Positions 1 through 64,000 of a stretch of DNA of 64,000 nt are shown piece by piece. Source of the DNA: Moorella sp. E308F (lineage in GTDB: Bacteria > Bacillota > DSM-521 > Neomoorellales > Neomoorellaceae); NCBI RefSeq assembly GCF_006538365.1, contig NZ_BJKN01000001.1, forward strand, positions 675,639 to 739,638. Direction: 5' to 3'. A program made the translations under genes and the position numbers. Within the stretch, counting starts at the first letter, position 1. Each line of letters starts with the position of its first letter. The notes beneath the pieces were generated by a model, which worked only from the letters and a program-made list of their open reading frames with translations, searched no databases and was not told the DNA's origin.

Positions 1-1
1 A

Positions 2-577
2 AGCGGGCTCCTGGACGCCCGCCTGTATGCTCAATCCGCCGTCCTTTTACCCCTGCTAAAAGAAAATGACGGTTCCCTCTCGCTCCTTTTTGAAATACGT
101 TCCCGCAATTTAAAAACCCAGCCAGGAGAGATTTGTTTCCCCGGCGGGCGTCTTCAACCCGGCGACAGGGGTGAGAAAGATGCAGCCTTAAGGGAAACCT
201 GTGAGGAACTAGGGCTGGTCGCGGATTCTATTGCAATCTGGGGCGGCCTGGACATCCTGGTTACTCCCTTCCAGCAGGTCATCCACCCCTTTGTCGGCCT
301 CTTGCGAGAGCCCCAAAGCATCAACCCCAACCCCCTGGAGGTAGAGAAAGTCTTTACGGCACCGCTGGACCGGCTCCTGAGGCTTACCCCTGAGTATCAC
401 GAAATTACGCTACAGGTACAACCACCGGCAGATTTCCCCTTCCATAAGATTCCCTATGGCCGGCAATACCCCTGGCGCCGGGCCACCTGGCCTGAGCTGT
501 TCTACGAGTTTGAAGGTTGGATTATCTGGGGGCTGACCGCTCGGATCCTGCACCATTTTCTTAGTATTATCAGATAA
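2..577 (+). CDS. CoA pyrophosphatase-type Nudix hydrolase (5' truncated)
   Basis: The gene runs in from the left edge, so its start is missing; about 191 residues are visible up to the TAA stop. The region RSRNLKTQPGEICFPGG followed by ALRETCEELGL is the combined UPF0035 signature and Nudix box of the NudL/YeaB family, which hydrolyses CoA and its derivatives to 3',5'-ADP and phosphopantetheine. As is usual in this subfamily, the first half of the Nudix box departs from the general consensus, while the metal-binding REXXEE core is intact. It is the only clear plus-strand gene in the first 26 kb and converges on the tiny-protein cluster. Family assignment is strong; the physiological substrate is inferred. 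Confidence 0.85.
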   Translation, partial: SGLLDARLYAQSAVLLPLLKENDGSLSLLFEIRSRNLKTQPGEICFPGGRLQPGDRGEKDAALRETCEELGLVADSIAIWGGLDILVTPFQQVIHPFVGLLREPQSINPNPLEVEKVFTAPLDRLLRLTPEYHEITLQVQPPADFPFHKIPYGRQYPWRRATWPELFYEFEGWIIWGLTARILHHFLSIIR

Positions 578-652
578 CCCGGGAAATTTGAACTCAGGCT
601 AGAAGTCGTGCTCTTGCTTGTTGGCGTAACCAGGGATTCGCTAGCGTATCGA

Positions 653-677
653 AGGGTATCCGTATAACGAATACCCT
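653..677. repeat. Intergenic hairpin
   Basis: AGGGTAT at 653-659 pairs with ATACCCT at 671-677. A second hairpin lies just downstream (AGGAGG near 693 with CCTCCT near 711-716). The 150-bp gap between the Nudix gene and the convergent tiny-protein genes otherwise shows no gene. Neither hairpin is followed by a T-run on the minus strand, so they are not typical intrinsic terminators, although they lie where the minus-strand transcript should end. Confidence 0.4.
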
Positions 678-726
678 GCCAGTTAGTATATGAGGAGGGA
701 GCTAGTCGCCCCCTCCTACTCAATTG

Positions 727-813
727 CTAGTTACCGAAGAACAGCAGGATGAGAACCAGGAACAGGATCAAGGCCCAGCTGCCGGAGAAACCTGGTCCGA
801 AGAAGCCGCCCAT
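727..813 (-). CDS. Tiny single-helix membrane protein, YjcZ-like (copy 1)
   Basis: A 28-residue ORF, MGGFFGPG followed by a short linker, WALILFLVLILLFF and GN. It has a glycine/aromatic head and one hydrophobic helix, like the tiny transmembrane sporulation proteins of the YjcZ family (about 26-33 residues). A strong Shine-Dalgarno (AAAGGGGG, 7-8 nt from the ATG) supports translation. It is the last of three tandem near-copies about 120 bp apart, read from a sigma-K-like promoter upstream of copy 3. Family membership is by resemblance only. Confidence 0.7.
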   Translation of the reverse strand: MGGFFGPGFSGSWALILFLVLILLFFGN

Positions 814-847
814 GATTATTCCCCCTTTCTATAATACCTAACCAGGA

Positions 848-934
848 TTAGTTGCCAAAGAAGAGCAGGATAAGGATCAGAAACAGAATTAAGGCCCAGC
901 TGCCAAATGGACCTGGTCCGAAGAAGCCGCCCAT
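848..934 (-). CDS. Tiny single-helix membrane protein, YjcZ-like (copy 2)
   Basis: A 28-residue paralogue of the gene at 727-813. The MGGFFGPG head and the WALILFL...LLFFGN tail are the same; changes are limited to the linker (PFGS instead of FSGS) and one V-to-I in the helix. The ribosome binding site and its spacing are also preserved, so the tandem copies include their leaders. Too short for ordinary gene finders. The role is unknown; a spore coat or cortex association is inferred from the family and promoter. Confidence 0.7.
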   Translation of the reverse strand: MGGFFGPGPFGSWALILFLILILLFFGN

Positions 935-968
935 GGTTATTCCCCCTTTCTCCGGTAGTTATAGGCGG

Positions 969-1049
969 TTAATTACCGAAGAACAGCAGAATCAGTACCA
1001 GGAAGAGGATAAAAGCCCAGTTGCCAAAAACAAATCCGTCTGCCATCAT
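969..1049 (-). CDS. Tiny single-helix membrane protein, YjcZ-like (copy 3, first in operon)
   Basis: A 26-residue ORF beginning MMADGFVFGNWAF. The hydrophobic tail ILFLVLILLFFGN is nearly identical to copies 1 and 2, but the glycine-rich head is replaced by MADGFVFGN. Two adjacent ATGs (1047-1049 and 1044-1046) follow a GGGGGG ribosome binding site; the spacing fits the second slightly better. It is the promoter-proximal member of the three-gene tandem array. Diverged heads on a conserved helix suggest duplication followed by specialisation. Confidence 0.65.
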   Translation of the reverse strand: MMADGFVFGNWAFILFLVLILLFFGN

Positions 1050-1084
1050 GTGGTCCCCCCTTCCAATTTCTCCAAGTTTTACTT

Positions 1085-1113
1085 TAACTTATGCCATTGC
1101 CTGCCATAAGGTT
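1085..1113 (-). promoter_or_regulatory. Sigma-K-like promoter for the tiny-protein array
   Basis: Read on the minus strand: AAC at 1113-1111, a 17-nt spacer, then CATAAGTTA at 1093-1085. This matches the mother-cell consensus mAC-N16/17-CATAnnnTA used by sigma-K (sigma-E has a similar -10). Predicted transcription starts about 30 nt before the copy-3 start codon. The same arrangement with the same spacer occurs at 1321-1349. Confidence 0.6.
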
Positions 1114-1121
1114 ACACTCCA

Positions 1122-1149
1122 GGAAAAACGCCCGGCAGCTTACCCGGGC
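1122..1149 (-). terminator. Rho-independent terminator
   Basis: On the minus strand a GCCCGG/CCGGGC stem with an 8-nt loop is followed by GTTTTT. It begins at the stop codon of the 36-residue gene at 1149-1259, separating it from the downstream three-gene array. Confidence 0.6.
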
Positions 1150-1259
1150 TAAACAAAGATAAATAAAGCGATCAACAGGAACAGAAAAAGAAACACCAGA
1201 CCGCCATCGGCCAAAATATCCCGTACCTGGGCTTCAGGCTGGATCTGGACTTCAGCCAT
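1149..1259 (-). CDS. Small tail-anchored-like membrane protein (36 aa)
   Basis: A 36-residue ORF: a polar head MAEVQIQPEAQVRDILADGG, then one very hydrophobic helix (LVFLFLFLLIALFIFV) that ends at the C-terminus. A GAGGGGG ribosome binding site lies 7-8 nt before the ATG. It has its own sigma-K-like promoter (1321-1349) and terminator, so it is a separate unit from the YjcZ-like array. It is not clearly a YjcZ family member because its head is longer and acidic. I do not recognise a named family; late mother-cell expression is inferred from the promoter. Confidence 0.6.
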   Translation of the reverse strand: MAEVQIQPEAQVRDILADGGLVFLFLFLLIALFIFV

Positions 1260-1320
1260 GATGCCACCCCCTCTGAAAAAGATGCCGGCCCTTTAACCAA
1301 TGCTTTTAGGTCCCTCTTGG

Positions 1321-1349
1321 TAGTTTATGTATTGCTTACGCCGGTGGTT
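1321..1349 (-). promoter_or_regulatory. Sigma-K-like promoter for the 36-aa membrane protein
   Basis: On the minus strand AAC (1349-1347), exactly 17 nt, then CATAAACTA (1329-1321), a full match to the sigma-K -10 pattern CATAnnnTA. It lies about 60 nt upstream of the ATG at 1259. Confidence 0.6.
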
Positions 1350-1355
1350 ACCCAA

Positions 1356-1382
1356 TAAAAAATCCCCCCACGGGGGGGGATT
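1356..1382 (-). terminator. Rho-independent terminator of ychF
   Basis: On the minus strand a CCCCCC-CGT-GGGGGG hairpin is followed by ATTTTTTATT, 17 bp after the ychF stop codon. Confidence 0.8.
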
Positions 1383-1399
1383 GGACCGCTAATTTATGA

Positions 1400-2473
1400 T
1401 TAAACATTAAAGCGAAAGTTGATAATATCGCCATCCTGGACGATATATTCCTTGCCCTCCAGGCGGGCCAGGCCATTTTCCTTCACTTTATTCATGTCCC
1501 CGAGCCTTGCCAGGTCACTAAAACTTACCACCTCCGCACGAATAAAACCCCGCTCAATATCGCTGTGAATCTTGCCAGCGGCGGCCCGCGCAGTTGTCCC
1601 TTCTTTGATGGTCCAGGCGCGGACCTCATCTTCCCCCGCCGTGAGGAAGGAGATTAACCCCAGGCGGCGGTAGATAGCCCGGGCCAGACGGTCAATGCCA
1701 GGTTCGGTAATACCCATTTCTTTTAGAAAAACTTCCCGATCGGCAGGTTCCAGGCGGGCTATTTCGGCTTCCAATGCCGCACAAAGGTTTAAAACCGGAA
1801 TGCCTCTGGCGGCGGCATAAGCCTCAACCTCTTCCTGCCCCTCATAATGGCCTTCCCTGAGCTGCTCCTCGTCAATATTGACCACAATGATCATGGGCTT
1901 AGTGGTTAAAAACCCCATGTGGCGTAAAGCCTGCCATTCGTCGGGCGTAAGACCAGCTTCCAGTAAAGGCTTTTCCGCTTCCAGGGCTTCCTGGCAGCGG
2001 CGCAAGGCGCTTTGTTCGGCCAGCAGATCGCCCTTCACTTTCTTGCTGGCAGCAATGCGTTCCAGCCTGGTTTCCACCAGCTGCAGGTCCGCCAGCAGGA
2101 GTTCGGCATTGATCATCTCCAGGTCGCGCACCGGATTGAGGCTTCCCTCTACATGGAGCACGTCCTCCCGTTGAAAGGTCCGGACGACATGAATCAGGGC
2201 ATCAACCTCCCGGACGGCAGCGAGGAAAGCCGCCCCGGTACCGCGGGTCAATCCCGGTACATCGATAATCTCCAGGGTGGCCGGGGTAACTTTACGCGGG
2301 TGGTAAAGGGAAGCTAGAAAATCCAGGCGGGGGTCGGGAATGGGCGCAGTCCTGATATTGGTTTTTGTCCGGCCAGCAAAGGCCGAGGTCTCCGCCTCAG
2401 CTTGGGTTAAAAGGTTGAATAACGTCGTTTTGCCTACCAGGGGCAGGCCGATAATGCCACAGGTAAGGGCCAA
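1400..2473 (-). CDS. ychF: YchF/Obg-like ATPase (redox-regulated GTPase-fold ATPase)
   Basis: The 357-residue product begins MALTCGIIGLPLVGKTTLFN, with a P-loop GLPLVGKTT. The nucleotide-specificity motif reads NIDE rather than NKxD, as expected for the YchF branch, which prefers ATP. The C-terminal part ending VQDGDIINFRFNV is a TGS domain. YchF binds ribosomes and is linked to translation and oxidative stress. The chosen TTG start (2471-2473) has a GAGGTGA ribosome binding site 6 nt away. Usual family members have N rather than L in the P-loop (GLPNVGKS), so this is a slightly divergent member. It is monocistronic, with its own terminator. Confidence 0.85.
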   Translation of the reverse strand: MALTCGIIGLPLVGKTTLFNLLTQAEAETSAFAGRTKTNIRTAPIPDPRLDFLASLYHPRKVTPATLEIIDVPGLTRGTGAAFLAAVREVDALIHVVRTFQREDVLHVEGSLNPVRDLEMINAELLLADLQLVETRLERIAASKKVKGDLLAEQSALRRCQEALEAEKPLLEAGLTPDEWQALRHMGFLTTKPMIIVVNIDEEQLREGHYEGQEEVEAYAAARGIPVLNLCAALEAEIARLEPADREVFLKEMGITEPGIDRLARAIYRRLGLISFLTAGEDEVRAWTIKEGTTARAAAGKIHSDIERGFIRAEVVSFSDLARLGDMNKVKENGLARLEGKEYIVQDGDIINFRFNV

Positions 2474-2550
2474 TTCTCTTCACCTCGGCTACAGTATAAC
2501 AACTCTGGTGACAAAAGGAAAGCCCGGGGCTTATTATTTTTCCTGGGCAA

Positions 2551-2575
2551 TAAAAAAAGGAGCTCTACTGCTCCT
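2551..2575 (-). terminator. Terminator of the tRNA cluster
   Basis: On the minus strand an AGGAGC-AGTAGA-GCTCCT hairpin is followed by TTTTTTATT, 14 bp after the tRNA-Thr 3' end. Confidence 0.8.
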
Positions 2576-2588
2576 CTTAAAAATTTTC

Positions 2589-2664
2589 TGGAGCCCATAA
2601 CCGGGATTGAACCGGTGACCTCCGCCTTACCAAGGCGACGCTCTACCAACTGAGCTATATGGGC
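2589..2664 (-). tRNA. tRNA-Thr(GGT)
   Basis: A 76-nt cloverleaf with acceptor GCCCATA pairing TATGGGC, encoded CCA, T-loop GTTCAATCC and anticodon loop TTGGTAA (anticodon GGT, threonine). It is the last tRNA in the Tyr-fMet-Thr cluster downstream of sigH; only one base separates it from the fMet tRNA. Confidence 0.95.
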
Positions 2665-2665
2665 A

Positions 2666-2741
<76 letters not shown>

Positions 2742-2751
2742 ACATTATTTA

Positions 2752-2837
2752 TGGTGGAGGGGGCTGGATTTGAACCAGCGAAGGCTGCGCCAGCAGATTT
2801 ACAGTCTGCCCCCTTTGGCCAACTCGGGAACCCCTCC
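2752..2837 (-). tRNA. tRNA-Tyr(GTA)
   Basis: An 86-nt class II tRNA with a long variable arm, acceptor GGAGGGG pairing CCCCTCC, encoded CCA and anticodon loop CTGTAAA (GTA, tyrosine). It is the first of three tRNAs read after sigH. Confidence 0.95.
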
Positions 2838-2909
2838 ATATTTCCTTTTCAGACGCAACTGTAATTATAACATCATGCTTTGATGGCGTCAAGCCCTTTT
2901 TCCAGGCAA

Positions 2910-3560
2910 TTATTGGTTGTTATCCCGCCGTTCCAGGTAACGTTCCAGCTTGCGCTTTACGCGCTGGAGGGCATTATCGATGGATTTAACATGGCGTTTC
3001 AGATCCACGGCAATCTCCTGGTAGGATTTCCCTTCCAGGTAGGACATTAAAACTTTCCACTCCAGGGAGCTTAAAATCTCGCCCATTTTTTCTTCGATAT
3101 CAACGAATTCTTCCTGGCTGATGATTAGTTCTTCCGGGTCGGTAATCTTGGAACCAGAAATAATGTCCAGCAGGGTGCGATCGGAATCTTCGTCATAAAT
3201 GGGCTTATTGAGGGAGACATAAGAGTTCAGGGGGATGTGCTTTTGCCGGGTAGCTGTTTTGATGGCCGTGATAATCTGCCGGGTAATGCACAGCTCGGCA
3301 AAGGCCCGGAAGGAGGACAACTTATCGCCGCGAAAATCGCGAATGGCCTTGTAAAGGCCAATCATCCCTTCCTGCACAATGTCCTCCCGGTCAGCGCCAA
3401 TGAGGAAATAGGAACGCGCTTTCGCCCGGACAAAATTACGGTACTTATTAATCAAATATTCCTGAGCTACTTCATCACCTTCCTGGGCCAGGTAAACAAT
3501 GTCTTCATCCCCAAGAACTTCATAGGGTTGCCACGGTTCCTGCTGTACATTGACGCTCAT
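2910..3560 (-). CDS. sigH: RNA polymerase sigma-H (sporulation/transition phase)
   Basis: The 216-residue sigma-70 family protein has region 2 (DIVYLAQEGDEVAQEYLINKY, then GADREDIVQEGMIGLYKAIRDF) and a region 4 helix-turn-helix (LEGKSYQEIAVDLKRHVKSIDNALQRVKRKL), the typical SigH layout. It directs the switch into sporulation and competence-type programmes. I chose the ATG at 3560 (MSVNVQQEP) because GGTGGAGG lies 7 nt upstream; the earlier in-frame ATG at 3593 lacks a ribosome binding site. Neighbours yacP, rlmB and thyX are the usual context. A vegetative-type promoter precedes it. Confidence 0.95.
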   Translation of the reverse strand: MSVNVQQEPWQPYEVLGDEDIVYLAQEGDEVAQEYLINKYRNFVRAKARSYFLIGADREDIVQEGMIGLYKAIRDFRGDKLSSFRAFAELCITRQIITAIKTATRQKHIPLNSYVSLNKPIYDEDSDRTLLDIISGSKITDPEELIISQEEFVDIEEKMGEILSSLEWKVLMSYLEGKSYQEIAVDLKRHVKSIDNALQRVKRKLERYLERRDNNQ

Positions 3561-3636
3561 GCCAACGCCTCCACCCTGGATTTCCAAGACCATAGTAACA
3601 AAAGGAGGCCCTATATCTTGTCCAATAACATCAATA

Positions 3637-3665
3637 ATTATACAAGAAACCTATCTCAACCGCAA
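3637..3665 (-). promoter_or_regulatory. Sigma-A-like promoter of sigH
   Basis: On the minus strand TTGCGG (3665-3660), a 17-nt spacer, then a perfect TATAAT (3642-3637), between yacP and sigH. Confidence 0.55.
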
Positions 3666-3679
3666 GAGTTAACTACTGC

Positions 3680-4204
3680 CTACCGGCGCCGCCAGTTTTC
3701 CAGAACTTTAAGGGTTTCTCCCCGGAGGCGCCCGTCGATGGAGTTTCTCTGGATACCCTTCTGCCCCTCCCTGGCCATCTCCCGGCGGGCGTTTTCAATG
3801 TAAGCCTTTAATTCGGCTACCGGCAGACGGAGAGCCCCGCCTCCCAGGATCATACGCTGCTCAGCCGCATCGGAGGTAGCTACGTAAACCTGGCCCTGGG
3901 TATTAAGGTTCCTAACAAGTTTCTCGATGACGGCATCAGCCGTTTCTCCTTCCTGGCTATAAATTATCTCTACCCCGCCAATTTTTTCCTTTTTTTCGCC
4001 TGACCCGGAAACCCGATGGGCGTCAAAAACAACTATTACCTGCCCTCCCCAGTAGGCCTGGTAATTAATCAACTCTGCTATTAGTTTATCGCGGGCATGG
4101 GCAAAACTTGACTCTTCTTTGAGCCTAACTAATTCCGGCCAGCTATATAAAAAGTTATAGCCGTCAACAATGAGCACATCAGGCACAGGTTCACCCCGCT
4201 TCAT
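3680..4204 (-). CDS. yacP: YacP-type NYN endoribonuclease (Rae1-like)
   Basis: The 174-residue NYN/PIN-fold protein starts with VPDVLIVDGYNFLYSW (first catalytic Asp in VDGYN), followed by VIVVFDAH and QEGETADAVIEKLV, the acidic residues expected of the fold. In Bacillus the family member Rae1 cleaves mRNA in the ribosomal A site. The ATG at 4204 overlaps the rlmB stop as ATGA, suggesting coupled translation; a GTG a few codons later is an alternative. It sits in the conserved cysS-mrnC-thyX-rlmB-yacP-sigH operon order. Confidence 0.85.
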   Translation of the reverse strand: MKRGEPVPDVLIVDGYNFLYSWPELVRLKEESSFAHARDKLIAELINYQAYWGGQVIVVFDAHRVSGSGEKKEKIGGVEIIYSQEGETADAVIEKLVRNLNTQGQVYVATSDAAEQRMILGGGALRLPVAELKAYIENARREMAREGQKGIQRNSIDGRLRGETLKVLENWRRR

Positions 4205-4941
4205 ACCTGGCAGCAATACCTCTGGCGCACTACCTCATACATTAAAACCGTAGCTGCGGCAGCCACATTTAAAGAATTAATTCTCCCGCGCATGGGCAGT
4301 CTCACGATAAAATCACAGTGGGATCTGACCAGGGAAGAAAGACCCCGGCCCTCGCTGCCCAAGACCAGGACCAGGGGTACAGTAAAATCGCTGGTAAAGG
4401 CATCCTTTGTACCATCGCCCTCGGCGCCAATAACCCAGAGGCCTTCCTTCTTTAGTTTAACTATGGCCTGGGACAGGTTGGTTACCCTGGCTACAGGGAG
4501 ATACTCCAGGGCCCCGGCAGCAGCCCGGGCCACGGCTGGTGTCAACCCTGCCGTACGCCGCCGGGGAATAATGATGCCATGGGCGCCGGCAGCTTCAGCG
4601 GAGCGTAAAATGGCCCCCAGGTTATGGGGATCTTCCACCTGATCCAGCATGATTAAAAAAGGGGGCTCGCCCTTTTCCCGCGCCAGGGATAAGAGATCCT
4701 CAAGCTCGACATAACTCCTGGCCGCCGCCAGGGCTACCACTCCCTGGTGCCGGGCACCTGCCACTCTATCCAGGACCGACCTGTCCACCCGCTGGACAGG
4801 GACGCCCTGGCTCCGGGCCAGGGCGAGTATCTCGCTAATAGCCCTGCCTTCAAGCGGGAAAGCCATTAAAATCTTATGCAAAGGCCGTCCGGCCCGCAGG
4901 GCTTCCCGGACCGGGTTGCGGCCGGCAAGAATATCGTCCAT
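4201..4941 (-). CDS. rlmB: 23S rRNA 2'-O-ribose methyltransferase RlmB/TrmH family
   Basis: The 246-residue SpoU family enzyme has an N-terminal substrate-binding domain ([15 protein letters not shown]) and a C-terminal SPOUT knot with motif 1 (DQVEDPHNLGAILRSAEAAG), motif 2 (LVLGSEGRGLS) and motif 3 (IPM-like LPMRGRINSLNVAAAATVLMYE). It transfers a methyl group from SAM to the 2'-OH of a 23S rRNA guanosine. The start at 4941 follows GGGAGG and overlaps the thyX stop by one base; the longer upstream reading only overlaps thyX out of frame. Confidence 0.9.
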   Translation of the reverse strand: MDDILAGRNPVREALRAGRPLHKILMAFPLEGRAISEILALARSQGVPVQRVDRSVLDRVAGARHQGVVALAAARSYVELEDLLSLAREKGEPPFLIMLDQVEDPHNLGAILRSAEAAGAHGIIIPRRRTAGLTPAVARAAAGALEYLPVARVTNLSQAIVKLKKEGLWVIGAEGDGTKDAFTSDFTVPLVLVLGSEGRGLSSLVRSHCDFIVRLPMRGRINSLNVAAAATVLMYEVVRQRYCCQV

Positions 4942-5624
4942 CAAATTTCCTCCCTGGCACGAACCACTGGCGCCCGCCCACAACTCCGGGCACCTTCGCG
5001 GCAGACGCCCTCCGTTTCGCAGGTGGGCCCGGCATGGCAAAAAATGAGAGGTGCTACCTTTCTCACCTGCTCCCTCATTTTTAAGGCCAGCTCCCGGATT
5101 TCCCACTGGGCCCGGTTACAGCAACGCAGGCGGAAAAAATTAAACAAACTGCGGGCGTTAAAGGTACAGACCAGCTTGGTTTCGCAGGCATTTGGTAACA
5201 GGTAGCGGGCATCTTCCCGGGGGACCAGCTCCTGTATTTCATGATATGCCTTTTGTAAGGCCCGCATACATTCTTGATAGCGAGCCAGAGCTTCCGGTAC
5301 AGCGGCGATGCTGGGAGGGATAATGTAGGTAAAATCATCTTCGTTGACGTAGCGCTGGGATTTCTGGGAATAGGAAGCTATACGGTGCCTGACCAGCTGG
5401 TGGGAAAGGACGCGGCTGACCCCTTCTATGGCAAAGGTAAAGGTGATATGCTCCAGGGGGGATTCATGACCCAGGGATATAAGCAGGCGCAGCAGCCTTG
5501 CCACTTCGTCTTTGTCCATTTCGGCCATCAGCCTGCTTGCCCCACGGGGCGAGTAACAAAGGCGAGCAGCTGCTGCGACCAAACGCTCTGGATCCGGGGT
5601 ATGGCTGATGAGTTCAACTTGCAT
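4941..5624 (-). CDS. thyX: FAD-dependent thymidylate synthase
   Basis: A 227-residue ThyX with the diagnostic RHRxxS motif ([15 protein letters not shown]) and the flavin/dUMP-binding segment [17 protein letters not shown]. It makes dTMP from dUMP using methylenetetrahydrofolate and reduced FAD. The C-terminal tail has several cysteines ([20 protein letters not shown]), a feature seen in some anaerobe enzymes. The ATG at 5624 is chosen for its GAGAGGA ribosome binding site; an upstream in-frame Met lacks one. It is in an operon between mrnC and rlmB. Confidence 0.95.
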
Positions 5625-5640
5625 TTTATTCCTCTCCCTG

Positions 5641-6021
5641 TTATACTTCCGCCAGTTCAAAAATGAGCCGGGTAAGCTCGTCCAGCCTCTGCCACTCGCC
5701 CTTCAGGTACAGGTAACCGAAGAGGCTTTCCAGGGCTGTACTGAAATGGTACTCCTCCGGGACGGCGCTGCGGGGCAGGTGCCCCGGCCGGGCATTTCGC
5801 CCCCGGCGCAGGATATCCTTTTCCACAGCCGTCAAATGGGCCTCCAGGGCCGGGACTAACCTGGCCTGGCTGGCGGCCCGGACAAAACGCACGGCTTCCC
5901 GGTGCAATTGCTCCAGCCTGGCGGGGCCGCGGCGCACCAGGTGAGTGCGGACCAGCAGTTCGTATACGGCGTCACCGACGTAGGCGAGAACCAGGGGCGA
6001 AAGGCCGGCAACAGGATCCAC
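5641..6021 (-). CDS. mrnC: Mini-ribonuclease 3
   Basis: The 126-residue RNase III catalytic domain has no dsRNA-binding domain: [18 protein letters not shown] is the signature helix with its metal-binding Asp, and [18 protein letters not shown] carries the second acidic pair. It matures 23S rRNA in Bacillus. GTG at 6021 fits AAGGAG with 8-nt spacing; an upstream GTG at 6030 is too close to it. It lies 12 bp after cysS in the same operon, the usual position. Confidence 0.9.
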
Positions 6022-6033
6022 TGCCTCCACTCC

Positions 6034-7470
6034 TTAGCTTTTCTTCCAGCGGGGCCCGCGGGGGGTGTCCTCCAGGATTATTCCCAAGCCCTTGAGACGG
6101 TCGCGAATGGCGTCGGCCGTGGCCCAGTCTTTGCGCTGTCGTGCTTCCTGGCGGATACTTAAAATGATGTCCATGAGACCTTCCAGAAGGGCATCATCCA
6201 CCTGCTGATGCGGCCGGCCAAAGAGACCCAGGACATTTTCGCCCAGATCCTCAAAAACTGTAGCTGCCTTGATAACAGCCCCGGTGTCCGGCCGGGCCGT
6301 CCCAGCAAAGTAACTATTGATCTCCCGGGCCAGGTCATAAAGGGCCGCCAGGGCCCGCGCCGTATTGAAGTCATCATCCAGGGCGGCCATAAATTCCTGG
6401 CGCAGTTCTTCAACCCGGCCGGCCAGGGCAGCACCCTCTTCGCTGCTGGCCGTTCCCCTACCGTCACCCGCCAGATAGCAGCGGGCCTCGTTTAAAAGAC
6501 GGCGGGTGTTTTCCAGCCGTTCCAGGCCCTTCTCGGCAGCCAGGAGCCCGGCGTCGTCAAAGTCAATGGGGCTGCGGTAATGGGTTGAAAGTAAAAACAG
6601 GCGCACGGCCAGGGGCCGGAAACGGCTGGTGATGTCCCTCACAAGGAAAAAATTGCCTTTTGACTTGGACATCTTCTCCTGGTTGACGGTGATAAAGCCG
6701 TTGTGCAGCCAGAAACGAGCAAAGGGGCAGCCTGTTCCGGCTTCTGCCTGGGCAATCTCGTTCTCGTGATGGGGGAAAATGAGATCGGCGCCGCCGCCGT
6801 GGATATCGAACCCCGGCCCCAGGTATTTCAAGGCCATGGTGGAGCACTCAATATGCCAGCCGGGCCGGCCAGGCCCCCAGGGGCTATCCCAGGCCGGTTC
6901 GCCGGGGCAGGCTGCCTTCCAGAGGGCAAAATCCAGGGGGTTGCGCTTGGCGGTGTTGACTTCCACCCGGGCTCCGGCTCGCATTTCACCGGGGGTACGC
7001 CTGGACAGGCGACCATAGGCGGGGAACTTTTCTACTTCAAAGTAAACGTCGCCCCCGGCTTCATAGGCAAAACCGCGCCGTATAAGCTCCTCGATGGCGG
7101 CGATAATATCTCCTATATGCTGGCTGACCCGGGGATAAAGGGAGGCCCGCTTCACATTTAAGGCATCGGCGTCGCGGAAAAACTCCTCAATATAACGTTC
7201 AGCTAAACTTAATGCCGGTACTCCTTCTTCCCGGGCCCTGTTGATGACCTTGTCGTCGATGTCGGTGAAATTCTGGACATAAAAGACGTCATAATTCCGG
7301 TATTCCAGGTAACGCCGGAGGGCGTCAAAGACCACCAGGGGCCGGGCGTTACCCAGATGGATATAGTTATAAGTAGTTGGCCCGCAGACATACATCCGCA
7401 CCCGGCCCGTCTCAGACGGAGTGAACTCTTCCTTTCGGCCCGTCAGCGTATTGTACAGGTAGATGCTCAT
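6034..7470 (-). CDS. cysS: Cysteinyl-tRNA synthetase
   Basis: The 478-residue class I synthetase has the HIGH-like motif HLGN ([18 protein letters not shown]), zinc-binding Cys/His residues (the first Cys in [29 protein letters not shown]) and KMSKSKGNF. It charges tRNA-Cys. The ATG at 7470 has GGAGG 9 nt upstream and starts 59 nt inside the end of cysE, so the two genes overlap substantially. Expression should depend on the cysteine T-box upstream of cysE. Confidence 0.95.
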
Positions 7471-8128
7471 CCTTGCTGGCCTCCAGTTCTTCGATCCTTT
7501 GTTCCAGACGCTGGATCTGGCGTTGCAGGCAGAGGAGCATTTCGGCAACCGGATCCGGCAGTTCGTCGTGGCGGAGGTCGATTTCGCTGACTTCGGCATC
7601 AGCAATTTTGCGACCGTTACGCACAACTACCTTGCCCGGTACGCCTACCACCGTGCAGTTGGCGGGTACATCACGTAAAACTACGGAACCAGCGCCTATT
7701 TTGACATTATCGCCAATAGTAATATTCCCCAGAACCTTGGCCCCGGCGCTGATGACGACGTTGTTGCCAATGGTAGGGTGGCGCTTCCCCTTTTCCTTGC
7801 CCGTACCCCCCAGGGTTACGCCCTGGTACAGGGTAACATTATTACCTATTTCCGTTGTCTCGCCGATAACCACTCCCATGCCGTGATCGATGAAAATGCC
7901 TTCCCCCAGTTTAGCCCCGGGATGGATTTCAATTCCGGTCAGGAAGCGGTTGATCTGGGAAATAAACCTTGCCAGCAGCTTCATTCCATGGCTGTAAAAG
8001 AAATGGGCGATGCGGTGGAGGAGCAGGGCATGAAAACCGGGATAACACAGGATGACCTCCAGGATGCTCCTGGCTGCCGGATCACGCTGGAAAATAACTT
8101 CAATATCCCTTCTTAGTTGCCGCCACAA
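7412..8128 (-). CDS. cysE: Serine O-acetyltransferase
   Basis: The 238-residue CysE has the N-terminal helical domain ([17 protein letters not shown]) and a left-handed beta-helix of hexapeptide repeats ([32 protein letters not shown]). It makes O-acetylserine for cysteine synthesis. The start is a TTG at 8128, 9 nt after AGGAGG, giving the usual W/F-R-x-L-R-x-D beginning. An in-frame ATG at 8167 lies inside the T-box terminator and is rejected. The C-terminus carries a charged heptad-like extension ([19 protein letters not shown]) that overlaps cysS. Confidence 0.9.
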
Positions 8129-8149
8129 AGCTAACAACCTCCTCCCTAT

Positions 8150-8410
8150 AATATAAAAACCTTTCATCCCGTCAGGGACGAAAGGCCGCGGTTCCACCCT
8201 GCTTGGAGAATTGCTCTCCCTCTCAGCGGGCAATATAACGCCCAGGCCAATAACGGGGCCCGCCGGCAGAACCTACTTCACTTTCAGTCCTGCAGCTCCC
8301 AGGAGCACTTCAGCGCCCGGTATCCGGGTCCACTTCCAGCCAATGGTGGTCCCTCTCTGGTGACCCCTGGTGCGCCTACTCTCCCTGCTCATAGCCATTG
8401 GCACTATAAA
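8150..8410 (-). promoter_or_regulatory. Cysteine-specific T-box leader
   Basis: On the minus strand the canonical T-box AGGGTGGAACCGCGG is at 8200-8186, followed by a terminator stem CCTTTCGTCCC/GGGATGAAAGG and a T-run at 8159-8155. In Stem I the codon TGC (8294-8292) followed by A is the likely specifier for cysteine, consistent with the downstream cysE-cysS genes. Uncharged tRNA-Cys should pair at both sites and prevent termination. The AGGAGG of cysE lies just beyond the terminator. The exact 5' end is uncertain. Confidence 0.9.
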
Positions 8411-8442
8411 CTTTAAGTCAGAATCATTATAAACCAGAAACA

Positions 8443-8934
8443 TTATAAACCCGGGCGTTCATCACTGTCAAGTAACAGGACGCTTGCCTGGGCGGCAATG
8501 CCCTCGCCCCGCCCGGTAAAACCCAGACCCTCGGTCGTTGTAGCTTTGATGCTGATCTGATCCTTTTGAACCTCCAGCGCCCGGGCTATTCGTTCCCGCA
8601 TGCTGTCAATAAAAGGGGCAAGCTTGGGTTGCTCGGCAATGATAATGGTATCGGCATTGCCCAGGCGGTATCCCGCCTGCCTGACCATACGATAAACCTC
8701 TTGCAGTAAAACGAGGCTGTCGGCGTCTTTATAACGGGGATCGCCGGGGGGAAAATGCCTGCCGATATCCCCCAGGGCCGCCGCACCCAGCAGGGCATCG
8801 GCCAGGGCGTGAAGCAAAACATCGGCATCGGAATGGCCGGCCAGGCCGAGGGAATAGGGGATTTCGACCCCACCCAGGACCAGGCGCCGGTGAGGAACCA
8901 GCCGGTGGACATCAAAACCGCAGCCAATGCGCAT
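8443..8934 (-). CDS. ispF: 2-C-methyl-D-erythritol 2,4-cyclodiphosphate synthase
   Basis: A 163-residue IspF with the metal-binding motif GFDVHRL, the [30 protein letters not shown] segment, and the [19 protein letters not shown] end. It catalyses the fifth step of the MEP isoprenoid pathway. Its ATG overlaps the ispD TAA stop (TAATG), so the two are translationally coupled. Confidence 0.96.
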
Positions 8935-9623
8935 TAACTATCACCTGCCATAAGGGCCCGGGCCAGGGCGAGGTCGCCCGGGGTGGTAATTTTTATATTT
9001 ACTTCTTCTCCTGGAACTAATTTCACCGGGTAACCCGCCCTTTCCACCAGGGCCGCATCATCGGTAGCCTGCCAGCCGTTAATTTCGGCCTCCCGGTAGG
9101 CCGCTGCCAGCCAGTCCCGGCGGAAAACCTGGGGCGTCTGCGCCGCCCAGAGGCCCCGGCGTTCCAGAGTGGCAGTAACCATATCTTCGGTATTCCCCCT
9201 CTTAATGGTTTCCTTGATCGGCAGGGCCGCAATAGCCGCCCCGGTATCCCGGGCCGCGGCAATTACCCGCTCCAGCAGGACCGGACTCAAAAAAGGCCGT
9301 GCACCATCATGCACGGCCACCCATTCTGCTACCGGTGCTACGGCCTTAAGGCCGGCAGCAATGGAATCCTGCCTTTCCTTGCCTCCGGCGACTATTTGCC
9401 TTACCTTCCGGTAAGGACCTGCAGTAACCACCTGATGGCACATTGGGATATCTTCCGGCCGGGTAACGACGATGACTTCATCTACCATGGGAGAGGCCTC
9501 GGCTACCGCCAGGGTGTGAGCCAGGATAGGTTTGTCTCCCAGAGGCAAAAAAACCTTATTACTGCCGGCCCCCAGCCGCCGGCCCTGGCCGGCGGCGGCC
9601 ACAATCAGGCTCAAGAAAGGCAC
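8934..9623 (-). CDS. ispD: 2-C-methyl-D-erythritol 4-phosphate cytidylyltransferase
   Basis: The 229-residue nucleotidyltransferase has [21 protein letters not shown] (nucleotide-binding loop and catalytic Arg/Lys), [10 protein letters not shown] and [11 protein letters not shown]. It forms CDP-methylerythritol in the MEP pathway. A GTG start (9623) has GGGGTGA 6 nt upstream and overlaps the end of the PIN-TRAM gene by 13 nt. Order yacL-ispD-ispF is conserved in Bacillota. Confidence 0.95.
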
Positions 9624-10762
9624 TGGTATTCACCCCGCTCCAGGGCCTGGTGGTTGGAACTTATTTTACGTTCTGGCCCTTTGGGCCGGGCAAAGATCAT
9701 CCGTCCGGCTGCTGTTTGCAGGACGCTTGTTACCAGGACGGCAATGGTCTGGCCAATGTAACGGCGCCCATTTTCGACCACAATCATGGTGCCGTCGTCC
9801 AGGTAGGCTACACCCTGGCCAATCTCTTTGCCATCCTTGATGACCTGGACAGTCATTTCTTCCCCCGGAAGGACAACGGGTTTGACGGCATTGGCCAGCT
9901 CATTGATGTTCAATACCCGCACGCCCTGGAGTTCAGCCACCTTATTCAAATTGAAGTCATTGGTCAGGATTGGAGCAGCCAGTTTCTGAGCCAGACGGAC
10001 TAGTTTGCTATCCACCTCCGTCAGGTCTTCAAAATCCACTTCCAGGACCTTGACGTTCACACCCATTTCCTTGCGAATTTTATTGAGGATATCGAGGCCC
10101 CGCCGGCCGCGGTTACGTTTTAACAGGTCAGAGGAATCAGCTATGTGCCGCAATTCTTCCAGGACAAAGGAGGGTATCACCATGGTACCTTCAATAAAAC
10201 CGCTTTTAATTATATCGGCGATACGGCCGTCGATGATAACGCTGGTATCCAGGATTTTGGCTCCCGGTTTCCCGCTATCAATCTTGCCTTTTTCCCGGTC
10301 CTTGCCACCCAGGCGGGGAATGAGGTTAAACACCCCCCAGACTTCATCCTTGCGCTTGGTACCCAGGCTCCAGCCCAGATAACCAAAGAAAAGGCTGCCG
10401 GCCATAGGAATGTAGGGTCCAACGAGGGGCAGGTGAAAAAAAGAGGCCCCCAATAAATTAGCAATTATAAGTCCAAAAATAAGTCCCAAGGATCCGCTGA
10501 TTATTTCCTGGGCCGGTATCCGCTGCAACCTTCCTTCCAACCAGCGCGTCGATTGGGTGACAAAATTAATCAGGCGCTGCGCCAGGCTATAGCCAGTTAA
10601 AGCTGCAATCAAGGTCACCAGGGCCAGTAGGGTCAAGCGCAGGCCCGGTAGAGGTCTGGCCCCCCAGCTCTGCTGCCAGATGGCCAGCCCCGATTGGGCT
10701 GCATAAAAGCCCGCCGCTGCCGCCACCAGGGCTATGGCAGCTCGTAATATCCGGTATAACAT
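9611..10762 (-). CDS. yacL: PIN-TRAM membrane protein (YacL family)
   Basis: The 383-residue protein has about four N-terminal transmembrane helices (residues about 5-125, with a glycine-rich [18 protein letters not shown] segment), a PIN nuclease domain ([15 protein letters not shown] with its catalytic Asp, then IVLTND-like [13 protein letters not shown]), and a C-terminal TRAM domain ([33 protein letters not shown]). TRAM binds RNA; the PIN domain has the acidic residues for RNase activity. The substrate is unknown. Its position upstream of ispD is typical. Confidence 0.88.
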
Positions 10763-10833
10763 GCTTTCACCTTCTTTACTCTCTTTCTTTTCAATTTTTC
10801 CTCACCCCGCCCCATCTTATACCATGGGAACCA

Positions 10834-11316
10834 TCAGGCTAAAAGTTTTTCCAGCATGGCCTCTACCTGCTTTTTTTCATAGTTACGGGCTAGGATCAGC
10901 TCGCTAATTAAAATCTGACGGGCATTTTCCAACATTTTGCGTTCACCGGTAGACAGCCCCTTATCGTGCTCCCGCCTGGCCAGAATGCTCACTACTTCCG
11001 CTACTTGGCAAATGTTTCCGCTGCGCAATTTCTCCAGGTTGGCCCGGTAGCGGTGATTCCAATTGTTGCCGGTATTGCCGCTGGCTTTTTTCTCTTTGAG
11101 AATCTTGATTACTTCCTGGACACCCTCTTCGTCCACCACTTCCCTTAAACCTGCAGCCTTTTCACTTTCCAAGGGTAACATCACCTTCACGTCTCCCAGG
11201 GGAAAGCGCATAATATAGTACTTCTTCTTTTGCCCCAGCACCTCCCGTTCCTCAATGGCCTCAATAATTCCCGCCCCGTGCATAGGATAAACTACTTTAT
11301 CGCCAACTTGAAACAT
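10834..11316 (-). CDS. carD: CarD/CdnL family transcriptional regulator
   Basis: The 160-residue protein has an N-terminal RNA-polymerase interaction domain (MFQVGDKVVYPMHGAGIIEAIEE, the TRCF-like fold), followed by a helical DNA-binding domain with NWNHRYRANLEKLRSG. CarD/CdnL contacts the RNAP beta subunit and modulates open-complex stability at ribosomal promoters. A GGAGGGG ribosome binding site precedes the ATG. It lies between radA and yacL, the usual order. Confidence 0.9.
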   Translation of the reverse strand: MFQVGDKVVYPMHGAGIIEAIEEREVLGQKKKYYIMRFPLGDVKVMLPLESEKAAGLREVVDEEGVQEVIKILKEKKASGNTGNNWNHRYRANLEKLRSGNICQVAEVVSILARREHDKGLSTGERKMLENARQILISELILARNYEKKQVEAMLEKLLA

Positions 11317-11370
11317 CCTTTGCTCCCCTCCATTCCGGCAAAGCCGTGCTTATTAAAATTATAACATGAT

Positions 11371-12738
11371 TTAAGCAGTCAAACCGAGTTCCAGGGCCTC
11401 AACCACTGACCGTACAGCATAGATTTCGCAATCATTCTGGCTTATAAGACGGTTCTTATTCCCCGTCGGGATAAGAAAACGCCTGAAACCCAGCCTGACT
11501 GCTTCTTCTATACGCCTTTCAACCTGGCTTACGGCCCGGACTTCCCCTGCCAGGCCGACCTCGCCTAAAACTAAAGTTTCAGCCTCTACCGGTCGGTCTT
11601 TAAGGCCGGAGGCTATGGCCAGGCAAATCCCCAGATCAGCTGCCGGTTCATTGATGGCAATGCCGCCGGCGACGTTCAGGTAAATATCATAACCGCCCAG
11701 GTGTAATCCCGCCCTTTTTTCCAGTACTGCCGTAAGCAACAGGGCGCGGTTAAAATCGACCCCTGTAGCCAGCCGCCGCGGGTTGCCAAAGGTGGTCGGG
11801 CTTACCAGGGCCTGGATCTCCAGGAGTAAGGGACGGGTCCCTTCCAGGCAGGCTACCACACTGGAGCCGGCAACACCGGCCGGGCGTTCGGCCAGGAGCA
11901 ACTCCGATGGGTTGGCTACTTCCTTAAGCCCCCCGCTAACCATCTCAAAAATCCCGATTTCATTGGTGGAACCAAAACGATTTTTGGCAGCACGCAGGAT
12001 CCGGTAAGCCTGGTAACGCTCCCCTTCCAGGTAGAGTACGGTGTCCACCAGATGTTCCAGAACCCGGGGACCGGCCAGGAACCCTTCTTTGGTGACGTGG
12101 CCGACCAGGATTACGGCCGGACCGCCATCTTTGGCCAGGCGCAAGAAACGCGCCGCACATTCCCGCACCTGGGATACGCTCCCCGGCGCCGCCTGGATAG
12201 TCGGCAGGAACATGGTTTGAATGGAGTCTACAATAACCGCCACCGGTCTTAAGCTTTCTATCCCGGCCAGGATGGCTTCTACATCCGTCTCGCCCAGGAA
12301 ATAAATCTCGCCATTAAGGGCCTCCAGGCGCTGTGCCCTGAGCCTGACCTGCCCGGGAGATTCTTCGCCGGAGACATAAAGGATCTTGCCATACCTGGCG
12401 GCAAGCCTATGGGCCACCTGAAGGAGTAATGTCGACTTGCCAATGCCCGGCGCCCCGCCGACCAGGATTAGAGAACCCGGCACCAGGCCACCCCCCAGCA
12501 CCCGGTCCCACTCGCTTAATGTACTTATCAGGCGCTCACCGGTAATATCGGAAATCCTTGCCAGCAAGGCCGGGGATGCCTTCAATCCTGCCGGGCGGCT
12601 TATTCCTTCCGAGGGCGAAACCTCTGCCACCAGGCTGTTCCAGCTGCCGCAACCAGGGCAGCGGCCCAAAAAACTTAAGCTTTCATACCCGCATTGCTGG
12701 CAGACAAAGCGCTCTTTTGTTTTCGCCAGGAAGATCAC
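11371..12738 (-). CDS. radA: DNA repair protein RadA
   Basis: The 455-residue protein has an N-terminal C4 zinc finger (CQQCGYES...CPGCGSW), a RecA-like ATPase with Walker A GGAPGIGKST, the KNRFG motif characteristic of RadA, and a C-terminal Lon protease-like domain (from about residue 290). It promotes branch migration in recombinational repair. Start choice is unusual: the GTG at 12738 abuts the GGGGGAGG site, whereas a CTG at 12729 lies 8 nt after it and gives the family-typical MAKTKERFVCQQCG. A TATAAT box is just upstream, so the leader is very short. Confidence 0.93.
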   Translation of the reverse strand: MIFLAKTKERFVCQQCGYESLSFLGRCPGCGSWNSLVAEVSPSEGISRPAGLKASPALLARISDITGERLISTLSEWDRVLGGGLVPGSLILVGGAPGIGKSTLLLQVAHRLAARYGKILYVSGEESPGQVRLRAQRLEALNGEIYFLGETDVEAILAGIESLRPVAVIVDSIQTMFLPTIQAAPGSVSQVRECAARFLRLAKDGGPAVILVGHVTKEGFLAGPRVLEHLVDTVLYLEGERYQAYRILRAAKNRFGSTNEIGIFEMVSGGLKEVANPSELLLAERPAGVAGSSVVACLEGTRPLLLEIQALVSPTTFGNPRRLATGVDFNRALLLTAVLEKRAGLHLGGYDIYLNVAGGIAINEPAADLGICLAIASGLKDRPVEAETLVLGEVGLAGEVRAVSQVERRIEEAVRLGFRRFLIPTGNKNRLISQNDCEIYAVRSVVEALELGLTA

Positions 12739-12750
12739 CTCCCCCAGGCA

Positions 12751-13545
12751 TTATACACCAACCGCCCGGGATTGGGAAGTCCTACCAACCGAGGTCTTTT
12801 CTTCCTGGATTGACTGGGGGCGGCGGCGATGCCATCCCAGGTACTCTTTAACCCGGTTGGCAGTCAAATTCAACACCTGATCTTCGTCAATACCGGCGCT
12901 GCGTGCTACCTGCCAGGCCCGGGCAAAATTACCAACTGCCGTGAAAACATGGGCGTCGCTATTTAATGCGACCCAGACTTTATATTTCTGGGCCAGCCTG
13001 GCCAGGAGCTGGCAGCGGGGCAGGCTGCCAGGCCGGCTCACGCTAAAGGAATTGTTATTGATCTCCAGGGCTTTATGCTCGGCAGCAGCTGCCTGCACCA
13101 GCTTTTCTATATTTAGGGGAAATTCGGGATTGCCGGGGTGGACGATAATATGTACCCGCGGATTCCTTACGGCCGCCAGGGCGGCGCGGGTATATTCTTC
13201 CTCGGATCGGTTATCAAAACCTGTACCCGTGTGGAAACCCGCCAAGACAATGTCTAACTGGTCAAGCAGGCGATCTGGCACATCCAGGTGTCCCTCTGCA
13301 TCCAAAATATTGGCTTCCACACCCCGTAGAATTTCTACATTGCCAATCTTGCGGGGCAGGGCTACCAGATTTTCAAAGTGATATTCATGGGGACCGCCAG
13401 GCATTTTAAGGCCATGATCGGTAATGGCAATCATCTTCAGTCCCCGTTTTTCAGCAGCTTCAGCCAGTTCTTTAACAGTACTGTAACCGTGACCGCTGGC
13501 GATGGTGTGGGTGTGGAGATCCGCTTCCAGATGCACTTGCCTCAC
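12751..13545 (-). CDS. PHP-domain phosphoesterase (YcdX-like)
   Basis: The 264-residue protein has the metal-binding motifs of the PHP family: DLHTHT, ITDHG, GVEANIL, HTGTGF, VHPGNP and NSDAH, the order seen in YcdX-type trinuclear-zinc phosphatases. The substrate is unknown. The last 20 residues (QEEKTSVGRTSQSRAVGV) are low in structure. It ends 12 bp before radA and is divergent from the structured RNA candidate at 13.69-14.13 kb. Confidence 0.8.
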   Translation of the reverse strand: MRQVHLEADLHTHTIASGHGYSTVKELAEAAEKRGLKMIAITDHGLKMPGGPHEYHFENLVALPRKIGNVEILRGVEANILDAEGHLDVPDRLLDQLDIVLAGFHTGTGFDNRSEEEYTRAALAAVRNPRVHIIVHPGNPEFPLNIEKLVQAAAAEHKALEINNNSFSVSRPGSLPRCQLLARLAQKYKVWVALNSDAHVFTAVGNFARAWQVARSAGIDEDQVLNLTANRVKEYLGWHRRRPQSIQEEKTSVGRTSQSRAVGV

Positions 13546-13658
13546 TCCTTTTTATTTTTAACTCCTTTTAGCTTACCAAAAAATTATTAAAGGCACATTA
13601 GAATTGCTTTATCTTCCGTTTTATTCCATATAATGGCAAAAAATTCGGGGCTTAAGAA

Positions 13659-13687
13659 TACATACTAGCTGCCAGCTGGGGTATAAT
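13659..13687 (+). promoter_or_regulatory. Promoter of the structured RNA candidate
   Basis: A perfect TATAAT at 13682-13687, with a weak -35 (TACATA) at 17-nt spacing. It faces away from the divergent PHP gene and into a region with no convincing ORF. Confidence 0.45.
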
Positions 13688-13693
13688 ACTATC

Positions 13694-14134
13694 AGCGGGG
13701 TCGGCCAGGGCCGAGCCAAGAAAATTATCGGGTCCCAATGACGGGCTCGGTTATTTTCGGCCAAAGGTTGCCAGCAGGTCAAAAGGCTTGCTGGCCGGCC
13801 GGCGGGCAGATCAGCAGCTGTTCATCACGGCTTGCCGTTAGTCCGAAGGATTAATGGCAGGTCGGTAAGGATGGTTGCTGGTCGAGCTAAGATGACCATA
13901 GTTGCCGCAAGGCTTTTCCTCACCAAAAAGCCGGAGGTTCCTAAAGGTCGAGAGATCTTTATGGGCTTCGCAGGTAGCTATGGTCGTCGAGCAAAGGTTA
14001 TTGTAGTTGCCGTAATGGTCTGTGGCAGCCGGAAGGTTGTCGCCGGCTATGCAGGTAGCTGCAGTAGCCGGAGTTAAGGTTCTGGCCGGCTCTTTAAAAT
14101 GAAGGCCCTCCTTAATGGAGTGGCCTTCATTTTT
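13694..14134 (+). ncRNA. Candidate standalone structured RNA (about 440 nt)
   Basis: This gene-free stretch between the PHP gene and the sensor kinase is full of perfect local hairpins: GCCAGCA/TGCTGGC (13770-13795), GGCTTTT/AAAAGCC (13911-13932), TAAAG/CTTTA (13942-13961) and a compound stem CCGGCTA-TGCAG/CTGCA-G-TAGCCGG (14043-14071). Near the 5' end GGCCGA (13709-13714) can pair with either of two TCGGCC copies (13701 and 13757), competing with CCGAGCC/GGCTCGG (13711-13750), so mutually exclusive folds are possible. Two partly similar segments, about 110 nt apart, share GTCGAGC and TAGTTGCCG. A promoter and a strong terminator bracket it. It does not look like 6S RNA, tmRNA, RNase P or SRP RNA. 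An 81-aa ORF inside (13832-14077) has no ribosome binding site. Confidence 0.5.
14100..14134 (+). terminator. Strong Rho-independent terminator
   Basis: TGAAGGCC/GGCCTTCA plus an inner CTCC/GGAG, followed by TTTTT (14130-14134). Upstream AAAA makes it potentially bidirectional. Confidence 0.8.
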
Positions 14135-14138
14135 ACCT

Positions 14139-14164
14139 AAAAAAGTGGCCCAGAAAACCTGGGC
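14139..14164 (-). terminator. Terminator downstream of the sensor kinase
   Basis: On the minus strand GCCCAG/CTGGGC with a 5-nt loop, then CCAC and TTTTTT. It lies about 125 bp past the kinase stop codon; the intervening DNA (14165-14288) shows no gene. Confidence 0.5.
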
Positions 14165-14288
14165 TTACAAGAATGTATATATTAAAGGAGGTCAGAGGAC
14201 ACTTAATTTGGAAGTAATCGAGTATCAAGTTTAATGATATTATAACTCATTCCTGTTAAGAATCAATAATGGCCTTGTTAAGTTTAGA

Positions 14289-15773
14289 TTAATTCTGGCC
14301 TTTTTTACTCTTCGTCTCTATCTCCCCTTCCGTTACTACCGGTAAGGTAAAAAAGAAACGACTGCCCTGCCCCGGCTGGCTGGCGACGCCAACATTACCA
14401 CCGTAGGCTTCAATAATATGCTTGACAATGGCCAGGCCCAGGCCGGTTCCACCCATTTCCCTGGAGCGAGCCTTGTCAACCCGGTAAAAACGTTCGAAAA
14501 CCCGGGGCAGGCTTTCTGCTGGTATGCCAATACCGGTATCTTCTACTTCCACCCGGAGGCCCTTATCCTCCAGCCTGGCCCGTACCGTTACCCTGCCACC
14601 GGCAGGGGTATACTTAATGCCATTGTCAATTAAATTTAGCAAAACCTGGCTTAGATAATTCTCGCCAATGGCCAGGAGCGGCAGGCCTTCCGGTATTTCT
14701 ACTTCCAGGCTAACACCCTTTTCCCGGGCCAGGGGATTGACAGTGGCCAAAACCCCATCCAGGACAGACATGAGCTGGGCCCGGCCGGCGCGAATCCCCC
14801 TAGGATTATTTTCCAGCTTCGAAAGAGCAAGGAGATCTTCAATTAACTGCTGCAGGCGCTGAGCCTCCTTATTGATAATACCTAGAAAACGGCGGCTCAC
14901 CTGTGGGTCTTCCAGGGCACCTTCCAGCAGAGTCTCTACAAAACCCCGGATAGACGTCAAAGGCGTGCGCAGTTCGTGGGAAACATTGGCCACAAATTCC
15001 GTTCGCATTTGTTCCAGGCGGCGGATGTTTGTTATATCCCGGATGGTCAGGGCCACCCCTACAACCCGCTTTTGAGCACTGATAATGGGTGCCCCATAAA
15101 TTTTAAAAATCTGGTTGGTTGTAGGAAAAAGGCGGGTTTCTATTTCCAGGGGCATGCCGCTGGCCAGGATTTCTTTGACCAGTTTATCGATCTCATAATT
15201 CCGGATTACTTCTAATAAATATTTGTGCTCGACTTCTCCTCCTTTTTTACCAAACATGGCCTCCGCCGCCGGATTTAAGAGCATTACCCTGCCAACCTGG
15301 TCTACAGTTAGCAGGGCATCGCTCATACTGGCAAGAATTGCCTGCATTTTATTTCTTTCTTCAGCCATTTCCCGAAAATTATTTCTTAATGTTTCCACCA
15401 TGACATTGAGGTGGTGGCTCAACAGTCCTATTTCGTCATTACTTTGAATTTCTATACGCTGCTCCAGGTCGCCGCTGGCAATTTTTTGCGTCAGGGGTAG
15501 CAAAGCCCTCAGGGGCATGATAATCCCTCGGGACAGAATAAAGGTCCCAGCAGTCATTACTACCATGACCGCCATCATAGCCAGCAAGAGTTGCCCTTCC
15601 AGTCTGGCCACCAGGATACCGGCTCGAAAGGGCGGCAGCCATGGCAGGCCCAGGGCGTTAAGGATGGCCTGACGCAGGAAAAGATAAGCAGCCGTCAGGG
15701 TCAAAAAGAGCAGGACTAAAAAATTTAAGGCGATCTTCCAGCTTAAAGAACGCATGGCCATCACCACCATCAT
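14289..15773 (-). CDS. PhoR/WalK-like sensor histidine kinase
   Basis: A 494-residue membrane kinase with two transmembrane helices (about 15-40 and 58-80) around a very short extracytoplasmic loop, then HAMP (PLRALLPLTQKIASGDLEQRI), PAS (AILASMSDALLTVDQVGRVMLLNPAAEAMFG), HisKA (FVANVSHELRTPLTSIRGFVETLLEGA) and HATPase (NLIDNGIKYTP, DTGIGIP, GGTGLGLAIVKHI). This is the PhoR/WalK architecture. No response regulator is adjacent, so it is an orphan here. It follows the HD-GYP gene by only a few bases and is probably co-transcribed. The small loop suggests sensing through the membrane or the cytoplasmic PAS. Confidence 0.88.
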   Translation of the reverse strand: MMVVMAMRSLSWKIALNFLVLLFLTLTAAYLFLRQAILNALGLPWLPPFRAGILVARLEGQLLLAMMAVMVVMTAGTFILSRGIIMPLRALLPLTQKIASGDLEQRIEIQSNDEIGLLSHHLNVMVETLRNNFREMAEERNKMQAILASMSDALLTVDQVGRVMLLNPAAEAMFGKKGGEVEHKYLLEVIRNYEIDKLVKEILASGMPLEIETRLFPTTNQIFKIYGAPIISAQKRVVGVALTIRDITNIRRLEQMRTEFVANVSHELRTPLTSIRGFVETLLEGALEDPQVSRRFLGIINKEAQRLQQLIEDLLALSKLENNPRGIRAGRAQLMSVLDGVLATVNPLAREKGVSLEVEIPEGLPLLAIGENYLSQVLLNLIDNGIKYTPAGGRVTVRARLEDKGLRVEVEDTGIGIPAESLPRVFERFYRVDKARSREMGGTGLGLAIVKHIIEAYGGNVGVASQPGQGSRFFFTLPVVTEGEIETKSKKGQN

Positions 15774-15776
15774 CAG

Positions 15777-16979
15777 TTATGTAAGCAAACATGGGGCTAC
15801 GGCCACAACTGCCGGGTCAAACTGGCTGCCACTACCCCGGTTTAAAATAGCCAGTGCTTCTTCAGGAGTCCGGGTTGGCTGGTAGGGTCTTAAGGAAGTC
15901 ATAGCATCAAAGGCATCGGCCAGGGCTATGATGCGGGCCCCCAGGGGAATTTCCCCATCATGCAGGCCATATGGATAACCCTTGCCATCATAACGTTCGT
16001 GATGCAGTCCGGCGTCATGGGCTATATCTTTCAAACTTGTAACACTGGTCAATAAATCTATCGTCCGTACCGGATGCTGGCGTACTATCTTTAATTCCCT
16101 GGCATCGAGTCGCCCCGGTTTATCTAAAATAGCCCGGGGAACGGCAATTTTGCCAAAGTCGTGGAGGAGCCCGGCAATTTCCAGACGCTGGATTGCCTCT
16201 TCACTAAAGCCCAGGCAGCGGGCCAGCCGCATGGCATAGCTGGCCACCCGCCGGGAATGGCCGGCCGTATAAGCATGTTTGGCATCGATTATCTGGGCAA
16301 AAAGGTTGATAGTAATTTTCATCGGTTCATCAACATGAAAATTTACAGGTGGCAGGTCCAAAATTATCCGGAACATCTTTAACTCGAGGGAAGTATTGGT
16401 GGCTACTTCCGTAAATAGCGAACCCGCCATTAAGCTATCGAGCACTGCTAACAATTCCGGGGGAAAGGCCCTCCGGGCCTTTCGAGCCAGAGCCTTCCTT
16501 ACGGTTGGCCAGTCGCCACCCGGGTAAGCGCGCAAGGTTAGATCAAATTCATCGGCCAGCCCCAGCAGCAGGGCACCGGGAACGATGGCCTCACCCTTCA
16601 GGCCCCGGGGATAGCCGGATCCGTCCCAGCGCTCATGGTGGTCCCGGATCATGGCGGCCACTTCCTCGCCCAGGCCGGGAATAGCCGCTACCATGGCCGC
16701 CCCTCTAGCAGGGTGAGCCCTGATTTCCGGGTTTTGCCGGGCCCCAGCCTTAAGAACAAGGTGGACCAGGTGGTCGTCCAGACCCATACCACCGATGTCG
16801 TGGAGCAGGCCGGCATAAAAAACCGGCGTTGCCTGGCCGGGCAAAACTTTTTGTGCCAGCTCCCTGGCCACGAGGGCTACCCGCCAGGCATGGTACAGTT
16901 TGGTTTCTTCTTCGACATCCAGAATGGTCGATAGGGCCACCACCAGCTCACAGAAAGAACGATCCGTCGGGCACCCCAC
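15777..16979 (-). CDS. Tandem HD-GYP domain protein
   Basis: A 400-residue soluble protein with two HD-type domains. The first has HAWRVA, LLHDIGGMGLDDH, DHHERWDGSGYPRGLKG; the second has HSRRVASYAMRL, LLHDFGKIAVP, HHERYDGKGYPYGL, LADAFDAMTS. HD-GYP domains commonly hydrolyse cyclic di-GMP; both copies keep the HD pair and the GYP element, so both could be active. The GTG start follows a GGAGAGG site. It is joined to the sensor kinase gene, hinting at a signalling unit. Confidence 0.85.
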   Translation of the reverse strand: MGCPTDRSFCELVVALSTILDVEEETKLYHAWRVALVARELAQKVLPGQATPVFYAGLLHDIGGMGLDDHLVHLVLKAGARQNPEIRAHPARGAAMVAAIPGLGEEVAAMIRDHHERWDGSGYPRGLKGEAIVPGALLLGLADEFDLTLRAYPGGDWPTVRKALARKARRAFPPELLAVLDSLMAGSLFTEVATNTSLELKMFRIILDLPPVNFHVDEPMKITINLFAQIIDAKHAYTAGHSRRVASYAMRLARCLGFSEEAIQRLEIAGLLHDFGKIAVPRAILDKPGRLDARELKIVRQHPVRTIDLLTSVTSLKDIAHDAGLHHERYDGKGYPYGLHDGEIPLGARIIALADAFDAMTSLRPYQPTRTPEEALAILNRGSGSQFDPAVVAVAPCLLT

Positions 16980-16999
16980 CGCGCCTCTCCCCCCTTTAT

Positions 17000-17036
17000 A
17001 AAAAAATCGCTCTTTATGGGTTATAAAGAGCGATTT
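17000..17036 (-). terminator. Terminator of the DUF1858 gene
   Basis: On the minus strand a perfect 14-bp stem (AAATCGCTCTTTAT with its complement, 5-nt loop) runs into a TTTTTTT tract. It separates the DUF1858 gene from the HD-GYP gene. Confidence 0.85.
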
Positions 17037-17051
17037 ACCCGAAAATCTACT

Positions 17052-17267
17052 TTAGCCTTCCTTAGCCTCTTTGTTTACTACCTTATTCAGGTCGGCAACA
17101 AGGTTATCAACATCAATACCGTGGGCCATGGCTCCTTGCTCGATATTTTCAAAACGTGCCGCCGCGCAGCCCAGGCAACCCATCCCATGCTCCATAAAAA
17201 CCGGCACAGTCTGCGGGTACTTGCTGACTACTTCTGTAATGCTCATTTCCTTGGTAATGGTGGCCAC
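17052..17267 (-). CDS. DUF1858 domain protein
   Basis: A 71-residue protein: an N-terminal MSITEVVSKYPQTVPVFMEHGMGCLGC segment with the CxxC of the DUF1858 family (often fused to, or encoded near, disulfide oxidoreductases and hybrid-cluster proteins). The pair of cysteines could bind metal or form a redox disulfide; no biochemical role is established here. The GTG at 17267 has GGAGG 8 nt upstream and is preferred to the in-frame GTG at 17276, which overlaps that site. Monocistronic. Confidence 0.8.
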   Translation of the reverse strand: MATITKEMSITEVVSKYPQTVPVFMEHGMGCLGCAAARFENIEQGAMAHGIDVDNLVADLNKVVNKEAKEG

Positions 17268-17455
17268 AGGATTCACCTCCTAAAAAAGGTCTAATACCCA
17301 TCATGTTTATCATTATAATCGGTTAAAGGGGGTTTGTAAAGAAAATAGCACAAAAGCCAGCGGAATACCATCTTTTTCTCTATATTAAACCCTTTTCCTT
17401 CCAACAGATAATAGCAAAAAGAATAAAGGTCCGGCCTCAGCACATTATAGAGGAA

Positions 17456-17770
17456 TTAATCTTTTACCTGCTTCAGTTTTTCTTCTACCGATTTAACTTT
17501 TCCTTCCATAGTCAATTCCTTATCGCGCCGGTCGTCAATGCGGATAATGGTCATAGAACGCCGGGCGCCCTTTTCGAAAGGTACCTCATGCAGCCGCGCC
17601 AGCAGGGGAAATAATACTTCTAGTTCTCCTTCGACAATAGTGCCCATAGGTGTTAATTGGTACTTGATTCCCGGTGTTTCCTGCAGGACCCTGTGGGCAT
17701 CGGCCACATACTGGCTGATGCTGGTGCTGCCTGTTCCCACGGGGGCTATGACTACTTCCAGAACAGCCAC
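17456..17770 (-). CDS. MTH1187/YqgV family thiamine-binding protein (UPF0045)
   Basis: The 104-residue protein begins VAVLEVVIAPVGTGSTSISQYVADAHRVL and contains YQLTPMGTIVEGELEVLFPLL, the conserved core of UPF0045, a small ferredoxin-like fold some of whose members bind thiamine. GTG at 17770 is 8 nt after AAGGAGG; upstream in-frame codons run into tRNA-Sec and are not real. It is the gene following selC, probably by chance. The 190 bp between it and the DUF1858 gene show nothing further. Confidence 0.8.
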   Translation of the reverse strand: MAVLEVVIAPVGTGSTSISQYVADAHRVLQETPGIKYQLTPMGTIVEGELEVLFPLLARLHEVPFEKGARRSMTIIRIDDRRDKELTMEGKVKSVEEKLKQVKD

Positions 17771-17859
17771 AGTTTGAACCTCCTTCCCTGTTTTTAAGCA
17801 AAACCCGGCCCGCGACATAAATGGCGCGAATAGTACGACCCTAGTTAAATCTCCACTTC

Positions 17860-17959
17860 TGGCGGGAGTGTGTGGGAATCGAACCCACCGCGCCCGGGCC
17901 TCACCCGCGCGCCGGCTGGATTTGAAGTCCAGGCAGGCCACCAGGCCCGATCCACTCCC
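17860..17959 (-). tRNA. selC: Selenocysteine tRNA (TCA)
   Basis: A 100-nt tRNA with acceptor GGGAGTG/CACTCCC, GCCA 3' end, anticodon stem-loop CTGGACTTCAAATCCAG with anticodon TCA, a long GC-rich variable arm and T-loop GTTCGATTC. A TCA anticodon and long extra arm are diagnostic of tRNA-Sec, which decodes in-frame UGA with SelB. selB and selA lie 5-8 kb upstream on the same strand. Confidence 0.95.
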
Positions 17960-18015
17960 ACGCTATTATACGACCGCCGGCTGGCTAAGTCAAGCAACCT
18001 GCATGGCATGCAAAT

Positions 18016-18697
<682 letters not shown>

Positions 18698-18726
<29 letters not shown>

Positions 18727-19492
18727 CGTTCACCTCCCGTCCCAGGTAAGCTTCAATAACCCGCTCGTTGTTGCGAATGGCCTCCGGCGGTCCCTCGGCA
18801 ATAACCTGGCCGTAATCCAAGACATAGATGCGCTCACAAATACCCATCACCAGGGACATGTCGTGCTCGATTAATAAAATCGTCAGGTCAAACTCCTGTC
18901 GTATCCAGTTGATCAAAGTCATTAATCCCTTTGTTTCCTGAGGGTTCATCCCGGCTGCCGGCTCGTCGAGCAAAAGGAGTTTAGGGCGTGCCGCCAGGGC
19001 GCGGGCAATCTCCAGCCGGCGCTGCTCGCCGTAAGGCAGATTTTTGGCTTTTTCATTTTGATAGGGTTCCAGTTTAAATATCCGCAGCAGTTCCTGGCTC
19101 CGTGCCAGTACCTCCGCCTCGCCCCGGTGATAGGAAGGCAGGCGTAGAATGGCGTCAAGTACGCCATAACGGCTGTGCCAGTGGTAAGCTATCCGGATAT
19201 TGTCAAGGACACTCAGATTGCCGAAAAGGCGGATATTCTGGAAAGTTCTGGCAATCCCTTGCTGGGTAATTTGATAGGGTTTCAGTCCTACCAGACTGCG
19301 GCCGTTAAAAATAATCTCTCCCCTGGTGGGGCGGTAAACACCGGTCAGCAGGTTGAAAATCGTCGTTTTTCCCGCTCCGTTGGGGCCGATCAGGCCTACC
19401 AGTTCTCCCTGCTGTAAACGCAGGTTCACATTGGCTACCGCCATCAGGCCGCCAAAGGAAATTGTCAATTCCTTAGTTTCCAGCAGAGCCAC
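18698..19492 (-). CDS. livG: Branched-chain amino acid ABC transporter ATPase LivG
   Basis: A 264-residue ABC ATPase with Walker A GPNGAGKTT, signature LPYGEQRR, Walker B LLLLDEPAAGMNP and the LivG-type C-terminal extension (VIEAYLGRE). The GTG at 19492 lies 7-8 nt after GAGGTG and is preferred to the GTG three codons earlier. It overlaps both livM and livF. Confidence 0.93.
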
Positions 19493-20435
19493 TGGCTTCA
19501 CCTCGTTTCGGCACCCAGCGGTCCAGGGTAAGTTCCTTGTTACCCATTAAACCCTGGGGGCGGAAAACCATGATGACAATCAATAGTACGGCGTAGATAA
19601 CCATCCTTAAAACGGCCAGGTCCTGGAGGGCGGCGTTAATAAGGGTGATGGCTGCCGCAGCAATGATGGAGCCGGTGACGCTTCCCAGACCGCCAAAAAC
19701 TACCATGACCAGAATGTCAAAGGAACGGAAAAAGGTAAAAGTGGTCGGCTGGATGAGGTAAAAATAATGGGCATAAAGGGCCCCAGCAATCCCGGCAAAA
19801 AAGGCGCCTATGGCAAAGGCCAGGACTTTATAGTAAGTGGTGTTGATGCCCATGGTTTCGGCGGCAATCTCATTTTCCCGGATAGCCACACAGGCCCGCC
19901 CGTGGGTAGAATTAAGGAAATTGACAATAACCAGGATGGTCAGGACCATCATCAGGTAAAGCCAGGTCCAATTGGTCAATTGGGGAATACCAATCATCCC
20001 GGCGGCGCCGCCGATATAGTTAATATTGTTGGCTGCTCCCCGGATAATTTCTCCAAACCCCAGAGTGGCGATAGCCAGGTAATCTCCCCGCAAGCGCAAG
20101 GTGGGCAACCCGATGATAATCCCGGCAACGGCCGCCGCGCAGGCTCCGGCCAGGATAGCCACCGGAAAAGGCTGGCCCAAGTTGGTAGTCAGAATAGCGG
20201 ACACATAGGCACCCACGGCCATAAAGCCTGCATGGCCAAGGGCCAACTGGCCGGTAAAGCCCACAATGAGATTAAGGCTGACTGCCAGGATAATATTGAT
20301 CCCCATCATCATTAAATTAATCTCCTGGAAGGCACTGATTACACCCGCTGCTTGCAGCCAGTATACCAAAAAATAAATTAGGATTGCGCCGGCCAGGGAG
20401 ATTAGATTTTTTTTGCTAAATCGCACCTGTTTCAC
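19473..20435 (-). CDS. livM: Branched-chain amino acid ABC transporter permease LivM
   Basis: A 320-residue permease with about nine hydrophobic segments and the LivM hallmarks GLPTLRLRGDYLAIATLGFGEIIR and VVFGGLGSVTGSIIAAA. It forms the membrane channel with LivH. It begins immediately after livH (the stop TAG abuts the GTG start). Confidence 0.93.
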   Translation of the reverse strand: MKQVRFSKKNLISLAGAILIYFLVYWLQAAGVISAFQEINLMMMGINIILAVSLNLIVGFTGQLALGHAGFMAVGAYVSAILTTNLGQPFPVAILAGACAAAVAGIIIGLPTLRLRGDYLAIATLGFGEIIRGAANNINYIGGAAGMIGIPQLTNWTWLYLMMVLTILVIVNFLNSTHGRACVAIRENEIAAETMGINTTYYKVLAFAIGAFFAGIAGALYAHYFYLIQPTTFTFFRSFDILVMVVFGGLGSVTGSIIAAAAITLINAALQDLAVLRMVIYAVLLIVIMVFRPQGLMGNKELTLDRWVPKRGEASGSAGN

Positions 20436-21329
20436 CTACACCTTTTCAGTATTGTTCTTTCCCAGCAGGCCGGACGGCTTGACCAGCAGGATTAAGATAA
20501 GGAGGAGAAACACAATGGGGTCCCGTAATTTACTGCTCCAGTAACCGCTGACCATGGTTTCAAAAATACCCAGGGCAAAGCCCCCCACCATGGCGCCGGG
20601 AATCAGGCCGATGCCGCCAATAACCGCCGCCACGAAGGCCTTTAAACCGGGCATAATACCCATTAAGGGCTGAATGGTGTTGTAATAGAGCCCCAGCAGG
20701 ACCCCGGCCACGGCCGCAAAGGTCGACCCTATGGCGAAGGTCAGGGAAATAGTGTTATCAACATTAATTCCCATGAGCCTGGCAGCATCCGGGTCGTAGG
20801 AGACGGCCCGCATGGCTTTACCGGCCCAGGTATAATGGACAATATACTGCAATATGACCATCATTGCGATTGTAATGGCTAGAATTAAAAGCTGCAGGGT
20901 GGTGGCTGTCAGTTTTATGCCAAATATCGCCAAAGGCAGTTGGGCGCTGGTGATCAGCCCCGCCGGATAGGAACGAATTTCGGTTCCCAGGACCATCAGG
21001 CCCCCGTTCTCCAGAAATAGGGACACGCCGATTGCTGTAATCAAGGGTGCCAGGCGGCCAGCGTTACGTAAAGGTCTATAGGCGACCCGCTCAATGAGAA
21101 CCCCCAGGATAGCAGTACCGATCATGGAAATGATAAAGGCCAGCCAGATATTTAATTTGAGATAAACTACCACAAAAAAGGCAATATAAGCGCCCACCAT
21201 TAAAATGTCGCCATGGGCAAAATTAATCAACTGGATGATACCATAAACCATGGTATAGCCCAAGGCAATGAGGGCATAGATGCTGCCCAGGGACAGCCCG
21301 TTGATTATCTGCTGGAGAAATACGGCCAT
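20436..21329 (-). CDS. livH: Branched-chain amino acid ABC transporter permease LivH
   Basis: A 297-residue permease starting MAVFLQQIINGLSLGSIYALIALGYTMVYGIIQLINFAHGD, the LivH signature, with multiple membrane helices and the conserved AVIGGIGLIPGAMVGG loop. The ATG at 21329 is 8 nt after GGGAG; an upstream Met is unsupported. Confidence 0.93.
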   Translation of the reverse strand: MAVFLQQIINGLSLGSIYALIALGYTMVYGIIQLINFAHGDILMVGAYIAFFVVVYLKLNIWLAFIISMIGTAILGVLIERVAYRPLRNAGRLAPLITAIGVSLFLENGGLMVLGTEIRSYPAGLITSAQLPLAIFGIKLTATTLQLLILAITIAMMVILQYIVHYTWAGKAMRAVSYDPDAARLMGINVDNTISLTFAIGSTFAAVAGVLLGLYYNTIQPLMGIMPGLKAFVAAVIGGIGLIPGAMVGGFALGIFETMVSGYWSSKLRDPIVFLLLILILLVKPSGLLGKNNTEKV

Positions 21330-21363
21330 GCTGCCAACTCCCAACTCTGCCCTAAAATAAACT

Positions 21364-21393
21364 CCAATGAGGGGGTTAGAACCCCCCCATTGG
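21364..21393 (-). other. livK-livH intergenic hairpin
   Basis: CCAATG/CATTGG and GGGGGTT/AACCCCC form an almost continuous 13-bp stem in the minus-strand transcript, followed by AGTTTATTTT. Such hairpins can stabilise the upstream binding-protein mRNA or partly terminate, giving more LivK than permease; this is inference. Confidence 0.6.
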
Positions 21394-21422
21394 TTGGTCT
21401 GGCACCTTTTTAGGCCAGGATT

Positions 21423-22622
21423 TTAATGGGTAATCTTTTTCTTTAGCGTTTGCTTGCCGTCTACCATGGCAATAATGGCTACATCTTTAACCGGGTTGTG
21501 GTTTTCATCAATGGTAATCTTACTGGTAATGCCGTCAAAATTCTTCGTACTGGCCAGGGCATTGCGGATGGCCTCCGGATCGGCCGACCCGGCCCGATTG
21601 ATAGCATCGGCCAGCAGGTAAGCTGTATCATAAGCGAGGGCAGCAAAGGCGTCCGGTTCCCTGTTGTATTTGGCCTTAAAAGCTTTAATAAAGGCCTGAA
21701 GTCGCGGGTTGGGATCACTGGCAGCGTAATGGTTGGTAAAGTAAGTATTATTCAGGTTCGCTGCCCCGCCGGCGTACTCAGCCAGTTTGGGAGAATCCCA
21801 CCCGTCAGCACCCAGCATGGGAACCTTTATTTCCAGTTCCCGCGCCTGGTTAACAATCTTGCCCACGTCACCGTAATAGGCCGGAACATAAATCAGGTCG
21901 ACACCGGCATCCTTAATCCTGGTAAGGGCGGGACGGAAATCCTGATCGCCGGAATTAAAGCTCTCTTCCGCCACAACCTGGCCGCCGTTTTTAACGAATT
22001 CCTCTTTAAATACCTTATATAAACCCTTGCTGTACTCATCAGAGTTGCTGTAAATAATGGCAGCCTTTTTAGCTCCAAGATCTTTGATGGCGAATTCCGC
22101 GCCCACAATGGCCTGGGTGGGATCGATAAAGCAGACACGGAACACGTAGTCGCGCACTTTCTTGGTCTGGGGATCGACAGTTACATCTGGATTCGTCGCT
22201 GAGGGACTAATAATAGGTACTTTATATTTAGTAGCCATGGTCGCCGCCGCCATGGTGGCACCGGAAGTAGCCGGGCCCAGGAGGGCGACGACTTTATTCT
22301 CCGTAATCAATTTCGCAGCCGCACTCATGGCTTCTTCTCTTTTACCGCCATTGTCCAGCACGATAGGGTTGAACTTCTTGCCACCCAGGACACCGCCGTT
22401 CTGGTTGATTTCTTCAAAGGCCAGCAGGATGGCGTCCTTAGAATTAGTACCATAAGTAGCTACATCGCCTGAGAGTTCATAGTTGACGCCGATATTAATG
22501 GTATCGCCGCCGGAAGCCCCCTGTTTTTCCGCCCCTGATTTTTGCTGGCCGCAACCGGCGATTATTGCCGCTGCCAAGAGCAAGGCCACGGTAAACAGGG
22601 CAACTTTTTTAATCCTCCCCAC
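21423..22622 (-). CDS. livK: Branched-chain amino acid ABC transporter substrate-binding lipoprotein
   Basis: A 399-residue periplasmic-binding-protein-fold lipoprotein: a basic start, hydrophobic helix and lipobox IAGC with lipidated Cys24, then a Peripla_BP_6 domain (INIGVNYELSGDVATYG, ALLGPATSGATMAAA, KKAAIIYSNSDEYSKGL). It captures a branched-chain amino acid or similar ligand outside the membrane for LivHMGF. GTG at 22622 follows GGAGGAGG; the longer upstream reading is not credible. First gene of the operon. Confidence 0.92.
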   Translation of the reverse strand: MGRIKKVALFTVALLLAAAIIAGCGQQKSGAEKQGASGGDTINIGVNYELSGDVATYGTNSKDAILLAFEEINQNGGVLGGKKFNPIVLDNGGKREEAMSAAAKLITENKVVALLGPATSGATMAAATMATKYKVPIISPSATNPDVTVDPQTKKVRDYVFRVCFIDPTQAIVGAEFAIKDLGAKKAAIIYSNSDEYSKGLYKVFKEEFVKNGGQVVAEESFNSGDQDFRPALTRIKDAGVDLIYVPAYYGDVGKIVNQARELEIKVPMLGADGWDSPKLAEYAGGAANLNNTYFTNHYAASDPNPRLQAFIKAFKAKYNREPDAFAALAYDTAYLLADAINRAGSADPEAIRNALASTKNFDGITSKITIDENHNPVKDVAIIAMVDGKQTLKKKITH

Positions 22623-22699
22623 TTTAAAGGACCTCCTCCAATTTTTTTGCCGTTGACAGGCACATTTGAATTTATTATAAACCTGCCTTTGAATAACTG

Positions 22700-24607
22700 T
22701 CAATTGGCAATAACCATTCGCCTGTCCCCCTGACGCCGGGTAAGTTTTATCCGGTCCAGGTACTCTAAAAAGGGCAGTACATATTTGCGGGAGCTGCCCA
22801 GGGCGTCCCTTACTTCAGCCAGGCCGAAGGGGCCGGCGAGGCTTAATTTTTTCACTACCGCCACGGCCTCTTCAAAGGCCTCCCGGTGCCAGTAAAATTC
22901 GTCGTTGATTTTAACCAAAACTCCTTCCCGCGTCAGGTAGTGAAGGAGCTCTTCCAGCTCTGCCGGGGCCAGGTTATAAGCAGCTGCTACTTCATTAAAA
23001 CCCGGCGGCTGCCAGCGAGCCGACCGATAACACTCTGCCAGGGCCTGTAAAAGTTCTCTTTGCCGGGGGCTAATCTCGGGCTTAAAATCAGACAGGGCCA
23101 CGTTACTTGCCGTCAGCTGAATACGGCCTTCCTGGGACCATCGTTCCAGCAAGGCTTGAAAAACCCGCGCCGGCAGGTGGGAGAAATAACGGGAACGCAA
23201 TTCTTCCCTCCCCAGGCCGGGGCGCAGGGGATACTGGCGGTGAAAATCAGCCAGGGCCCGTACCGCCGCCTGCCACCACGCAGTCATGCGCTCATTGTTT
23301 ACTGCGTACAGGTCGTTATCAGCAGCAAGCAAGGTGAGCTGTCCCGCAGCAGCCATTTCATGCAACAATTTCCTGGTTTCTTGCGGCGTTAAAGCCGCCC
23401 TGGCTGCCGCTTCCTGCCAGTCCAGGCCATCCCGGTGCTCCTGGACAACCTGCGCCAGGATTTCTTGGGGCGAACCTTCCAGGCGTTTCTCTAAGGAAGC
23501 CAGGACGGATGGCTCAAAGCGGCGATGCCGGGGGGGCGCCGGGTCAATGATCAGCCCGCCGCCAATGGTTTGCATAGGCGAATAGCTGCGCAAGATAAAG
23601 CGATCGGCCCGCGTAGCCACCACCGGCTCCTCCATGAGCAGCTGGACAAAGGCCTTTTCCCCGCCCTTTAATTCGTTTCGATCAAGGAGGATAATTCTCC
23701 CTAAAACCTCGGCCGTGCCCAGGTAAAAACGGATGCGGCTGCGGTTGGCCAGGGTACGGGCGCCTGCCAGAAGCTTAAAACTGGCATCCAGGCGATAGGT
23801 TGGACGTAAAAAGCCTGGAGTTAGAAGGGAGCTGCCCCGGCTAACGGCTTCCTTTTCTATGCCGGCTAAATTTACGGCTACTCGCTGGCCGGCCAGGGCT
23901 TCTTTAACATTCTTACCATGAACCTGGAGATTGCGGACCTTAGTTTTTATACCTTCCGGCTGGACCTCCAGATCGTCTCCTACGCGGATGGTTCCCGACC
24001 AGAGGGTGCCGGTAACTACTGTGCCAAAACCGGTAATGGAAAAAACCCGATCGATGGGGAGCCTTACCCTTCCTTGTGCCGGCCGGGTTGGCGTTGCTGC
24101 CGCCAGGGCATCCAGCCGGGCCAGGAGCTCTGGTATCCCTTCGCCGGTCAGAGCGGACACAGGGATGATGGGGGCCTCAGCCAGCACCGTCCCCTGAACG
24201 ACCTGGCGCACTTCTTCCCGGACCAGTTCCAGCCACTCGGCATCCACCAGGTCGATTTTCGTAACCACGATGATACCCTGCTTGATCTGCAGCAGGTCAA
24301 TAATGGCCAGGTGTTCCCTGGTCTGGGGCATCACCCCTTCGTCGGCCGCCACCACCAGCATGACCAGGTCCATACCGCCGACACCGGCCAGCATCTGGCG
24401 AATAAAGCGTTCATGGCCGGGTACATCCACCAGGCCTAACTGGCGCCCGCTGGGTAAAGTCAGGGGAGCAAACCCCAGCTCAATGGATATGCCGCGTTCC
24501 TTTTCTTCTTTGAGCCGGTCTGTATCAACGCCGGTTAAGGCCTTGACCAGTACCGTCTTGCCGTGGTCGACATGACCGGCTGTCCCGACAATAATATATT
24601 CCACCAA
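22700..24607 (-). CDS. selB: Selenocysteine-specific elongation factor SelB
   Basis: A 635-residue EF-Tu-like GTPase ([36 protein letters not shown]) with two beta-barrel domains and a C-terminal string of winged-helix domains (last about 270 residues) that bind the SECIS hairpin. It brings Sec-tRNA-Sec to UGA codons. The TTG start is 7 nt after GGAGGAG; the next codon, GTG, is an alternative. It is followed after 77 bp by livK, an unusual neighbour. Confidence 0.95.
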
Positions 24608-24661
24608 ACATACGCTCCTCCAAAGGGATCTACAAAATTAGGCGATTATTAGCTGGCTCGT

Positions 24662-24812
24662 GGTTCTCGGCTAGCAAACTTGACGCTCAGCCTTGCTCGG
24701 CGGCGGGGGTGGCGGAGCGTGATACTTCTCGTTCCTAAAGCTGCGTTACGATACCCCTCCCGTTCACCGCCGCCTCTCTTCGGCTTCGCTGAGTTTGCTA
24801 TCGCCTCGAACC
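24662..24812. repeat. Inverted-repeat element between selA and selB (151 bp)
   Basis: The element begins GGTTC and ends GAACC, and its two ~45-bp arms are imperfect inverted repeats: left arm blocks CTAGCAAACT, CTCAGCC and CGGCGGCGG are matched on the opposite strand by ATAGCAAACT, GCGAAGCC and GGCGGCGG. Complementarity continues inward (GGGGT near 24706 with ACCCC near 24752). There is no ORF. It could be a MITE-like or REP-like palindromic repeat, or a large mRNA hairpin between selA and selB. Confidence 0.6.
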
Positions 24813-24861
24813 AAGTCGCCTTCCGCCTGTACCCTCCAGCGCATAGCTCTGGCCCACTTTT

Positions 24862-26295
24862 TCAGGTTTCCCCGGTGGGGTCGTTAATCCCATCGAGGGC
24901 CTCTACCAGGGCGCGAGCCAGTTCTTCACTTTCACCGGGCAGGAGGGTGCGGACGTCGAGGATTAAGGTATCTTCCTGAACCCGCACCAGGACCGGGGGC
25001 TCAATTTGCCGCAGGCGCCTGGCCAGTTCTTCTACCGTAACCTGGGCCGGCGCAACGGTTACGCCCCAGGACGGCAGTTCGGTTAACGGCAGGGAACCGC
25101 CTCCGGCCTGGGAGGTGATTGCTTTTATGCCTACCCGCGCCCGGGAACCCAGCACTTCCGCCAGCAAGGCCTGCAGCTGTTCCGCCCGGCGCCGCAAGTC
25201 CTCCGGCCGGGCTACCAGGGCAGCCAGGGTAGGGATCTCCCGGACGGCCCGGTCCGGGTTGCGATAAGCCCGCAAGGTTGCCTCAAGGGCAGCCAGAGTC
25301 ATTTTATCAACCCGCAGGGCGCGAGTTAAAGGATGGCGGGCAATAGTGGCCACCAGCTCCCGCCGACCCAGGATAATCCCGGCCTGGGGCCCGCCCAGCA
25401 ATTTATCCCCGCTGAAGGTTAAGAGGTCTACCCCCTGTTTAATTTCGGCCTGAACATTCGGTTCGCCGGTAATACCGTAGTTCTCCAAGTCCACCAGAAA
25501 ACCGCTGCCCAGGTCCTCCATGACGGGTACCTGCCGGCGCCGACCCAGGTCAACCAGTTCGGCCGTAGTCACTTCATGGGTAAAACCCTGGATGCGATAA
25601 TTACTGGGGTGAACCTTGAGAAGCAGAGCTGTATCCGGTCCCATGGCCGCTTCATAGTCCTGCAGGTAGGTTTTATTGGTAGTACCTACTTCCACCAGCC
25701 TGGTACCGCTCTGGGCCATAACATCCGGTACCCGGAAGGAACCGCCGATTTCCACCAGCTGACCCCGGGAAATAATGGTCTCCTTGCCGGCAGCCAGGGC
25801 GGCCAGGCTTAAATATACGGCAGCAGCGTTGTTGTTAACCACCAGGGCTGCTTCGGCACCGGTCAACTCCTTGAGCAAACCGGCCACATGTTCATAACGA
25901 TTACCACGTTGTCCCGACTCCAAGTTAAATTCCAGATTGGTATAGCGCCGGGCCGCCATCAGGGCTGCTTCCGCTGCCGCTTGGCTTAAAACAGCTCGGC
26001 CCAGGTTGGTGTGTAAAACCACCCCGGTAGCATTAATGACCGCCCGCAAGCTGCTACGGCTGCTGGCTTCGTACCTTTTCTTTATTTCCCGCGCCAATTC
26101 TTCCAGACCAGGCGGCTCAATTCCTGCGGTCAGTACTCTCTCCCGCCAGCTGGTCAGGACCTGGCGAGTACAGGCAACCACCAGGTTATGGTCCGTTTGG
26201 GATAATTCACGGAGCAGCGGGTGCCGCAGGATCTGGTCTACTGCCGGTAATTGCCGCAAAAGGCTTTGGGGCTGTTCCATGGTTACTTGCTGCAA
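24862..26295 (-). CDS. selA: L-seryl-tRNA(Sec) selenium transferase
   Basis: A 477-residue PLP enzyme with INATGVVLHTNLGRA, the pyridoxal-binding FSGDKLLGGPQAG (catalytic Lys) and the SelA N-terminal domain. It converts Ser-tRNA-Sec to Sec-tRNA-Sec using selenophosphate. Start is uncertain: the TTG at 26295 is very close to GGAGG, the ATG at 26280 rather far from it. selD is not in the window. Confidence 0.95.
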   Translation of the reverse strand: MQQVTMEQPQSLLRQLPAVDQILRHPLLRELSQTDHNLVVACTRQVLTSWRERVLTAGIEPPGLEELAREIKKRYEASSRSSLRAVINATGVVLHTNLGRAVLSQAAAEAALMAARRYTNLEFNLESGQRGNRYEHVAGLLKELTGAEAALVVNNNAAAVYLSLAALAAGKETIISRGQLVEIGGSFRVPDVMAQSGTRLVEVGTTNKTYLQDYEAAMGPDTALLLKVHPSNYRIQGFTHEVTTAELVDLGRRRQVPVMEDLGSGFLVDLENYGITGEPNVQAEIKQGVDLLTFSGDKLLGGPQAGIILGRRELVATIARHPLTRALRVDKMTLAALEATLRAYRNPDRAVREIPTLAALVARPEDLRRRAEQLQALLAEVLGSRARVGIKAITSQAGGGSLPLTELPSWGVTVAPAQVTVEELARRLRQIEPPVLVRVQEDTLILDVRTLLPGESEELARALVEALDGINDPTGET

Positions 26296-26344
26296 TCCTC
26301 CAAACGCAATGTAAGAAAACTGCGCTCTTACAAAAACAAACTAA

Positions 26345-26397
26345 GGTTATTATAACCATAAGCTAAAAATGTGGAACCGGTACAGCGTACCAGTTCC
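26345..26397. promoter_or_regulatory. Two palindromes in the selA-hsp20 divergent region
   Basis: GGTTAT-T-ATAACC at 26345-26357 is a perfect palindrome, and GGAACcGGTAC-AGC-GTACCaGTTCC at 26373-26397 is a 25-bp inverted repeat with one mismatch. They lie between divergent selA and hsp20. They may be operators or transcript hairpins; neither has a T-run. The remaining intergenic bases show no gene. Confidence 0.4.
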
Positions 26398-26492
26398 GCA
26401 TAAAGTTTTCCCACTTTCCCACGCCGGGTTATAAACTCCGGCTGCTGGTTAGAAAATATAGCTTAAGAAGACTTGCCAAAGGAGGTTTTTCC

Positions 26493-26909
26493 ATGAGTAT
26501 TGGTCCATGGCGCCCCTGGCGCGAACTGGCCGATATCCGCGAGGCCTTGTTCCGTAACTTCATGCCCGGCTTCTGGGAAATCGGCCCCCGCTTTGACATT
26601 TACCAGACCGAAAGGGAAGTGGTAGCCACAGTAGAATTACCGGGCCTGACTTCCAGGGACGATGTAGAAATCACCGCCACCGAGGATACCCTTGCCATTC
26701 GGGGTGAAATTCGCCGCAGCGAAGAAACAGGGGAACAGGATTATCACCGCGCCGAGCGCTTTTACGGTACCTTTGCCCGGACCGTCAGCCTGCCGGCCAA
26801 GGTAGAACCGGAAAAAGCGACGGCGACTTATAAAAACGGTATCCTGGAGGTCCGCCTGCCCAAGGCGGAAAACCAGCGGCAGCGGCGTATCCCCATCAAT
26901 CTCCACTAG
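26493..26909 (+). CDS. Small heat shock protein, Hsp20/alpha-crystallin family
   Basis: A 138-residue protein with an alpha-crystallin domain (FDIYQTEREVVATVELPGLTSRDDVEITATEDTLAIRGEI to YKNGILEVRLPKAE). It holds unfolding proteins in oligomers until ATP chaperones refold them. The ATG is preceded by AAAGGAGG. Convergent with the GerMN gene, whose stop shares the same CTAG. Confidence 0.93.
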   Translation: MSIGPWRPWRELADIREALFRNFMPGFWEIGPRFDIYQTEREVVATVELPGLTSRDDVEITATEDTLAIRGEIRRSEETGEQDYHRAERFYGTFARTVSLPAKVEPEKATATYKNGILEVRLPKAENQRQRRIPINLH

Positions 26910-27934
26910 TATTTAAGAAAATTTAACTGCTCCGGCCGGGACAGGGGTTTGTCAATAGCTGAGCCCTCGGGTAAATATTCACGTTTCTGCCCCTCAATCA
27001 ACAGCTGCACCCTGTCAATCTCCGGGAACTGGGTTAAGGTAAAAAGGAGGGAATCAAGGAGGGCTGTTTCGGCCGACGTACCCCCGCCATAGCCTGTTAC
27101 TTCGCGACTGAAATTTACAGTGGCCAACCCGTGCTCAATCTTCAGATCCAGGAGCCTGGTCCCGGGCCAGATGGTCCGTACCAGGTTGCTGTCCGGCGGC
27201 GGCCCTGCCAGCAGGGCCAGCACAGCCGCCCGGGGCAGATCGTTTCCCGCAGCTCCGGGCGGCAGCGCCACTGTAACCGGCACCAGAAATCTGGCGCTGG
27301 CATCATTAAAATAGACCTGAACGCCCTGCTGGTTATCTTTTTTTAAGAGGCTGTTAATTGTTGCCGGCCGAGCAAGAGGTGTATCAAGCTTTACCCCGCC
27401 AACCTCCGGTACAGTCTGCCCCTCGATCAGAACCTGCACGTAGCGAGCATTATCCAGACTGGTCAAAGTTAAAACCAGGGCTTTAATAGCCCTTTCTGCC
27501 TGTCCATTATCCTCCATCTGCAAAAATTCTTTTGTTAAATCTACATATACCGTCTGCTGGTCATCTAAAATATAAATATCCCGTAGCTTTACGCCATCGG
27601 GCATTACTTCTTTTAAACCATCCACCTGGGGACCGGCGAGGAGTTTTTCCACCGCTACTTTAGCTACTTCGCGAGTGGGGGTAAAGGTAATCGTAACTGG
27701 TACCAGATAAGAACCATCCTGGGTCAGGTAATACACCAAAACCTGGCTCAATTCTCTATCAACTAATAATGGACGTCTTCCTTTGGCAGTTTTGCCGGGC
27801 AAATCCTGGATAGCAGGTTTGGGTTTGTTGAAACAACCACTGTTAAGCACAGCTAGCACCAGTAGCAATAATACCAGTACTGTGCGCGACCACCCCCAGC
27901 TCCAGTTTCCTGGGTGGTCTGCCTTCATAATCAT
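26906..27934 (-). CDS. GerMN-domain lipoprotein (spore germination/sporulation)
   Basis: A 342-residue lipoprotein: hydrophobic signal and lipobox NSGC (Cys34), then two GerMN (sporulation and spore germination, GerM) domains (about 70-185 and 210-330), each with VPVTI/VPVTV, AVEKLLAGP/AVLALLAGP, and ending VQVLIEGQTVPEVGG and VQLLIEGQKREYLPEG. GerM in Bacillus works in engulfment. A GGAGGGA site precedes the start. The signal and duplication are clear; the role is inferred. Confidence 0.85.
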   Translation of the reverse strand: MIMKADHPGNWSWGWSRTVLVLLLLVLAVLNSGCFNKPKPAIQDLPGKTAKGRRPLLVDRELSQVLVYYLTQDGSYLVPVTITFTPTREVAKVAVEKLLAGPQVDGLKEVMPDGVKLRDIYILDDQQTVYVDLTKEFLQMEDNGQAERAIKALVLTLTSLDNARYVQVLIEGQTVPEVGGVKLDTPLARPATINSLLKKDNQQGVQVYFNDASARFLVPVTVALPPGAAGNDLPRAAVLALLAGPPPDSNLVRTIWPGTRLLDLKIEHGLATVNFSREVTGYGGGTSAETALLDSLLFTLTQFPEIDRVQLLIEGQKREYLPEGSAIDKPLSRPEQLNFLKY

Positions 27935-28003
27935 TCACTCCCTCCAGGGGTTTTTAGAGATTTTTTCTACAAACAAAAGCTAAAATCCTGCCTGTCCTGA
28001 ATT

Positions 28004-29023
28004 TTACAGACGACATACCAAGGCAAGGAGCAGCAAAAACAGGCCTATGTAACCGAAAAAAGGGTAAATCCAGCTCACCAGGTTGATAAAACCACAGGTG
28101 GCCACCGGTAAAGCAAGGATAAGCATTAGCAACGCTGCTCGCCAGGTTGGAAGGGCGGGAATTTGACCCAACCTTGTCGCCAGTCCGTAAAGATTACTCG
28201 CCGCCGTCGTCACTACTGCCAACCAGAGGGCCAGGGCATAAAGGTGAACCAGCCCGGGTTGCAGGCCGGACACCAGGTACAACAAGGGCAGTTCTGCCTG
28301 CAGGCCCGCAGGACTCAAGCCTCTTAGGGCTTTCACCAGTAAGTACGCCAGGCCTCCTAAAAAAAGCCCGCCCACGCCCGCCCCCAGGACCCCCTTGCGG
28401 GAAGCCGGCAGAGAGGTTAGTAAAACCGCAACTCCTGCCATATTATATGTAACGTAAAGGCAAGCGTTGAGGATCCAGTTACTGCTGATGAGCCCCCCTG
28501 GTGATGCAGGTGGGGAAACATGGAATGGCCCCGGCTGGGAGAAAACGGCAATTAAAGCGGCTACAATTATAATTACCATCATAACCGGTACCATAAGGGC
28601 ATTTAAAAGCAAGAAACCGTGGCCCTTGCCCAAGCTGGCCAGGAAAGCCAGGACGCCACAGGCGATGATTCCGGTGAGGGGTGCGAGGCCAAAATGCTCT
28701 TTGACTACGGCCCCGGACCCGGCCAGCATAATAGCCAGACCGCCGAACAGAAAGGCACCAGTGACCATATCAGCCGGTTTTTCCCATTTTCCGAGGAGCA
28801 CTACCAGGAAATCTCGGTAAGAATTAGTACGCCATTTCAACGCCAGGCGGCGTACTTGGCTGGCAGCCAGGATTAATAGCGTCCCCATTAACATTACGGC
28901 CGCCGGGGCCTCCGACCCCAGCATCACGAAAAACTGGACCAGTTCCTGGCCGGAAGCAAAACCGGCGCCGACCATAGTTCCCACGACAGCTATAGCTACT
29001 GCCAGTTCATCCTTAAGGATCAC
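28004..29023 (-). CDS. YkvI-like membrane transporter
   Basis: A 339-residue integral membrane protein with about ten helices. The N-terminal VGTMVGAGFASGQELVQFFV is the conserved first helix of the YkvI group (COG3949) in the APC superfamily; the substrate is unknown. GTG at 29023 fits GGAAGG with 6-nt spacing better than the GTG at 29029. Divergent from yyaC. Confidence 0.75.
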   Translation of the reverse strand: MILKDELAVAIAVVGTMVGAGFASGQELVQFFVMLGSEAPAAVMLMGTLLILAASQVRRLALKWRTNSYRDFLVVLLGKWEKPADMVTGAFLFGGLAIMLAGSGAVVKEHFGLAPLTGIIACGVLAFLASLGKGHGFLLLNALMVPVMMVIIIVAALIAVFSQPGPFHVSPPASPGGLISSNWILNACLYVTYNMAGVAVLLTSLPASRKGVLGAGVGGLFLGGLAYLLVKALRGLSPAGLQAELPLLYLVSGLQPGLVHLYALALWLAVVTTAASNLYGLATRLGQIPALPTWRAALLMLILALPVATCGFINLVSWIYPFFGYIGLFLLLLALVCRL

Positions 29024-29077
29024 GACCACCCTTCCCGCAACCTTTGTACATTAATATGCCGGGAGGGGCGTCTAATA

Positions 29078-29106
29078 GTATAAAAAAGCAGAAACCGGCA
29101 TATACT
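29078..29106 (+). promoter_or_regulatory. Possible forespore promoter of yyaC
   Basis: GTATA at 29078-29082, a 16-nt spacer, then CATATACT at 29099-29106, resembling sigma-G/sigma-F elements. The -10 is imperfect. Placement 30 nt before the yyaC start and the spore role of yyaC support it. Confidence 0.3.
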
Positions 29107-29136
29107 CTAGGCACAAGGTTTCTCAGGAGGTAAGGT

Positions 29137-29766
29137 ATGGCTCTATTACCTTTTTTCACCTCTAATCAGCCTGAGGCAATGCCGCCTGCGAAAATTAAAT
29201 ATTACTACCAGGACCCCCTGGCGGTGGAAAAATTAAGCCAGATTCTGGCCAGTCACCTGCAGGAACTTAATCCCGAGGGCAAACAACCTCTTGTCGTCGT
29301 TTGCATCGGAACTGATCGTTCAACGGGTGACTGCCTGGGCCCTCTGGTGGGTACCAATCTTTTGCATATGCCCAATTTACCCTTTGCCGTATACGGAACC
29401 CTGGATGAACCAGTTCATGCCAGCAACCTGACGGAGAAACTGGCCTATATTAAGACCAACCATCCTGATCCCATAATCATCGCCGTTGATGCCTGCCTGG
29501 GACAGGCGGAAAATGTCGGTGCTATTACCCTGGCCCCGGGGGCTTTAAAACCAGGCGCCGGGGTCAATAAAAATCTCCCTGCTGTGGGAGACATTCACTT
29601 TACGGGCATCGTCAACGTCGGCGGCTACATGGAATATTTTGTCCTCCAGAATACCCGCCTGTCCATTGTCATGCGCATGGCCCAGCAAATTGCCAGCTCC
29701 ATTTACCAAGGCGTGTGCCTGGTTTACAAGCATCGCAATATTGCCGTTGCCCGGGGCCTGCAGTAG
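29137..29766 (+). CDS. yyaC: Spore protease YyaC (DUF1256)
   Basis: A 209-residue protein with the hydrogenase-maturation/GPR-like protease fold of DUF1256: VVVCIGTDRSTGDCLGPLVG, TLDEPVHASNL, IIAVDACLGQAENVG and GAGVNKNLPAVGDIHFTGIVNVGG. YyaC is forespore-made in Bacillus; its substrate is not settled. CAGGAGG precedes the ATG. Convergent with the phosphoribosyltransferase gene, with only 2 bp between stops. Confidence 0.9.
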   Translation: MALLPFFTSNQPEAMPPAKIKYYYQDPLAVEKLSQILASHLQELNPEGKQPLVVVCIGTDRSTGDCLGPLVGTNLLHMPNLPFAVYGTLDEPVHASNLTEKLAYIKTNHPDPIIIAVDACLGQAENVGAITLAPGALKPGAGVNKNLPAVGDIHFTGIVNVGGYMEYFVLQNTRLSIVMRMAQQIASSIYQGVCLVYKHRNIAVARGLQ

Positions 29767-29768
29767 AA

Positions 29769-30410
29769 TTAAAAAGTACGTTTGTATTTCTTTAAAATAT
29801 TTTTTACCTCATCGTCGGAAACCTGGCTGAAATCTTCATAGAACTGGCCAACGGCGTAAAAGGGTACCGGAGTTGCCAGGCAGATTAAATCGTCTACTAA
29901 AGACCGCAGGCGTTCCGCAGTCTCCGGCGGGGCCACCGGCACGGCCAGGACCAGCCTGGCGGGATTGGCCTGCTTAACCGACCGCAGGGCCGCCTCGGTA
30001 GTCAGGCCGGTGGCGACCCCGTCATCTACTACAATAACAACTCTTCCTGTGATTTCCGGTTCACCGGCGTGACCCCGGTAAACCTCCAGCCGCCGTTTGA
30101 TTTCCGCCACTTCACCCTCGATGAAGGATTTAAGATCGGCCGGTACCAGGTTTAAAGAACGCATAACGGATTCGTTATATAAAACTGTACCATCTGGCGC
30201 CACAGCGGCTACGGCCAGTTCTGGACTGCCCGGCAAGCCCACTTTGCGGGAAATAATCAAATCCAGTTCTCCTGCCAGGGCCGCGACCATGGGCGCAGCG
30301 ACTACCACCCCGCCCCTGGGTATAGCCAGCACCAGGGGTTGCCGGCCCCGGTAGTCCTGCAAGGCCCTGGCCAGCCGGCAACCGGCATCGTGGCGGTTTT
30401 TAAAGAGCAT
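29769..30410 (-). CDS. Type I phosphoribosyltransferase family protein
   Basis: A 213-residue PRTase fold with the PRPP loop VVIVVDDGVATGLTT, substrate segment LAIPRGGVVVAAPMVAAL and a helical insert (LNLVPADLKSFIEGEVAEIKRRLEVYRG). It belongs to the group of putative PRTases often annotated with erythromycin esterases or dienelactone hydrolases, but the substrate is not known. The 134 bp upstream contain nothing evident. Confidence 0.8.
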   Translation of the reverse strand: MLFKNRHDAGCRLARALQDYRGRQPLVLAIPRGGVVVAAPMVAALAGELDLIISRKVGLPGSPELAVAAVAPDGTVLYNESVMRSLNLVPADLKSFIEGEVAEIKRRLEVYRGHAGEPEITGRVVIVVDDGVATGLTTEAALRSVKQANPARLVLAVPVAPPETAERLRSLVDDLICLATPVPFYAVGQFYEDFSQVSDDEVKNILKKYKRTF

Positions 30411-30544
30411 GCGGTTATAACCCCCGGAAAAAGAAGTAGTAATAGCTTTTCCCTTATTTATATGTGACTATGTATTCTCCTGGCCGGAGGCACAGCAATT
30501 CCAGGGGGGCCGGCCATACCTACCCTGGATAAGCTCATTCCAGG

Positions 30545-30913
30545 CTAGGCATCCGCCGGTACTGGCATCTGGCAGTGGCCCTGGAGCAAACCGCCGGGTT
30601 CGACAATTAGCCGCGCCGTCTGGACGTCGCCCTCTACTTTACCCGTCGGGGCAATTTCCAGTTGCCCTGTGGCGGCCACATCACCTTTGATGGTTCCTAC
30701 CACCAGCAGGTTACGCGCCCTGACCGTGGCTACCACCTGGCCGCTTTCCCCGACCACCAGGTCACCCTCGGTACTTACCTCACCTTCAAAATCGCCGTCG
30801 ATGCGGACGGCTCCTTCCGCCACCAGTTTCCCGGTTATTTTAGCTCCCTTACCAATGACCGTGTCTACCGTTGCCGCAACATTGTCATTCTTTCTCCCCA
30901 GCACTTCCGGCAC
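30545..30913 (-). CDS. Bactofilin
   Basis: A 122-residue protein dominated by a DUF583/bactofilin beta-helix (TVIGKGAKITGKLVAEGAVRIDGDFEGEVSTEGDLVVGESGQV) with flexible termini. Bactofilins polymerise into membrane-associated filaments that position cell-wall enzymes. The GTG start is right after AGGAGGAGAGG and lies inside the 3' end of the M23 peptidase gene (29-nt overlap), a physical link often seen for this pair. Confidence 0.88.
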   Translation of the reverse strand: MPEVLGRKNDNVAATVDTVIGKGAKITGKLVAEGAVRIDGDFEGEVSTEGDLVVGESGQVVATVRARNLLVVGTIKGDVAATGQLEIAPTGKVEGDVQTARLIVEPGGLLQGHCQMPVPADA

Positions 30914-31811
30914 CCTCTCCTCCTGTAAGATATTTTAAGGGATCCTGTAGCTGGTCATTCAGTTTCACTTGAAAGTGCAGGTGGGGACCAGTACTGCGGC
31001 CGCTGCTGCCCACCCTGGCAATAGGCTGGCCCCTCGCTACCTGTTCCCCTATTTTAACTAAGAGTTCAGAATTATGACCATACATACTGGTTAAACCATA
31101 GCCGTGATCAATAACAATAGTACGTCCGTAAATTGGCATCCAGCCCGCGAAAACTACCCGACCGTTGCCGGCAGCCTGAACCTCCGCGCCATAGGCAGCG
31201 GCAATATCAATACCGTCATGAAATTCTTCTCGCCGGCCAAAGGGGGAATCCCGGTAGCCAAAGGGGGAAGAAACCGGCCCTCGTACCGGCCAGTGAGAGG
31301 GCAGTGCTGCCAGGTAAGCCAGGTGCTGCTCCATTTCCCGGGCCAGTTCTTTTATTTTAACCTCCTGGCGAGGAGTGTCCCGGGCGACGCTGCTAAGGAT
31401 TAAACGTACCTGCTTTAAAGTTTGTTCCTGTTCTCCTGGTCTTAAACGACCGCCCCGGGAAGCTACGCCGGGGCGCTCCCCGCCACCCTGGCCCAGGCCA
31501 AGCAAGGATCTTACCCGGGCGTCCAGTTCGTCGATGCCCTGAATCTTTTCCTGCAAAGCCCTGGCCTGTTCCTCCAGCTGCAGAATCTGAGCGGCCTGCC
31601 TGGCGTTGATCTGGTCAACAGCTCTAAGCTCGGCAACCCTTTTTTGCAGGTGGTATACTGCTCCTATAGCTGCAATTAAGGCTATGATAAGCAATATGGC
31701 CAGTACGACTGCGACCTGGAAAAACCACGCCGGGAGAAAAAAGCGATAAATTCTCCGCCCTTCCGGGACAAGCATCAGCGTAAAATAACGATCACGCCGG
31801 ATACCCTGCAA
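30885..31811 (-). CDS. M23 family membrane-anchored peptidoglycan endopeptidase
   Basis: A 308-residue protein: one N-terminal transmembrane helix (about 27-52), a coiled coil (QKRVAELRAVDQ to LQEKIQGIDEL), then an M23 lytic domain with zinc ligands in HDGID and HLHF. It probably cleaves peptide cross-links outside the membrane. The TTG start follows GGGGGAAC. Together with bactofilin it likely shapes the cell or the spore. Confidence 0.88.
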   Translation of the reverse strand: MQGIRRDRYFTLMLVPEGRRIYRFFLPAWFFQVAVVLAILLIIALIAAIGAVYHLQKRVAELRAVDQINARQAAQILQLEEQARALQEKIQGIDELDARVRSLLGLGQGGGERPGVASRGGRLRPGEQEQTLKQVRLILSSVARDTPRQEVKIKELAREMEQHLAYLAALPSHWPVRGPVSSPFGYRDSPFGRREEFHDGIDIAAAYGAEVQAAGNGRVVFAGWMPIYGRTIVIDHGYGLTSMYGHNSELLVKIGEQVARGQPIARVGSSGRSTGPHLHFQVKLNDQLQDPLKYLTGGEGAGSAGEKE

Positions 31812-31823
31812 ACCCAGTTCCCC

Positions 31824-32342
31824 CTAACTGGCTGCCTCTCCCGGGGATAGCAGGCCCAGGGCCATGGCCAGGGCCTTTTCTTCCTCTTCGCTCAAGCGGT
31901 AAGTAGAACGCCCGCTGTGAACGGGTTTAATAAAGACACGGGTCTCGTCCCGGGCATAAAGACTGGTGAGGATAAAACCATTGGCTTCCCGGTTAAGGAG
32001 TGCCAGGGCAAAACTCAAATCACTACCCGTATCTGGAAAGGCATTAAAGCGGATCAAACCTATGCGGCTAAAACTTTTCTCCAAACCCACCTGAAGGTCG
32101 GCTACCTTTTCCTGCACCTGGTCAAGGGCCTTCTTTATCTGCCCCACGTCGTGGAAGCGCTCCAGAACGGCGGTCAGGTCGTGGCCTTCGCCGGTTTCAA
32201 TCAAACGCTTGATGCGTCCCTCCAGGCGCCTAACCTCAGCATGGTTATACCAGAGAAAAAAGATAATAAAAAGTTGCAGGAGGGCCAGCCCCAGGAGGAT
32301 AGGGATATTATAGGGTGCCAATAAAGAAGTCAGTACCGCCAA
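31824..32342 (-). CDS. DUF4446 family membrane protein
   Basis: A 172-residue protein with one N-terminal helix (about 12-32), a coiled-coil linker (LERFHDVGQIKKALDQVQEKVADLQ) and a C-terminal domain with IGLIRFNAFPDTGSDLSFALALLN and ETRVFIKPVHSGRSTYRLSEEEEKAL, as in DUF4446. No function is known. The TTG start is 8 nt after GGGAGG. It lies 12 bp upstream of the M23 gene, presumably one operon with bactofilin. Confidence 0.8.
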   Translation of the reverse strand: MAVLTSLLAPYNIPILLGLALLQLFIIFFLWYNHAEVRRLEGRIKRLIETGEGHDLTAVLERFHDVGQIKKALDQVQEKVADLQVGLEKSFSRIGLIRFNAFPDTGSDLSFALALLNREANGFILTSLYARDETRVFIKPVHSGRSTYRLSEEEEKALAMALGLLSPGEAAS

Positions 32343-32542
32343 AGTTAAATCCTCCCTACTAAATTACAGCAAAAGATTTATTTCCACATGAAATGCCATT
32401 TTCCTGCGCGTATTTCATTTGCGCGCCTAAATTTAGTAAACCGGCAATTTTTTTCAGCACTGAAAAAGATTAAGCCAGCAGGATTTCTCTCGGCCCATGG
32501 AGAAAAATTTGATCTTAAAAAATTTAAAGCGTGGTGATTTCA

Positions 32543-33385
32543 ATGTTACCTGATGCTTTAGCTGCCAAACTGGAACTCCTACAAAAAAATTTAACGGACA
32601 TGGAAGCCGTCCTTGTGGCTTATTCCGGCGGTGTCGACAGTAGCCTTTTACTCAAGGTAGCCAGTATGACGCCGGCCAGAGTCCTGGCAGTTACGGCCGC
32701 TTCGCCCACTTATCCCCAGGTGGAAATAGACGCCGCTACCCGGCTGGCGCAGGAACTTGGGCTTCAGCATTTGGTAATAAATACCAACGAAATGGAAGAT
32801 TCCGCCTTTACTGCTAACCCGCCGGAACGTTGTTATCATTGCAAAAAGGAACTTTTTGCTAAACTGCAAGAACTGGCCCGGGAATACGGCCTGAAAGTAA
32901 TCGTTGATGGCGCCAATGCCGATGATAGCGGCGATTTTCGTCCTGGCAGCCGGGCGGCCAGGGAATTCGGTGTCCGCAGCCCCCTGCAGGAAGTAGGACT
33001 GACCAAAGAGGAGATCCGCCAGCTGGCCAGGCATTTAAACCTGCCCAACTGGGATAAGCCTTCAATGGCCTGCCTTTCATCCCGTATCCCCTACGGCCAG
33101 GCCATTACGCCGGAAAAACTGGAACAAGTAGCTGCTGCCGAAGCATTCTTACGCCAGCTGGGTCTAAGAGAAATCCGGGTACGTCACCACGGTGCCATTG
33201 CCCGCCTGGAAGTAAACCCAACTGCCTTTGCCCTCCTCATTGATGCTAATGTCAGGGAAAAGCTGGTTAACCGTCTCCACGAACTTGGGTTTACCTATAT
33301 CACCCTGGATTTAGAAGGCTTCCGCAGCGGCAGCATGAATGCTGTTCTTAGCCCGGAGGAACGGGTAGTAAGGCACAAACATTAG
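32543..33385 (+). CDS. larE: ATP-dependent sacrificial sulfur transferase LarE
   Basis: A 280-residue PP-loop protein (VLVAYSGGVDSSLLLKVA) with the ERCYHCKKELF element. LarE donates sulfur, in some cases from its own cysteine, to make the nickel-pincer nucleotide cofactor of lactate racemase. Cys in CYHC is close to the sacrificial position of the family, although I cannot confirm which mechanism applies. ATG at 32543 has GGTGAT upstream. Pairs with larC 15 bp later; larB and larA are absent here. Confidence 0.9.
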   Translation: MLPDALAAKLELLQKNLTDMEAVLVAYSGGVDSSLLLKVASMTPARVLAVTAASPTYPQVEIDAATRLAQELGLQHLVINTNEMEDSAFTANPPERCYHCKKELFAKLQELAREYGLKVIVDGANADDSGDFRPGSRAAREFGVRSPLQEVGLTKEEIRQLARHLNLPNWDKPSMACLSSRIPYGQAITPEKLEQVAAAEAFLRQLGLREIRVRHHGAIARLEVNPTAFALLIDANVREKLVNRLHELGFTYITLDLEGFRSGSMNAVLSPEERVVRHKH

Positions 33386-33400
33386 AGCAGGGTGAGAAAG

Positions 33401-34591
33401 ATGAAAGTTGCCTACTTTGATTGCTTTTCCGGTATCAGCGGTGATATGTGCCTGGGGGCCCTGCTGGCCAATGGCCTTCCCAAGGATGAACTGGTAGAGC
33501 GGTTAAAAGAGCTTGCCCTGGACGGATGGGAATTAAAGATCAGGGAGACCAGCCAGCATGGTATTGCGGCCATAGATGTAGCTGTGCAGGTGACCGGTCG
33601 CCACCCTCACCGCCACCTGAAAGATATCCTGGAGCTAATCGACAACAGCCCGCTGCCCCTGCCGGTGCGGGAAAAAGCAACAGCCGTTTTCCATAACCTA
33701 GCCCGGGCTGAGGGCCAGGTTCACGGCATCAGTCCGGAAAAAGTACACTTCCATGAAGTTGGAGCCGTCGATGCCATTATCGATATTGTAGGCACCGTCC
33801 TGGGTCTGCACCTCCTGGGTATTGAGCGGATTATATCCTCGCCCCTGCCCCTGGGCTCCGGATGGATCGAATGCCATCACGGCAAACTGCCGGTACCGGC
33901 ACCGGCCACCCTTTACCTGCTCCGGGGTTATCCTGTTTACGGCACCGAAGATAAAGCTGAGCTGGTAACCCCCACCGGTGCAGCCCTCATCACCACCCTG
34001 GCCGAAACTTTCGGTCCTTTCCCGGCAATGAATTTGATCAGCGTCGGCTTTGGCGCCGGAAAGACGTCTTTAGCGCATCCCAATCTCCTGCGCCTGGCCC
34101 TGGGAGAAATCACCTCAACTCAGCTGGAGGGAGACGAGAGCAGCCTGGTCATTGAGACGACCATTGATGACATGAACCCCGAGTTTTTCCCCGCCCTCCA
34201 GGAACAGGTCCTGGCTGCCGGAGCAGTTGATGCCTACTTTACCCCGGTGCAAATGAAAAAGGGCCGGCCCGGCGTCCTCTTTACAGCCCTCTGCCCGGAA
34301 ACCAACCTTGCTGCAGTGGCGGCAGCTATTTTCCGCCATTCCAGCACCCTGGGCCTGCGCTTCCGCCGCGACCAGCGCCTGGTCTGCCAGCGGCAGCAAA
34401 CAGAGGTGCTAACGCCTTACGGCCCGGTAACCGTCAAGTGGGGTCGCTACAAAGATCCTGAAGGCCGGGCAATCACTAACGTAGCCCCGGAATATGAATC
34501 CTGCCGCCGGGCCGCCCTGGCCGCAGGCGTGCCGGTGAAGGAAGTCTACGCCGCCGCCCTGGCTGCCGCCCGTGCTGTAAAGATGTGGTGA
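33401..34591 (+). CDS. larC: Nickel-pincer cofactor nickel insertase LarC
   Basis: A 396-residue single-ORF Lar[26 protein letters not shown] at the start, [29 protein letters not shown] and a C-terminal [38 protein letters not shown]. It inserts nickel through CTP-dependent cyclometallation. Unlike Lactobacillus, where LarC is made by frameshift, it is in one frame. A terminator follows. Confidence 0.93.
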
Positions 34592-34597
34592 CCTGAA

Positions 34598-34641
34598 CAA
34601 ACCCCTTGCCTGCAGCCACAGGACAAGGGGTTTGTTTTTTT
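34598..34641 (+). terminator. Terminator of larE-larC
   Basis: CAAACCCCTTG/CAAGGGGTTTG stem followed by TTTTTTT. Confidence 0.85.
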
Positions 34642-35329
34642 AGTGCCACCATAGTGACAGGATGGCCGCAAAGAAAATAGCCGGTAAAAGATTGCCTACA
34701 TGAATTTCTTTTATCTTTAAAACGTCTAGGGCAATGGCAATAATCAGCAGACCACCGCTGGCCGTAATTTCGGTCACTACAGCCGGGGTTAGATAATTTT
34801 GCATCCAGGTTGCCATCAGGGTCAAACTGCCCTGATAAACAAGCACCGGGAGGGACGACAGGGCTACTCCCCAGCCCATGGTGGTGCTCATGCTAGCGGC
34901 CAGGATGCCGTCCAGTAAAGCTTTGGCATAGAGGGTATTGTAATTAGCGCGTAAACCTGCATCCATGGAACCTATAATGGCCATGGCACCGACACAGTAG
35001 AGAAGGCTGGCGCTTACAAAGGCTCGGGTAATCTCCCCCCTGCCGCCGCGGGAAAGGAGTGATTCAAGGCGCTTCCCTAGTCCGGCCAGGCGCCCTTCAA
35101 TATCCAAAAGTTCTCCGCTAATGCCACCGGCTACCAGGCTGACAATCACCAGGACGATATTTTGGCTCTGGATGGCCATGGTCAACCCAACCAGCAATAT
35201 ACCCAGGCCGGTGGCCTGGGTAACTGTTGTCAGCAAGCGCTGAAAAAGACGCCGGCCAATTAGGGTTCCCAGAAGGGAACCGGCCAGGATGGCCAGGACA
35301 TTAACCCACGTACCCCACAAGTTCTTCAC
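34640..35329 (-). CDS. DUF554 family membrane protein (YqgA/YdfK-like)
   Basis: A 229-residue protein with about six hydrophobic helices and the DUF554 hallmarks GTWVNVLAILAGSLLGTLIG, GGISGELLDIE and FVSASLLYCVGAMAIIGSMDAGL. Transport is suspected for the family, but the substrate is unknown. The start is a GTG with only a weak ribosome binding site, so it may be slightly shifted. Confidence 0.85.
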   Translation of the reverse strand: MKNLWGTWVNVLAILAGSLLGTLIGRRLFQRLLTTVTQATGLGILLVGLTMAIQSQNIVLVIVSLVAGGISGELLDIEGRLAGLGKRLESLLSRGGRGEITRAFVSASLLYCVGAMAIIGSMDAGLRANYNTLYAKALLDGILAASMSTTMGWGVALSSLPVLVYQGSLTLMATWMQNYLTPAVVTEITASGGLLIIAIALDVLKIKEIHVGNLLPAIFFAAILSLWWH

Positions 35330-35362
35330 CCCGATTTCAGGTTACGTTCGGTACCTTTTGCT

Positions 35363-35917
35363 TTAAAACTCCCTTGGTTTGCAAATTATCTCTTTAATTT
35401 TAGTAGCGAAAAAGTCCTGGGAATGGGCCGGACGTAAAACCAGGGCCGTATCTACACCTTCGCTGCTCCCGCCCAGGGCAATGACATCCACCCCTGCTGG
35501 TATGAGGGCGGCATCCAGGGCCATGCCGGCAACCTCGACAGCCACCTTGGTGCCCTGGCCGAAGAGGCGCAGGGTATTGGCAATAATTTCAGCTGGATAA
35601 ATACCCTGGAAGGCGAAACGCACGGCACGGTCAAGGCCGGCCATCAGGTGGGTGGTGGTCAGAACTTTAATCCCCCCCTCCTCAAGGCGCCGGCGCGTGG
35701 CCGCATCCATCTCTATTTCCCCCGGTTTTTTAAAACCGGCCTGGTGGGTTACACAAACGATATTTAAATCATTATTTCCCAGGCACAGTAAGGCGCTGTA
35801 GCCCGTTGCCGAGGCAACGACAACATCCTTTAGCCCCAGCTGCCTGGCGCGTTCCAGGGCCAGTTTAATTGTACCTTCTGTATTAGTCTTTCCTTTCGCT
35901 TGCCAGTATGTTGTCAT
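35363..35917 (-). CDS. Pyruvate kinase C-terminal-like domain protein
   Basis: A 184-residue stand-alone PK_C alpha/beta domain (GTIKLALERARQLGLKDVVVASATGYSALL, VTHQAGFKKPGEIEMD, GVDVIALGGSSEGVDTALVLRPAH). This is the allosteric domain of pyruvate kinase without a catalytic barrel; the function of free copies is not known. AAGGAGG lies 8 nt before the ATG. The 129 bp to parB show nothing clear. Confidence 0.8.
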   Translation of the reverse strand: MTTYWQAKGKTNTEGTIKLALERARQLGLKDVVVASATGYSALLCLGNNDLNIVCVTHQAGFKKPGEIEMDAATRRRLEEGGIKVLTTTHLMAGLDRAVRFAFQGIYPAEIIANTLRLFGQGTKVAVEVAGMALDAALIPAGVDVIALGGSSEGVDTALVLRPAHSQDFFATKIKEIICKPREF

Positions 35918-36046
35918 CTCTTCATCCTCCTTATCTTTGCCTCATAGGCCGGCTCCGGACATTCTCGTCCTCGACCATGCCCCCACTCTTAAACTCCACC
36001 TGAGACCGGGTCACCCTTTTTTCCAGCAGACGCCCGAGCGCAAACT

Positions 36047-36931
36047 TTAAAATGTTTCACGTGAAACATTATTCCTGGTTAATACGGCTATAATTCTTTC
36101 TAAGTCCTCAGTTCCAAAATAATATATTTCTATTTTACCTTTATTTTTCCCGTGAGATAGCTTAACCTTTGTGCTTAAAATGTGTTGTAGTCTATCTTCT
36201 AGCTGCTTGACTTCTAAATCAACCTTTTCGTTCTTGCGCTCCTTTTTTGTAGGTTGATCAATTGAAGCTTGCAACTTTTTAGCAATTATTTCTGTCTCCC
36301 TTACCGCCAGCCCCTCTTCTTTGATTTTTCTTGCCAGCATTAACTGTTGTTCTCTATCCTTCAAGCTCAGTATTATCCTGGCATGACCTGTTGATATTTC
36401 ACTCTTCCGGAGCATTTCCTGGATTTCCTCCGGCAACTGGAACAGGCGCAGGGCATTGGCGATTACCGGTCGGCTTTTGCCTACGCGACGGGCTATTTCT
36501 TCCTGGGTAAGATTATGTTCGTTTATTAGCGCCTGGTAAGCTTCAGCTTCTTCCATAGGATTCAGATCTTCTCGCTGTAAATTCTCTATCAAAGCTATTT
36601 CGGCTGTTTCCCTGGCATCCAGGTCTTTGATGATTGCTGGTATTTCCCTTAACCCGGCGATTTTACAGGCCCGCAGGCGGCGTTCACCGGCAATGAGTTC
36701 ATAACGTTCATCTCCAATAGGCTTAACAACAATGGGCTGGATAACGCCGTGACTTTTAATTGACTGTGCCAGTTCCTCTAACTTTGTGGCATCAAAATCG
36801 CGCCTTGGCTGGTGTCGCCCGGCGACAATCCGGTCCACTGCTACCCGGGTTACTTCTCCGGTCAGAACTTCGTTTTCTTCGATTGCAGGCAATAAAGCTT
36901 CCAGGCCCCGGCCCAGGCCTCTTTTAACCAT
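36047..36931 (-). CDS. parB: Chromosome partitioning protein ParB (Spo0J)
   Basis: A 294-residue ParB: an N-terminal CTPase domain with HQPRRDFD and [12 protein letters not shown], a helix-turn-helix ([27 protein letters not shown]), and a C-terminal dimerisation domain. It loads on parS, spreads, recruits SMC and regulates Soj. GGAGGTGA precedes the ATG, which overlaps the parA end by 8 nt. Its last codons contain a parS site. Confidence 0.97.
36053..36068. other. parS centromere site
   Basis: TGTTTCACGTGAAACA, a perfect 16-bp palindrome identical to the Bacillus parS consensus, embedded in the last codons of parB (VSRETF), as in B. subtilis spo0J. It is the loading site for ParB about 8 kb from dnaA. 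Confidence 0.96.
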
Positions 36932-37685
36932 TGTTCATCACCTCCAGGGCCAGTTCTTTATAGGCTTCGGCCCCGCGGGAACGAGGATCATAAAGACTTA
37001 TCGGCTGGCCGTAGCTTGGCGCTTCACTTAGCCGCACATTACGTGGGATAATGCTTTTGAAGACTTTTTCGGGGAAGTGGTTTTTTACTTCATCAACTAC
37101 CTGCATTGATAAATTGGTCCGTGGATCAAACATGGTCAAAACAACCCCTTCTACTTTCAAGCGGGGGTTTAAGTGACGGGTAACCAGCTGGATGGTGTTC
37201 ATCAGCTGGCCCAGCCCCTCCAGGGCATAATATTCACACTGGATTGGTATTAAGACGCCTTCGGCGGCCGTCAGAGCATTGATGGTGAGCAAACCCAGGG
37301 ATGGCGGGCAGTCGATAATTATGTAGTCATATTTATCTTTGACGTCCTGCAATGCTTTCTTTAATTTCTGCTCCCTGGCAATTGCTGTCACCAGTTCAAC
37401 TTCAGCACCTGCCAGTTCAATGGTTGCCGGCACCAGGTCGAGATGGGGTACTCCTGTAGAAATAATGATTCCTGCTATAGGCACGCTGTTAATAATAACA
37501 TCATAGATACAGTGCTCGATGTGCAGGCGATCAACACCCAGACCGCTGGTGGCGTTACCCTGGGGATCAATATCTACCAGGAGCACTTGCTTTCCTGCCT
37601 GGGCTAAAAAGGCACTTAAATTGACGGCTGTGGTAGTTTTACCAACCCCTCCCTTTTGATTGGCAATGGCCATAACCTTGCCCAT
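36924..37685 (-). CDS. parA: Chromosome partitioning ATPase ParA (Soj)
   Basis: A 253-residue ParA/MinD ATPase with deviant Walker [22 protein letters not shown] and [10 protein letters not shown]. It cooperates with ParB in origin segregation and regulates DnaA. A GGGAGAGG site precedes the ATG. Operon with parB. Confidence 0.96.
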
Positions 37686-37764
37686 GGGATTGACCTCTCC
37701 CTTGACTTTTTTTCTTTATTTCGGCATGTTTGTTAGGGTTCCTGCCGACCCTGTTTATTTTCCT

Positions 37765-38487
37765 TCACTTAAGGGGCCGTTTGGCGGGCAGTCCAGGGCG
37801 GCGCGGGTAAGCTGGCGGAGTGACCTTTTCCTTTTTGATTATAACAAGAAGGCGTTTTTCTTCCCCCCCTGGAAGCTTACGCTGCCATATTTTTGTCGCA
37901 CCACCTCCTAGGAGGTTTATCGCCCCTGCGGCCGCCTTTAATTCTTGCTCCCCAGCCGGTCCTTTATAGGCTACCATAAAACCTTCTACCTTTACCAGTG
38001 GCAGGCAGTATTCCGCCAGGGTATTTAAAGGCGCTACAGCCCTGGCTACGGCCAGGTTATATTTTTCCCGGTAATTTTTATTTTGACCTACCTCTTCGGC
38101 CCGACTCCACAGGCATTCAACTCCTTTTAATTCTAACTTGTTTACTACCTTTTCCAGGAATTTAACCTTTTTTTGTTGGGCTTCCAGAAGTGTAAGCTGC
38201 AGGTCCGGCCGGTATATTTTTAGAATAAAGCCGGGTATTCCCGCGCCGGTACCAACGTCGATAACCCTGGCACCTGTCGGAATTGCCAAGGCACAAAAAA
38301 TGAGGAGGGAATCCAGGATGTGTTTCCGCCAGATTTCTTCCTCCTCAACAATAGCCGTTAGGTTCATCTGTTGATTAGATTCTACAAGGAGATCGATATA
38401 AGCTTTTATGGCAGCAGCTTGTTCAACCGTTATATCTATGCCCGTATTTTGACTTAAGTTGTTTATGATTTTATTTTTATCCAGCAC
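37765..38487 (-). CDS. rsmG: 16S rRNA (guanine527-N7)-methyltransferase RsmG
   Basis: A 240-residue SAM methyltransferase with [22 protein letters not shown] (SAM motif), [15 protein letters not shown] and [18 protein letters not shown]. It methylates G527 of 16S rRNA. The GTG start lies inside the 3' end of mnmG (11-nt overlap) with GAAGGTG upstream. Confidence 0.94.
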
Positions 38488-40369
38488 AGGTATTTACACC
38501 TTCACGCCTTTTTTGTTCTAGATAGACTAGCAAGATACTGATATCTGCCGGTGTGACGCCTGGTATACGCAGGGCCTGTCCCAGGGAACGTGGTCTTACC
38601 CTTTCCAGGTGATCGATACTCTCCCGGGATAAGCCACGGATTTCCCGGTAATTAAGATTATCTGGTAAACGCCGTCCCTCCAGTTTTAACATCCGCTCTA
38701 CCTGGGCTTTTTCCTTGGCAATATAGCCTTCGTACTTGAGAATCATTTCGATTTCCCCGGCAATGTCATTTGGAAGGTCTGGCGCCAGGCCGGCTTCTGC
38801 TAGATCTTGATATTTTATTCCAGGCCTTTTCAGGAGATCGGCCAGGCTGGCTGTTCCCTTCAGCGGCGTCTCCCGGCGGCGGTGGAGTATTTCCTGGATG
38901 TTTTCATTGTTACTACCAACATGCTGCTTTTGTAAAAGTTCTATTCCTGCTTTGATGGCTTTTTCTTTGGCCTGGAGCTTCCTGTACCTTTCTTCATCCA
39001 GAAGCCCTATTTCATAACCCAGGGCAGCAAGGCGCAGGTCGGCGTTATCTTCTCGCAGCAGCAAGCGGTGTTCGGCCCTCGCCGTAAGCATGCGGTAGGG
39101 TTCGGTCACACCCCTGGTTACCAGGTCATCGATAAGGACACCGATATAGGCCTGATCGCGCCTTAGAATAAACGGCTCTTTTCCCTTTACCAGACGAGCA
39201 GCATTTATTCCCGCTACTAGCCCCTGAGCTGCGGCTTCTTCATAACCCGAGGTACCGTTGATCTGTCCGGCAGTGAATAAACCACTTATAGTCTTGCATT
39301 CCAGCGTTGCCTTGAGCTGGGTCGGGTCCAGGTAATCATACTCAATGGCATAACCCGGCCGCATCAATTCTGCTTTTTCAAGCCCCGGTATACTGTGCAG
39401 GGCGGCCAGCTGGACGTCTTCCGGCAGGCTGGTGGACAGACCCTGGACGTACCACTCCTCCGTTCCTAGCCCTTCTGGCTCCAGGAAGATCTGGTGCGCC
39501 GGTTTGTCGGCAAAACGTACCACTTTGTCTTCTATTGACGGGCAATAGCGCGGTCCTTTACCTTCTATCATTCCGCTAAACAGCGGCGCTCGGTCCAGGT
39601 TATCCCGTATAATCCGATGGGTTGTCTCATTGGTATGGGTTAACCAGCAGGAGACATTGGGCCGGTGGCTGTTGTCCTCCCAGAAAGAGAAATTTAAGGG
39701 CTCCCTGTCACCGGGTTGCTCAATCAACTTGTCCCAGTTAATGGAACGGCTGCTGATCCTGGGTGGTGTACCGGTCTTAAAGCGGCCCATGGTGAGACCC
39801 AGGTCTTTTAAACTCGCTGCCAGTTCAATGGCCGGGAACTGGCCGTTAGGACCGCCGGAATAGGCAACATCGCCAATAATTATCCGTCCCCTTAGATAAG
39901 TGCCGGTAGTTAAAACAACAGCAGAACAGGTAAAGAAAGCTCCTGTCCTGGTCAAGACACCTTTGACACGGCCATTTTCCACCACTAGACGTGTGACTTC
40001 ACCCTGCTTAACTTCGAGATTCTCTTGCCTTTCCAGGTTAAGGGTCATCAGTTGCTGGTAAAGCTTTTTATCTGCCTGGGCCCGCAGGGCCCTGACTGCC
40101 GGTCCCTTACCGCCGTTGAGACGGCGGATCTGGATGCGACTGCGGTCGGTATTTAAGCCCATGACGCCGCCCAGAGCGTCAATCTCCCGTACCAGGTGAC
40201 CCTTGGCTGGCCCCCCTACCGAAGGGTTGCAGGGCATCATGGCAATATTATCCAGGCTGATGGTCAGCACCAGGGTACGGCAGCCAAGCTTTGCCGTTGC
40301 CAGGGCGGCTTCACAGCCGGCATGACCGGCGCCAATGACAATGACATCGTAATCTCCGGCGTTGTACAT
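38477..40369 (-). CDS. mnmG: tRNA uridine-34 carboxymethylaminomethyl enzyme MnmG
   Basis: A 630-residue flavoprotein with [21 protein letters not shown] (FAD), [23 protein letters not shown] and the C-terminal MnmE-binding domain. With MnmE it makes the cmnm5 modification of wobble uridine. The ATG at 40369 is preferred over the GTG at 40378 on ribosome binding site spacing. Standard mnmE-mnmG-rsmG-parA-parB order. Confidence 0.95.
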
Positions 40370-40402
40370 CCTTTTCACCTTCTTTCTTCTTAATTTCTAC
40401 TA

Positions 40403-40473
40403 TGAAAATAACTTCGCTCCTTGCTGGCATTGTTTTAGCTCGCGCCAAACAAATGCCAGTATATTTATTTTCA
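40403..40473. repeat. 71-bp inverted repeat between mnmE and mnmG
   Basis: TGAAAATAA (40403-40411) pairs with TTATTTTCA (40465-40473); inside, CTGGCATT-GTTT pairs with AAAC-AATGCCAG (40424-40459) with one bulged base. The loop is GC-rich and the whole forms a two-step hairpin in either strand. There is no T-run, so simple termination is unlikely. Could be an mRNA processing hairpin or a small palindromic element. Confidence 0.55.
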
Positions 40474-40516
40474 TTCTTTTGATAGTACCGCGTTTGCGGT
40501 ATAAGGGTCTTGCCAT

Positions 40517-41893
40517 CTATTTACCAATACAGAAGTCGCTAAAAATCCGGTCCAGGAGATCCTCCCGAGCTGTGGCTCCTGTGATTTCACCCAGGAAATC
40601 GCGGGCCGCCCAGAGGTCAACGGCGATTAAATCGCCGGGTATACCATTCTCCCAGGCGGCTATGGCAGCGTTAAGGTGCTCCAGGCATTTTTCCAGGGCG
40701 TCGCGGTGGCGGGCCCGGGTAAGGATGGGCTCTTCCCCCGTCCTTGCCACCTTACCGCTGAGAACGACCTCCCTTATCTTTCTGGCCAGTTCATCCAATC
40801 CTTTACCTTCCCTGGCAGAAATAGTCACCCAGGGGTAACTGGCGGCAAAAGTTTTCAGCCCGTTCTCTTTTTCACCTATCAGGTCAACTTTATTACCGAC
40901 AATAATTACATTTTTACCTGTAACTTCCTCCAGAATGCGCTTATCTTCAGCCAAGATACCGGTACTTAGATCGACGACCATCAGGACCAGGTCGGCCTCC
41001 TTGACAGCCTGCCTTGTCCGCGCCACACCGATACTCTCCAGCGTGTCGGCAGTTTCCCGCAAGCCCGCCGTATCGATAAGCCGGCAGGCAAAGCCGCCCA
41101 GGAGTAAAGTTTCTTCTATGGTATCTCTGGTGGTACCCGGGATCTGACTGACAATAGCCCTTTCCTGCCGCAATAAGGCATTTAAAAGGCTGGACTTGCC
41201 GACATTGGGCCGGCCAACAATGGCTATTTTCAGGCCCTCATTAAGGAGACGACCTTCTTCCCAGGTGGCCAAGAGTTTTAATACCTCTTCCCGGGCATGT
41301 TTCAATTTCTCCAGCTCGCTGGCACTTACCTCGCCGACTTCTTCGGTAAAATCCAGGCTGGCTTCAATTGCTGCCAGTACACCGGTAAGGGAATCGTTTA
41401 TCACCGTTATTTTTTGTGACAGTTTGCCCTCTAGCTGGCTTATGGCAGCAGAGAGTCCCTGGCTGCTCCTGGCGCGAATTACATCTAGCACAGCCTCAGC
41501 CTGGGCCAGGTCGAGACGGCCGTTTAAAAAGGCACGCCGCGTAAACTCTCCCGGCTCGGCCAGCCTGGCTCCATGGCGTAAAGCAAGTTGTAAAACTCTG
41601 GCTACTGCCAGGGCACCACCATGGCAGTTAATTTCCACTACATCTTCGGCTGTATAACTGTGGGGGGCTCGCATTATGCATGCCAGTACCTCATCAATGG
41701 TTTCCCCTGTTTCGGGATCGATAATCACTCCCAGCCGCAGGGTATGGCTGCGACTGGCAGAAAAATGCGGTCCCTGGCGGGTTTTAAATATTTTACTGGC
41801 GATGGCAACAGCATCGCTGCCGCTCAGGCGTACAATACCGATGCCGCCTTCACCCGGCGGGGTTGCTACTGCGGCTATGGTGTCGGCCAGCAT
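40517..41893 (-). CDS. mnmE: tRNA modification GTPase MnmE
   Basis: A 458-residue protein: N-terminal folate-binding domain (DTIAAVATPPGEGGIGIVRLSG), central G domain (GRPNVGKSS, DTAGLRETAD, NKVD) and the C-terminal CIGK motif. It pairs with MnmG for U34 modification. The ATG at 41893 follows GGGGAGG. Confidence 0.96.
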   Translation of the reverse strand: MLADTIAAVATPPGEGGIGIVRLSGSDAVAIASKIFKTRQGPHFSASRSHTLRLGVIIDPETGETIDEVLACIMRAPHSYTAEDVVEINCHGGALAVARVLQLALRHGARLAEPGEFTRRAFLNGRLDLAQAEAVLDVIRARSSQGLSAAISQLEGKLSQKITVINDSLTGVLAAIEASLDFTEEVGEVSASELEKLKHAREEVLKLLATWEEGRLLNEGLKIAIVGRPNVGKSSLLNALLRQERAIVSQIPGTTRDTIEETLLLGGFACRLIDTAGLRETADTLESIGVARTRQAVKEADLVLMVVDLSTGILAEDKRILEEVTGKNVIIVGNKVDLIGEKENGLKTFAASYPWVTISAREGKGLDELARKIREVVLSGKVARTGEEPILTRARHRDALEKCLEHLNAAIAAWENGIPGDLIAVDLWAARDFLGEITGATAREDLLDRIFSDFCIGK

Positions 41894-41987
41894 TCCTTTC
41901 CTCCCCACATAATAAGACCCAGTAATACTTATGGTATCACTGGGCCACAGATAAATACCTAAGTGATTCTATTTTAACGCAAAAAAC

Positions 41988-42608
41988 TTATTGGCGCAAG
42001 GCAATAACAATTTTGCGGTTCGGTTCCTGCCCTTCGCTAAAGGTCAAGATCTCATTATCGTTTTGCAGTGCGGTATGGATGACGCGCCGCTCCTGGGGAT
42101 TCATGGGTTCAAGGACAATCCTTTTCCCGGTTGCTTTTACCCGCGCCGACAAGCGGCGGGCAAGATTGATTAATGTTTGCTCCCGTCGTTTGCGATAACC
42201 TTCTACATCCAAGATAATCTTAACTTTATTTTTTAATACCCGATTTACAGCCAGGTTGCATAGATACTGCAGGGCATCCAGGTTATCGCCCCGTCGGCCG
42301 ATTAAGATACCCAGCTCTTTACCATGAAAACTGACAAAAAAGTATCCTTCCCGCTGCCGGATTTCGATGTCTGCTTCAATGTTCATGGCTTTCAAGACCC
42401 GCGTTAAAAAGTCATTAATCACCTTTTCCGGGCTATCAGGCAGAACAACTTTTACCCGGGCCTGGCGTGAACCCAGCAAACCTAAAAAACCTTTACTGCC
42501 TTCTTCTAAAATATAAATTTCAACTTCTTCCCTTTTGGCCCCTAAACTTCTCAGCGCTGCCTCAATGGCTTCCTCAACAGTCTTGCCGCTGGTTTCAATC
42601 TCCTTCAT
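41988..42608 (-). CDS. jag: RNA-binding protein Jag/KhpB (EloR)
   Basis: A 206-residue protein with an N-terminal Jag domain (MKEIETSGKTVEEAIEAAL, GSKGFLGLLGSRQARVKV), a KH domain (GILIGRRGDNLDALQYL) and an R3H domain (NPQERRVIHTALQ). It is linked to RNA binding and cell elongation control. The start overlaps the yidC stop as ATGA. Confidence 0.93.
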   Translation of the reverse strand: MKEIETSGKTVEEAIEAALRSLGAKREEVEIYILEEGSKGFLGLLGSRQARVKVVLPDSPEKVINDFLTRVLKAMNIEADIEIRQREGYFFVSFHGKELGILIGRRGDNLDALQYLCNLAVNRVLKNKVKIILDVEGYRKRREQTLINLARRLSARVKATGKRIVLEPMNPQERRVIHTALQNDNEILTFSEGQEPNRKIVIALRQ

Positions 42609-43285
42609 TTGGCGCTGATTTCCTCCTTCACCAGCTGCGGTTGCCGGCGTATTAACCATTGTTCTAAAATGCCCATTAAACTAAAAGTTACCCAGTAGAG
42701 AGAGAGGCCGGCTGGAAAATTCCGGCTCATCCAGCCTATTAGTAGTGGCATGACAATAAGCATTGTTCTCTGGGTCTGGTCCTGATTGCTGCTTACCATA
42801 CTTACCTTTTGCTGGAAAAAGGTGCCCAAGGCGACTAAAATAGGTAAAATATAGGGATCCGGTTGTCCCAGATTGCTTATCCATAAAAAGTTGGCGTGAG
42901 CCAGTTCTACATAGGCCGGATGATGAACAGGATCAAAGAAGGTACGCAGGGCACTGAATAAAGCAAAAAGAATGGGCATTTGCACCAGCAAAGGCAGACA
43001 TCCCCCCAGGGGATTAACGCCCTCCTTCTGGTATAATTCCATCATTGCCTGCTGGGCCTTCTGCGGGTTACCTTTATACTTTTTTTGCAATTCCTGGATC
43101 TTGGGTTGAAGTTCCTGCAACCGTCTCATAGAACGCAGTTGCCTGTAGGTCAAAGGGAAAAGGATTACCTTAACGAGAATGGTAAATAAAATTATAGCCA
43201 GACCGTAATTGGGTATACCTAACGTCCGGGTAATATTATATAAAAATTGTATTGATTGTGACAGGAAATCAATTAATATACTCAA
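42605..43285 (-). CDS. yidC: Membrane protein insertase YidC/SpoIIIJ
   Basis: A 226-residue protein with the Oxa1 fold: TM1 (NYGLAIILFTILVKVILFPLTY, hydrophilic-groove Arg in YRQLRSMRR), a cytoplasmic coiled coil and further helices ending LSLYWVTFSLMGILEQWLI. It inserts proteins into the inner membrane. No obvious lipobox, although N-terminal truncation is possible. Confidence 0.92.
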   Translation of the reverse strand: MSILIDFLSQSIQFLYNITRTLGIPNYGLAIILFTILVKVILFPLTYRQLRSMRRLQELQPKIQELQKKYKGNPQKAQQAMMELYQKEGVNPLGGCLPLLVQMPILFALFSALRTFFDPVHHPAYVELAHANFLWISNLGQPDPYILPILVALGTFFQQKVSMVSSNQDQTQRTMLIVMPLLIGWMSRNFPAGLSLYWVTFSLMGILEQWLIRRQPQLVKEEISAK

Positions 43286-43344
43286 GTAGCCCCACTGCCT
43301 TCCCTCTTTTTTAGGAAAAGGCAGCCTTCACCTCCACATTGGCT

Positions 43345-43566
43345 TTAACGAAGCGGGTCATAACCTCCAGGGTGCCACGGGTGACAGCGTGCCAACCTTT
43401 TGAAGGCCAGGAAACTTCCCCGCAGCACTCCATATCTGGTGATTGCTTCCAAGGTATACTGGGAACAACTGGGATAAAAACGGCAATTTTTTCCCAGGAA
43501 AGGAGATATAAATATCTGGTATAAACGTATCAAGAACACAATACTTTTTTTAATCACCCAGGCCAC
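43345..43566 (-). CDS. yidD: Membrane protein insertion efficiency factor YidD
   Basis: A 73-residue protein with [31 protein letters not shown] and the WHPGGYDP ending, the full YidD signature. Start GTG at 43566 (17-nt overlap with rnpA) or GTG at 43557. Assists YidC. Confidence 0.93.
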
Positions 43567-43918
43567 TGCTTTCCTTTTTAACTAAAATTTTCCCCCAGCG
43601 TCCCAAATTTAATACTTCTTGCTCCAATTCATTATAGCTACTTTGCACTGCATTTTCCCTGGCTACCAGCACTACATCCAAACCCGGCTGGAAAGAAGTT
43701 AAATGTTTGCGACAAATTTCTCGCAGGCGGCGTTTTAATAAATTACGCTTTACAGCTTTGCCTACTTTTTTGGAAATGGAAAAACCAAAACGGGTCTGAC
43801 CACAGATATTGGGCGCGTAATACATTTTTAATATTTTACCGCTTATTTTGCGTCCTTGACGGTAAACTCGGTGAAAATCCCTTGCCTTGACAATACGCCG
43901 CCCTGCAGTTAACAACAT
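43550..43918 (-). CDS. rnpA: Ribonuclease P protein component
   Basis: A 122-residue basic protein with the RNR motif ([19 protein letters not shown]) and [16 protein letters not shown]. It binds RNase P RNA in tRNA 5' maturation. Conserved rpmH-rnpA-yidD-yidC order. Confidence 0.95.
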
Positions 43919-43949
43919 CCTGCCCCCAGGATAAAGGGATAAGCCTGCC

Positions 43950-44084
43950 TTAAGCAGACAGGCGTTTACGACCTTTCCGGCGCCGCCGTTTGATAATTTC
44001 CCGCCCGGCCTTAGTGCGCATTCTCTTTAAAAAGCCATGAACCCTTTTATGGCGTCTCCTTTTGGGTTGATAAGTCCGTTTCAA
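43950..44084 (-). CDS. rpmH: 50S ribosomal protein L34
   Basis: A 44-residue very basic protein, [20 protein letters not shown] then ending RKRLSA, a full-length L34. It starts with TTG (44082-44084), which is why it is easily missed; GGAGGG is about 10 nt upstream. A small hairpin (GCCTG/CAGGC) spans the stop codon. It faces away from dnaA across the origin. Confidence 0.96.
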
Positions 44085-44100
44085 ACTTGTTTTTCCCTCC

Positions 44101-44321
44101 TACCAAATTTATCTTTTATCTTTTTCCAGCCGTATCATTCAAATTATAGCTGAGTCTTTTTCCATCTGTCAAGGAAAAGGAATTTTTGTTGCCTGTTGAT
44201 AGTTATACCCAAAGCTGTTAAGATAAGATTGCATGATTGCTTTTATTCCCATCACTTATCCCCACTTTTCATGTTATATACAACAGTATTTATTAACATC
44301 TTCCCCAGGGAGGTCTCTTTT
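44101..44321. other. Candidate origin (oriC) segment upstream of dnaA
   Basis: AT-rich DNA between divergent rpmH and dnaA. It has three same-orientation sites TTATACCCA (44203), TTATTCCCA (44243) and TTATCCCCA (44256), each one or two bases from the DnaA box TTATCCACA. Gene orientation flips here. No perfect DnaA box is present, so the assignment rests on context. Confidence 0.6.
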
Positions 44322-45650
44322 TTGCCACCCAATCAACTCGATCTAGCCTGGCAACAGGTATTGTCCATCTTGGAAAAAAAAATTAGTTTCTCCGCCCTAG
44401 AAGCCTGGTTTTTTGATGCCCGGCCGGTAACTATGCAGGGTAACACATTGGTTCTGGCTGCAGCCAACGAATTTGCCCGCGATTATATCCAGAGCCGTTT
44501 TTATCCTTTGGTACAGGATGCTCTGCAGAAAGTACTGGGCCGGGAACCAATTAATATCCAGGTCATTTGCTTTTCACCGGCTGGAGACCGGGCCACGGTT
44601 ACCTCCGAGTCAGGAGATGACGACCTGCCTCGGCTTAACCCTAAGTACACTTTCGATACCTTCGTTGTTGGCAACAGCAATCGCTTCGCCCATGCGGCCT
44701 GCCTGGCAGTAGCCGAAACCCCGGCTCATTCTTATAATCCTTTATTCATTTACGGCGGCGTTGGCTTAGGGAAAACCCACCTCATGCAAGCTATCGGCCA
44801 TCACGTACGCCAGCACTTGCCCAATTTTCGGGTCCTGTACATCTCTTCGGAAAGGTTTACCAACGACCTGATTAACGCCATTCGCGATGAGCAGACGGAA
44901 GAATTCCGAGCTAAATACCGTAACATCGATGTTCTCCTTATTGATGATATCCAGTTTCTAGCAAAAAAGGAAAGTACCCAGGTTGAATTTTTCCATACCT
45001 TCAATCACCTGTATGAAGCCAACAAACAGATAGTAATTTCCAGCGACCGGCCTCCAAAAGAAATACCTACCTTGGAAGATCGCTTGCGGTCGCGTTTTGA
45101 ATGGGGGCTTATTACCGATATCCAGCCGCCCGATCTGGAAACCAGGATGGCCATCTTAAGAAAGAAAGCAGCTGCTGAAAATATTAGTATTCCGGATGAC
45201 GTCATGTTTTTTATGGCCCAAAAAATAGATTCTAACATCCGGGAACTGGAAGGAGCTTTACTCCGGGTGGCAGCCTATGCTGCCTTTACTAAAGAAGAAG
45301 TTACCATTGAGATGGCCGAAAAGCTTCTTAAGGATGCTTTAAATCTGGCCCGTCCGAAGCCTATTACCATTAACCTTATCCAGGAAGTGGTGGCCCGCTA
45401 TTTCAACCTGAAGCCGGAAGATTTAAAGGCCAAAAAGCGGAACCGTGCGGTAGCCTTTCCCCGGCAAATAGCCATGTACCTTGCCAGGGAAATGATCGAT
45501 GCTTCATTGCCCCAAATCGGTGAAGCCTTCGGCGGCAGGGACCATACAACAGTCCTCCACGCCTATACCAAGATACGCGATGATTTAAAAAGCGATCCAT
45601 CCCTGTCTCAGATAATATCCCAGCTTATGCAGGAAATTAGAAACCAGTAA
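44322..45650 (+). CDS. dnaA: Chromosomal replication initiator DnaA
   Basis: A 442-residue DnaA: domain I (AWQQVLSILEKKISFSALEAWF), AAA+ domain III with GGVGLGKTHLMQAIGH and VLLIDDIQFLAKKESTQ, and domain IV with the DnaA-box-binding signature FGGRDHTTVLHAYTKI. It opens oriC. TTG at 44322 is 8 nt after AGGGAGG; the longer in-frame upstream ATG reading runs through the origin and is not credible. Confidence 0.97.
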   Translation: MPPNQLDLAWQQVLSILEKKISFSALEAWFFDARPVTMQGNTLVLAAANEFARDYIQSRFYPLVQDALQKVLGREPINIQVICFSPAGDRATVTSESGDDDLPRLNPKYTFDTFVVGNSNRFAHAACLAVAETPAHSYNPLFIYGGVGLGKTHLMQAIGHHVRQHLPNFRVLYISSERFTNDLINAIRDEQTEEFRAKYRNIDVLLIDDIQFLAKKESTQVEFFHTFNHLYEANKQIVISSDRPPKEIPTLEDRLRSRFEWGLITDIQPPDLETRMAILRKKAAAENISIPDDVMFFMAQKIDSNIRELEGALLRVAAYAAFTKEEVTIEMAEKLLKDALNLARPKPITINLIQEVVARYFNLKPEDLKAKKRNRAVAFPRQIAMYLAREMIDASLPQIGEAFGGRDHTTVLHAYTKIRDDLKSDPSLSQIISQLMQEIRNQ

Positions 45651-45775
45651 TCCACAAAGCAAAACTCCAATCCTGCCTGCATTAGCGATTGCTATCAACA
45701 TTTCCACAGGCCCTATTACTACGGCTACTATCATCTTTAGTTAGATGATGATGATGATGATGGAGGAAGCCTCTC
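45651..45775. other. dnaA-dnaN intergenic origin segment
   Basis: Contains TAATCCACA starting at the dnaA stop codon (45648) and TTTCCACAG near 45710, both close to a DnaA box. In Bacillus the downstream half of the bipartite origin is here. It also has six consecutive ATG triplets (45745-45762), out of frame with dnaN, directly before the GGAGG. Confidence 0.45.
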
Positions 45776-46927
45776 ATGCATATTTCCTGTTCCCAACCCC
45801 AGCTTCTACAAGCCGTTCAAAAAGTTCACCGTGCTGTAGCCACGACTACTACTTTACCAGCCCTTACAGGTATTTTATTCCAGGCTGAAGAAAATATGCT
45901 AACGTTACAGGGAACTGATCTCGATTTAGGCATTATTTACAGTTTCCCGGTAGAAGTTTTAACCCCCGGCGAACTTCTGCTGCCGGCCCGCATTTTTACA
46001 GAAATGGTGCGGCGTTTACCACCTACTAACCTTTCATTACAGGCCCTGCCGGATAATACTGTAGAGATAACTTATATGCAGTCCAGGGTCCACTTAAACA
46101 GCTTTGATCCCAGCCAGTTTCCTTCCCTGCCAGACATTGAGGGCAATATTTCCTTGGAAGTTGATTTAAACATTATCAAAGATGCTGTCCGCAAGGTAAG
46201 TATAGCTACAAGCAGTGATGATTTGCGTAGTATCTTTAGTGGTATATTACTGGAAATAAAACCGGATGGGACACAATTTAACCTGGTAGCTACCGATACC
46301 CACCGCCTGGCCGTCTACCGAGGCCCTCTGGCTGGAGTTACCAGTAGCGAACCGGTAAACGCTCTTATTGGTAGCCGCTCCTTAAATGAGCTGGCCCGCC
46401 TGCTGCCAGGTGAAGAAGGTCAGGTACAGATAACTGTTGGCTCCAGCCAGATTTTTGCCCGCTATGAAAACTTAAAGATGTATGCGCGCCTGCTTGATGG
46501 CAAATTCCCCCATTACCGCCAGGTTATCCCTCAATCTTACGTTACCAAAGTAAAGGTGGCTACCAGGGATCTACTGGAAACAACAGAACGCGCTACCCTG
46601 CTGGCCAGGGATGAAATAAAATCCCGTTCCTATATCATCTTTTTGCAGGTTGATGAAACTTTAAAGATTACCAGCGAGGCTGCTGAAGTTGGCCACCTGG
46701 AGGAGGAACTGGCGGCCCAGATTGAAGGTGAGCCTTTAACCCTGGCCTTGAACGGCCGTTATTTACTGGAAACGCTGCGTATAATAGACACGGAAGAGGT
46801 TATCCTGGAGCTATCGGCACCTTTAAAACCGGTAGTTGTGAAACCGGATGGTGAAGATAATTATTTCTGCCTTATTCTGCCGGTAAGGATCAATACCACA
46901 CCGGAAAACAATTCGCCGGGTGTCTAA
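45776..46927 (+). CDS. dnaN: DNA polymerase III beta subunit (sliding clamp)
   Basis: A 383-residue clamp with the three beta-clamp domains (HISCSQPQLLQAVQKVHRAV, ATDTHRLAVYRG, and the hydrophobic pocket end CLILPVRI). It tethers replicative polymerase to DNA. Starts after GGAGG at 45776. Confidence 0.97.
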   Translation: MHISCSQPQLLQAVQKVHRAVATTTTLPALTGILFQAEENMLTLQGTDLDLGIIYSFPVEVLTPGELLLPARIFTEMVRRLPPTNLSLQALPDNTVEITYMQSRVHLNSFDPSQFPSLPDIEGNISLEVDLNIIKDAVRKVSIATSSDDLRSIFSGILLEIKPDGTQFNLVATDTHRLAVYRGPLAGVTSSEPVNALIGSRSLNELARLLPGEEGQVQITVGSSQIFARYENLKMYARLLDGKFPHYRQVIPQSYVTKVKVATRDLLETTERATLLARDEIKSRSYIIFLQVDETLKITSEAAEVGHLEEELAAQIEGEPLTLALNGRYLLETLRIIDTEEVILELSAPLKPVVVKPDGEDNYFCLILPVRINTTPENNSPGV

Positions 46928-46938
46928 AGGGGGTAATT

Positions 46939-47166
46939 ATGCCCAGTAAAAACGTACCTATTACTACTCCAACTATCCGGCTGGACCAGTTTTTAAAATG
47001 GGCTGGTATAGCAGCAACCGGCGGCCAGGCTAAAGCGATGATCGCCGGCGGCCTGGTACGGGTTAACGGGCAGGTTGAGAAACGCCGCAGCCATACTTTA
47101 GAGCCTGGCGATGAGGTGGAGGTCAAGGGTGCCAGCTTTAAGCTTACGGCAGCTCCAGTTGACTAA
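46939..47166 (+). CDS. yaaA: S4-domain RNA-binding protein YaaA
   Basis: A 75-residue S4 domain (RLDQFLKWAGIAATGGQAKAMIAGGLVRVNGQVEKRRSHTL). This conserved dnaN-recF spacer gene is implicated in ribosome assembly (RlbA). Overlaps recF by 38 nt. Confidence 0.9.
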   Translation: MPSKNVPITTPTIRLDQFLKWAGIAATGGQAKAMIAGGLVRVNGQVEKRRSHTLEPGDEVEVKGASFKLTAAPVD

Positions 47167-48220
47167 TTTTCGCTGTTACCGCGAGTTGACCTGGCACTGC
47201 CAGCCGGGCCTGAATATTATCCAGGGTCCAAATGGGGTCGGTAAGACCAATCTTTTGGAAGCTATTGGTTATTTAAGCTTTGCCCGCTCTTTACGCCAGC
47301 AGCAGGACCAGCACCTGGTAACCTGGGGAGAAAGCTCTTTTCAGATAAAAGGTTGCTGTAATTCCAGCCAGGAAAACGTGGAGCTTGCTATTATTTACCA
47401 GCACAATCACAAAGAGTTAACAATTAACGGTCAGAACCACCGCTTAGTTGATCTGCTAGGAATTTTGCCGGTTATATATTTTGGACCCGAGGACCTGCTC
47501 CTTTTAAAAGGTGCACCTGTCTACCGGCGCCAGTTCCTGGACCGGGAGATAAGCATCCTTGACCGGCTTTATTGCCATAACCTCCAGTCTTATCGCCGCC
47601 TCCTTTTACAGCGCAACCGTTTACTGCGGGAGATCAAGGCCGGCCGGGGAAAAGACCAGGATCTTGAACCCTGGAATATCCAGCTAGTATCTACCGGAGC
47701 GGCCATTATCCAGAGAAGACGGGCCTTTATCCAGTCCCTGGAACCACTGGCAGCAGCCATTTACCGGAGTATGGGTGCCAGGGAACAGCTAACCCTTATC
47801 TACCGGCCCAGCGTCGGCGATTATGATGACTGGCTGGCAAAAATAACTGCCGGACAGGAGAAGGAGATTCAGGCGGGCTTAAGCCTCTGGGGACCCCACC
47901 GGGACGATTTCTCTTTTTTTGTTGGTGATCATGAAGCGCGTTTCTTTGCTTCCCAGGGACAGCAGAGGTCGGCGGTACTGGCCCTTAAAATTGCTGAAGC
48001 CAGGATTTTTATGCAGGTCATAGGTAAGAGGCCCATTTTGCTTCTGGATGACGTTTTTTCCGAGCTGGACAGCAAACGCCAGCAGGCCCTGCTGGAACTC
48101 TTGGCCACCGCCGGCCAAATCTTTTTAACGACAACAGAGTTGACCAGACTGCCGGCCAGTCTCCTGGAGCAAGCCACCATCTGGCAATTATCAGGAGAAA
48201 GAAAGTTAGTGGCAGGATAA
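47129..48220 (+). CDS. recF: DNA replication and repair protein RecF
   Basis: A 363-residue SMC-like ATPase: LQLTNFRCYRELTW, Walker A GPNGVGKTNLLEAI, signature ASQGQQRSAVLALKIAEA and Walker B PILLLDDVFSELD. It loads RecA at gaps. GTG at 47129 is 6 nt after GGAGG; the ATG at 47111 is unsupported. Confidence 0.95.
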   Translation: MPALSLRQLQLTNFRCYRELTWHCQPGLNIIQGPNGVGKTNLLEAIGYLSFARSLRQQQDQHLVTWGESSFQIKGCCNSSQENVELAIIYQHNHKELTINGQNHRLVDLLGILPVIYFGPEDLLLLKGAPVYRRQFLDREISILDRLYCHNLQSYRRLLLQRNRLLREIKAGRGKDQDLEPWNIQLVSTGAAIIQRRRAFIQSLEPLAAAIYRSMGAREQLTLIYRPSVGDYDDWLAKITAGQEKEIQAGLSLWGPHRDDFSFFVGDHEARFFASQGQQRSAVLALKIAEARIFMQVIGKRPILLLDDVFSELDSKRQQALLELLATAGQIFLTTTELTRLPASLLEQATIWQLSGERKLVAG

Positions 48221-48257
48221 ATAAGACAATAATTTCTAAAAGGGAAGGAGGTTTTGT

Positions 48258-48512
48258 ATGTACCTGCACATAGGTAATGAGATGGATGTTCCATGTAAGG
48301 ACATTATCGTCATTCTTAACTTGAGCACAACCGGCCGGTCCACGGTTAACAGGGAATTTTTAAAGGCGGCCAAACTTCAAGATAAAGATCCCGCTTCCGG
48401 GGGTTATAAATCCTGCATTGTTACTGATAAAGACATATATTTTTCCAGCATTTCTTCCGGCACTCTGATGAAGAGAGCCAGCTCAATCTTTAGCAACCTG
48501 GAACAGGAATAA
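48258..48512 (+). CDS. remB: RemB/YaaB-type extracellular matrix regulator (DUF370)
   Basis: An 84-residue protein MYLHIGNEMDVPCKDIIVILNL, then FLKAAKL and SSISSGTLMKR, as in the YaaB/RemB family related to RemA. In Bacillus these regulate matrix genes. Typical recF-gyrB neighbour. GGAAGGAGG upstream. Confidence 0.88.
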   Translation: MYLHIGNEMDVPCKDIIVILNLSTTGRSTVNREFLKAAKLQDKDPASGGYKSCIVTDKDIYFSSISSGTLMKRASSIFSNLEQE

Positions 48513-48550
48513 AAACTCCGGCCGCGCCTCAGGACCTGCTTTACGCCTGC

Positions 48551-50516
<1,966 letters not shown>

Positions 50517-50522
50517 GGTGGA

Positions 50523-50543
50523 GGGGGTCTGACCCCCGTTTTT
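50523..50543 (+). terminator. Terminator between gyrB and gyrA
   Basis: GGGGG/CCCCC stem (loop TCTGA) then GTTTTTC, 7 bp after the gyrB stop. Confidence 0.65.
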
Positions 50544-50555
50544 CTTTACAACTGT

Positions 50556-50583
50556 TTGGCGTTAGCTTCCAGCAGGTTATATT
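50556..50583 (+). promoter_or_regulatory. Promoter of gyrA
   Basis: TTGGCG (50556-50561), 16-nt spacer, TATATT (50578-50583); with the terminator just upstream it suggests separate expression of gyrA. Confidence 0.5.
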
Positions 50584-50623
50584 TTAGGTAAAGGGTCACT
50601 TTTGAAAGAAGGTGGAAAATACT

Positions 50624-53044
50624 TTGGCCTTGCAAGAGGGCGGTAAAATTCTAGAAGTCAACCTGGAAGAGGAAATGAAGCGGTCCTACATTGACTACGC
50701 CATGAGCGTAATTGTGGGCCGCGCTTTGCCCGATGTCCGCGATGGCTTGAAACCCGTTCACCGGCGTATCCTTTATGCCATGTACGAAGAGGGATTAACG
50801 CCGGATAGGCCCCATAAAAAGTCGGCTGTCGTCGTAGGTACGGTGCTGGCTCGTTACCACCCCCACGGCGATGCCGCCGTCTATGAAACTATGGTCCGCC
50901 TGGCCCAGGATTTTGCCTGCCGCTATCCCCTGGTGGACGGCCACGGCAACTTTGGTTCCGTCGACGGCGACTCAGCGGCGGCCATGCGCTATACCGAAGC
51001 CCGGCTGGCGAAGATTGCCCTGGCCATGCTGGCCGATATTGATAAAGAGACCGTCGACTTTATCGATAACTATGACGGCAGCCTCAAGGAACCGGTGGTG
51101 CTCCCGGCGCGGATTCCCCAGCTTTTGGTCAACGGGTCGGCGGGGATTGCCGTGGGCATGGCAACCAACATCCCGCCCCATAACCTGGGAGAAGTCATCG
51201 ATGCCCTGGTATACCTTATTGACAATCCGGAGGCCGATCTCAAAGACCTGACCCGGATTATCAAAGGACCGGACTTTCCTACCGGGGGCCTGATTATCGG
51301 CCGGGAAGGAATTAGAAACGCCTACCGGACCGGACGGGGCAGTATCAAAATCCGGGCCAAGGCCCAGGTGGAGACCTTAAAAAGCGGCAAGAGCCAGATT
51401 GTGGTGACGGAAATCCCCTACCAGGTCAACAAGGCCCGCCTGGTGGAAACCATTGGCGAGCTGGTGCGGGAGAAAAAGATCGACGGCATTACTGATCTAC
51501 GGGACGAGTCCGACCGGACGGGGATGCGGATCGTCATCGAGCTGCGCCGGGACGTCCAGCCCAGGGTTATTCTTAACCAGCTCTATAAGCATACCCAGCT
51601 ACAGGAGAATTTCGGGGTCATTATGCTGGCCCTGGTGGACGGCCGGCCGCGGGTTCTCAATTTGCGGGAAATGCTGACTCTCTATCTGGATCACCAGAAG
51701 GAGGTAGTCACCCGCCGTACCCGCTACCTTCTGGCCCAGGCCGAAGCCCGGGCCCATATCGTTGCGGGCTTACGCATTGCCATTCAGTTTCTCGATGAAG
51801 TAATCAAGATTATCCGCCAGTCTCCCAATGAACCAGAAGCCTGCCGGGGCTTGATGGAGCGTTTTAATTTGAGCGACAGGCAGGCTAAAGCCATTGTCGA
51901 CATGCGTCTGGGTCGCCTTACGGCTCTGGAAAGAGAAAAACTGGAGGAAGAATGGCAGGAACTGCAAAAGCGCATTGCTTACCTGAAAGAAGTCCTGGAT
52001 AGCGAAGCCATGGTCTACGGCATAATTCGAGAGGAACTCCTGGAGTTTAAAAATAAATTTGCCGATCCACGTCGCACGCAGATTATGCTGGATGAAGAAA
52101 ACCTGGAGGTAGAAGACCTCATTGCCCGGGAAGATATCGTCGTCACCCTGTCCCATCGCGGTTATATCAAGCGCCAGCCGGTAGACACCTACCGCAGTCA
52201 GAAACGGGGCGGCCGCGGCATCCAGGCCATGGGTACCAGGGAAGAAGATTTTGTCGAGGATATCTTTGTAACTACCACCCATCATTACCTCCTTTTCTTT
52301 ACCAACCAGGGTCGTGTCTTCCGCCTGAGGGGACATGAAATCCCTGAAGCCAGTCGCCAGGCCCGGGGGACGCCGCTGGTTAATTTAATTTATCTAAACA
52401 AGGGAGAAACCATCACCGCCGTCATTCCCATCCGCGACCTGAATGAAGACGCTTACCTCTTTATGGCTACCAGGAAGGGTACGGTCAAGAAAACCTCCTT
52501 GGCCGAATACCACACTTCCCGCCGGGACGGCTTGATTGCCATAGGTTTGGATGCAGGTGATGAGCTCATCGGCGTCCTGCGTACGGAAGGCAATCACGAA
52601 GTTATCCTGGTGACACGCCAGGGCAAAGCCATTCGTTTTGCCGAAGATGAAGTACGGCCCATGGGCCGGACCGCCCACGGCGTGAAAGGCATCACTCTGG
52701 AGGACGGTGATGAGGTTGTCGGCCTGGTCCGGGTTAAAGAGGGGGCTGAGCTGGTTGTTGTTTCCGCCAATGGTTTTGGCAAAAGGACGCCCCTGGAGGA
52801 GTACCGTACCCAGAGCCGGGGCGGCAAGGGTATTATTACCATGAACGTTACCAGACGAACCGGTCCGGTGGCAGCTGTAGCCGTTGTTACCCAGGATGAC
52901 GAACTGATGCTGATCTCAGCCGACGGGATTCTCATCCGCCTGGGGGTGGAAGACATCTCCCGCCAGGGCCGCAATACCCAGGGAGTTACCCTGATGCGCC
53001 TGGAACATAATGACCGCGTGGTAGCCATGGCTCGTGTTCAATAA
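50624..53044 (+). CDS. gyrA: DNA gyrase subunit A
   Basis: An 806-residue GyrA: winged-helix with catalytic Tyr in [25 protein letters not shown], and a C-terminal beta-pinwheel with GyrA-box-like QSRGGKG. TTG at 50624 is 8 nt after AAGGTGG; the GTG at 50612 overlaps that site. It breaks and rejoins DNA during supercoiling. Confidence 0.96.
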
Positions 53045-53087
53045 AATTTAAATTTCGCAGGAAAGATAAGGTTGTATTAAAAGGTTA

Positions 53088-53116
53088 TTGCTTCAGAAGG
53101 TACCCTGTAGTAGAAT
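53088..53116 (+). promoter_or_regulatory. Sigma-A-like promoter of pdxS-pdxT
   Basis: TTGCTT (53088-53093), 17 nt, TAGAAT (53111-53116). Confidence 0.55.
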
Positions 53117-53167
53117 GAAGCTGTGCAGCCAGAAAGGTCGAAGAGTGTAGCAATGGGGGGAAGAAAG

Positions 53168-54055
53168 ATGGCAGCAGAAAAGGGAACCTGGACGGTAAAG
53201 AAGGGCCTGGCGGAGATGTTGAAAGGCGGCGTCATCATGGACGTCACCACCCCAGAACAGGCTAAAATTGCCGAAGAGGCCGGGGCCTGCGCCGTGATGG
53301 CCCTGGAACGGGTGCCGGCCGACATCCGCGCTGCCGGCGGGGTGGCCCGCATGGCCGACCCTACGGTTATCTTACGGATTATGGACGCCGTAACCATCCC
53401 GGTGATGGCCAAGGCCAGGATCGGCCATTTCGTGGAGGCGCAGATTTTAGAAGCCCTGGGCGTTGACTATATCGATGAAAGCGAAGTTCTCACCCCGGCC
53501 GATGAAGAGTTCCATATCAATAAACATGAATTCAAAGTGCCCTTTGTCTGCGGCGCCCGCAATCTCGGCGAGGCTTTAAGGCGCATCGGCGAAGGGGCGG
53601 CCATGATCCGCACCAAGGGGGAGCCCGGTACCGGCAATGTCGTGGAAGCCGTTCGTCATATGCGCCGGGTCATGAGCGAGATCCGGCGGGTGCAGAACCT
53701 GCCCGATGAGGAATTGATGACCTTTGCCAAAGAAATTCAGGCTCCTTATGAACTGGTCAAGCAGGTGAAGGAACTGGGGCGCTTGCCGGTGGTCAACTTC
53801 GCCGCCGGCGGTATCGCCACCCCGGCGGATGCCGCGCTAATGATGCAGCTGGGCGCCGACGGCATCTTTGTCGGCTCCGGTATCTTTAAATCAAGCGACC
53901 CCATGAAGCGGGCACGGGCCATTGTAGCCGCCACCACCCACTTCCGGGAACCGGAAGTCCTGGCCGAGGTATCTAAAGACCTGGGCGAAGCCATGCCCGG
54001 GTTGGACATTGCCACCATCAGGCAGGAAGAACGCATGCAGGAACGCGGCTGGTAA
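53168..54055 (+). CDS. pdxS: Pyridoxal 5'-phosphate synthase lyase subunit PdxS
   Basis: A 295-residue TIM barrel ([72 protein letters not shown]). It makes PLP from ribose 5-phosphate, glyceraldehyde 3-phosphate and ammonia supplied by PdxT. ATG at 53168 follows GGGGGG; the length matches the family. Confidence 0.97.
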
Positions 54056-54073
54056 TAGCGAGGCGAGTTAAAA

Positions 54074-54640
54074 ATGAAAATTGGCGTACTGGCCATGCAG
54101 GGTGCCTTCCGGGAGCATATTGCCTCCCTGGCGGCCCTGGGTGTTGAGGGTGTAGAGATCCGGCGGGAAAGGCAGCTGGAAGATATTGACGGGCTGATCA
54201 TACCGGGCGGCGAGAGTACGACCATCGGCAAGCTAATGGTAGACTTCAACCTTCTGGAGCCCATCCGCGAACTGGCAGCGGCAGGGATGCCGCTCTTTGG
54301 CACCTGCGCCGGGATGGTGCTGCTGGCCAGGGATATAATCGGCAGCGACCAGCCCCGGCTGGGACTGATGCACGTGAGTGTCCAGCGCAATGCCTTTGGC
54401 CGCCAGGTGGACAGCTTTGAGGTCGACCTGGAGATCCCCGTCCTGGGAGAGGAACCCTTCCATGCCGTCTTTATCCGCGCTCCCTACCTGGAGAGGGTAG
54501 AACCCCCGGCGGAATCCCTGGCCACCTTTATGGGTAAGACCGTCATGGCCCGTCAGGGGAACCTCCTGGCGACGGCCTTTCACCCGGAATTAACTAATGA
54601 TTTGCGAATACACCGCTATTTCCTGGAGATGATAAAATAA
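54074..54640 (+). CDS. pdxT: Pyridoxal 5'-phosphate synthase glutaminase subunit PdxT
   Basis: A 188-residue class I glutaminase: GGESTTI, nucleophile Cys78 in FGTCAGMVLLA, and the His-Glu pair FHPEL near the C-terminus. It releases ammonia from glutamine for PdxS. 18 bp after pdxS; terminator follows. Confidence 0.97.
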   Translation: MKIGVLAMQGAFREHIASLAALGVEGVEIRRERQLEDIDGLIIPGGESTTIGKLMVDFNLLEPIRELAAAGMPLFGTCAGMVLLARDIIGSDQPRLGLMHVSVQRNAFGRQVDSFEVDLEIPVLGEEPFHAVFIRAPYLERVEPPAESLATFMGKTVMARQGNLLATAFHPELTNDLRIHRYFLEMIK

Positions 54641-54665
54641 AAGGGCTGGCGACAGCCCTTCTTTT
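54641..54665 (+). terminator. Terminator of pdxS-pdxT
   Basis: AAGGGCTG/CAGCCCTT with loop GCGA, then CTTTT. It ends only 6 bp before the start codon of the following gene. Confidence 0.8.
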
Positions 54666-54671
54666 AATATT

Positions 54672-55742
54672 ATGAAAGCAGGTCAACTTTTTGCCCGCAG
54701 CATAGATATCTTGAAAGCCTACCAGGCCTCGACGGGTGCCTTCCCGGCGGCCCCTGATTACCCGCCCTATAATTACGTCTGGCTGCGGGACGGGACCTTT
54801 ATCGCCCGCGCCCTAGACCTGGTGGGGGAAAGGGAAGCCGCCAAGGGGTTTTACCGCTTTGGCGCCCGCACTATCATCGCCCACAGCTACAAGGTAGAGC
54901 GGGCCCTGGCGGCTGTAACCCGGGGTCAGCCCATAGGAGATGCCAGCTGCCTCCATACCCGCTATACCCTCACCGGGGAAGAGGGCCGGGAGCCCTGGGG
55001 AAATTTCCAGCTGGACGGCTACGGCACCTTCCTCTGGGGCCTGGCCGCCCACCTGCAGGCCGGCGGCCCCTGGGAAGATATTTACCGCCGGGCCGTTGAC
55101 CTGGTGGTGCGCTACCTCACCGGCCTCTGGCAGCACCCCTGCCTGGACTGCTGGGAGGAATACGGTGACTACCGCCACCCCTCCACCCTGGCGGCCATAT
55201 ATGGCGGTTTGAAGGCCATTTTACCCTGGCTGGGAGATCGAAATGAAGTCATAGCAGTACTGGAACAGCTGCCCGACCGGGCCCGGGAAGAATTTGTCCG
55301 GGACGGCCACTGGGTCAAGTTTGCCGGGCAGGATGCCGTTGATGCCAACCTCCTCTGGCTGGGAGTGCCCTTCGGCCTCTGCAGCCTGAATGATCCCGTT
55401 TTCGCGGCGACGGTGGCCAGGATTGAAGCCGATCTCTGTACAGGCGGGGTGAAACGCTATTCTGCCGATACCTACTACGGCGGTGGCCAGTGGCTGCTCC
55501 TCACTGCCTGGCTGGCCTGGTACTACCGCCTGAAGGGAGAAGAAGTTCCTGCGCGGGAACTCCTGGACTGGGTGGAAGCCCGGGCCGATACCAACGGCTA
55601 CCTGCCGGAGCAGGTGCCGGAAAACCTTACCTCCGAGGAGCACTATCATTACTGGCTGGAGCGCTGGGGGCCCATCGCCAAACCCCTCCTGTGGTCCCAC
55701 GCCATGTATATCATTGCTATAAAGGGTATGACAATTGATTAA
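54672..55742 (+). CDS. Glycoside hydrolase family 15-like protein
   Basis: A 356-residue (alpha/alpha)6-type protein with YNYVWLRDGTFIARALDL, YGTFLWGLAAHL, CLDCWEEYGDYRHPSTLAAIYGG, DTYYGGGQWLLLTAWLAWYY and LPEQVPENLTSE, the order of glucoamylase/dextran-glucosidase motifs (GH15). Two Glu (WEEY, LPEQ) fit the general acid and base. No signal peptide, so it acts inside the cell, perhaps on storage glucan or trehalose-like sugar. The ATG comes just 6 bp after the pdxT terminator with no evident ribosome binding site. Confidence 0.75.
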   Translation: MKAGQLFARSIDILKAYQASTGAFPAAPDYPPYNYVWLRDGTFIARALDLVGEREAAKGFYRFGARTIIAHSYKVERALAAVTRGQPIGDASCLHTRYTLTGEEGREPWGNFQLDGYGTFLWGLAAHLQAGGPWEDIYRRAVDLVVRYLTGLWQHPCLDCWEEYGDYRHPSTLAAIYGGLKAILPWLGDRNEVIAVLEQLPDRAREEFVRDGHWVKFAGQDAVDANLLWLGVPFGLCSLNDPVFAATVARIEADLCTGGVKRYSADTYYGGGQWLLLTAWLAWYYRLKGEEVPARELLDWVEARADTNGYLPEQVPENLTSEEHYHYWLERWGPIAKPLLWSHAMYIIAIKGMTID

Positions 55743-55767
55743 GACGGCCGCTCGTGGCTGTCTTTTT
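55741..55767 (+). terminator. Terminator of the GH15-like gene
   Basis: AAGAC-GGCC/GGC-GTCTT hairpin with TTTTT, overlapping the stop codon. Confidence 0.75.
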
Positions 55768-55803
55768 AACTATTAAGTTACGGTTTTTTTCGTTAAAATG
55801 ATC

Positions 55804-55832
55804 TTGACATTAAAAATAAATGATCGTAAACT
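55804..55832 (+). promoter_or_regulatory. Promoter of the deoR-family gene
   Basis: Perfect TTGACA (55804-55809), 17 nt, TAAACT (55827-55832). AT-rich surroundings. Confidence 0.55.
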
Positions 55833-55877
55833 CTAAATAAAGAAAATGAAAATATATGAAAGGCATATAGGTAATAT

Positions 55878-56654
55878 ATGTTCGCAAGCGAACGCAAACA
55901 AAAGATAATAGAAATCTTGGAACAAACACCGGCGGTTAGAGTAGCGGAATTAAGCGATCTCTTTCAAGTTTCCGAGGTAACCATCCGCCGTGATCTCCAG
56001 GAATTAGAAGCGGCCGGCCTCCTGAAACGTACCCACGGCGGGGCCGTGAGCATTGCCACTGCTTCCTTTGAACCAACCCTGACAGAGAAAGAAGAAGAAC
56101 ACCTGGCAGAGAAAAAGGCCATTGCGCAGGCCGCCATAAATTTGATTGCCGATGGCGATACTATTTTACTGGATGCCGGTTCTACCACTCTGCAGCTGGC
56201 CCGCTTGCTGAAGGCGAATAAAAAACACCCCCTGACAGTGGTGACCAATGCTCTCAATGTAGCCTGGGAACTGGCCTTTATCGAAACCATTGATTTAATC
56301 CTTACGGGTGGTCACCTGCGCCACTCCACGCTATCATCCGTCGGTCCCATTGCTGACAACACCCTGCAGGGTTTATACGTCGATAAAGTTTTTCTGGCTA
56401 CAAATGGCCTGGATGTCGAGCGGGGCCTGACTACGCCCAATATCTACGAGGCGCAGACCAAACAGAAGATGGTCAAGGCTGGCCGTGAGGTTATTGTCCT
56501 GGCCGACCACAGCAAGTTCGGCCGTATCTCCCTGGGACTCATCTGCCCTGTTACCGCTGTTAATCGCGTCATTACCGATCCCGGTGCTCCTGTAGAGGAC
56601 TTGGAGCGCCTGAAGGAGCGCGGCGTGGAAGTAATCGTAGCCGGCGGAAACTGA
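55878..56654 (+). CDS. DeoR family sugar-PTS operon regulator (FruR-like)
   Basis: A 258-residue DeoR protein: HTH VRVAELSDLFQVSEVTIRRDLQELEAAGLLKRTHGGAV and a sugar-phosphate-sensing C-domain (DTILLDAGSTTLQLARLLKA, KVFLATNGLD, ADHSKFGR). It most likely represses the adjacent fructose genes and responds to fructose 1-phosphate. Its GC-rich composition matches the rest of the chromosome, unlike the PTS genes that follow. Confidence 0.88.
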   Translation: MFASERKQKIIEILEQTPAVRVAELSDLFQVSEVTIRRDLQELEAAGLLKRTHGGAVSIATASFEPTLTEKEEEHLAEKKAIAQAAINLIADGDTILLDAGSTTLQLARLLKANKKHPLTVVTNALNVAWELAFIETIDLILTGGHLRHSTLSSVGPIADNTLQGLYVDKVFLATNGLDVERGLTTPNIYEAQTKQKMVKAGREVIVLADHSKFGRISLGLICPVTAVNRVITDPGAPVEDLERLKERGVEVIVAGGN

Positions 56655-56674
56655 ACTGCCAGGAGGGAAGATTG

Positions 56675-56792
56675 TTGCCTGCACTAGTTGTCACCGTTAC
56701 CCTGAACCCTTCCCTGGACAAGGTGGCCGTAATAGAAGCATCATTTTGATACCGCCCAGACTAATCGTGGCAGGGTAGGAAGTAAAAAATAG
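56675..56792 (+). pseudogene. 5' remnant of a native fruK (1-phosphofructokinase)
   Basis: TTG at 56675 has AGGAGG 8 nt upstream. It opens a frame VVTVTLNPSLDKVAVIEASF, the start of a PfkB-family 1-phosphofructokinase, ending at TGA 56747-56749. One base over (from 56748) the protein continues DTAQTNRGRVG before a stop at 56790-56792, just before where PGGKGIN should follow. So it has a frameshift and is cut off after about 35 residues. It aligns with the start of the intact fruK 100 bp downstream (TITLNPAIDK...GKTNRAHV). The AT content rises right after it. Confidence 0.8.
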
Positions 56793-56874
56793 CAGTAAAT
56801 AAATTACAAAGGAATCAATATTGCCAAGTTTTAACATAAACTAAATTATCTTGGAGGGAAATAAGGGAAAGCAA

Positions 56875-57801
56875 ATGATAGCGACAATTACTTTAAATCC
56901 AGCCATTGATAAGTCAATATTTATTCAAAATTTTACCATTGGGAAGACGAATAGAGCCCACGTAGACAGGATTGATCCAGGAGGTAAAGGTATCAATGTA
57001 GCAAAAGTTTTAAAACAGCTGGGGTGCCAGGTAATTACTTCCGGTTTTCTGGCAGGCAACAATGGACGCTATATTTCTTCTTTCTTAACAGAACAAGGAA
57101 TAATGAATGATTTTATCGTCATCCCCGGCGAAACAAGGCAAAATCTAAAAATCATTGATCCAATTAAAAAGACCATAACCGAAATTAATGAGCCGGGGGC
57201 TGAGGTAGACGAGTGTTATTTAAAACAGTTGATGGATAAGGTTAAGGAATTGGCCTCCCAATGTCAAGTGATAGTTTTTTCCGGAAGCCTGCCCCCCGGT
57301 TTGCCGGACTATGCTTATAAAGAATTAATCCTCCTGGCAAAAGAGAAGGGAACACAGACAATTTTAGACACAGGAGGGATAGCTTTATGGCAGGGGCTTG
57401 CTGCATGTCCTACGTTAATTAAGCCTAACAAGTACGAAGTAGAAGAAGTTCTCCAGGTGAAGGTGAGTGAAGATAAGCTAGTAAATATTGCTGAACGACT
57501 GTTAGCTTCAGGTCCGGAGATAGTGGTCATTTCTCTTGGTGCTAGGGGTGCTCTTTTGGCATCAAGACAGCAAAAAATGCGGGCCTATCCACCGGTGGTA
57601 GAGGCAAACAGTACAGTAGGCGCAGGTGACGCGATGGTAGCAGTTTTTGCTTATGGCTTAGAAAGAGGCTTATCTTTAACTGATACTTTGCGGCTGGCCA
57701 CTGCCGTAAGCGCGGCCGCAGCTGCTGCCCATGGAAGCGAGGTGGGAGATATAGAGCTAGCTAAAAATATGCTACCCGAGGTAAAAATACAAGAAATCTA
57801 G
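56875..57801 (+). CDS. fruK: 1-phosphofructokinase
   Basis: A 308-residue PfkB-family kinase: TITLNPAIDKSIFI, DPGGKGINVAKVLKQLG, VFSGSLPPGLP and the catalytic NSTVGAGDAMVAVFAYGLERG. It phosphorylates fructose 1-phosphate from the PTS to fructose 1,6-bisphosphate. ATG at 56875 follows AAGGG. AT-richer than its neighbours, and starts the five-gene PTS cassette. Confidence 0.93.
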   Translation: MIATITLNPAIDKSIFIQNFTIGKTNRAHVDRIDPGGKGINVAKVLKQLGCQVITSGFLAGNNGRYISSFLTEQGIMNDFIVIPGETRQNLKIIDPIKKTITEINEPGAEVDECYLKQLMDKVKELASQCQVIVFSGSLPPGLPDYAYKELILLAKEKGTQTILDTGGIALWQGLAACPTLIKPNKYEVEEVLQVKVSEDKLVNIAERLLASGPEIVVISLGARGALLASRQQKMRAYPPVVEANSTVGAGDAMVAVFAYGLERGLSLTDTLRLATAVSAAAAAAHGSEVGDIELAKNMLPEVKIQEI

Positions 57802-57845
57802 AAAAAATGGTATCCTAAAAACAAGGAGGAAAGGAAGGGTAATTA

Positions 57846-59225
57846 ATGAAAAAATTAGTTGCTGTTACTTCTTGCCCAACAGGCATAGCCCATACCTATA
57901 TGGCGGCTGAAGCTTTGCAGAAGGCAGCCAAAGAACAAGGGTTGGCTATAAAAGTAGAAACCCGTGGATCAATCGGGATAGAAAATGAATTGACACCAGC
58001 AGACATCAAAGAGGCTGTGGCAGTCATTATAGCTGCAGACGCTAAAGTAGACGAGGAAAAATTTCAAGGTAAACCTGTAGTTAGGGCTTCAGTGGGAGAA
58101 GCTATTAAAAATGCTAAAGGTTTAATAGAAAAAGCTTTAACCTTGGAGGGTAGAGAGCCCTCAAGGCAAAGCACTGATTTTATTCGTGAAGTCCAGCAGC
58201 GCAAAAGTGAGCGGAGCTCCCAGGCTACTGGTCTGTATAAGCACTTAATGACAGGCGTATCTTATATGATACCCTTTGTAGTAGCAGGAGGGCTAATCAT
58301 TGCTCTTTCCTTTGTATTTGGTATCGAGGCCTTTAAGCAAGAAGGCACTTTAGCCGCCAACCTTATGCGCATTGGTGGCGGCACAGCTTTCGCCTTAATG
58401 GTTCCAATACTAGCAGGCTTTATAGCGTTTTCCATCGCTGATCGGCCGGGCCTGGCTCCAGGAATTATAGGAGGAATGCTTGCTGCTCAAATGGGGGCAG
58501 GGTTTTTGGGAGGAATTATTGCTGGGTTCTTGGCAGGTTATGTAGCCAAATTCTTACGAGACTATATCCAGCTTCCTGCAGGCCTGGAAGGATTAAAACC
58601 CGTATTGATAATTCCATTAATATCTACTTTAGTGGTAGGTTTGTTGTTAATATATGTTATAGGCACACCAACAAAAATTGTAATGGACGGTCTTAAAAAC
58701 TGGTTGACTACTATGAGCAAAGGCAATGCTGTTATTTTAGGCTTTATTTTAGGTGCCATGATGGCCTTCGATATGGGAGGACCGGTAAATAAAGCGGCTT
58801 ATACCTTTGCAGTAGGCTTACTGGGTAGCAATATTTATGAGCCCCAAGCTGCGGTTATGGCTGCGGGCATGACGCCTCCATTAGGTTTGGCGCTAGCTAC
58901 TTTACTGTTCCCTAAAAAGTTTACTAGCGAAGAAAGAGAAGCTGGTAAGGCGGCAGCAGTTTTAGGGATTTCTTTTATTACCGAAGGAGCTATTCCTTTT
59001 GCTGCAGCTGATCCCTTTAGGGTAATTCCATCTATTATGGTAGGTTCAGCCGTAGCTGGTGCCCTCTCTATGGCTTTTAATGCAACCCTGAGGGCGCCAC
59101 ATGGAGGCATATTCGTCCTTGCTATCCCTAATGCAGTGGGTCATTTAGGATTATATATCCTATCTATTGCTATCGGTACTCTCGTGACGGCTTTAATGGT
59201 GTTACTTTTGAAACCCAACAAATAA
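57846..59225 (+). CDS. fruA: Fructose PTS enzyme IIBC
   Basis: A 459-residue protein with an EIIB domain (phospho-Cys10 in [18 protein letters not shown]) and a fructose EIIC with about eight to ten membrane segments ([59 protein letters not shown]). It imports fructose as fructose 1-phosphate. No EIIA domain is fused; it is the next gene. AAGGAGG upstream. Confidence 0.94.
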
Positions 59226-59244
59226 AATTGGAGGACCTCTAAAA

Positions 59245-59709
59245 ATGGATATAAGAAATTTGATCAGGGAAGATTTAATTACACTTGATTTAAAAGCTAG
59301 AGATAAACAAGCAGCCATACGAGAACTGGCTGGTCTTTTAGAGAAATGCGGGTTAATTACTAATAAAGAAGAATTTCTTCAAGACGTCTTAAAAAGGGAG
59401 AGCATTACCACTACGGGCATAGGGTATGGTATTGCCATACCCCATGCCAAATCTAAAGCAGTTAAAAAATCAGCAGTAGTCTTTGGTCGTTCCAAACATG
59501 GAATTGAATGGGAAAGCCTGGATGGACAACCGGTGGATATGGTTTTTCTAATTGCAACGCCAGCAGAGCAAAAAGAGAATGAGCATTTAAAGGTATTATC
59601 TTTGCTTTCCCGCAAATTGATCTATGAAGAATTTCGCCAGCGCCTGCGAGAGTCTAAAACTATCCAAGAGATATTAGAAATATTGAATACGGTTGTAGAA
59701 GGAGATTAG
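59245..59709 (+). CDS. Fructose PTS enzyme IIA
   Basis: A 154-residue PTS_EIIA_2 domain with phospho-His67 in TTGIGYGIAIPHAKS. It passes phosphate from HPr to the EIIB Cys. GGAGG upstream; 4 bp before the HPr gene. Confidence 0.93.
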   Translation: MDIRNLIREDLITLDLKARDKQAAIRELAGLLEKCGLITNKEEFLQDVLKRESITTTGIGYGIAIPHAKSKAVKKSAVVFGRSKHGIEWESLDGQPVDMVFLIATPAEQKENEHLKVLSLLSRKLIYEEFRQRLRESKTIQEILEILNTVVEGD

Positions 59710-59713
59710 AGAA

Positions 59714-59995
59714 ATGATTAAAAAAGAGCTAATCATCACCAACGAAACAGGCCTTCATGCCCGGCCGGCTACTCTTTTTGTCCAAACTGCCCAGGCTTTT
59801 AAAAGTAAAATAGGGATAACAAAGGGACAGAAGCAAGCCGATGCCAAAAGTATTCTGGCAGTAATGAGCCTGGGAATCACTAAAGGAACTTCTATTACGT
59901 TATGGGCGGAAGGGGAAGATGAGAAGGAAGCTATAGAGGCCTTAGAACGATTAGTTAAAAGCAATTTCCGGGAAGGTATTGAAGATGCTTCTTAA
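59714..59995 (+). CDS. ptsH: Phosphocarrier protein HPr
   Basis: A 93-residue HPr with His15 in GLHARPA and Ser46 in KSILAVMSLGI, so both EI- and HPr-kinase-type phosphorylation sites are kept. It links EI to EIIA. It overlaps ptsI by 11 nt. Confidence 0.95.
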   Translation: MIKKELIITNETGLHARPATLFVQTAQAFKSKIGITKGQKQADAKSILAVMSLGITKGTSITLWAEGEDEKEAIEALERLVKSNFREGIEDAS

Positions 59996-61688
59996 AGGAA
60001 TAGGTATTTCCCCAGGTAAGGTGGTAGGTCGGGTACGCCGGCTAATGGAGCTTGCCAGCAATTACTCCAGGAGCTATTTAAACAGTGAAGAAGAGAAGGA
60101 AAAAGAGCTTGCCAGGTTAGAAGAGGCTTTCAACCAGGCTAAGGAACAACTGACAAGCCTTATTGATAAAACTAAACGCGAGATCGGCCTCCAGGAAGCT
60201 AAAATTTTTGAAGCCCATCTTTTGCTTCTTTCCGACCCGGCATTGGGGGAAAAAATAAGAACAAAAATCAAATTGGAAAGGAAAAATGCTGTCTGGGCGG
60301 TTAGTGAAGCTACCGAAGAGATAGCTCAGGAGTTTGCCTCCCTGGAGGACGAATACTTCCGCGAAAGGGCTGTGGACATTCGCGATATAGGCCGGCGTCT
60401 AATAGAATGTCTAGGAAATGGCTCAGAGGAAGTAAGCGAAGTGGCAGCCAACACCATTGTTGTAGCTAAAGAATTAACACCTTCCCAAACAGCAAGTTTT
60501 TCTCGCCGGACAGTAGCCGGGATTATTACGGAAAAAGGAGGGCCTACTAGCCATACGGCAGTAGTAGCCAGGGCTTTAGGAGTACCTGCGGTCTCCGGGG
60601 TAACCAATTTATTAGACCTGGTTAAAGATGGTGATCTCGTTTTAATAGACGGAGATGAAGGGGTAATACATTTAAACCCCGATGTAGAGCTAATCAAGAA
60701 TGTGGAAACAAGAGAAGAAACCACTAAGGAAGAAAAAAGGCGTATAAGGAAGGTTTTAGCTAAAGCCGTAACCGTGGATGGGCATGAAATAGAGATAGCA
60801 GCCAATCTCCGCAACTTTGAAGAGGCGGAGTTAGCGCTGGAATATGGCGCTGAAGGCGTAGGGCTCTTCCGCACAGAATTTCTTTATATGAACCGCCAGG
60901 AGCCTCCGGGAGAAGAAGAACAATTTTTGATTTACCGGGACGTTTTGCTTGCTTTAAAAGATAAACCCGTAATTGTGCGCACCCTGGACATTGGGGGCGA
61001 TAAACTTCTTCCCTATCTTAACCAGGATAAGGAAGATAACCCATTCTTAGGATTAAGGGGAATAAGGCTGTGTTTAAAATATAAAGAGCTTTTTAAGACG
61101 CAACTGAAAGCTTTGCTGCGTGCTTCTTCTTACGGAAACCTCAAGCTCATGTTTCCCATGGTAACGACCCTGGAGGAAATCCGCCAGGCTAAAACTCTCC
61201 TGGAGGAAGCGCGAGATGAGCTACGGGCTGCGGGTATAGAAGCAAGTAAAAATATTCCCATCGGTATTATGATTGAGGTGCCGGCAGCTGCCCTCATGGC
61301 CGATATTTTAGCCAGAGAAGTGGACTTTTTCAGCATTGGTACCAACGATCTGACCCAATACACATTGGCCGTAGACCGTGACAATGAAAAAGTAGCAACT
61401 CTTTACGAACCATACCATCCAGCGGTTTTAAAACTTATTTATCAAGTGATAGAGGCAGCTCATCGTCAGGGCAAATGGGTAGGTCTTTGTGGGGAGCTGG
61501 GCGGAGATAGCCTGACCGCACCTCTCCTGGTAGGTCTGGGGCTGGATGAGATAAGTATGAGTCCTGTATTTATTCCCGAGATGAAGGAAAAAATCATGGG
61601 CCTTTCTTATGAGAAGGGACGGGAATTGGTGCAGCGACTGCTGGAACTACCAGACGCTAAAGAAGTAAGAGAGGAGCTTGTTAAGTGA
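59985..61688 (+). CDS. ptsI: PEP-protein phosphotransferase (PTS enzyme I)
   Basis: A 567-residue EI: swivel domain with phospho-His190 in GGPTSHTAVVARALG, and the PEP-binding barrel (EGVGLFRTEFLYMNR, MFPMVTTLEEI, FFSIGTNDLTQYTLAVDR, GLCGELGGD). It starts the phosphorelay from PEP. ATG at 59985 has GGAAGG upstream. Having ptsH and ptsI inside a fructose cassette makes the unit self-sufficient. Confidence 0.96.
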   Translation: MLLKGIGISPGKVVGRVRRLMELASNYSRSYLNSEEEKEKELARLEEAFNQAKEQLTSLIDKTKREIGLQEAKIFEAHLLLLSDPALGEKIRTKIKLERKNAVWAVSEATEEIAQEFASLEDEYFRERAVDIRDIGRRLIECLGNGSEEVSEVAANTIVVAKELTPSQTASFSRRTVAGIITEKGGPTSHTAVVARALGVPAVSGVTNLLDLVKDGDLVLIDGDEGVIHLNPDVELIKNVETREETTKEEKRRIRKVLAKAVTVDGHEIEIAANLRNFEEAELALEYGAEGVGLFRTEFLYMNRQEPPGEEEQFLIYRDVLLALKDKPVIVRTLDIGGDKLLPYLNQDKEDNPFLGLRGIRLCLKYKELFKTQLKALLRASSYGNLKLMFPMVTTLEEIRQAKTLLEEARDELRAAGIEASKNIPIGIMIEVPAAALMADILAREVDFFSIGTNDLTQYTLAVDRDNEKVATLYEPYHPAVLKLIYQVIEAAHRQGKWVGLCGELGGDSLTAPLLVGLGLDEISMSPVFIPEMKEKIMGLSYEKGRELVQRLLELPDAKEVREELVK

Positions 61689-61692
61689 ATTT

Positions 61693-61717
61693 AAGACCCG
61701 CCTGTGGGCGGGTCTTT
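61693..61717. terminator. Bidirectional terminator after ptsI
   Basis: AAGACCCGCC/GGCGGGTCTT stem between convergent ptsI and the aminotransferase gene. Confidence 0.75.
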
Positions 61718-61726
61718 ACGTTGTGG

Positions 61727-62899
61727 TTAGCCTTTTTCTGCCTTTCTCCCGGCCAGAAACTCTTCCAACCGGTCCAGGCCTTCTTTGATGTTTTCCAGGG
61801 AATTGGCGTAGGAAATACGTAAATATCCTTCGCAGTTGCGGCCGAAGTCGATGCCCGGGGTGACGGCTACCCGGGCTTTCTCTAAAATCTCAAAGGCGAA
61901 GGAATAGGAATCGCTGGTATATTTCTTGACGTTGGCCAGGGCGTAGAAGGCGCCGGTAGGCTCGACCCGGGTGGCCAGGCCCATGGCTTTAAGGCGGCTC
62001 AACAGATAACGGCGGCGCTCGTCGTAAGTGGCGACCATTTGCGCCACGTGTTCGTCGCATTCCCGCAGGGCGGCGATGCCGGCGGCCTGGACGAAGGAAC
62101 CGGCGCAGATAAAGAGGTTCTGCTGCAGCTTTTGTAAAGGCCGGACAAACTCCGGCGGCGCGATAACGTAACCCAGGCGCCAGCCGGTCATGGCGTAGAG
62201 CTTGGAAAACCCGTTGATGACAAAGGCCCGGTCGGTAAACTCCAGGATGGTATGCTCCCGGCCTTCGTAAACCAGGCCGTGGTAGATTTCGTCGGCAATG
62301 ATGCAGGGTCCCAGGCCGGCCAGGGCTGCTAATTCGGCCGCTGTAAAGACGGCGCCGGTGGGATTGGCGGGAGAATTGACCATAATAGCCTTGGTCCGGG
62401 GGCCGAGGCTCTCCTGGATAGCTGGAAGGCGGTACTTGAAGCCGTCTTCTTCTTTTACCGGTATAAAGACAGGCTGCCCGCCGACGTAACGGATAAAATT
62501 GGGGTAGCAGGCGTAGTAGGGATCGGGGAGGATGACCTCATCCCCCTGCTCCAGGAGGACGCTAAAGGTCAGGAGCATGGCCGGCGAGGTGCCGGAAGTG
62601 ACGACGATCTGGTCGGGCGAAATATTGACCCCGTATTTCCGCTGGTAGTAGTGGGCGATTTCTTCCCGGAGTTCCGGCTTGCCCAGGCTGTGGGTGTAGT
62701 GGGTGTCACCATCCCGGAGAGCACGCCGGGCGGCTTCTTTGATGGGTTCCGGGGTGTCAAAATCCGGTTCGCCGATTTCCAGGTGGATGATGTTCTCCCC
62801 CCGGGTTTCCATTTCTTTGGCCTTTTCCAGGATGTCCATGACGATAAAGGGCGGTATTTCCCGGGCCCTGGCGGCAATATCTTTTCTCCTGTCAGGCAT
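61727..62899 (-). CDS. Class I/II pyridoxal-phosphate aminotransferase
   Basis: A 390-residue fold-type I aminotransferase: ENIIHLEIGEPDFDTPEPIKEA, VTSGTSPAMLL, NSPANPTGAVF, ADEIYHGLVY, catalytic Lys in NGFSKLYAMTGWRLGY and the C-terminal RISYA arginine. AspC/YugH-like; substrate not determined, aspartate or an aromatic/branched amino acid is likely. The ATG at 62899 (MPDRRKDI) has AGGGAAG; upstream in-frame codons run into the vapC-like gene. Confidence 0.9.
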   Translation of the reverse strand: MPDRRKDIAARAREIPPFIVMDILEKAKEMETRGENIIHLEIGEPDFDTPEPIKEAARRALRDGDTHYTHSLGKPELREEIAHYYQRKYGVNISPDQIVVTSGTSPAMLLTFSVLLEQGDEVILPDPYYACYPNFIRYVGGQPVFIPVKEEDGFKYRLPAIQESLGPRTKAIMVNSPANPTGAVFTAAELAALAGLGPCIIADEIYHGLVYEGREHTILEFTDRAFVINGFSKLYAMTGWRLGYVIAPPEFVRPLQKLQQNLFICAGSFVQAAGIAALRECDEHVAQMVATYDERRRYLLSRLKAMGLATRVEPTGAFYALANVKKYTSDSYSFAFEILEKARVAVTPGIDFGRNCEGYLRISYANSLENIKEGLDRLEEFLAGRKAEKG

Positions 62900-62978
62900 A
62901 TACTTCCCTGCTTCTTTATAATAATGGGTAATGTTAACGTTTTTTCGCCACGGGAAAGCAGAAATCCTGCCCGCTAAC

Positions 62979-63383
62979 TTATCTTTCGCTAATATTTTCA
63001 AATCCCTGCTCAAAAAAATGCCTGTCAAAAGCAAATGCCTTTTTAATACCCAGTTTACGCATCACAGCAAAGCTAACGGCATCTACCAGGCTCAAATTTC
63101 TCCTGTTGGCGGTCAAAACGGCATTGGCACCCCACTGGTGCAACTCGGCGTCAATCCATTCTACTTGCAGCAGGGGAAGTATATCTTCATGAAATACCCG
63201 CAAAGCTTCCATCCCCAGTCGCCGCTGTACCAGGGCATATGTTTCTACGAGAACGTAACTGCTGCAAATCATCGGAACACCGCTGTTTAAAAGATTTTCC
63301 CATATTTTTTTGGCAGCGGCATGATTCTCGTCGTCAGCATCGAGGATGGCTAAAAAAGCTGAAGTATCAAGATAAACATTCAT
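62979..63383 (-). CDS. PIN-domain ribonuclease toxin (VapC-like)
   Basis: A 134-residue PIN domain with acidic residues in LDTSAFLAILD, YVLVETYALV, NLSLVDAVSFAVM and AFDRHF. It would cleave RNA (tRNA or mRNA) when free. Its ATG overlaps the antitoxin stop (ATGA), the usual VapBC arrangement. Confidence 0.85.
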   Translation of the reverse strand: MNVYLDTSAFLAILDADDENHAAAKKIWENLLNSGVPMICSSYVLVETYALVQRRLGMEALRVFHEDILPLLQVEWIDAELHQWGANAVLTANRRNLSLVDAVSFAVMRKLGIKKAFAFDRHFFEQGFENISER

Positions 63384-63625
63384 TCCGCAAAAGCCTCCGT
63401 TAAGTAGGCATCATGATTGCGAGAGAGGTCCTTAACACCGGAGCGGAAACGCCCTGCTGCCTTTATAGCCCTCTGAATTCGTTCGTTTTGGCCAGGATTG
63501 CTACCGGCCAAGACCTGGTCCACGCCGAGCCGGATTAATTCCGCCATGGATATTTTTTTAACAGCAGCCATTTTTTTCAGGGCATGATATTGTTCTTCCG
63601 TGAGCTGGATTTGCGTACGGATCAT
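63380..63625 (-). CDS. Ribbon-helix-helix antitoxin of the PIN pair
   Basis: An 81-residue protein with an N-terminal RHH/CopG segment (MIRTQIQLTEEQYHALKKMAAVKKISMAELIRLGVDQVL) and a disordered tail (HDAYLTEAFAE) that would occupy the toxin groove. It should repress its own promoter. Confidence 0.8.
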   Translation of the reverse strand: MIRTQIQLTEEQYHALKKMAAVKKISMAELIRLGVDQVLAGSNPGQNERIQRAIKAAGRFRSGVKDLSRNHDAYLTEAFAE

Positions 63626-63691
63626 TTGTTATATCATCCCTTCAATAATGATTAAAAGTAAGCATAATAATGCTATCATGATGTCACCACT

Positions 63692-63720
63692 TTGACAAGG
63701 GGTAGAGCAGGTGTTACCAT
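63692..63720 (+). promoter_or_regulatory. Possible sigma-A promoter before the methyltransferase gene
   Basis: TTGACA near 63692, 17 nt, TACCAT. A TATAAT without a good -35 lies nearer the gene (about 63772). The interval 63626-63794 has no other feature. Confidence 0.4.
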
Positions 63721-63794
63721 ATACGCGTCTATCTATTTAGCTCTCTCTAGATACTGGCGAATTCATGATGATATAATAATTTTGGTGATGAAAA

Positions 63795-64000
63795 GTGGCC
63801 AGAGAACTAACGGAAATAATCAAAAAACGCTATAACCGCACGGCGCTCTTTTATGATTGGATGGACCGGATGATCCCCGATGAATGGCGCCGGCGGGTGT
63901 GGCAGGAAGCCCGGGGCCGGGTGCTGGAAGTCGGGGTAGGCACAGGAGCCAATTTCCCATTTTACCCACCCGGATGCCGGATGACGGCCATTGATTTCAG
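63795..64000 (+). CDS. Class I SAM-dependent methyltransferase (3' truncated)
   Basis: The first 68 residues, RYNRTALFYDWMDR then VLEVGVGTGANFPFYP (SAM motif I, GxGxG) and MTAIDFS, resemble UbiE/phosphatidylethanolamine methyltransferase-like enzymes. GTG start at 63795. The window ends inside the gene, so substrate class is open. Confidence 0.75.
   Translation, partial: MARELTEIIKKRYNRTALFYDWMDRMIPDEWRRRVWQEARGRVLEVGVGTGANFPFYPPGCRMTAIDF

Follow-up and report, generated by a model that had tools for sequence, protein, structure and literature searches.

What is encoded in the interval between two minus-strand genes of Moorella sp. E308F, and what might its product do? The window analyzed here, a stretch of 64,000 nucleotides, contains a PHP-domain gene (12751-13545, minus strand) and a gene for a PhoR-type histidine kinase (14289-15773, minus strand), and a preliminary description of the sequence alone had proposed a candidate new structured RNA between them. 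The proposal is supported by conservation, by massive covariation and by the lack of any corresponding Rfam family. Positions 13697-14092 of the plus strand are a real large non-coding RNA gene.

Organization and fold of the RNA gene

The interval holds a plus-strand unit in which a promoter-like element is followed by about 396 nt of structured sequence and by a terminator hairpin ending at 14134 (Table 1). The predicted transcript extends from about 13696 to 14135 on the plus strand, some 440 nt. The neighbors, formerly described together as convergent/divergent, are both minus-strand genes as stated, and their orientations can be told apart: the PHP-domain gene is divergent from the RNA and the histidine kinase gene is convergent with it. 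A hairpin with a T-run at 14148-14164 (minus strand), just past the RNA terminator, is probably the terminator of the histidine kinase gene, and the two units end back to back. Other RNA elements of the window include a T-box leader at 8171-8401 (minus strand; Rfam RF00230, 97.8 bits) and a selenocysteine tRNA gene at 17864-17959 (minus strand), on which Rfam (RF01852) and ARAGORN are concordant.

Table 1. Coordinates (window positions) of the RNA gene and its parts.
Feature	Position	Strand	Remarks
-35-like element ACATA, sigma-F/sigma-G type	13660-13664	+	14 nt before the -10; position conserved in relatives
-10-like element GGGTATAATA (consensus GGnnAnAnTA)	13679-13688	+	same -35 spacing as SASP/gpr promoters
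Large structured RNA, closing stem P1 to P1'	13697-14092	+	fold and alignment
P1, 5' strand	13698-13712	+	pairs with 14078-14092
Linker A (CCGAGCMAGA type)	13713-13719	+	
Arm P2	13720-13758	+	
Linker B (UCGGCCAAAGGU type)	13759-13765	+	
Arm P3	13766-13800	+	
Linker C (CCGGCGGGMAGAU type)	13801-13808	+	
Arm P4	13809-13883	+	
Linker D (UCGAGCUAAGAU type)	13884-13890	+	
Arm P5: variable side hairpin and GNRA-capped hairpin (13934-13969)	13891-13988	+	
Linker E (UCGAGCAAAGGU type)	13989-13995	+	
Arm P6: GNRA loop 14031-14034; module behind covariance model R1	13996-14069	+	
Linker F (CCGGAGCGAAGGU type)	14070-14077	+	
P1, 3' strand	14078-14092	+	
Terminator hairpin of the RNA (AAAATGAAGGCC...GGCCTTCATTTTT)	14097-14134	+	sequence, fold

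The stretch 13690-14134 (445 nt) folds at -259.6 kcal/mol, compared with -159.4 +/- 6.8 kcal/mol for 100 dinucleotide-preserving shuffles (z = -14.8), and 156 of the 173 MFE pairs have a pair probability above 0.9. The strong hairpins, the terminator hairpin and the lack of a credible open reading frame, all pointed out before, are borne out by sequence and fold. The molecule consists of a closing stem, P1, and five arms, P2 to P6, which emerge from a central junction and are joined by six nearly invariant linkers, all of them variants of YCG(R)(R)GCnAAGRU. A GNRA loop caps P6 in 27 and P5 in 26 of 30 sequences. Each of the helices P1 to P6 contains one triplet of a G.U, a Watson-Crick and a U.G pair, six in all, whose wobbles are kept in 80-100% of the sequences while the neighboring pairs swap freely; one further wobble triplet, broken by alignment gaps, lies in the inner P6 stem. 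G.U wobbles make up at least 70% of the pairs in 21 pair columns. These columns would be A.C mismatches on the opposite strand, which fixes the RNA strand as plus.

Conservation, covariation and repeated arms

By blastn, 30 of 61 related genomes contain the sequence, and they include different families. Folded one by one, the relatives show the same architecture with different helix sequences. Covariation among homologous regions, proposed earlier as a check, is massive: RNAalifold on 30 diverse full-length sequences gave 148 consensus pairs, and in 108 of these both partners have changed in a compensatory way at least once. In an alignment of P6 from 21 sequences, 97% of the cells are paired, as against 29-46% in slid controls, and both sides have changed in 24 of the 32 pairs (12.1 +/- 1.9 in column shuffles, 6-12 in slid controls). 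A covariance model built from arm P6 matches 164 of the 398 genomes in an even sample of the phylum of Moorella; the lowest E-values reach 1e-32. An exact pattern, run against 84,980 species genomes, was found in 19 contigs labelled Moorella, Carboxydocella, Desulforudis, Pelotomaculum, Desulfovirgula or Clostridia/Bacillota. In several genomes the RNA gene is present in two or more copies; two complete genes per genome, 2.6-16 kb apart, occur at L115 (2.6 kb), L144 (6.7 kb), L147 and L148. A phage or plasmid origin was also considered, and blastn with the RNA of one locus (L020) against phages and plasmids gave no match. The single IMG/VR pattern match (L154) is attributed to chance; it lies opposite a long phage ORF and is not matched by the covariance model.

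The P6 model (13985-14092) also recognizes other arms of the same molecule, namely P4 (13800-13905, E 5e-13), P2 (13709-13780, E 9e-7) and P5 (13934-13972, E 9e-6), and therefore the arms are diverged repeats of one module. Other arms are likewise detected in most of 39 relatives. The preliminary description, which had suggested a repeated module from two similar segments about 110 nt apart, was right and understated the case.

Independence from neighboring genes

The RNA gene is independent of its neighbors, as shown by its own promoter and terminator, by a downstream neighbor that is antisense to it in 42 of 47 loci, and by the unrelated nature of the adjoining genes, which include those for a PhoR-type kinase, TldD, SpoIVA, SpoVR, a class I tRNA synthetase, ThiC, an M20 peptidase and PPDK-type proteins. 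The earlier statement that the RNA is the leader of neither neighbor agrees with these orientations. A cis-acting switch or leader of a neighboring gene, or a small protein gene, has a negligible likelihood. The switch had been proposed from mutually exclusive pairings at the 5' end, but the alternative helix between CCGAGCC (13711) and GGCTCGG (13744) has a pair probability of 0.0 at all seven positions and is not conserved; in relatives, CCGAGCC is a fixed linker and the P2 strand shows covariation with the partner of its own helix. The claim of an RNA switch thus falls with the helix. A riboswitch or cis-regulatory leader would be expected to precede, in the sense orientation, a gene that recurs from locus to locus, and here the gene families of the neighbors differ. 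An 81-aa ORF does exist, but frameshifting indels interrupt it in 10 of 10 congeners, so that the small protein, which the preliminary description had itself named as the reading opposed to an RNA, is refuted.

A link to the Pho regulon was considered from PhoR-, PhoB-, PhoU- and PstS-like neighbors seen by eye in some loci. It was dropped because other loci adjoin genes for TldD, tRNA synthetase, ThiC, SpoIVA, SpoVR, PPDK-type proteins and others. The RNA gene adjoins spoIVA at one locus (L120, genome G311) and a SpoVR-like gene at another (L126, G194); this may be chance, as other loci have unrelated neighbors. In one genome (G017), a c-di-GMP-I riboswitch (Rfam RF01051, L012:519-632) lies near the RNA gene.

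A predicted promoter of forespore type

Across families, the RNA is preceded by GnATA-N13-14-GGnnAnAnTA, with the spacer counted from beyond position 6 of the -35 box. The TATAAT box reported earlier corresponds to a TATAAT-like box at 13682-13687, but this belongs to the -10-like element of Table 1, which is not accompanied by a sigma-A -35 box. The sigma-A-type pattern was found in 0 of 51 RNA upstream regions. Among 60 upstream regions, the first A and the T of the -10 are present in all 60 and the final A in 98%. A matrix trained on the RNA promoters places 56 of these 60 regions above the 99th percentile of shuffles, a score obtained on its own training sequences. For the independent test, a matrix was trained only on sequences upstream of SASP and gpr genes in related genomes. 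It has the form GnATA-N15-nnCATACTA; in both sets, 18 nt separate GnATA from the conserved A of the -10. Of 50 regions upstream of the RNA, 30 scored higher with this matrix than the 95th percentile of shuffles (2.5 expected) and 14 higher than the 99th. The SASP promoters agree better with the forespore matrix than do those of gpr. Of 27 genomes, only 7 have a spoIIR upstream region that the RNA-trained matrix scores above the 95th percentile of controls (1.4 expected). Controls for the promoter analysis were drawn from individual loci.

In C. difficile, a conserved G marks sigma-F promoters on the upstream side of the -10 and an A marks sigma-G promoters on its downstream side; the spoVT promoter, which has both, responds to both sigma factors (PMC3789822). 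The RNA promoters resemble that of spoVT in combining the upstream G with the downstream A. Motif and spacing together strongly support a predicted promoter of the forespore sigma-F/sigma-G type, and they support the view that the RNA would be transcribed in the forespore. This promoter and the connection with sporulation had been missed in the preliminary description.

Apparent restriction to spore formers

SpoIIR is present in 332 of the 398 genomes. It accompanies the RNA in 158 of the 164 carriers; five more have SpoIVA, and the last one is a genome that is 61% complete, so that a marker gene for sporulation is present in all carriers but one (163 of 164). The association between RNA and SpoIIR has a Fisher p of 5e-10, in a test that ignores phylogeny. 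A deeper search with model R1 in 18 RNA-negative genomes lacking SpoIIR gave 0 matches, and SpoIVA was absent from the eight RNA-negative, SpoIIR-negative genomes tested for it. Gene content thus strongly supports a restriction of the RNA to spore formers, which essentially all carriers appear to be. The converse fails: 174 of the 332 SpoIIR-positive genomes have no RNA match, and the RNA is therefore not generally needed for sporulation. A genome of the same family as that of the window (G013, a draft assembly of 1.4 Mb) has SpoIVA, SASP and gpr and no RNA match, and is a candidate for natural loss of the RNA, or else for an assembly gap.

The absence from half of the spore formers would suit a housekeeping RNA of general stress or stationary phase, kept in spore formers by happenstance, and the abundant raiA/ModT RNA is not forespore-specific and yet affects sporulation (PMC11706538). 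The forespore type of the promoter and the lack of a sigma-A-type pattern argue against this reading, which is considered quite unlikely.

Possible role and mechanism

The best overall explanation, given a probability of roughly 55%, is that of a forespore-made, stand-alone and trans-acting structural RNA with a scaffold role. RNA polymerase with sigma-F and/or sigma-G would transcribe the gene in the forespore, and the product would fold into six related helices around a central junction, a rigid and very stable scaffold for which a structural role is inferred. The arms might pack together, or against other copies, through the invariant G.U/Watson-Crick/U.G platforms and the GNRA loops, as in RNA-only particles. 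Alternatively, they could offer six equivalent sites to one protein of the forespore or spore core. The repeated platforms, the GNRA loops and the extreme stability argue for helix packing or for multi-copy binding of one protein. The more specific proposal, that this is a class of large RNA made only in the forespore, whose six repeated arms build a spore-core particle of RNA alone or of RNA and protein, is tentative, at somewhat less than even odds.

Repeated arms with repeated wobble triplets, a forespore promoter and two or more gene copies in several genomes could also be expected of a sponge or decoy, in which six equivalent arms titrate an RNA-binding protein in the forespore, or RNA polymerase as 6S RNA does. 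This is unlikely: the reading comes without a candidate protein, there is no Rfam match to 6S RNA, and the linkers and junction, needless for a simple sponge, are conserved as much as the arms.

The conserved unpaired positions are short and repeated, which argues both against antisense pairing and against a single active site. Forespore-controlled small RNAs of possible regulatory role are known in Bacillus, CsfG and Bvs196 (PMC9147052), and would offer a model for classical antisense pairing with forespore mRNAs. However, the present RNA is almost wholly helical, as the pair probabilities show, with almost no unpaired stretches long enough for such pairing; its exposed parts are fixed linkers and GNRA loops, and its variable sequences vary as base pairs. 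Antisense action is accordingly distinctly improbable. A ribozyme or other catalytic RNA, active in sporulation or germination, would agree with the large size, the complex fold and the near-invariant junction linkers. It is very improbable, as the conserved unpaired nucleotides are few, repeated sixfold and not gathered in one active site, and no Rfam match to known ribozymes was obtained.

Large structured bacterial RNAs are rare, and for several known classes a function is lacking. The present RNA is highly conserved across many families of one phylum and absent from Rfam. Two features hint at a role: the promoter is of forespore type, and the gene appears confined to spore formers. Confirmation would open a way to study the functions of stable non-coding RNAs during spore development and dormancy, as well as the construction of large assemblies from repeated RNA arms. 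Should the spore-core particle prove true, the spore compartment would have a large ornate RNA of its own. Culturable spore formers, e.g., Moorella thermoacetica, make the RNA amenable to testing.

Comparison with known RNAs

None of the 4227 models of Rfam 15 exceeds its gathering score over the RNA in the window, where only weak, chance-level matches appear at E-values up to 10, and none matches the RNA in 20 diverse relatives. This agrees with the earlier failure to match the sequence to 6S, tmRNA, RNase P, SRP or c-di-GMP aptamer patterns. The covariance models of the OLE, GOLLD, ROOL and raiA families also gave no match in the window RNA or in 20 relatives. No description was found in the open literature, to which the search was confined, and the main texts of the open papers that treat 26 and 50 bacterial genomes contain no mention of Moorella or Desulfotomaculum. 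By open literature and Rfam, the RNA is rated as a new family that can be placed, loosely and by description, among the large ornate bacterial RNAs, and it is a member of none of the known families of that kind.

OLE, ROOL and GOLLD are the published precedents for RNA-only assembly, and OLE occurs mainly in anaerobic or extremophilic Bacillota (PMC12286853). Like them, the present RNA is a large, elaborate, stand-alone bacterial non-coding RNA of unknown function, and its GNRA-type loops and repeated contacts would fit assembly of the same type. It differs from them in its six repeated arms on one junction, the sixfold linker and wobble triplet, the forespore-type promoter and the lack of an Rfam match.

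6S RNA forms one long helix with a bubble resembling an open promoter. The present RNA shares with it the character of a stable RNA and differs in the six-arm fold and in having no Rfam match. In B. subtilis, 6S RNA affects the timing of sporulation (PMC9147052).

The raiA motif, or ModT, is similarly a widespread, structured and trans-acting RNA of Bacillota linked to sporulation (PMC11706538). The present RNA differs in having a forespore-type promoter, whereas ModT is abundant during exponential growth (PMC11706538), and in matching no Rfam family. CsfG and Bvs196 of Bacillus are forespore-restricted, stand-alone RNAs controlled by sigma-F/sigma-G, and deletion of the stably folded Bvs196 (294 nt) alters spore resistance (PMC9147052). 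The present RNA resembles both in standing alone and in its predicted sigma-F/sigma-G type of control. They have been reported from Bacillus; the fold energy of Bvs196 is -82.3 kcal/mol over its 294 nt, as compared with -259.6 kcal/mol over 445 nt in the Moorella RNA.
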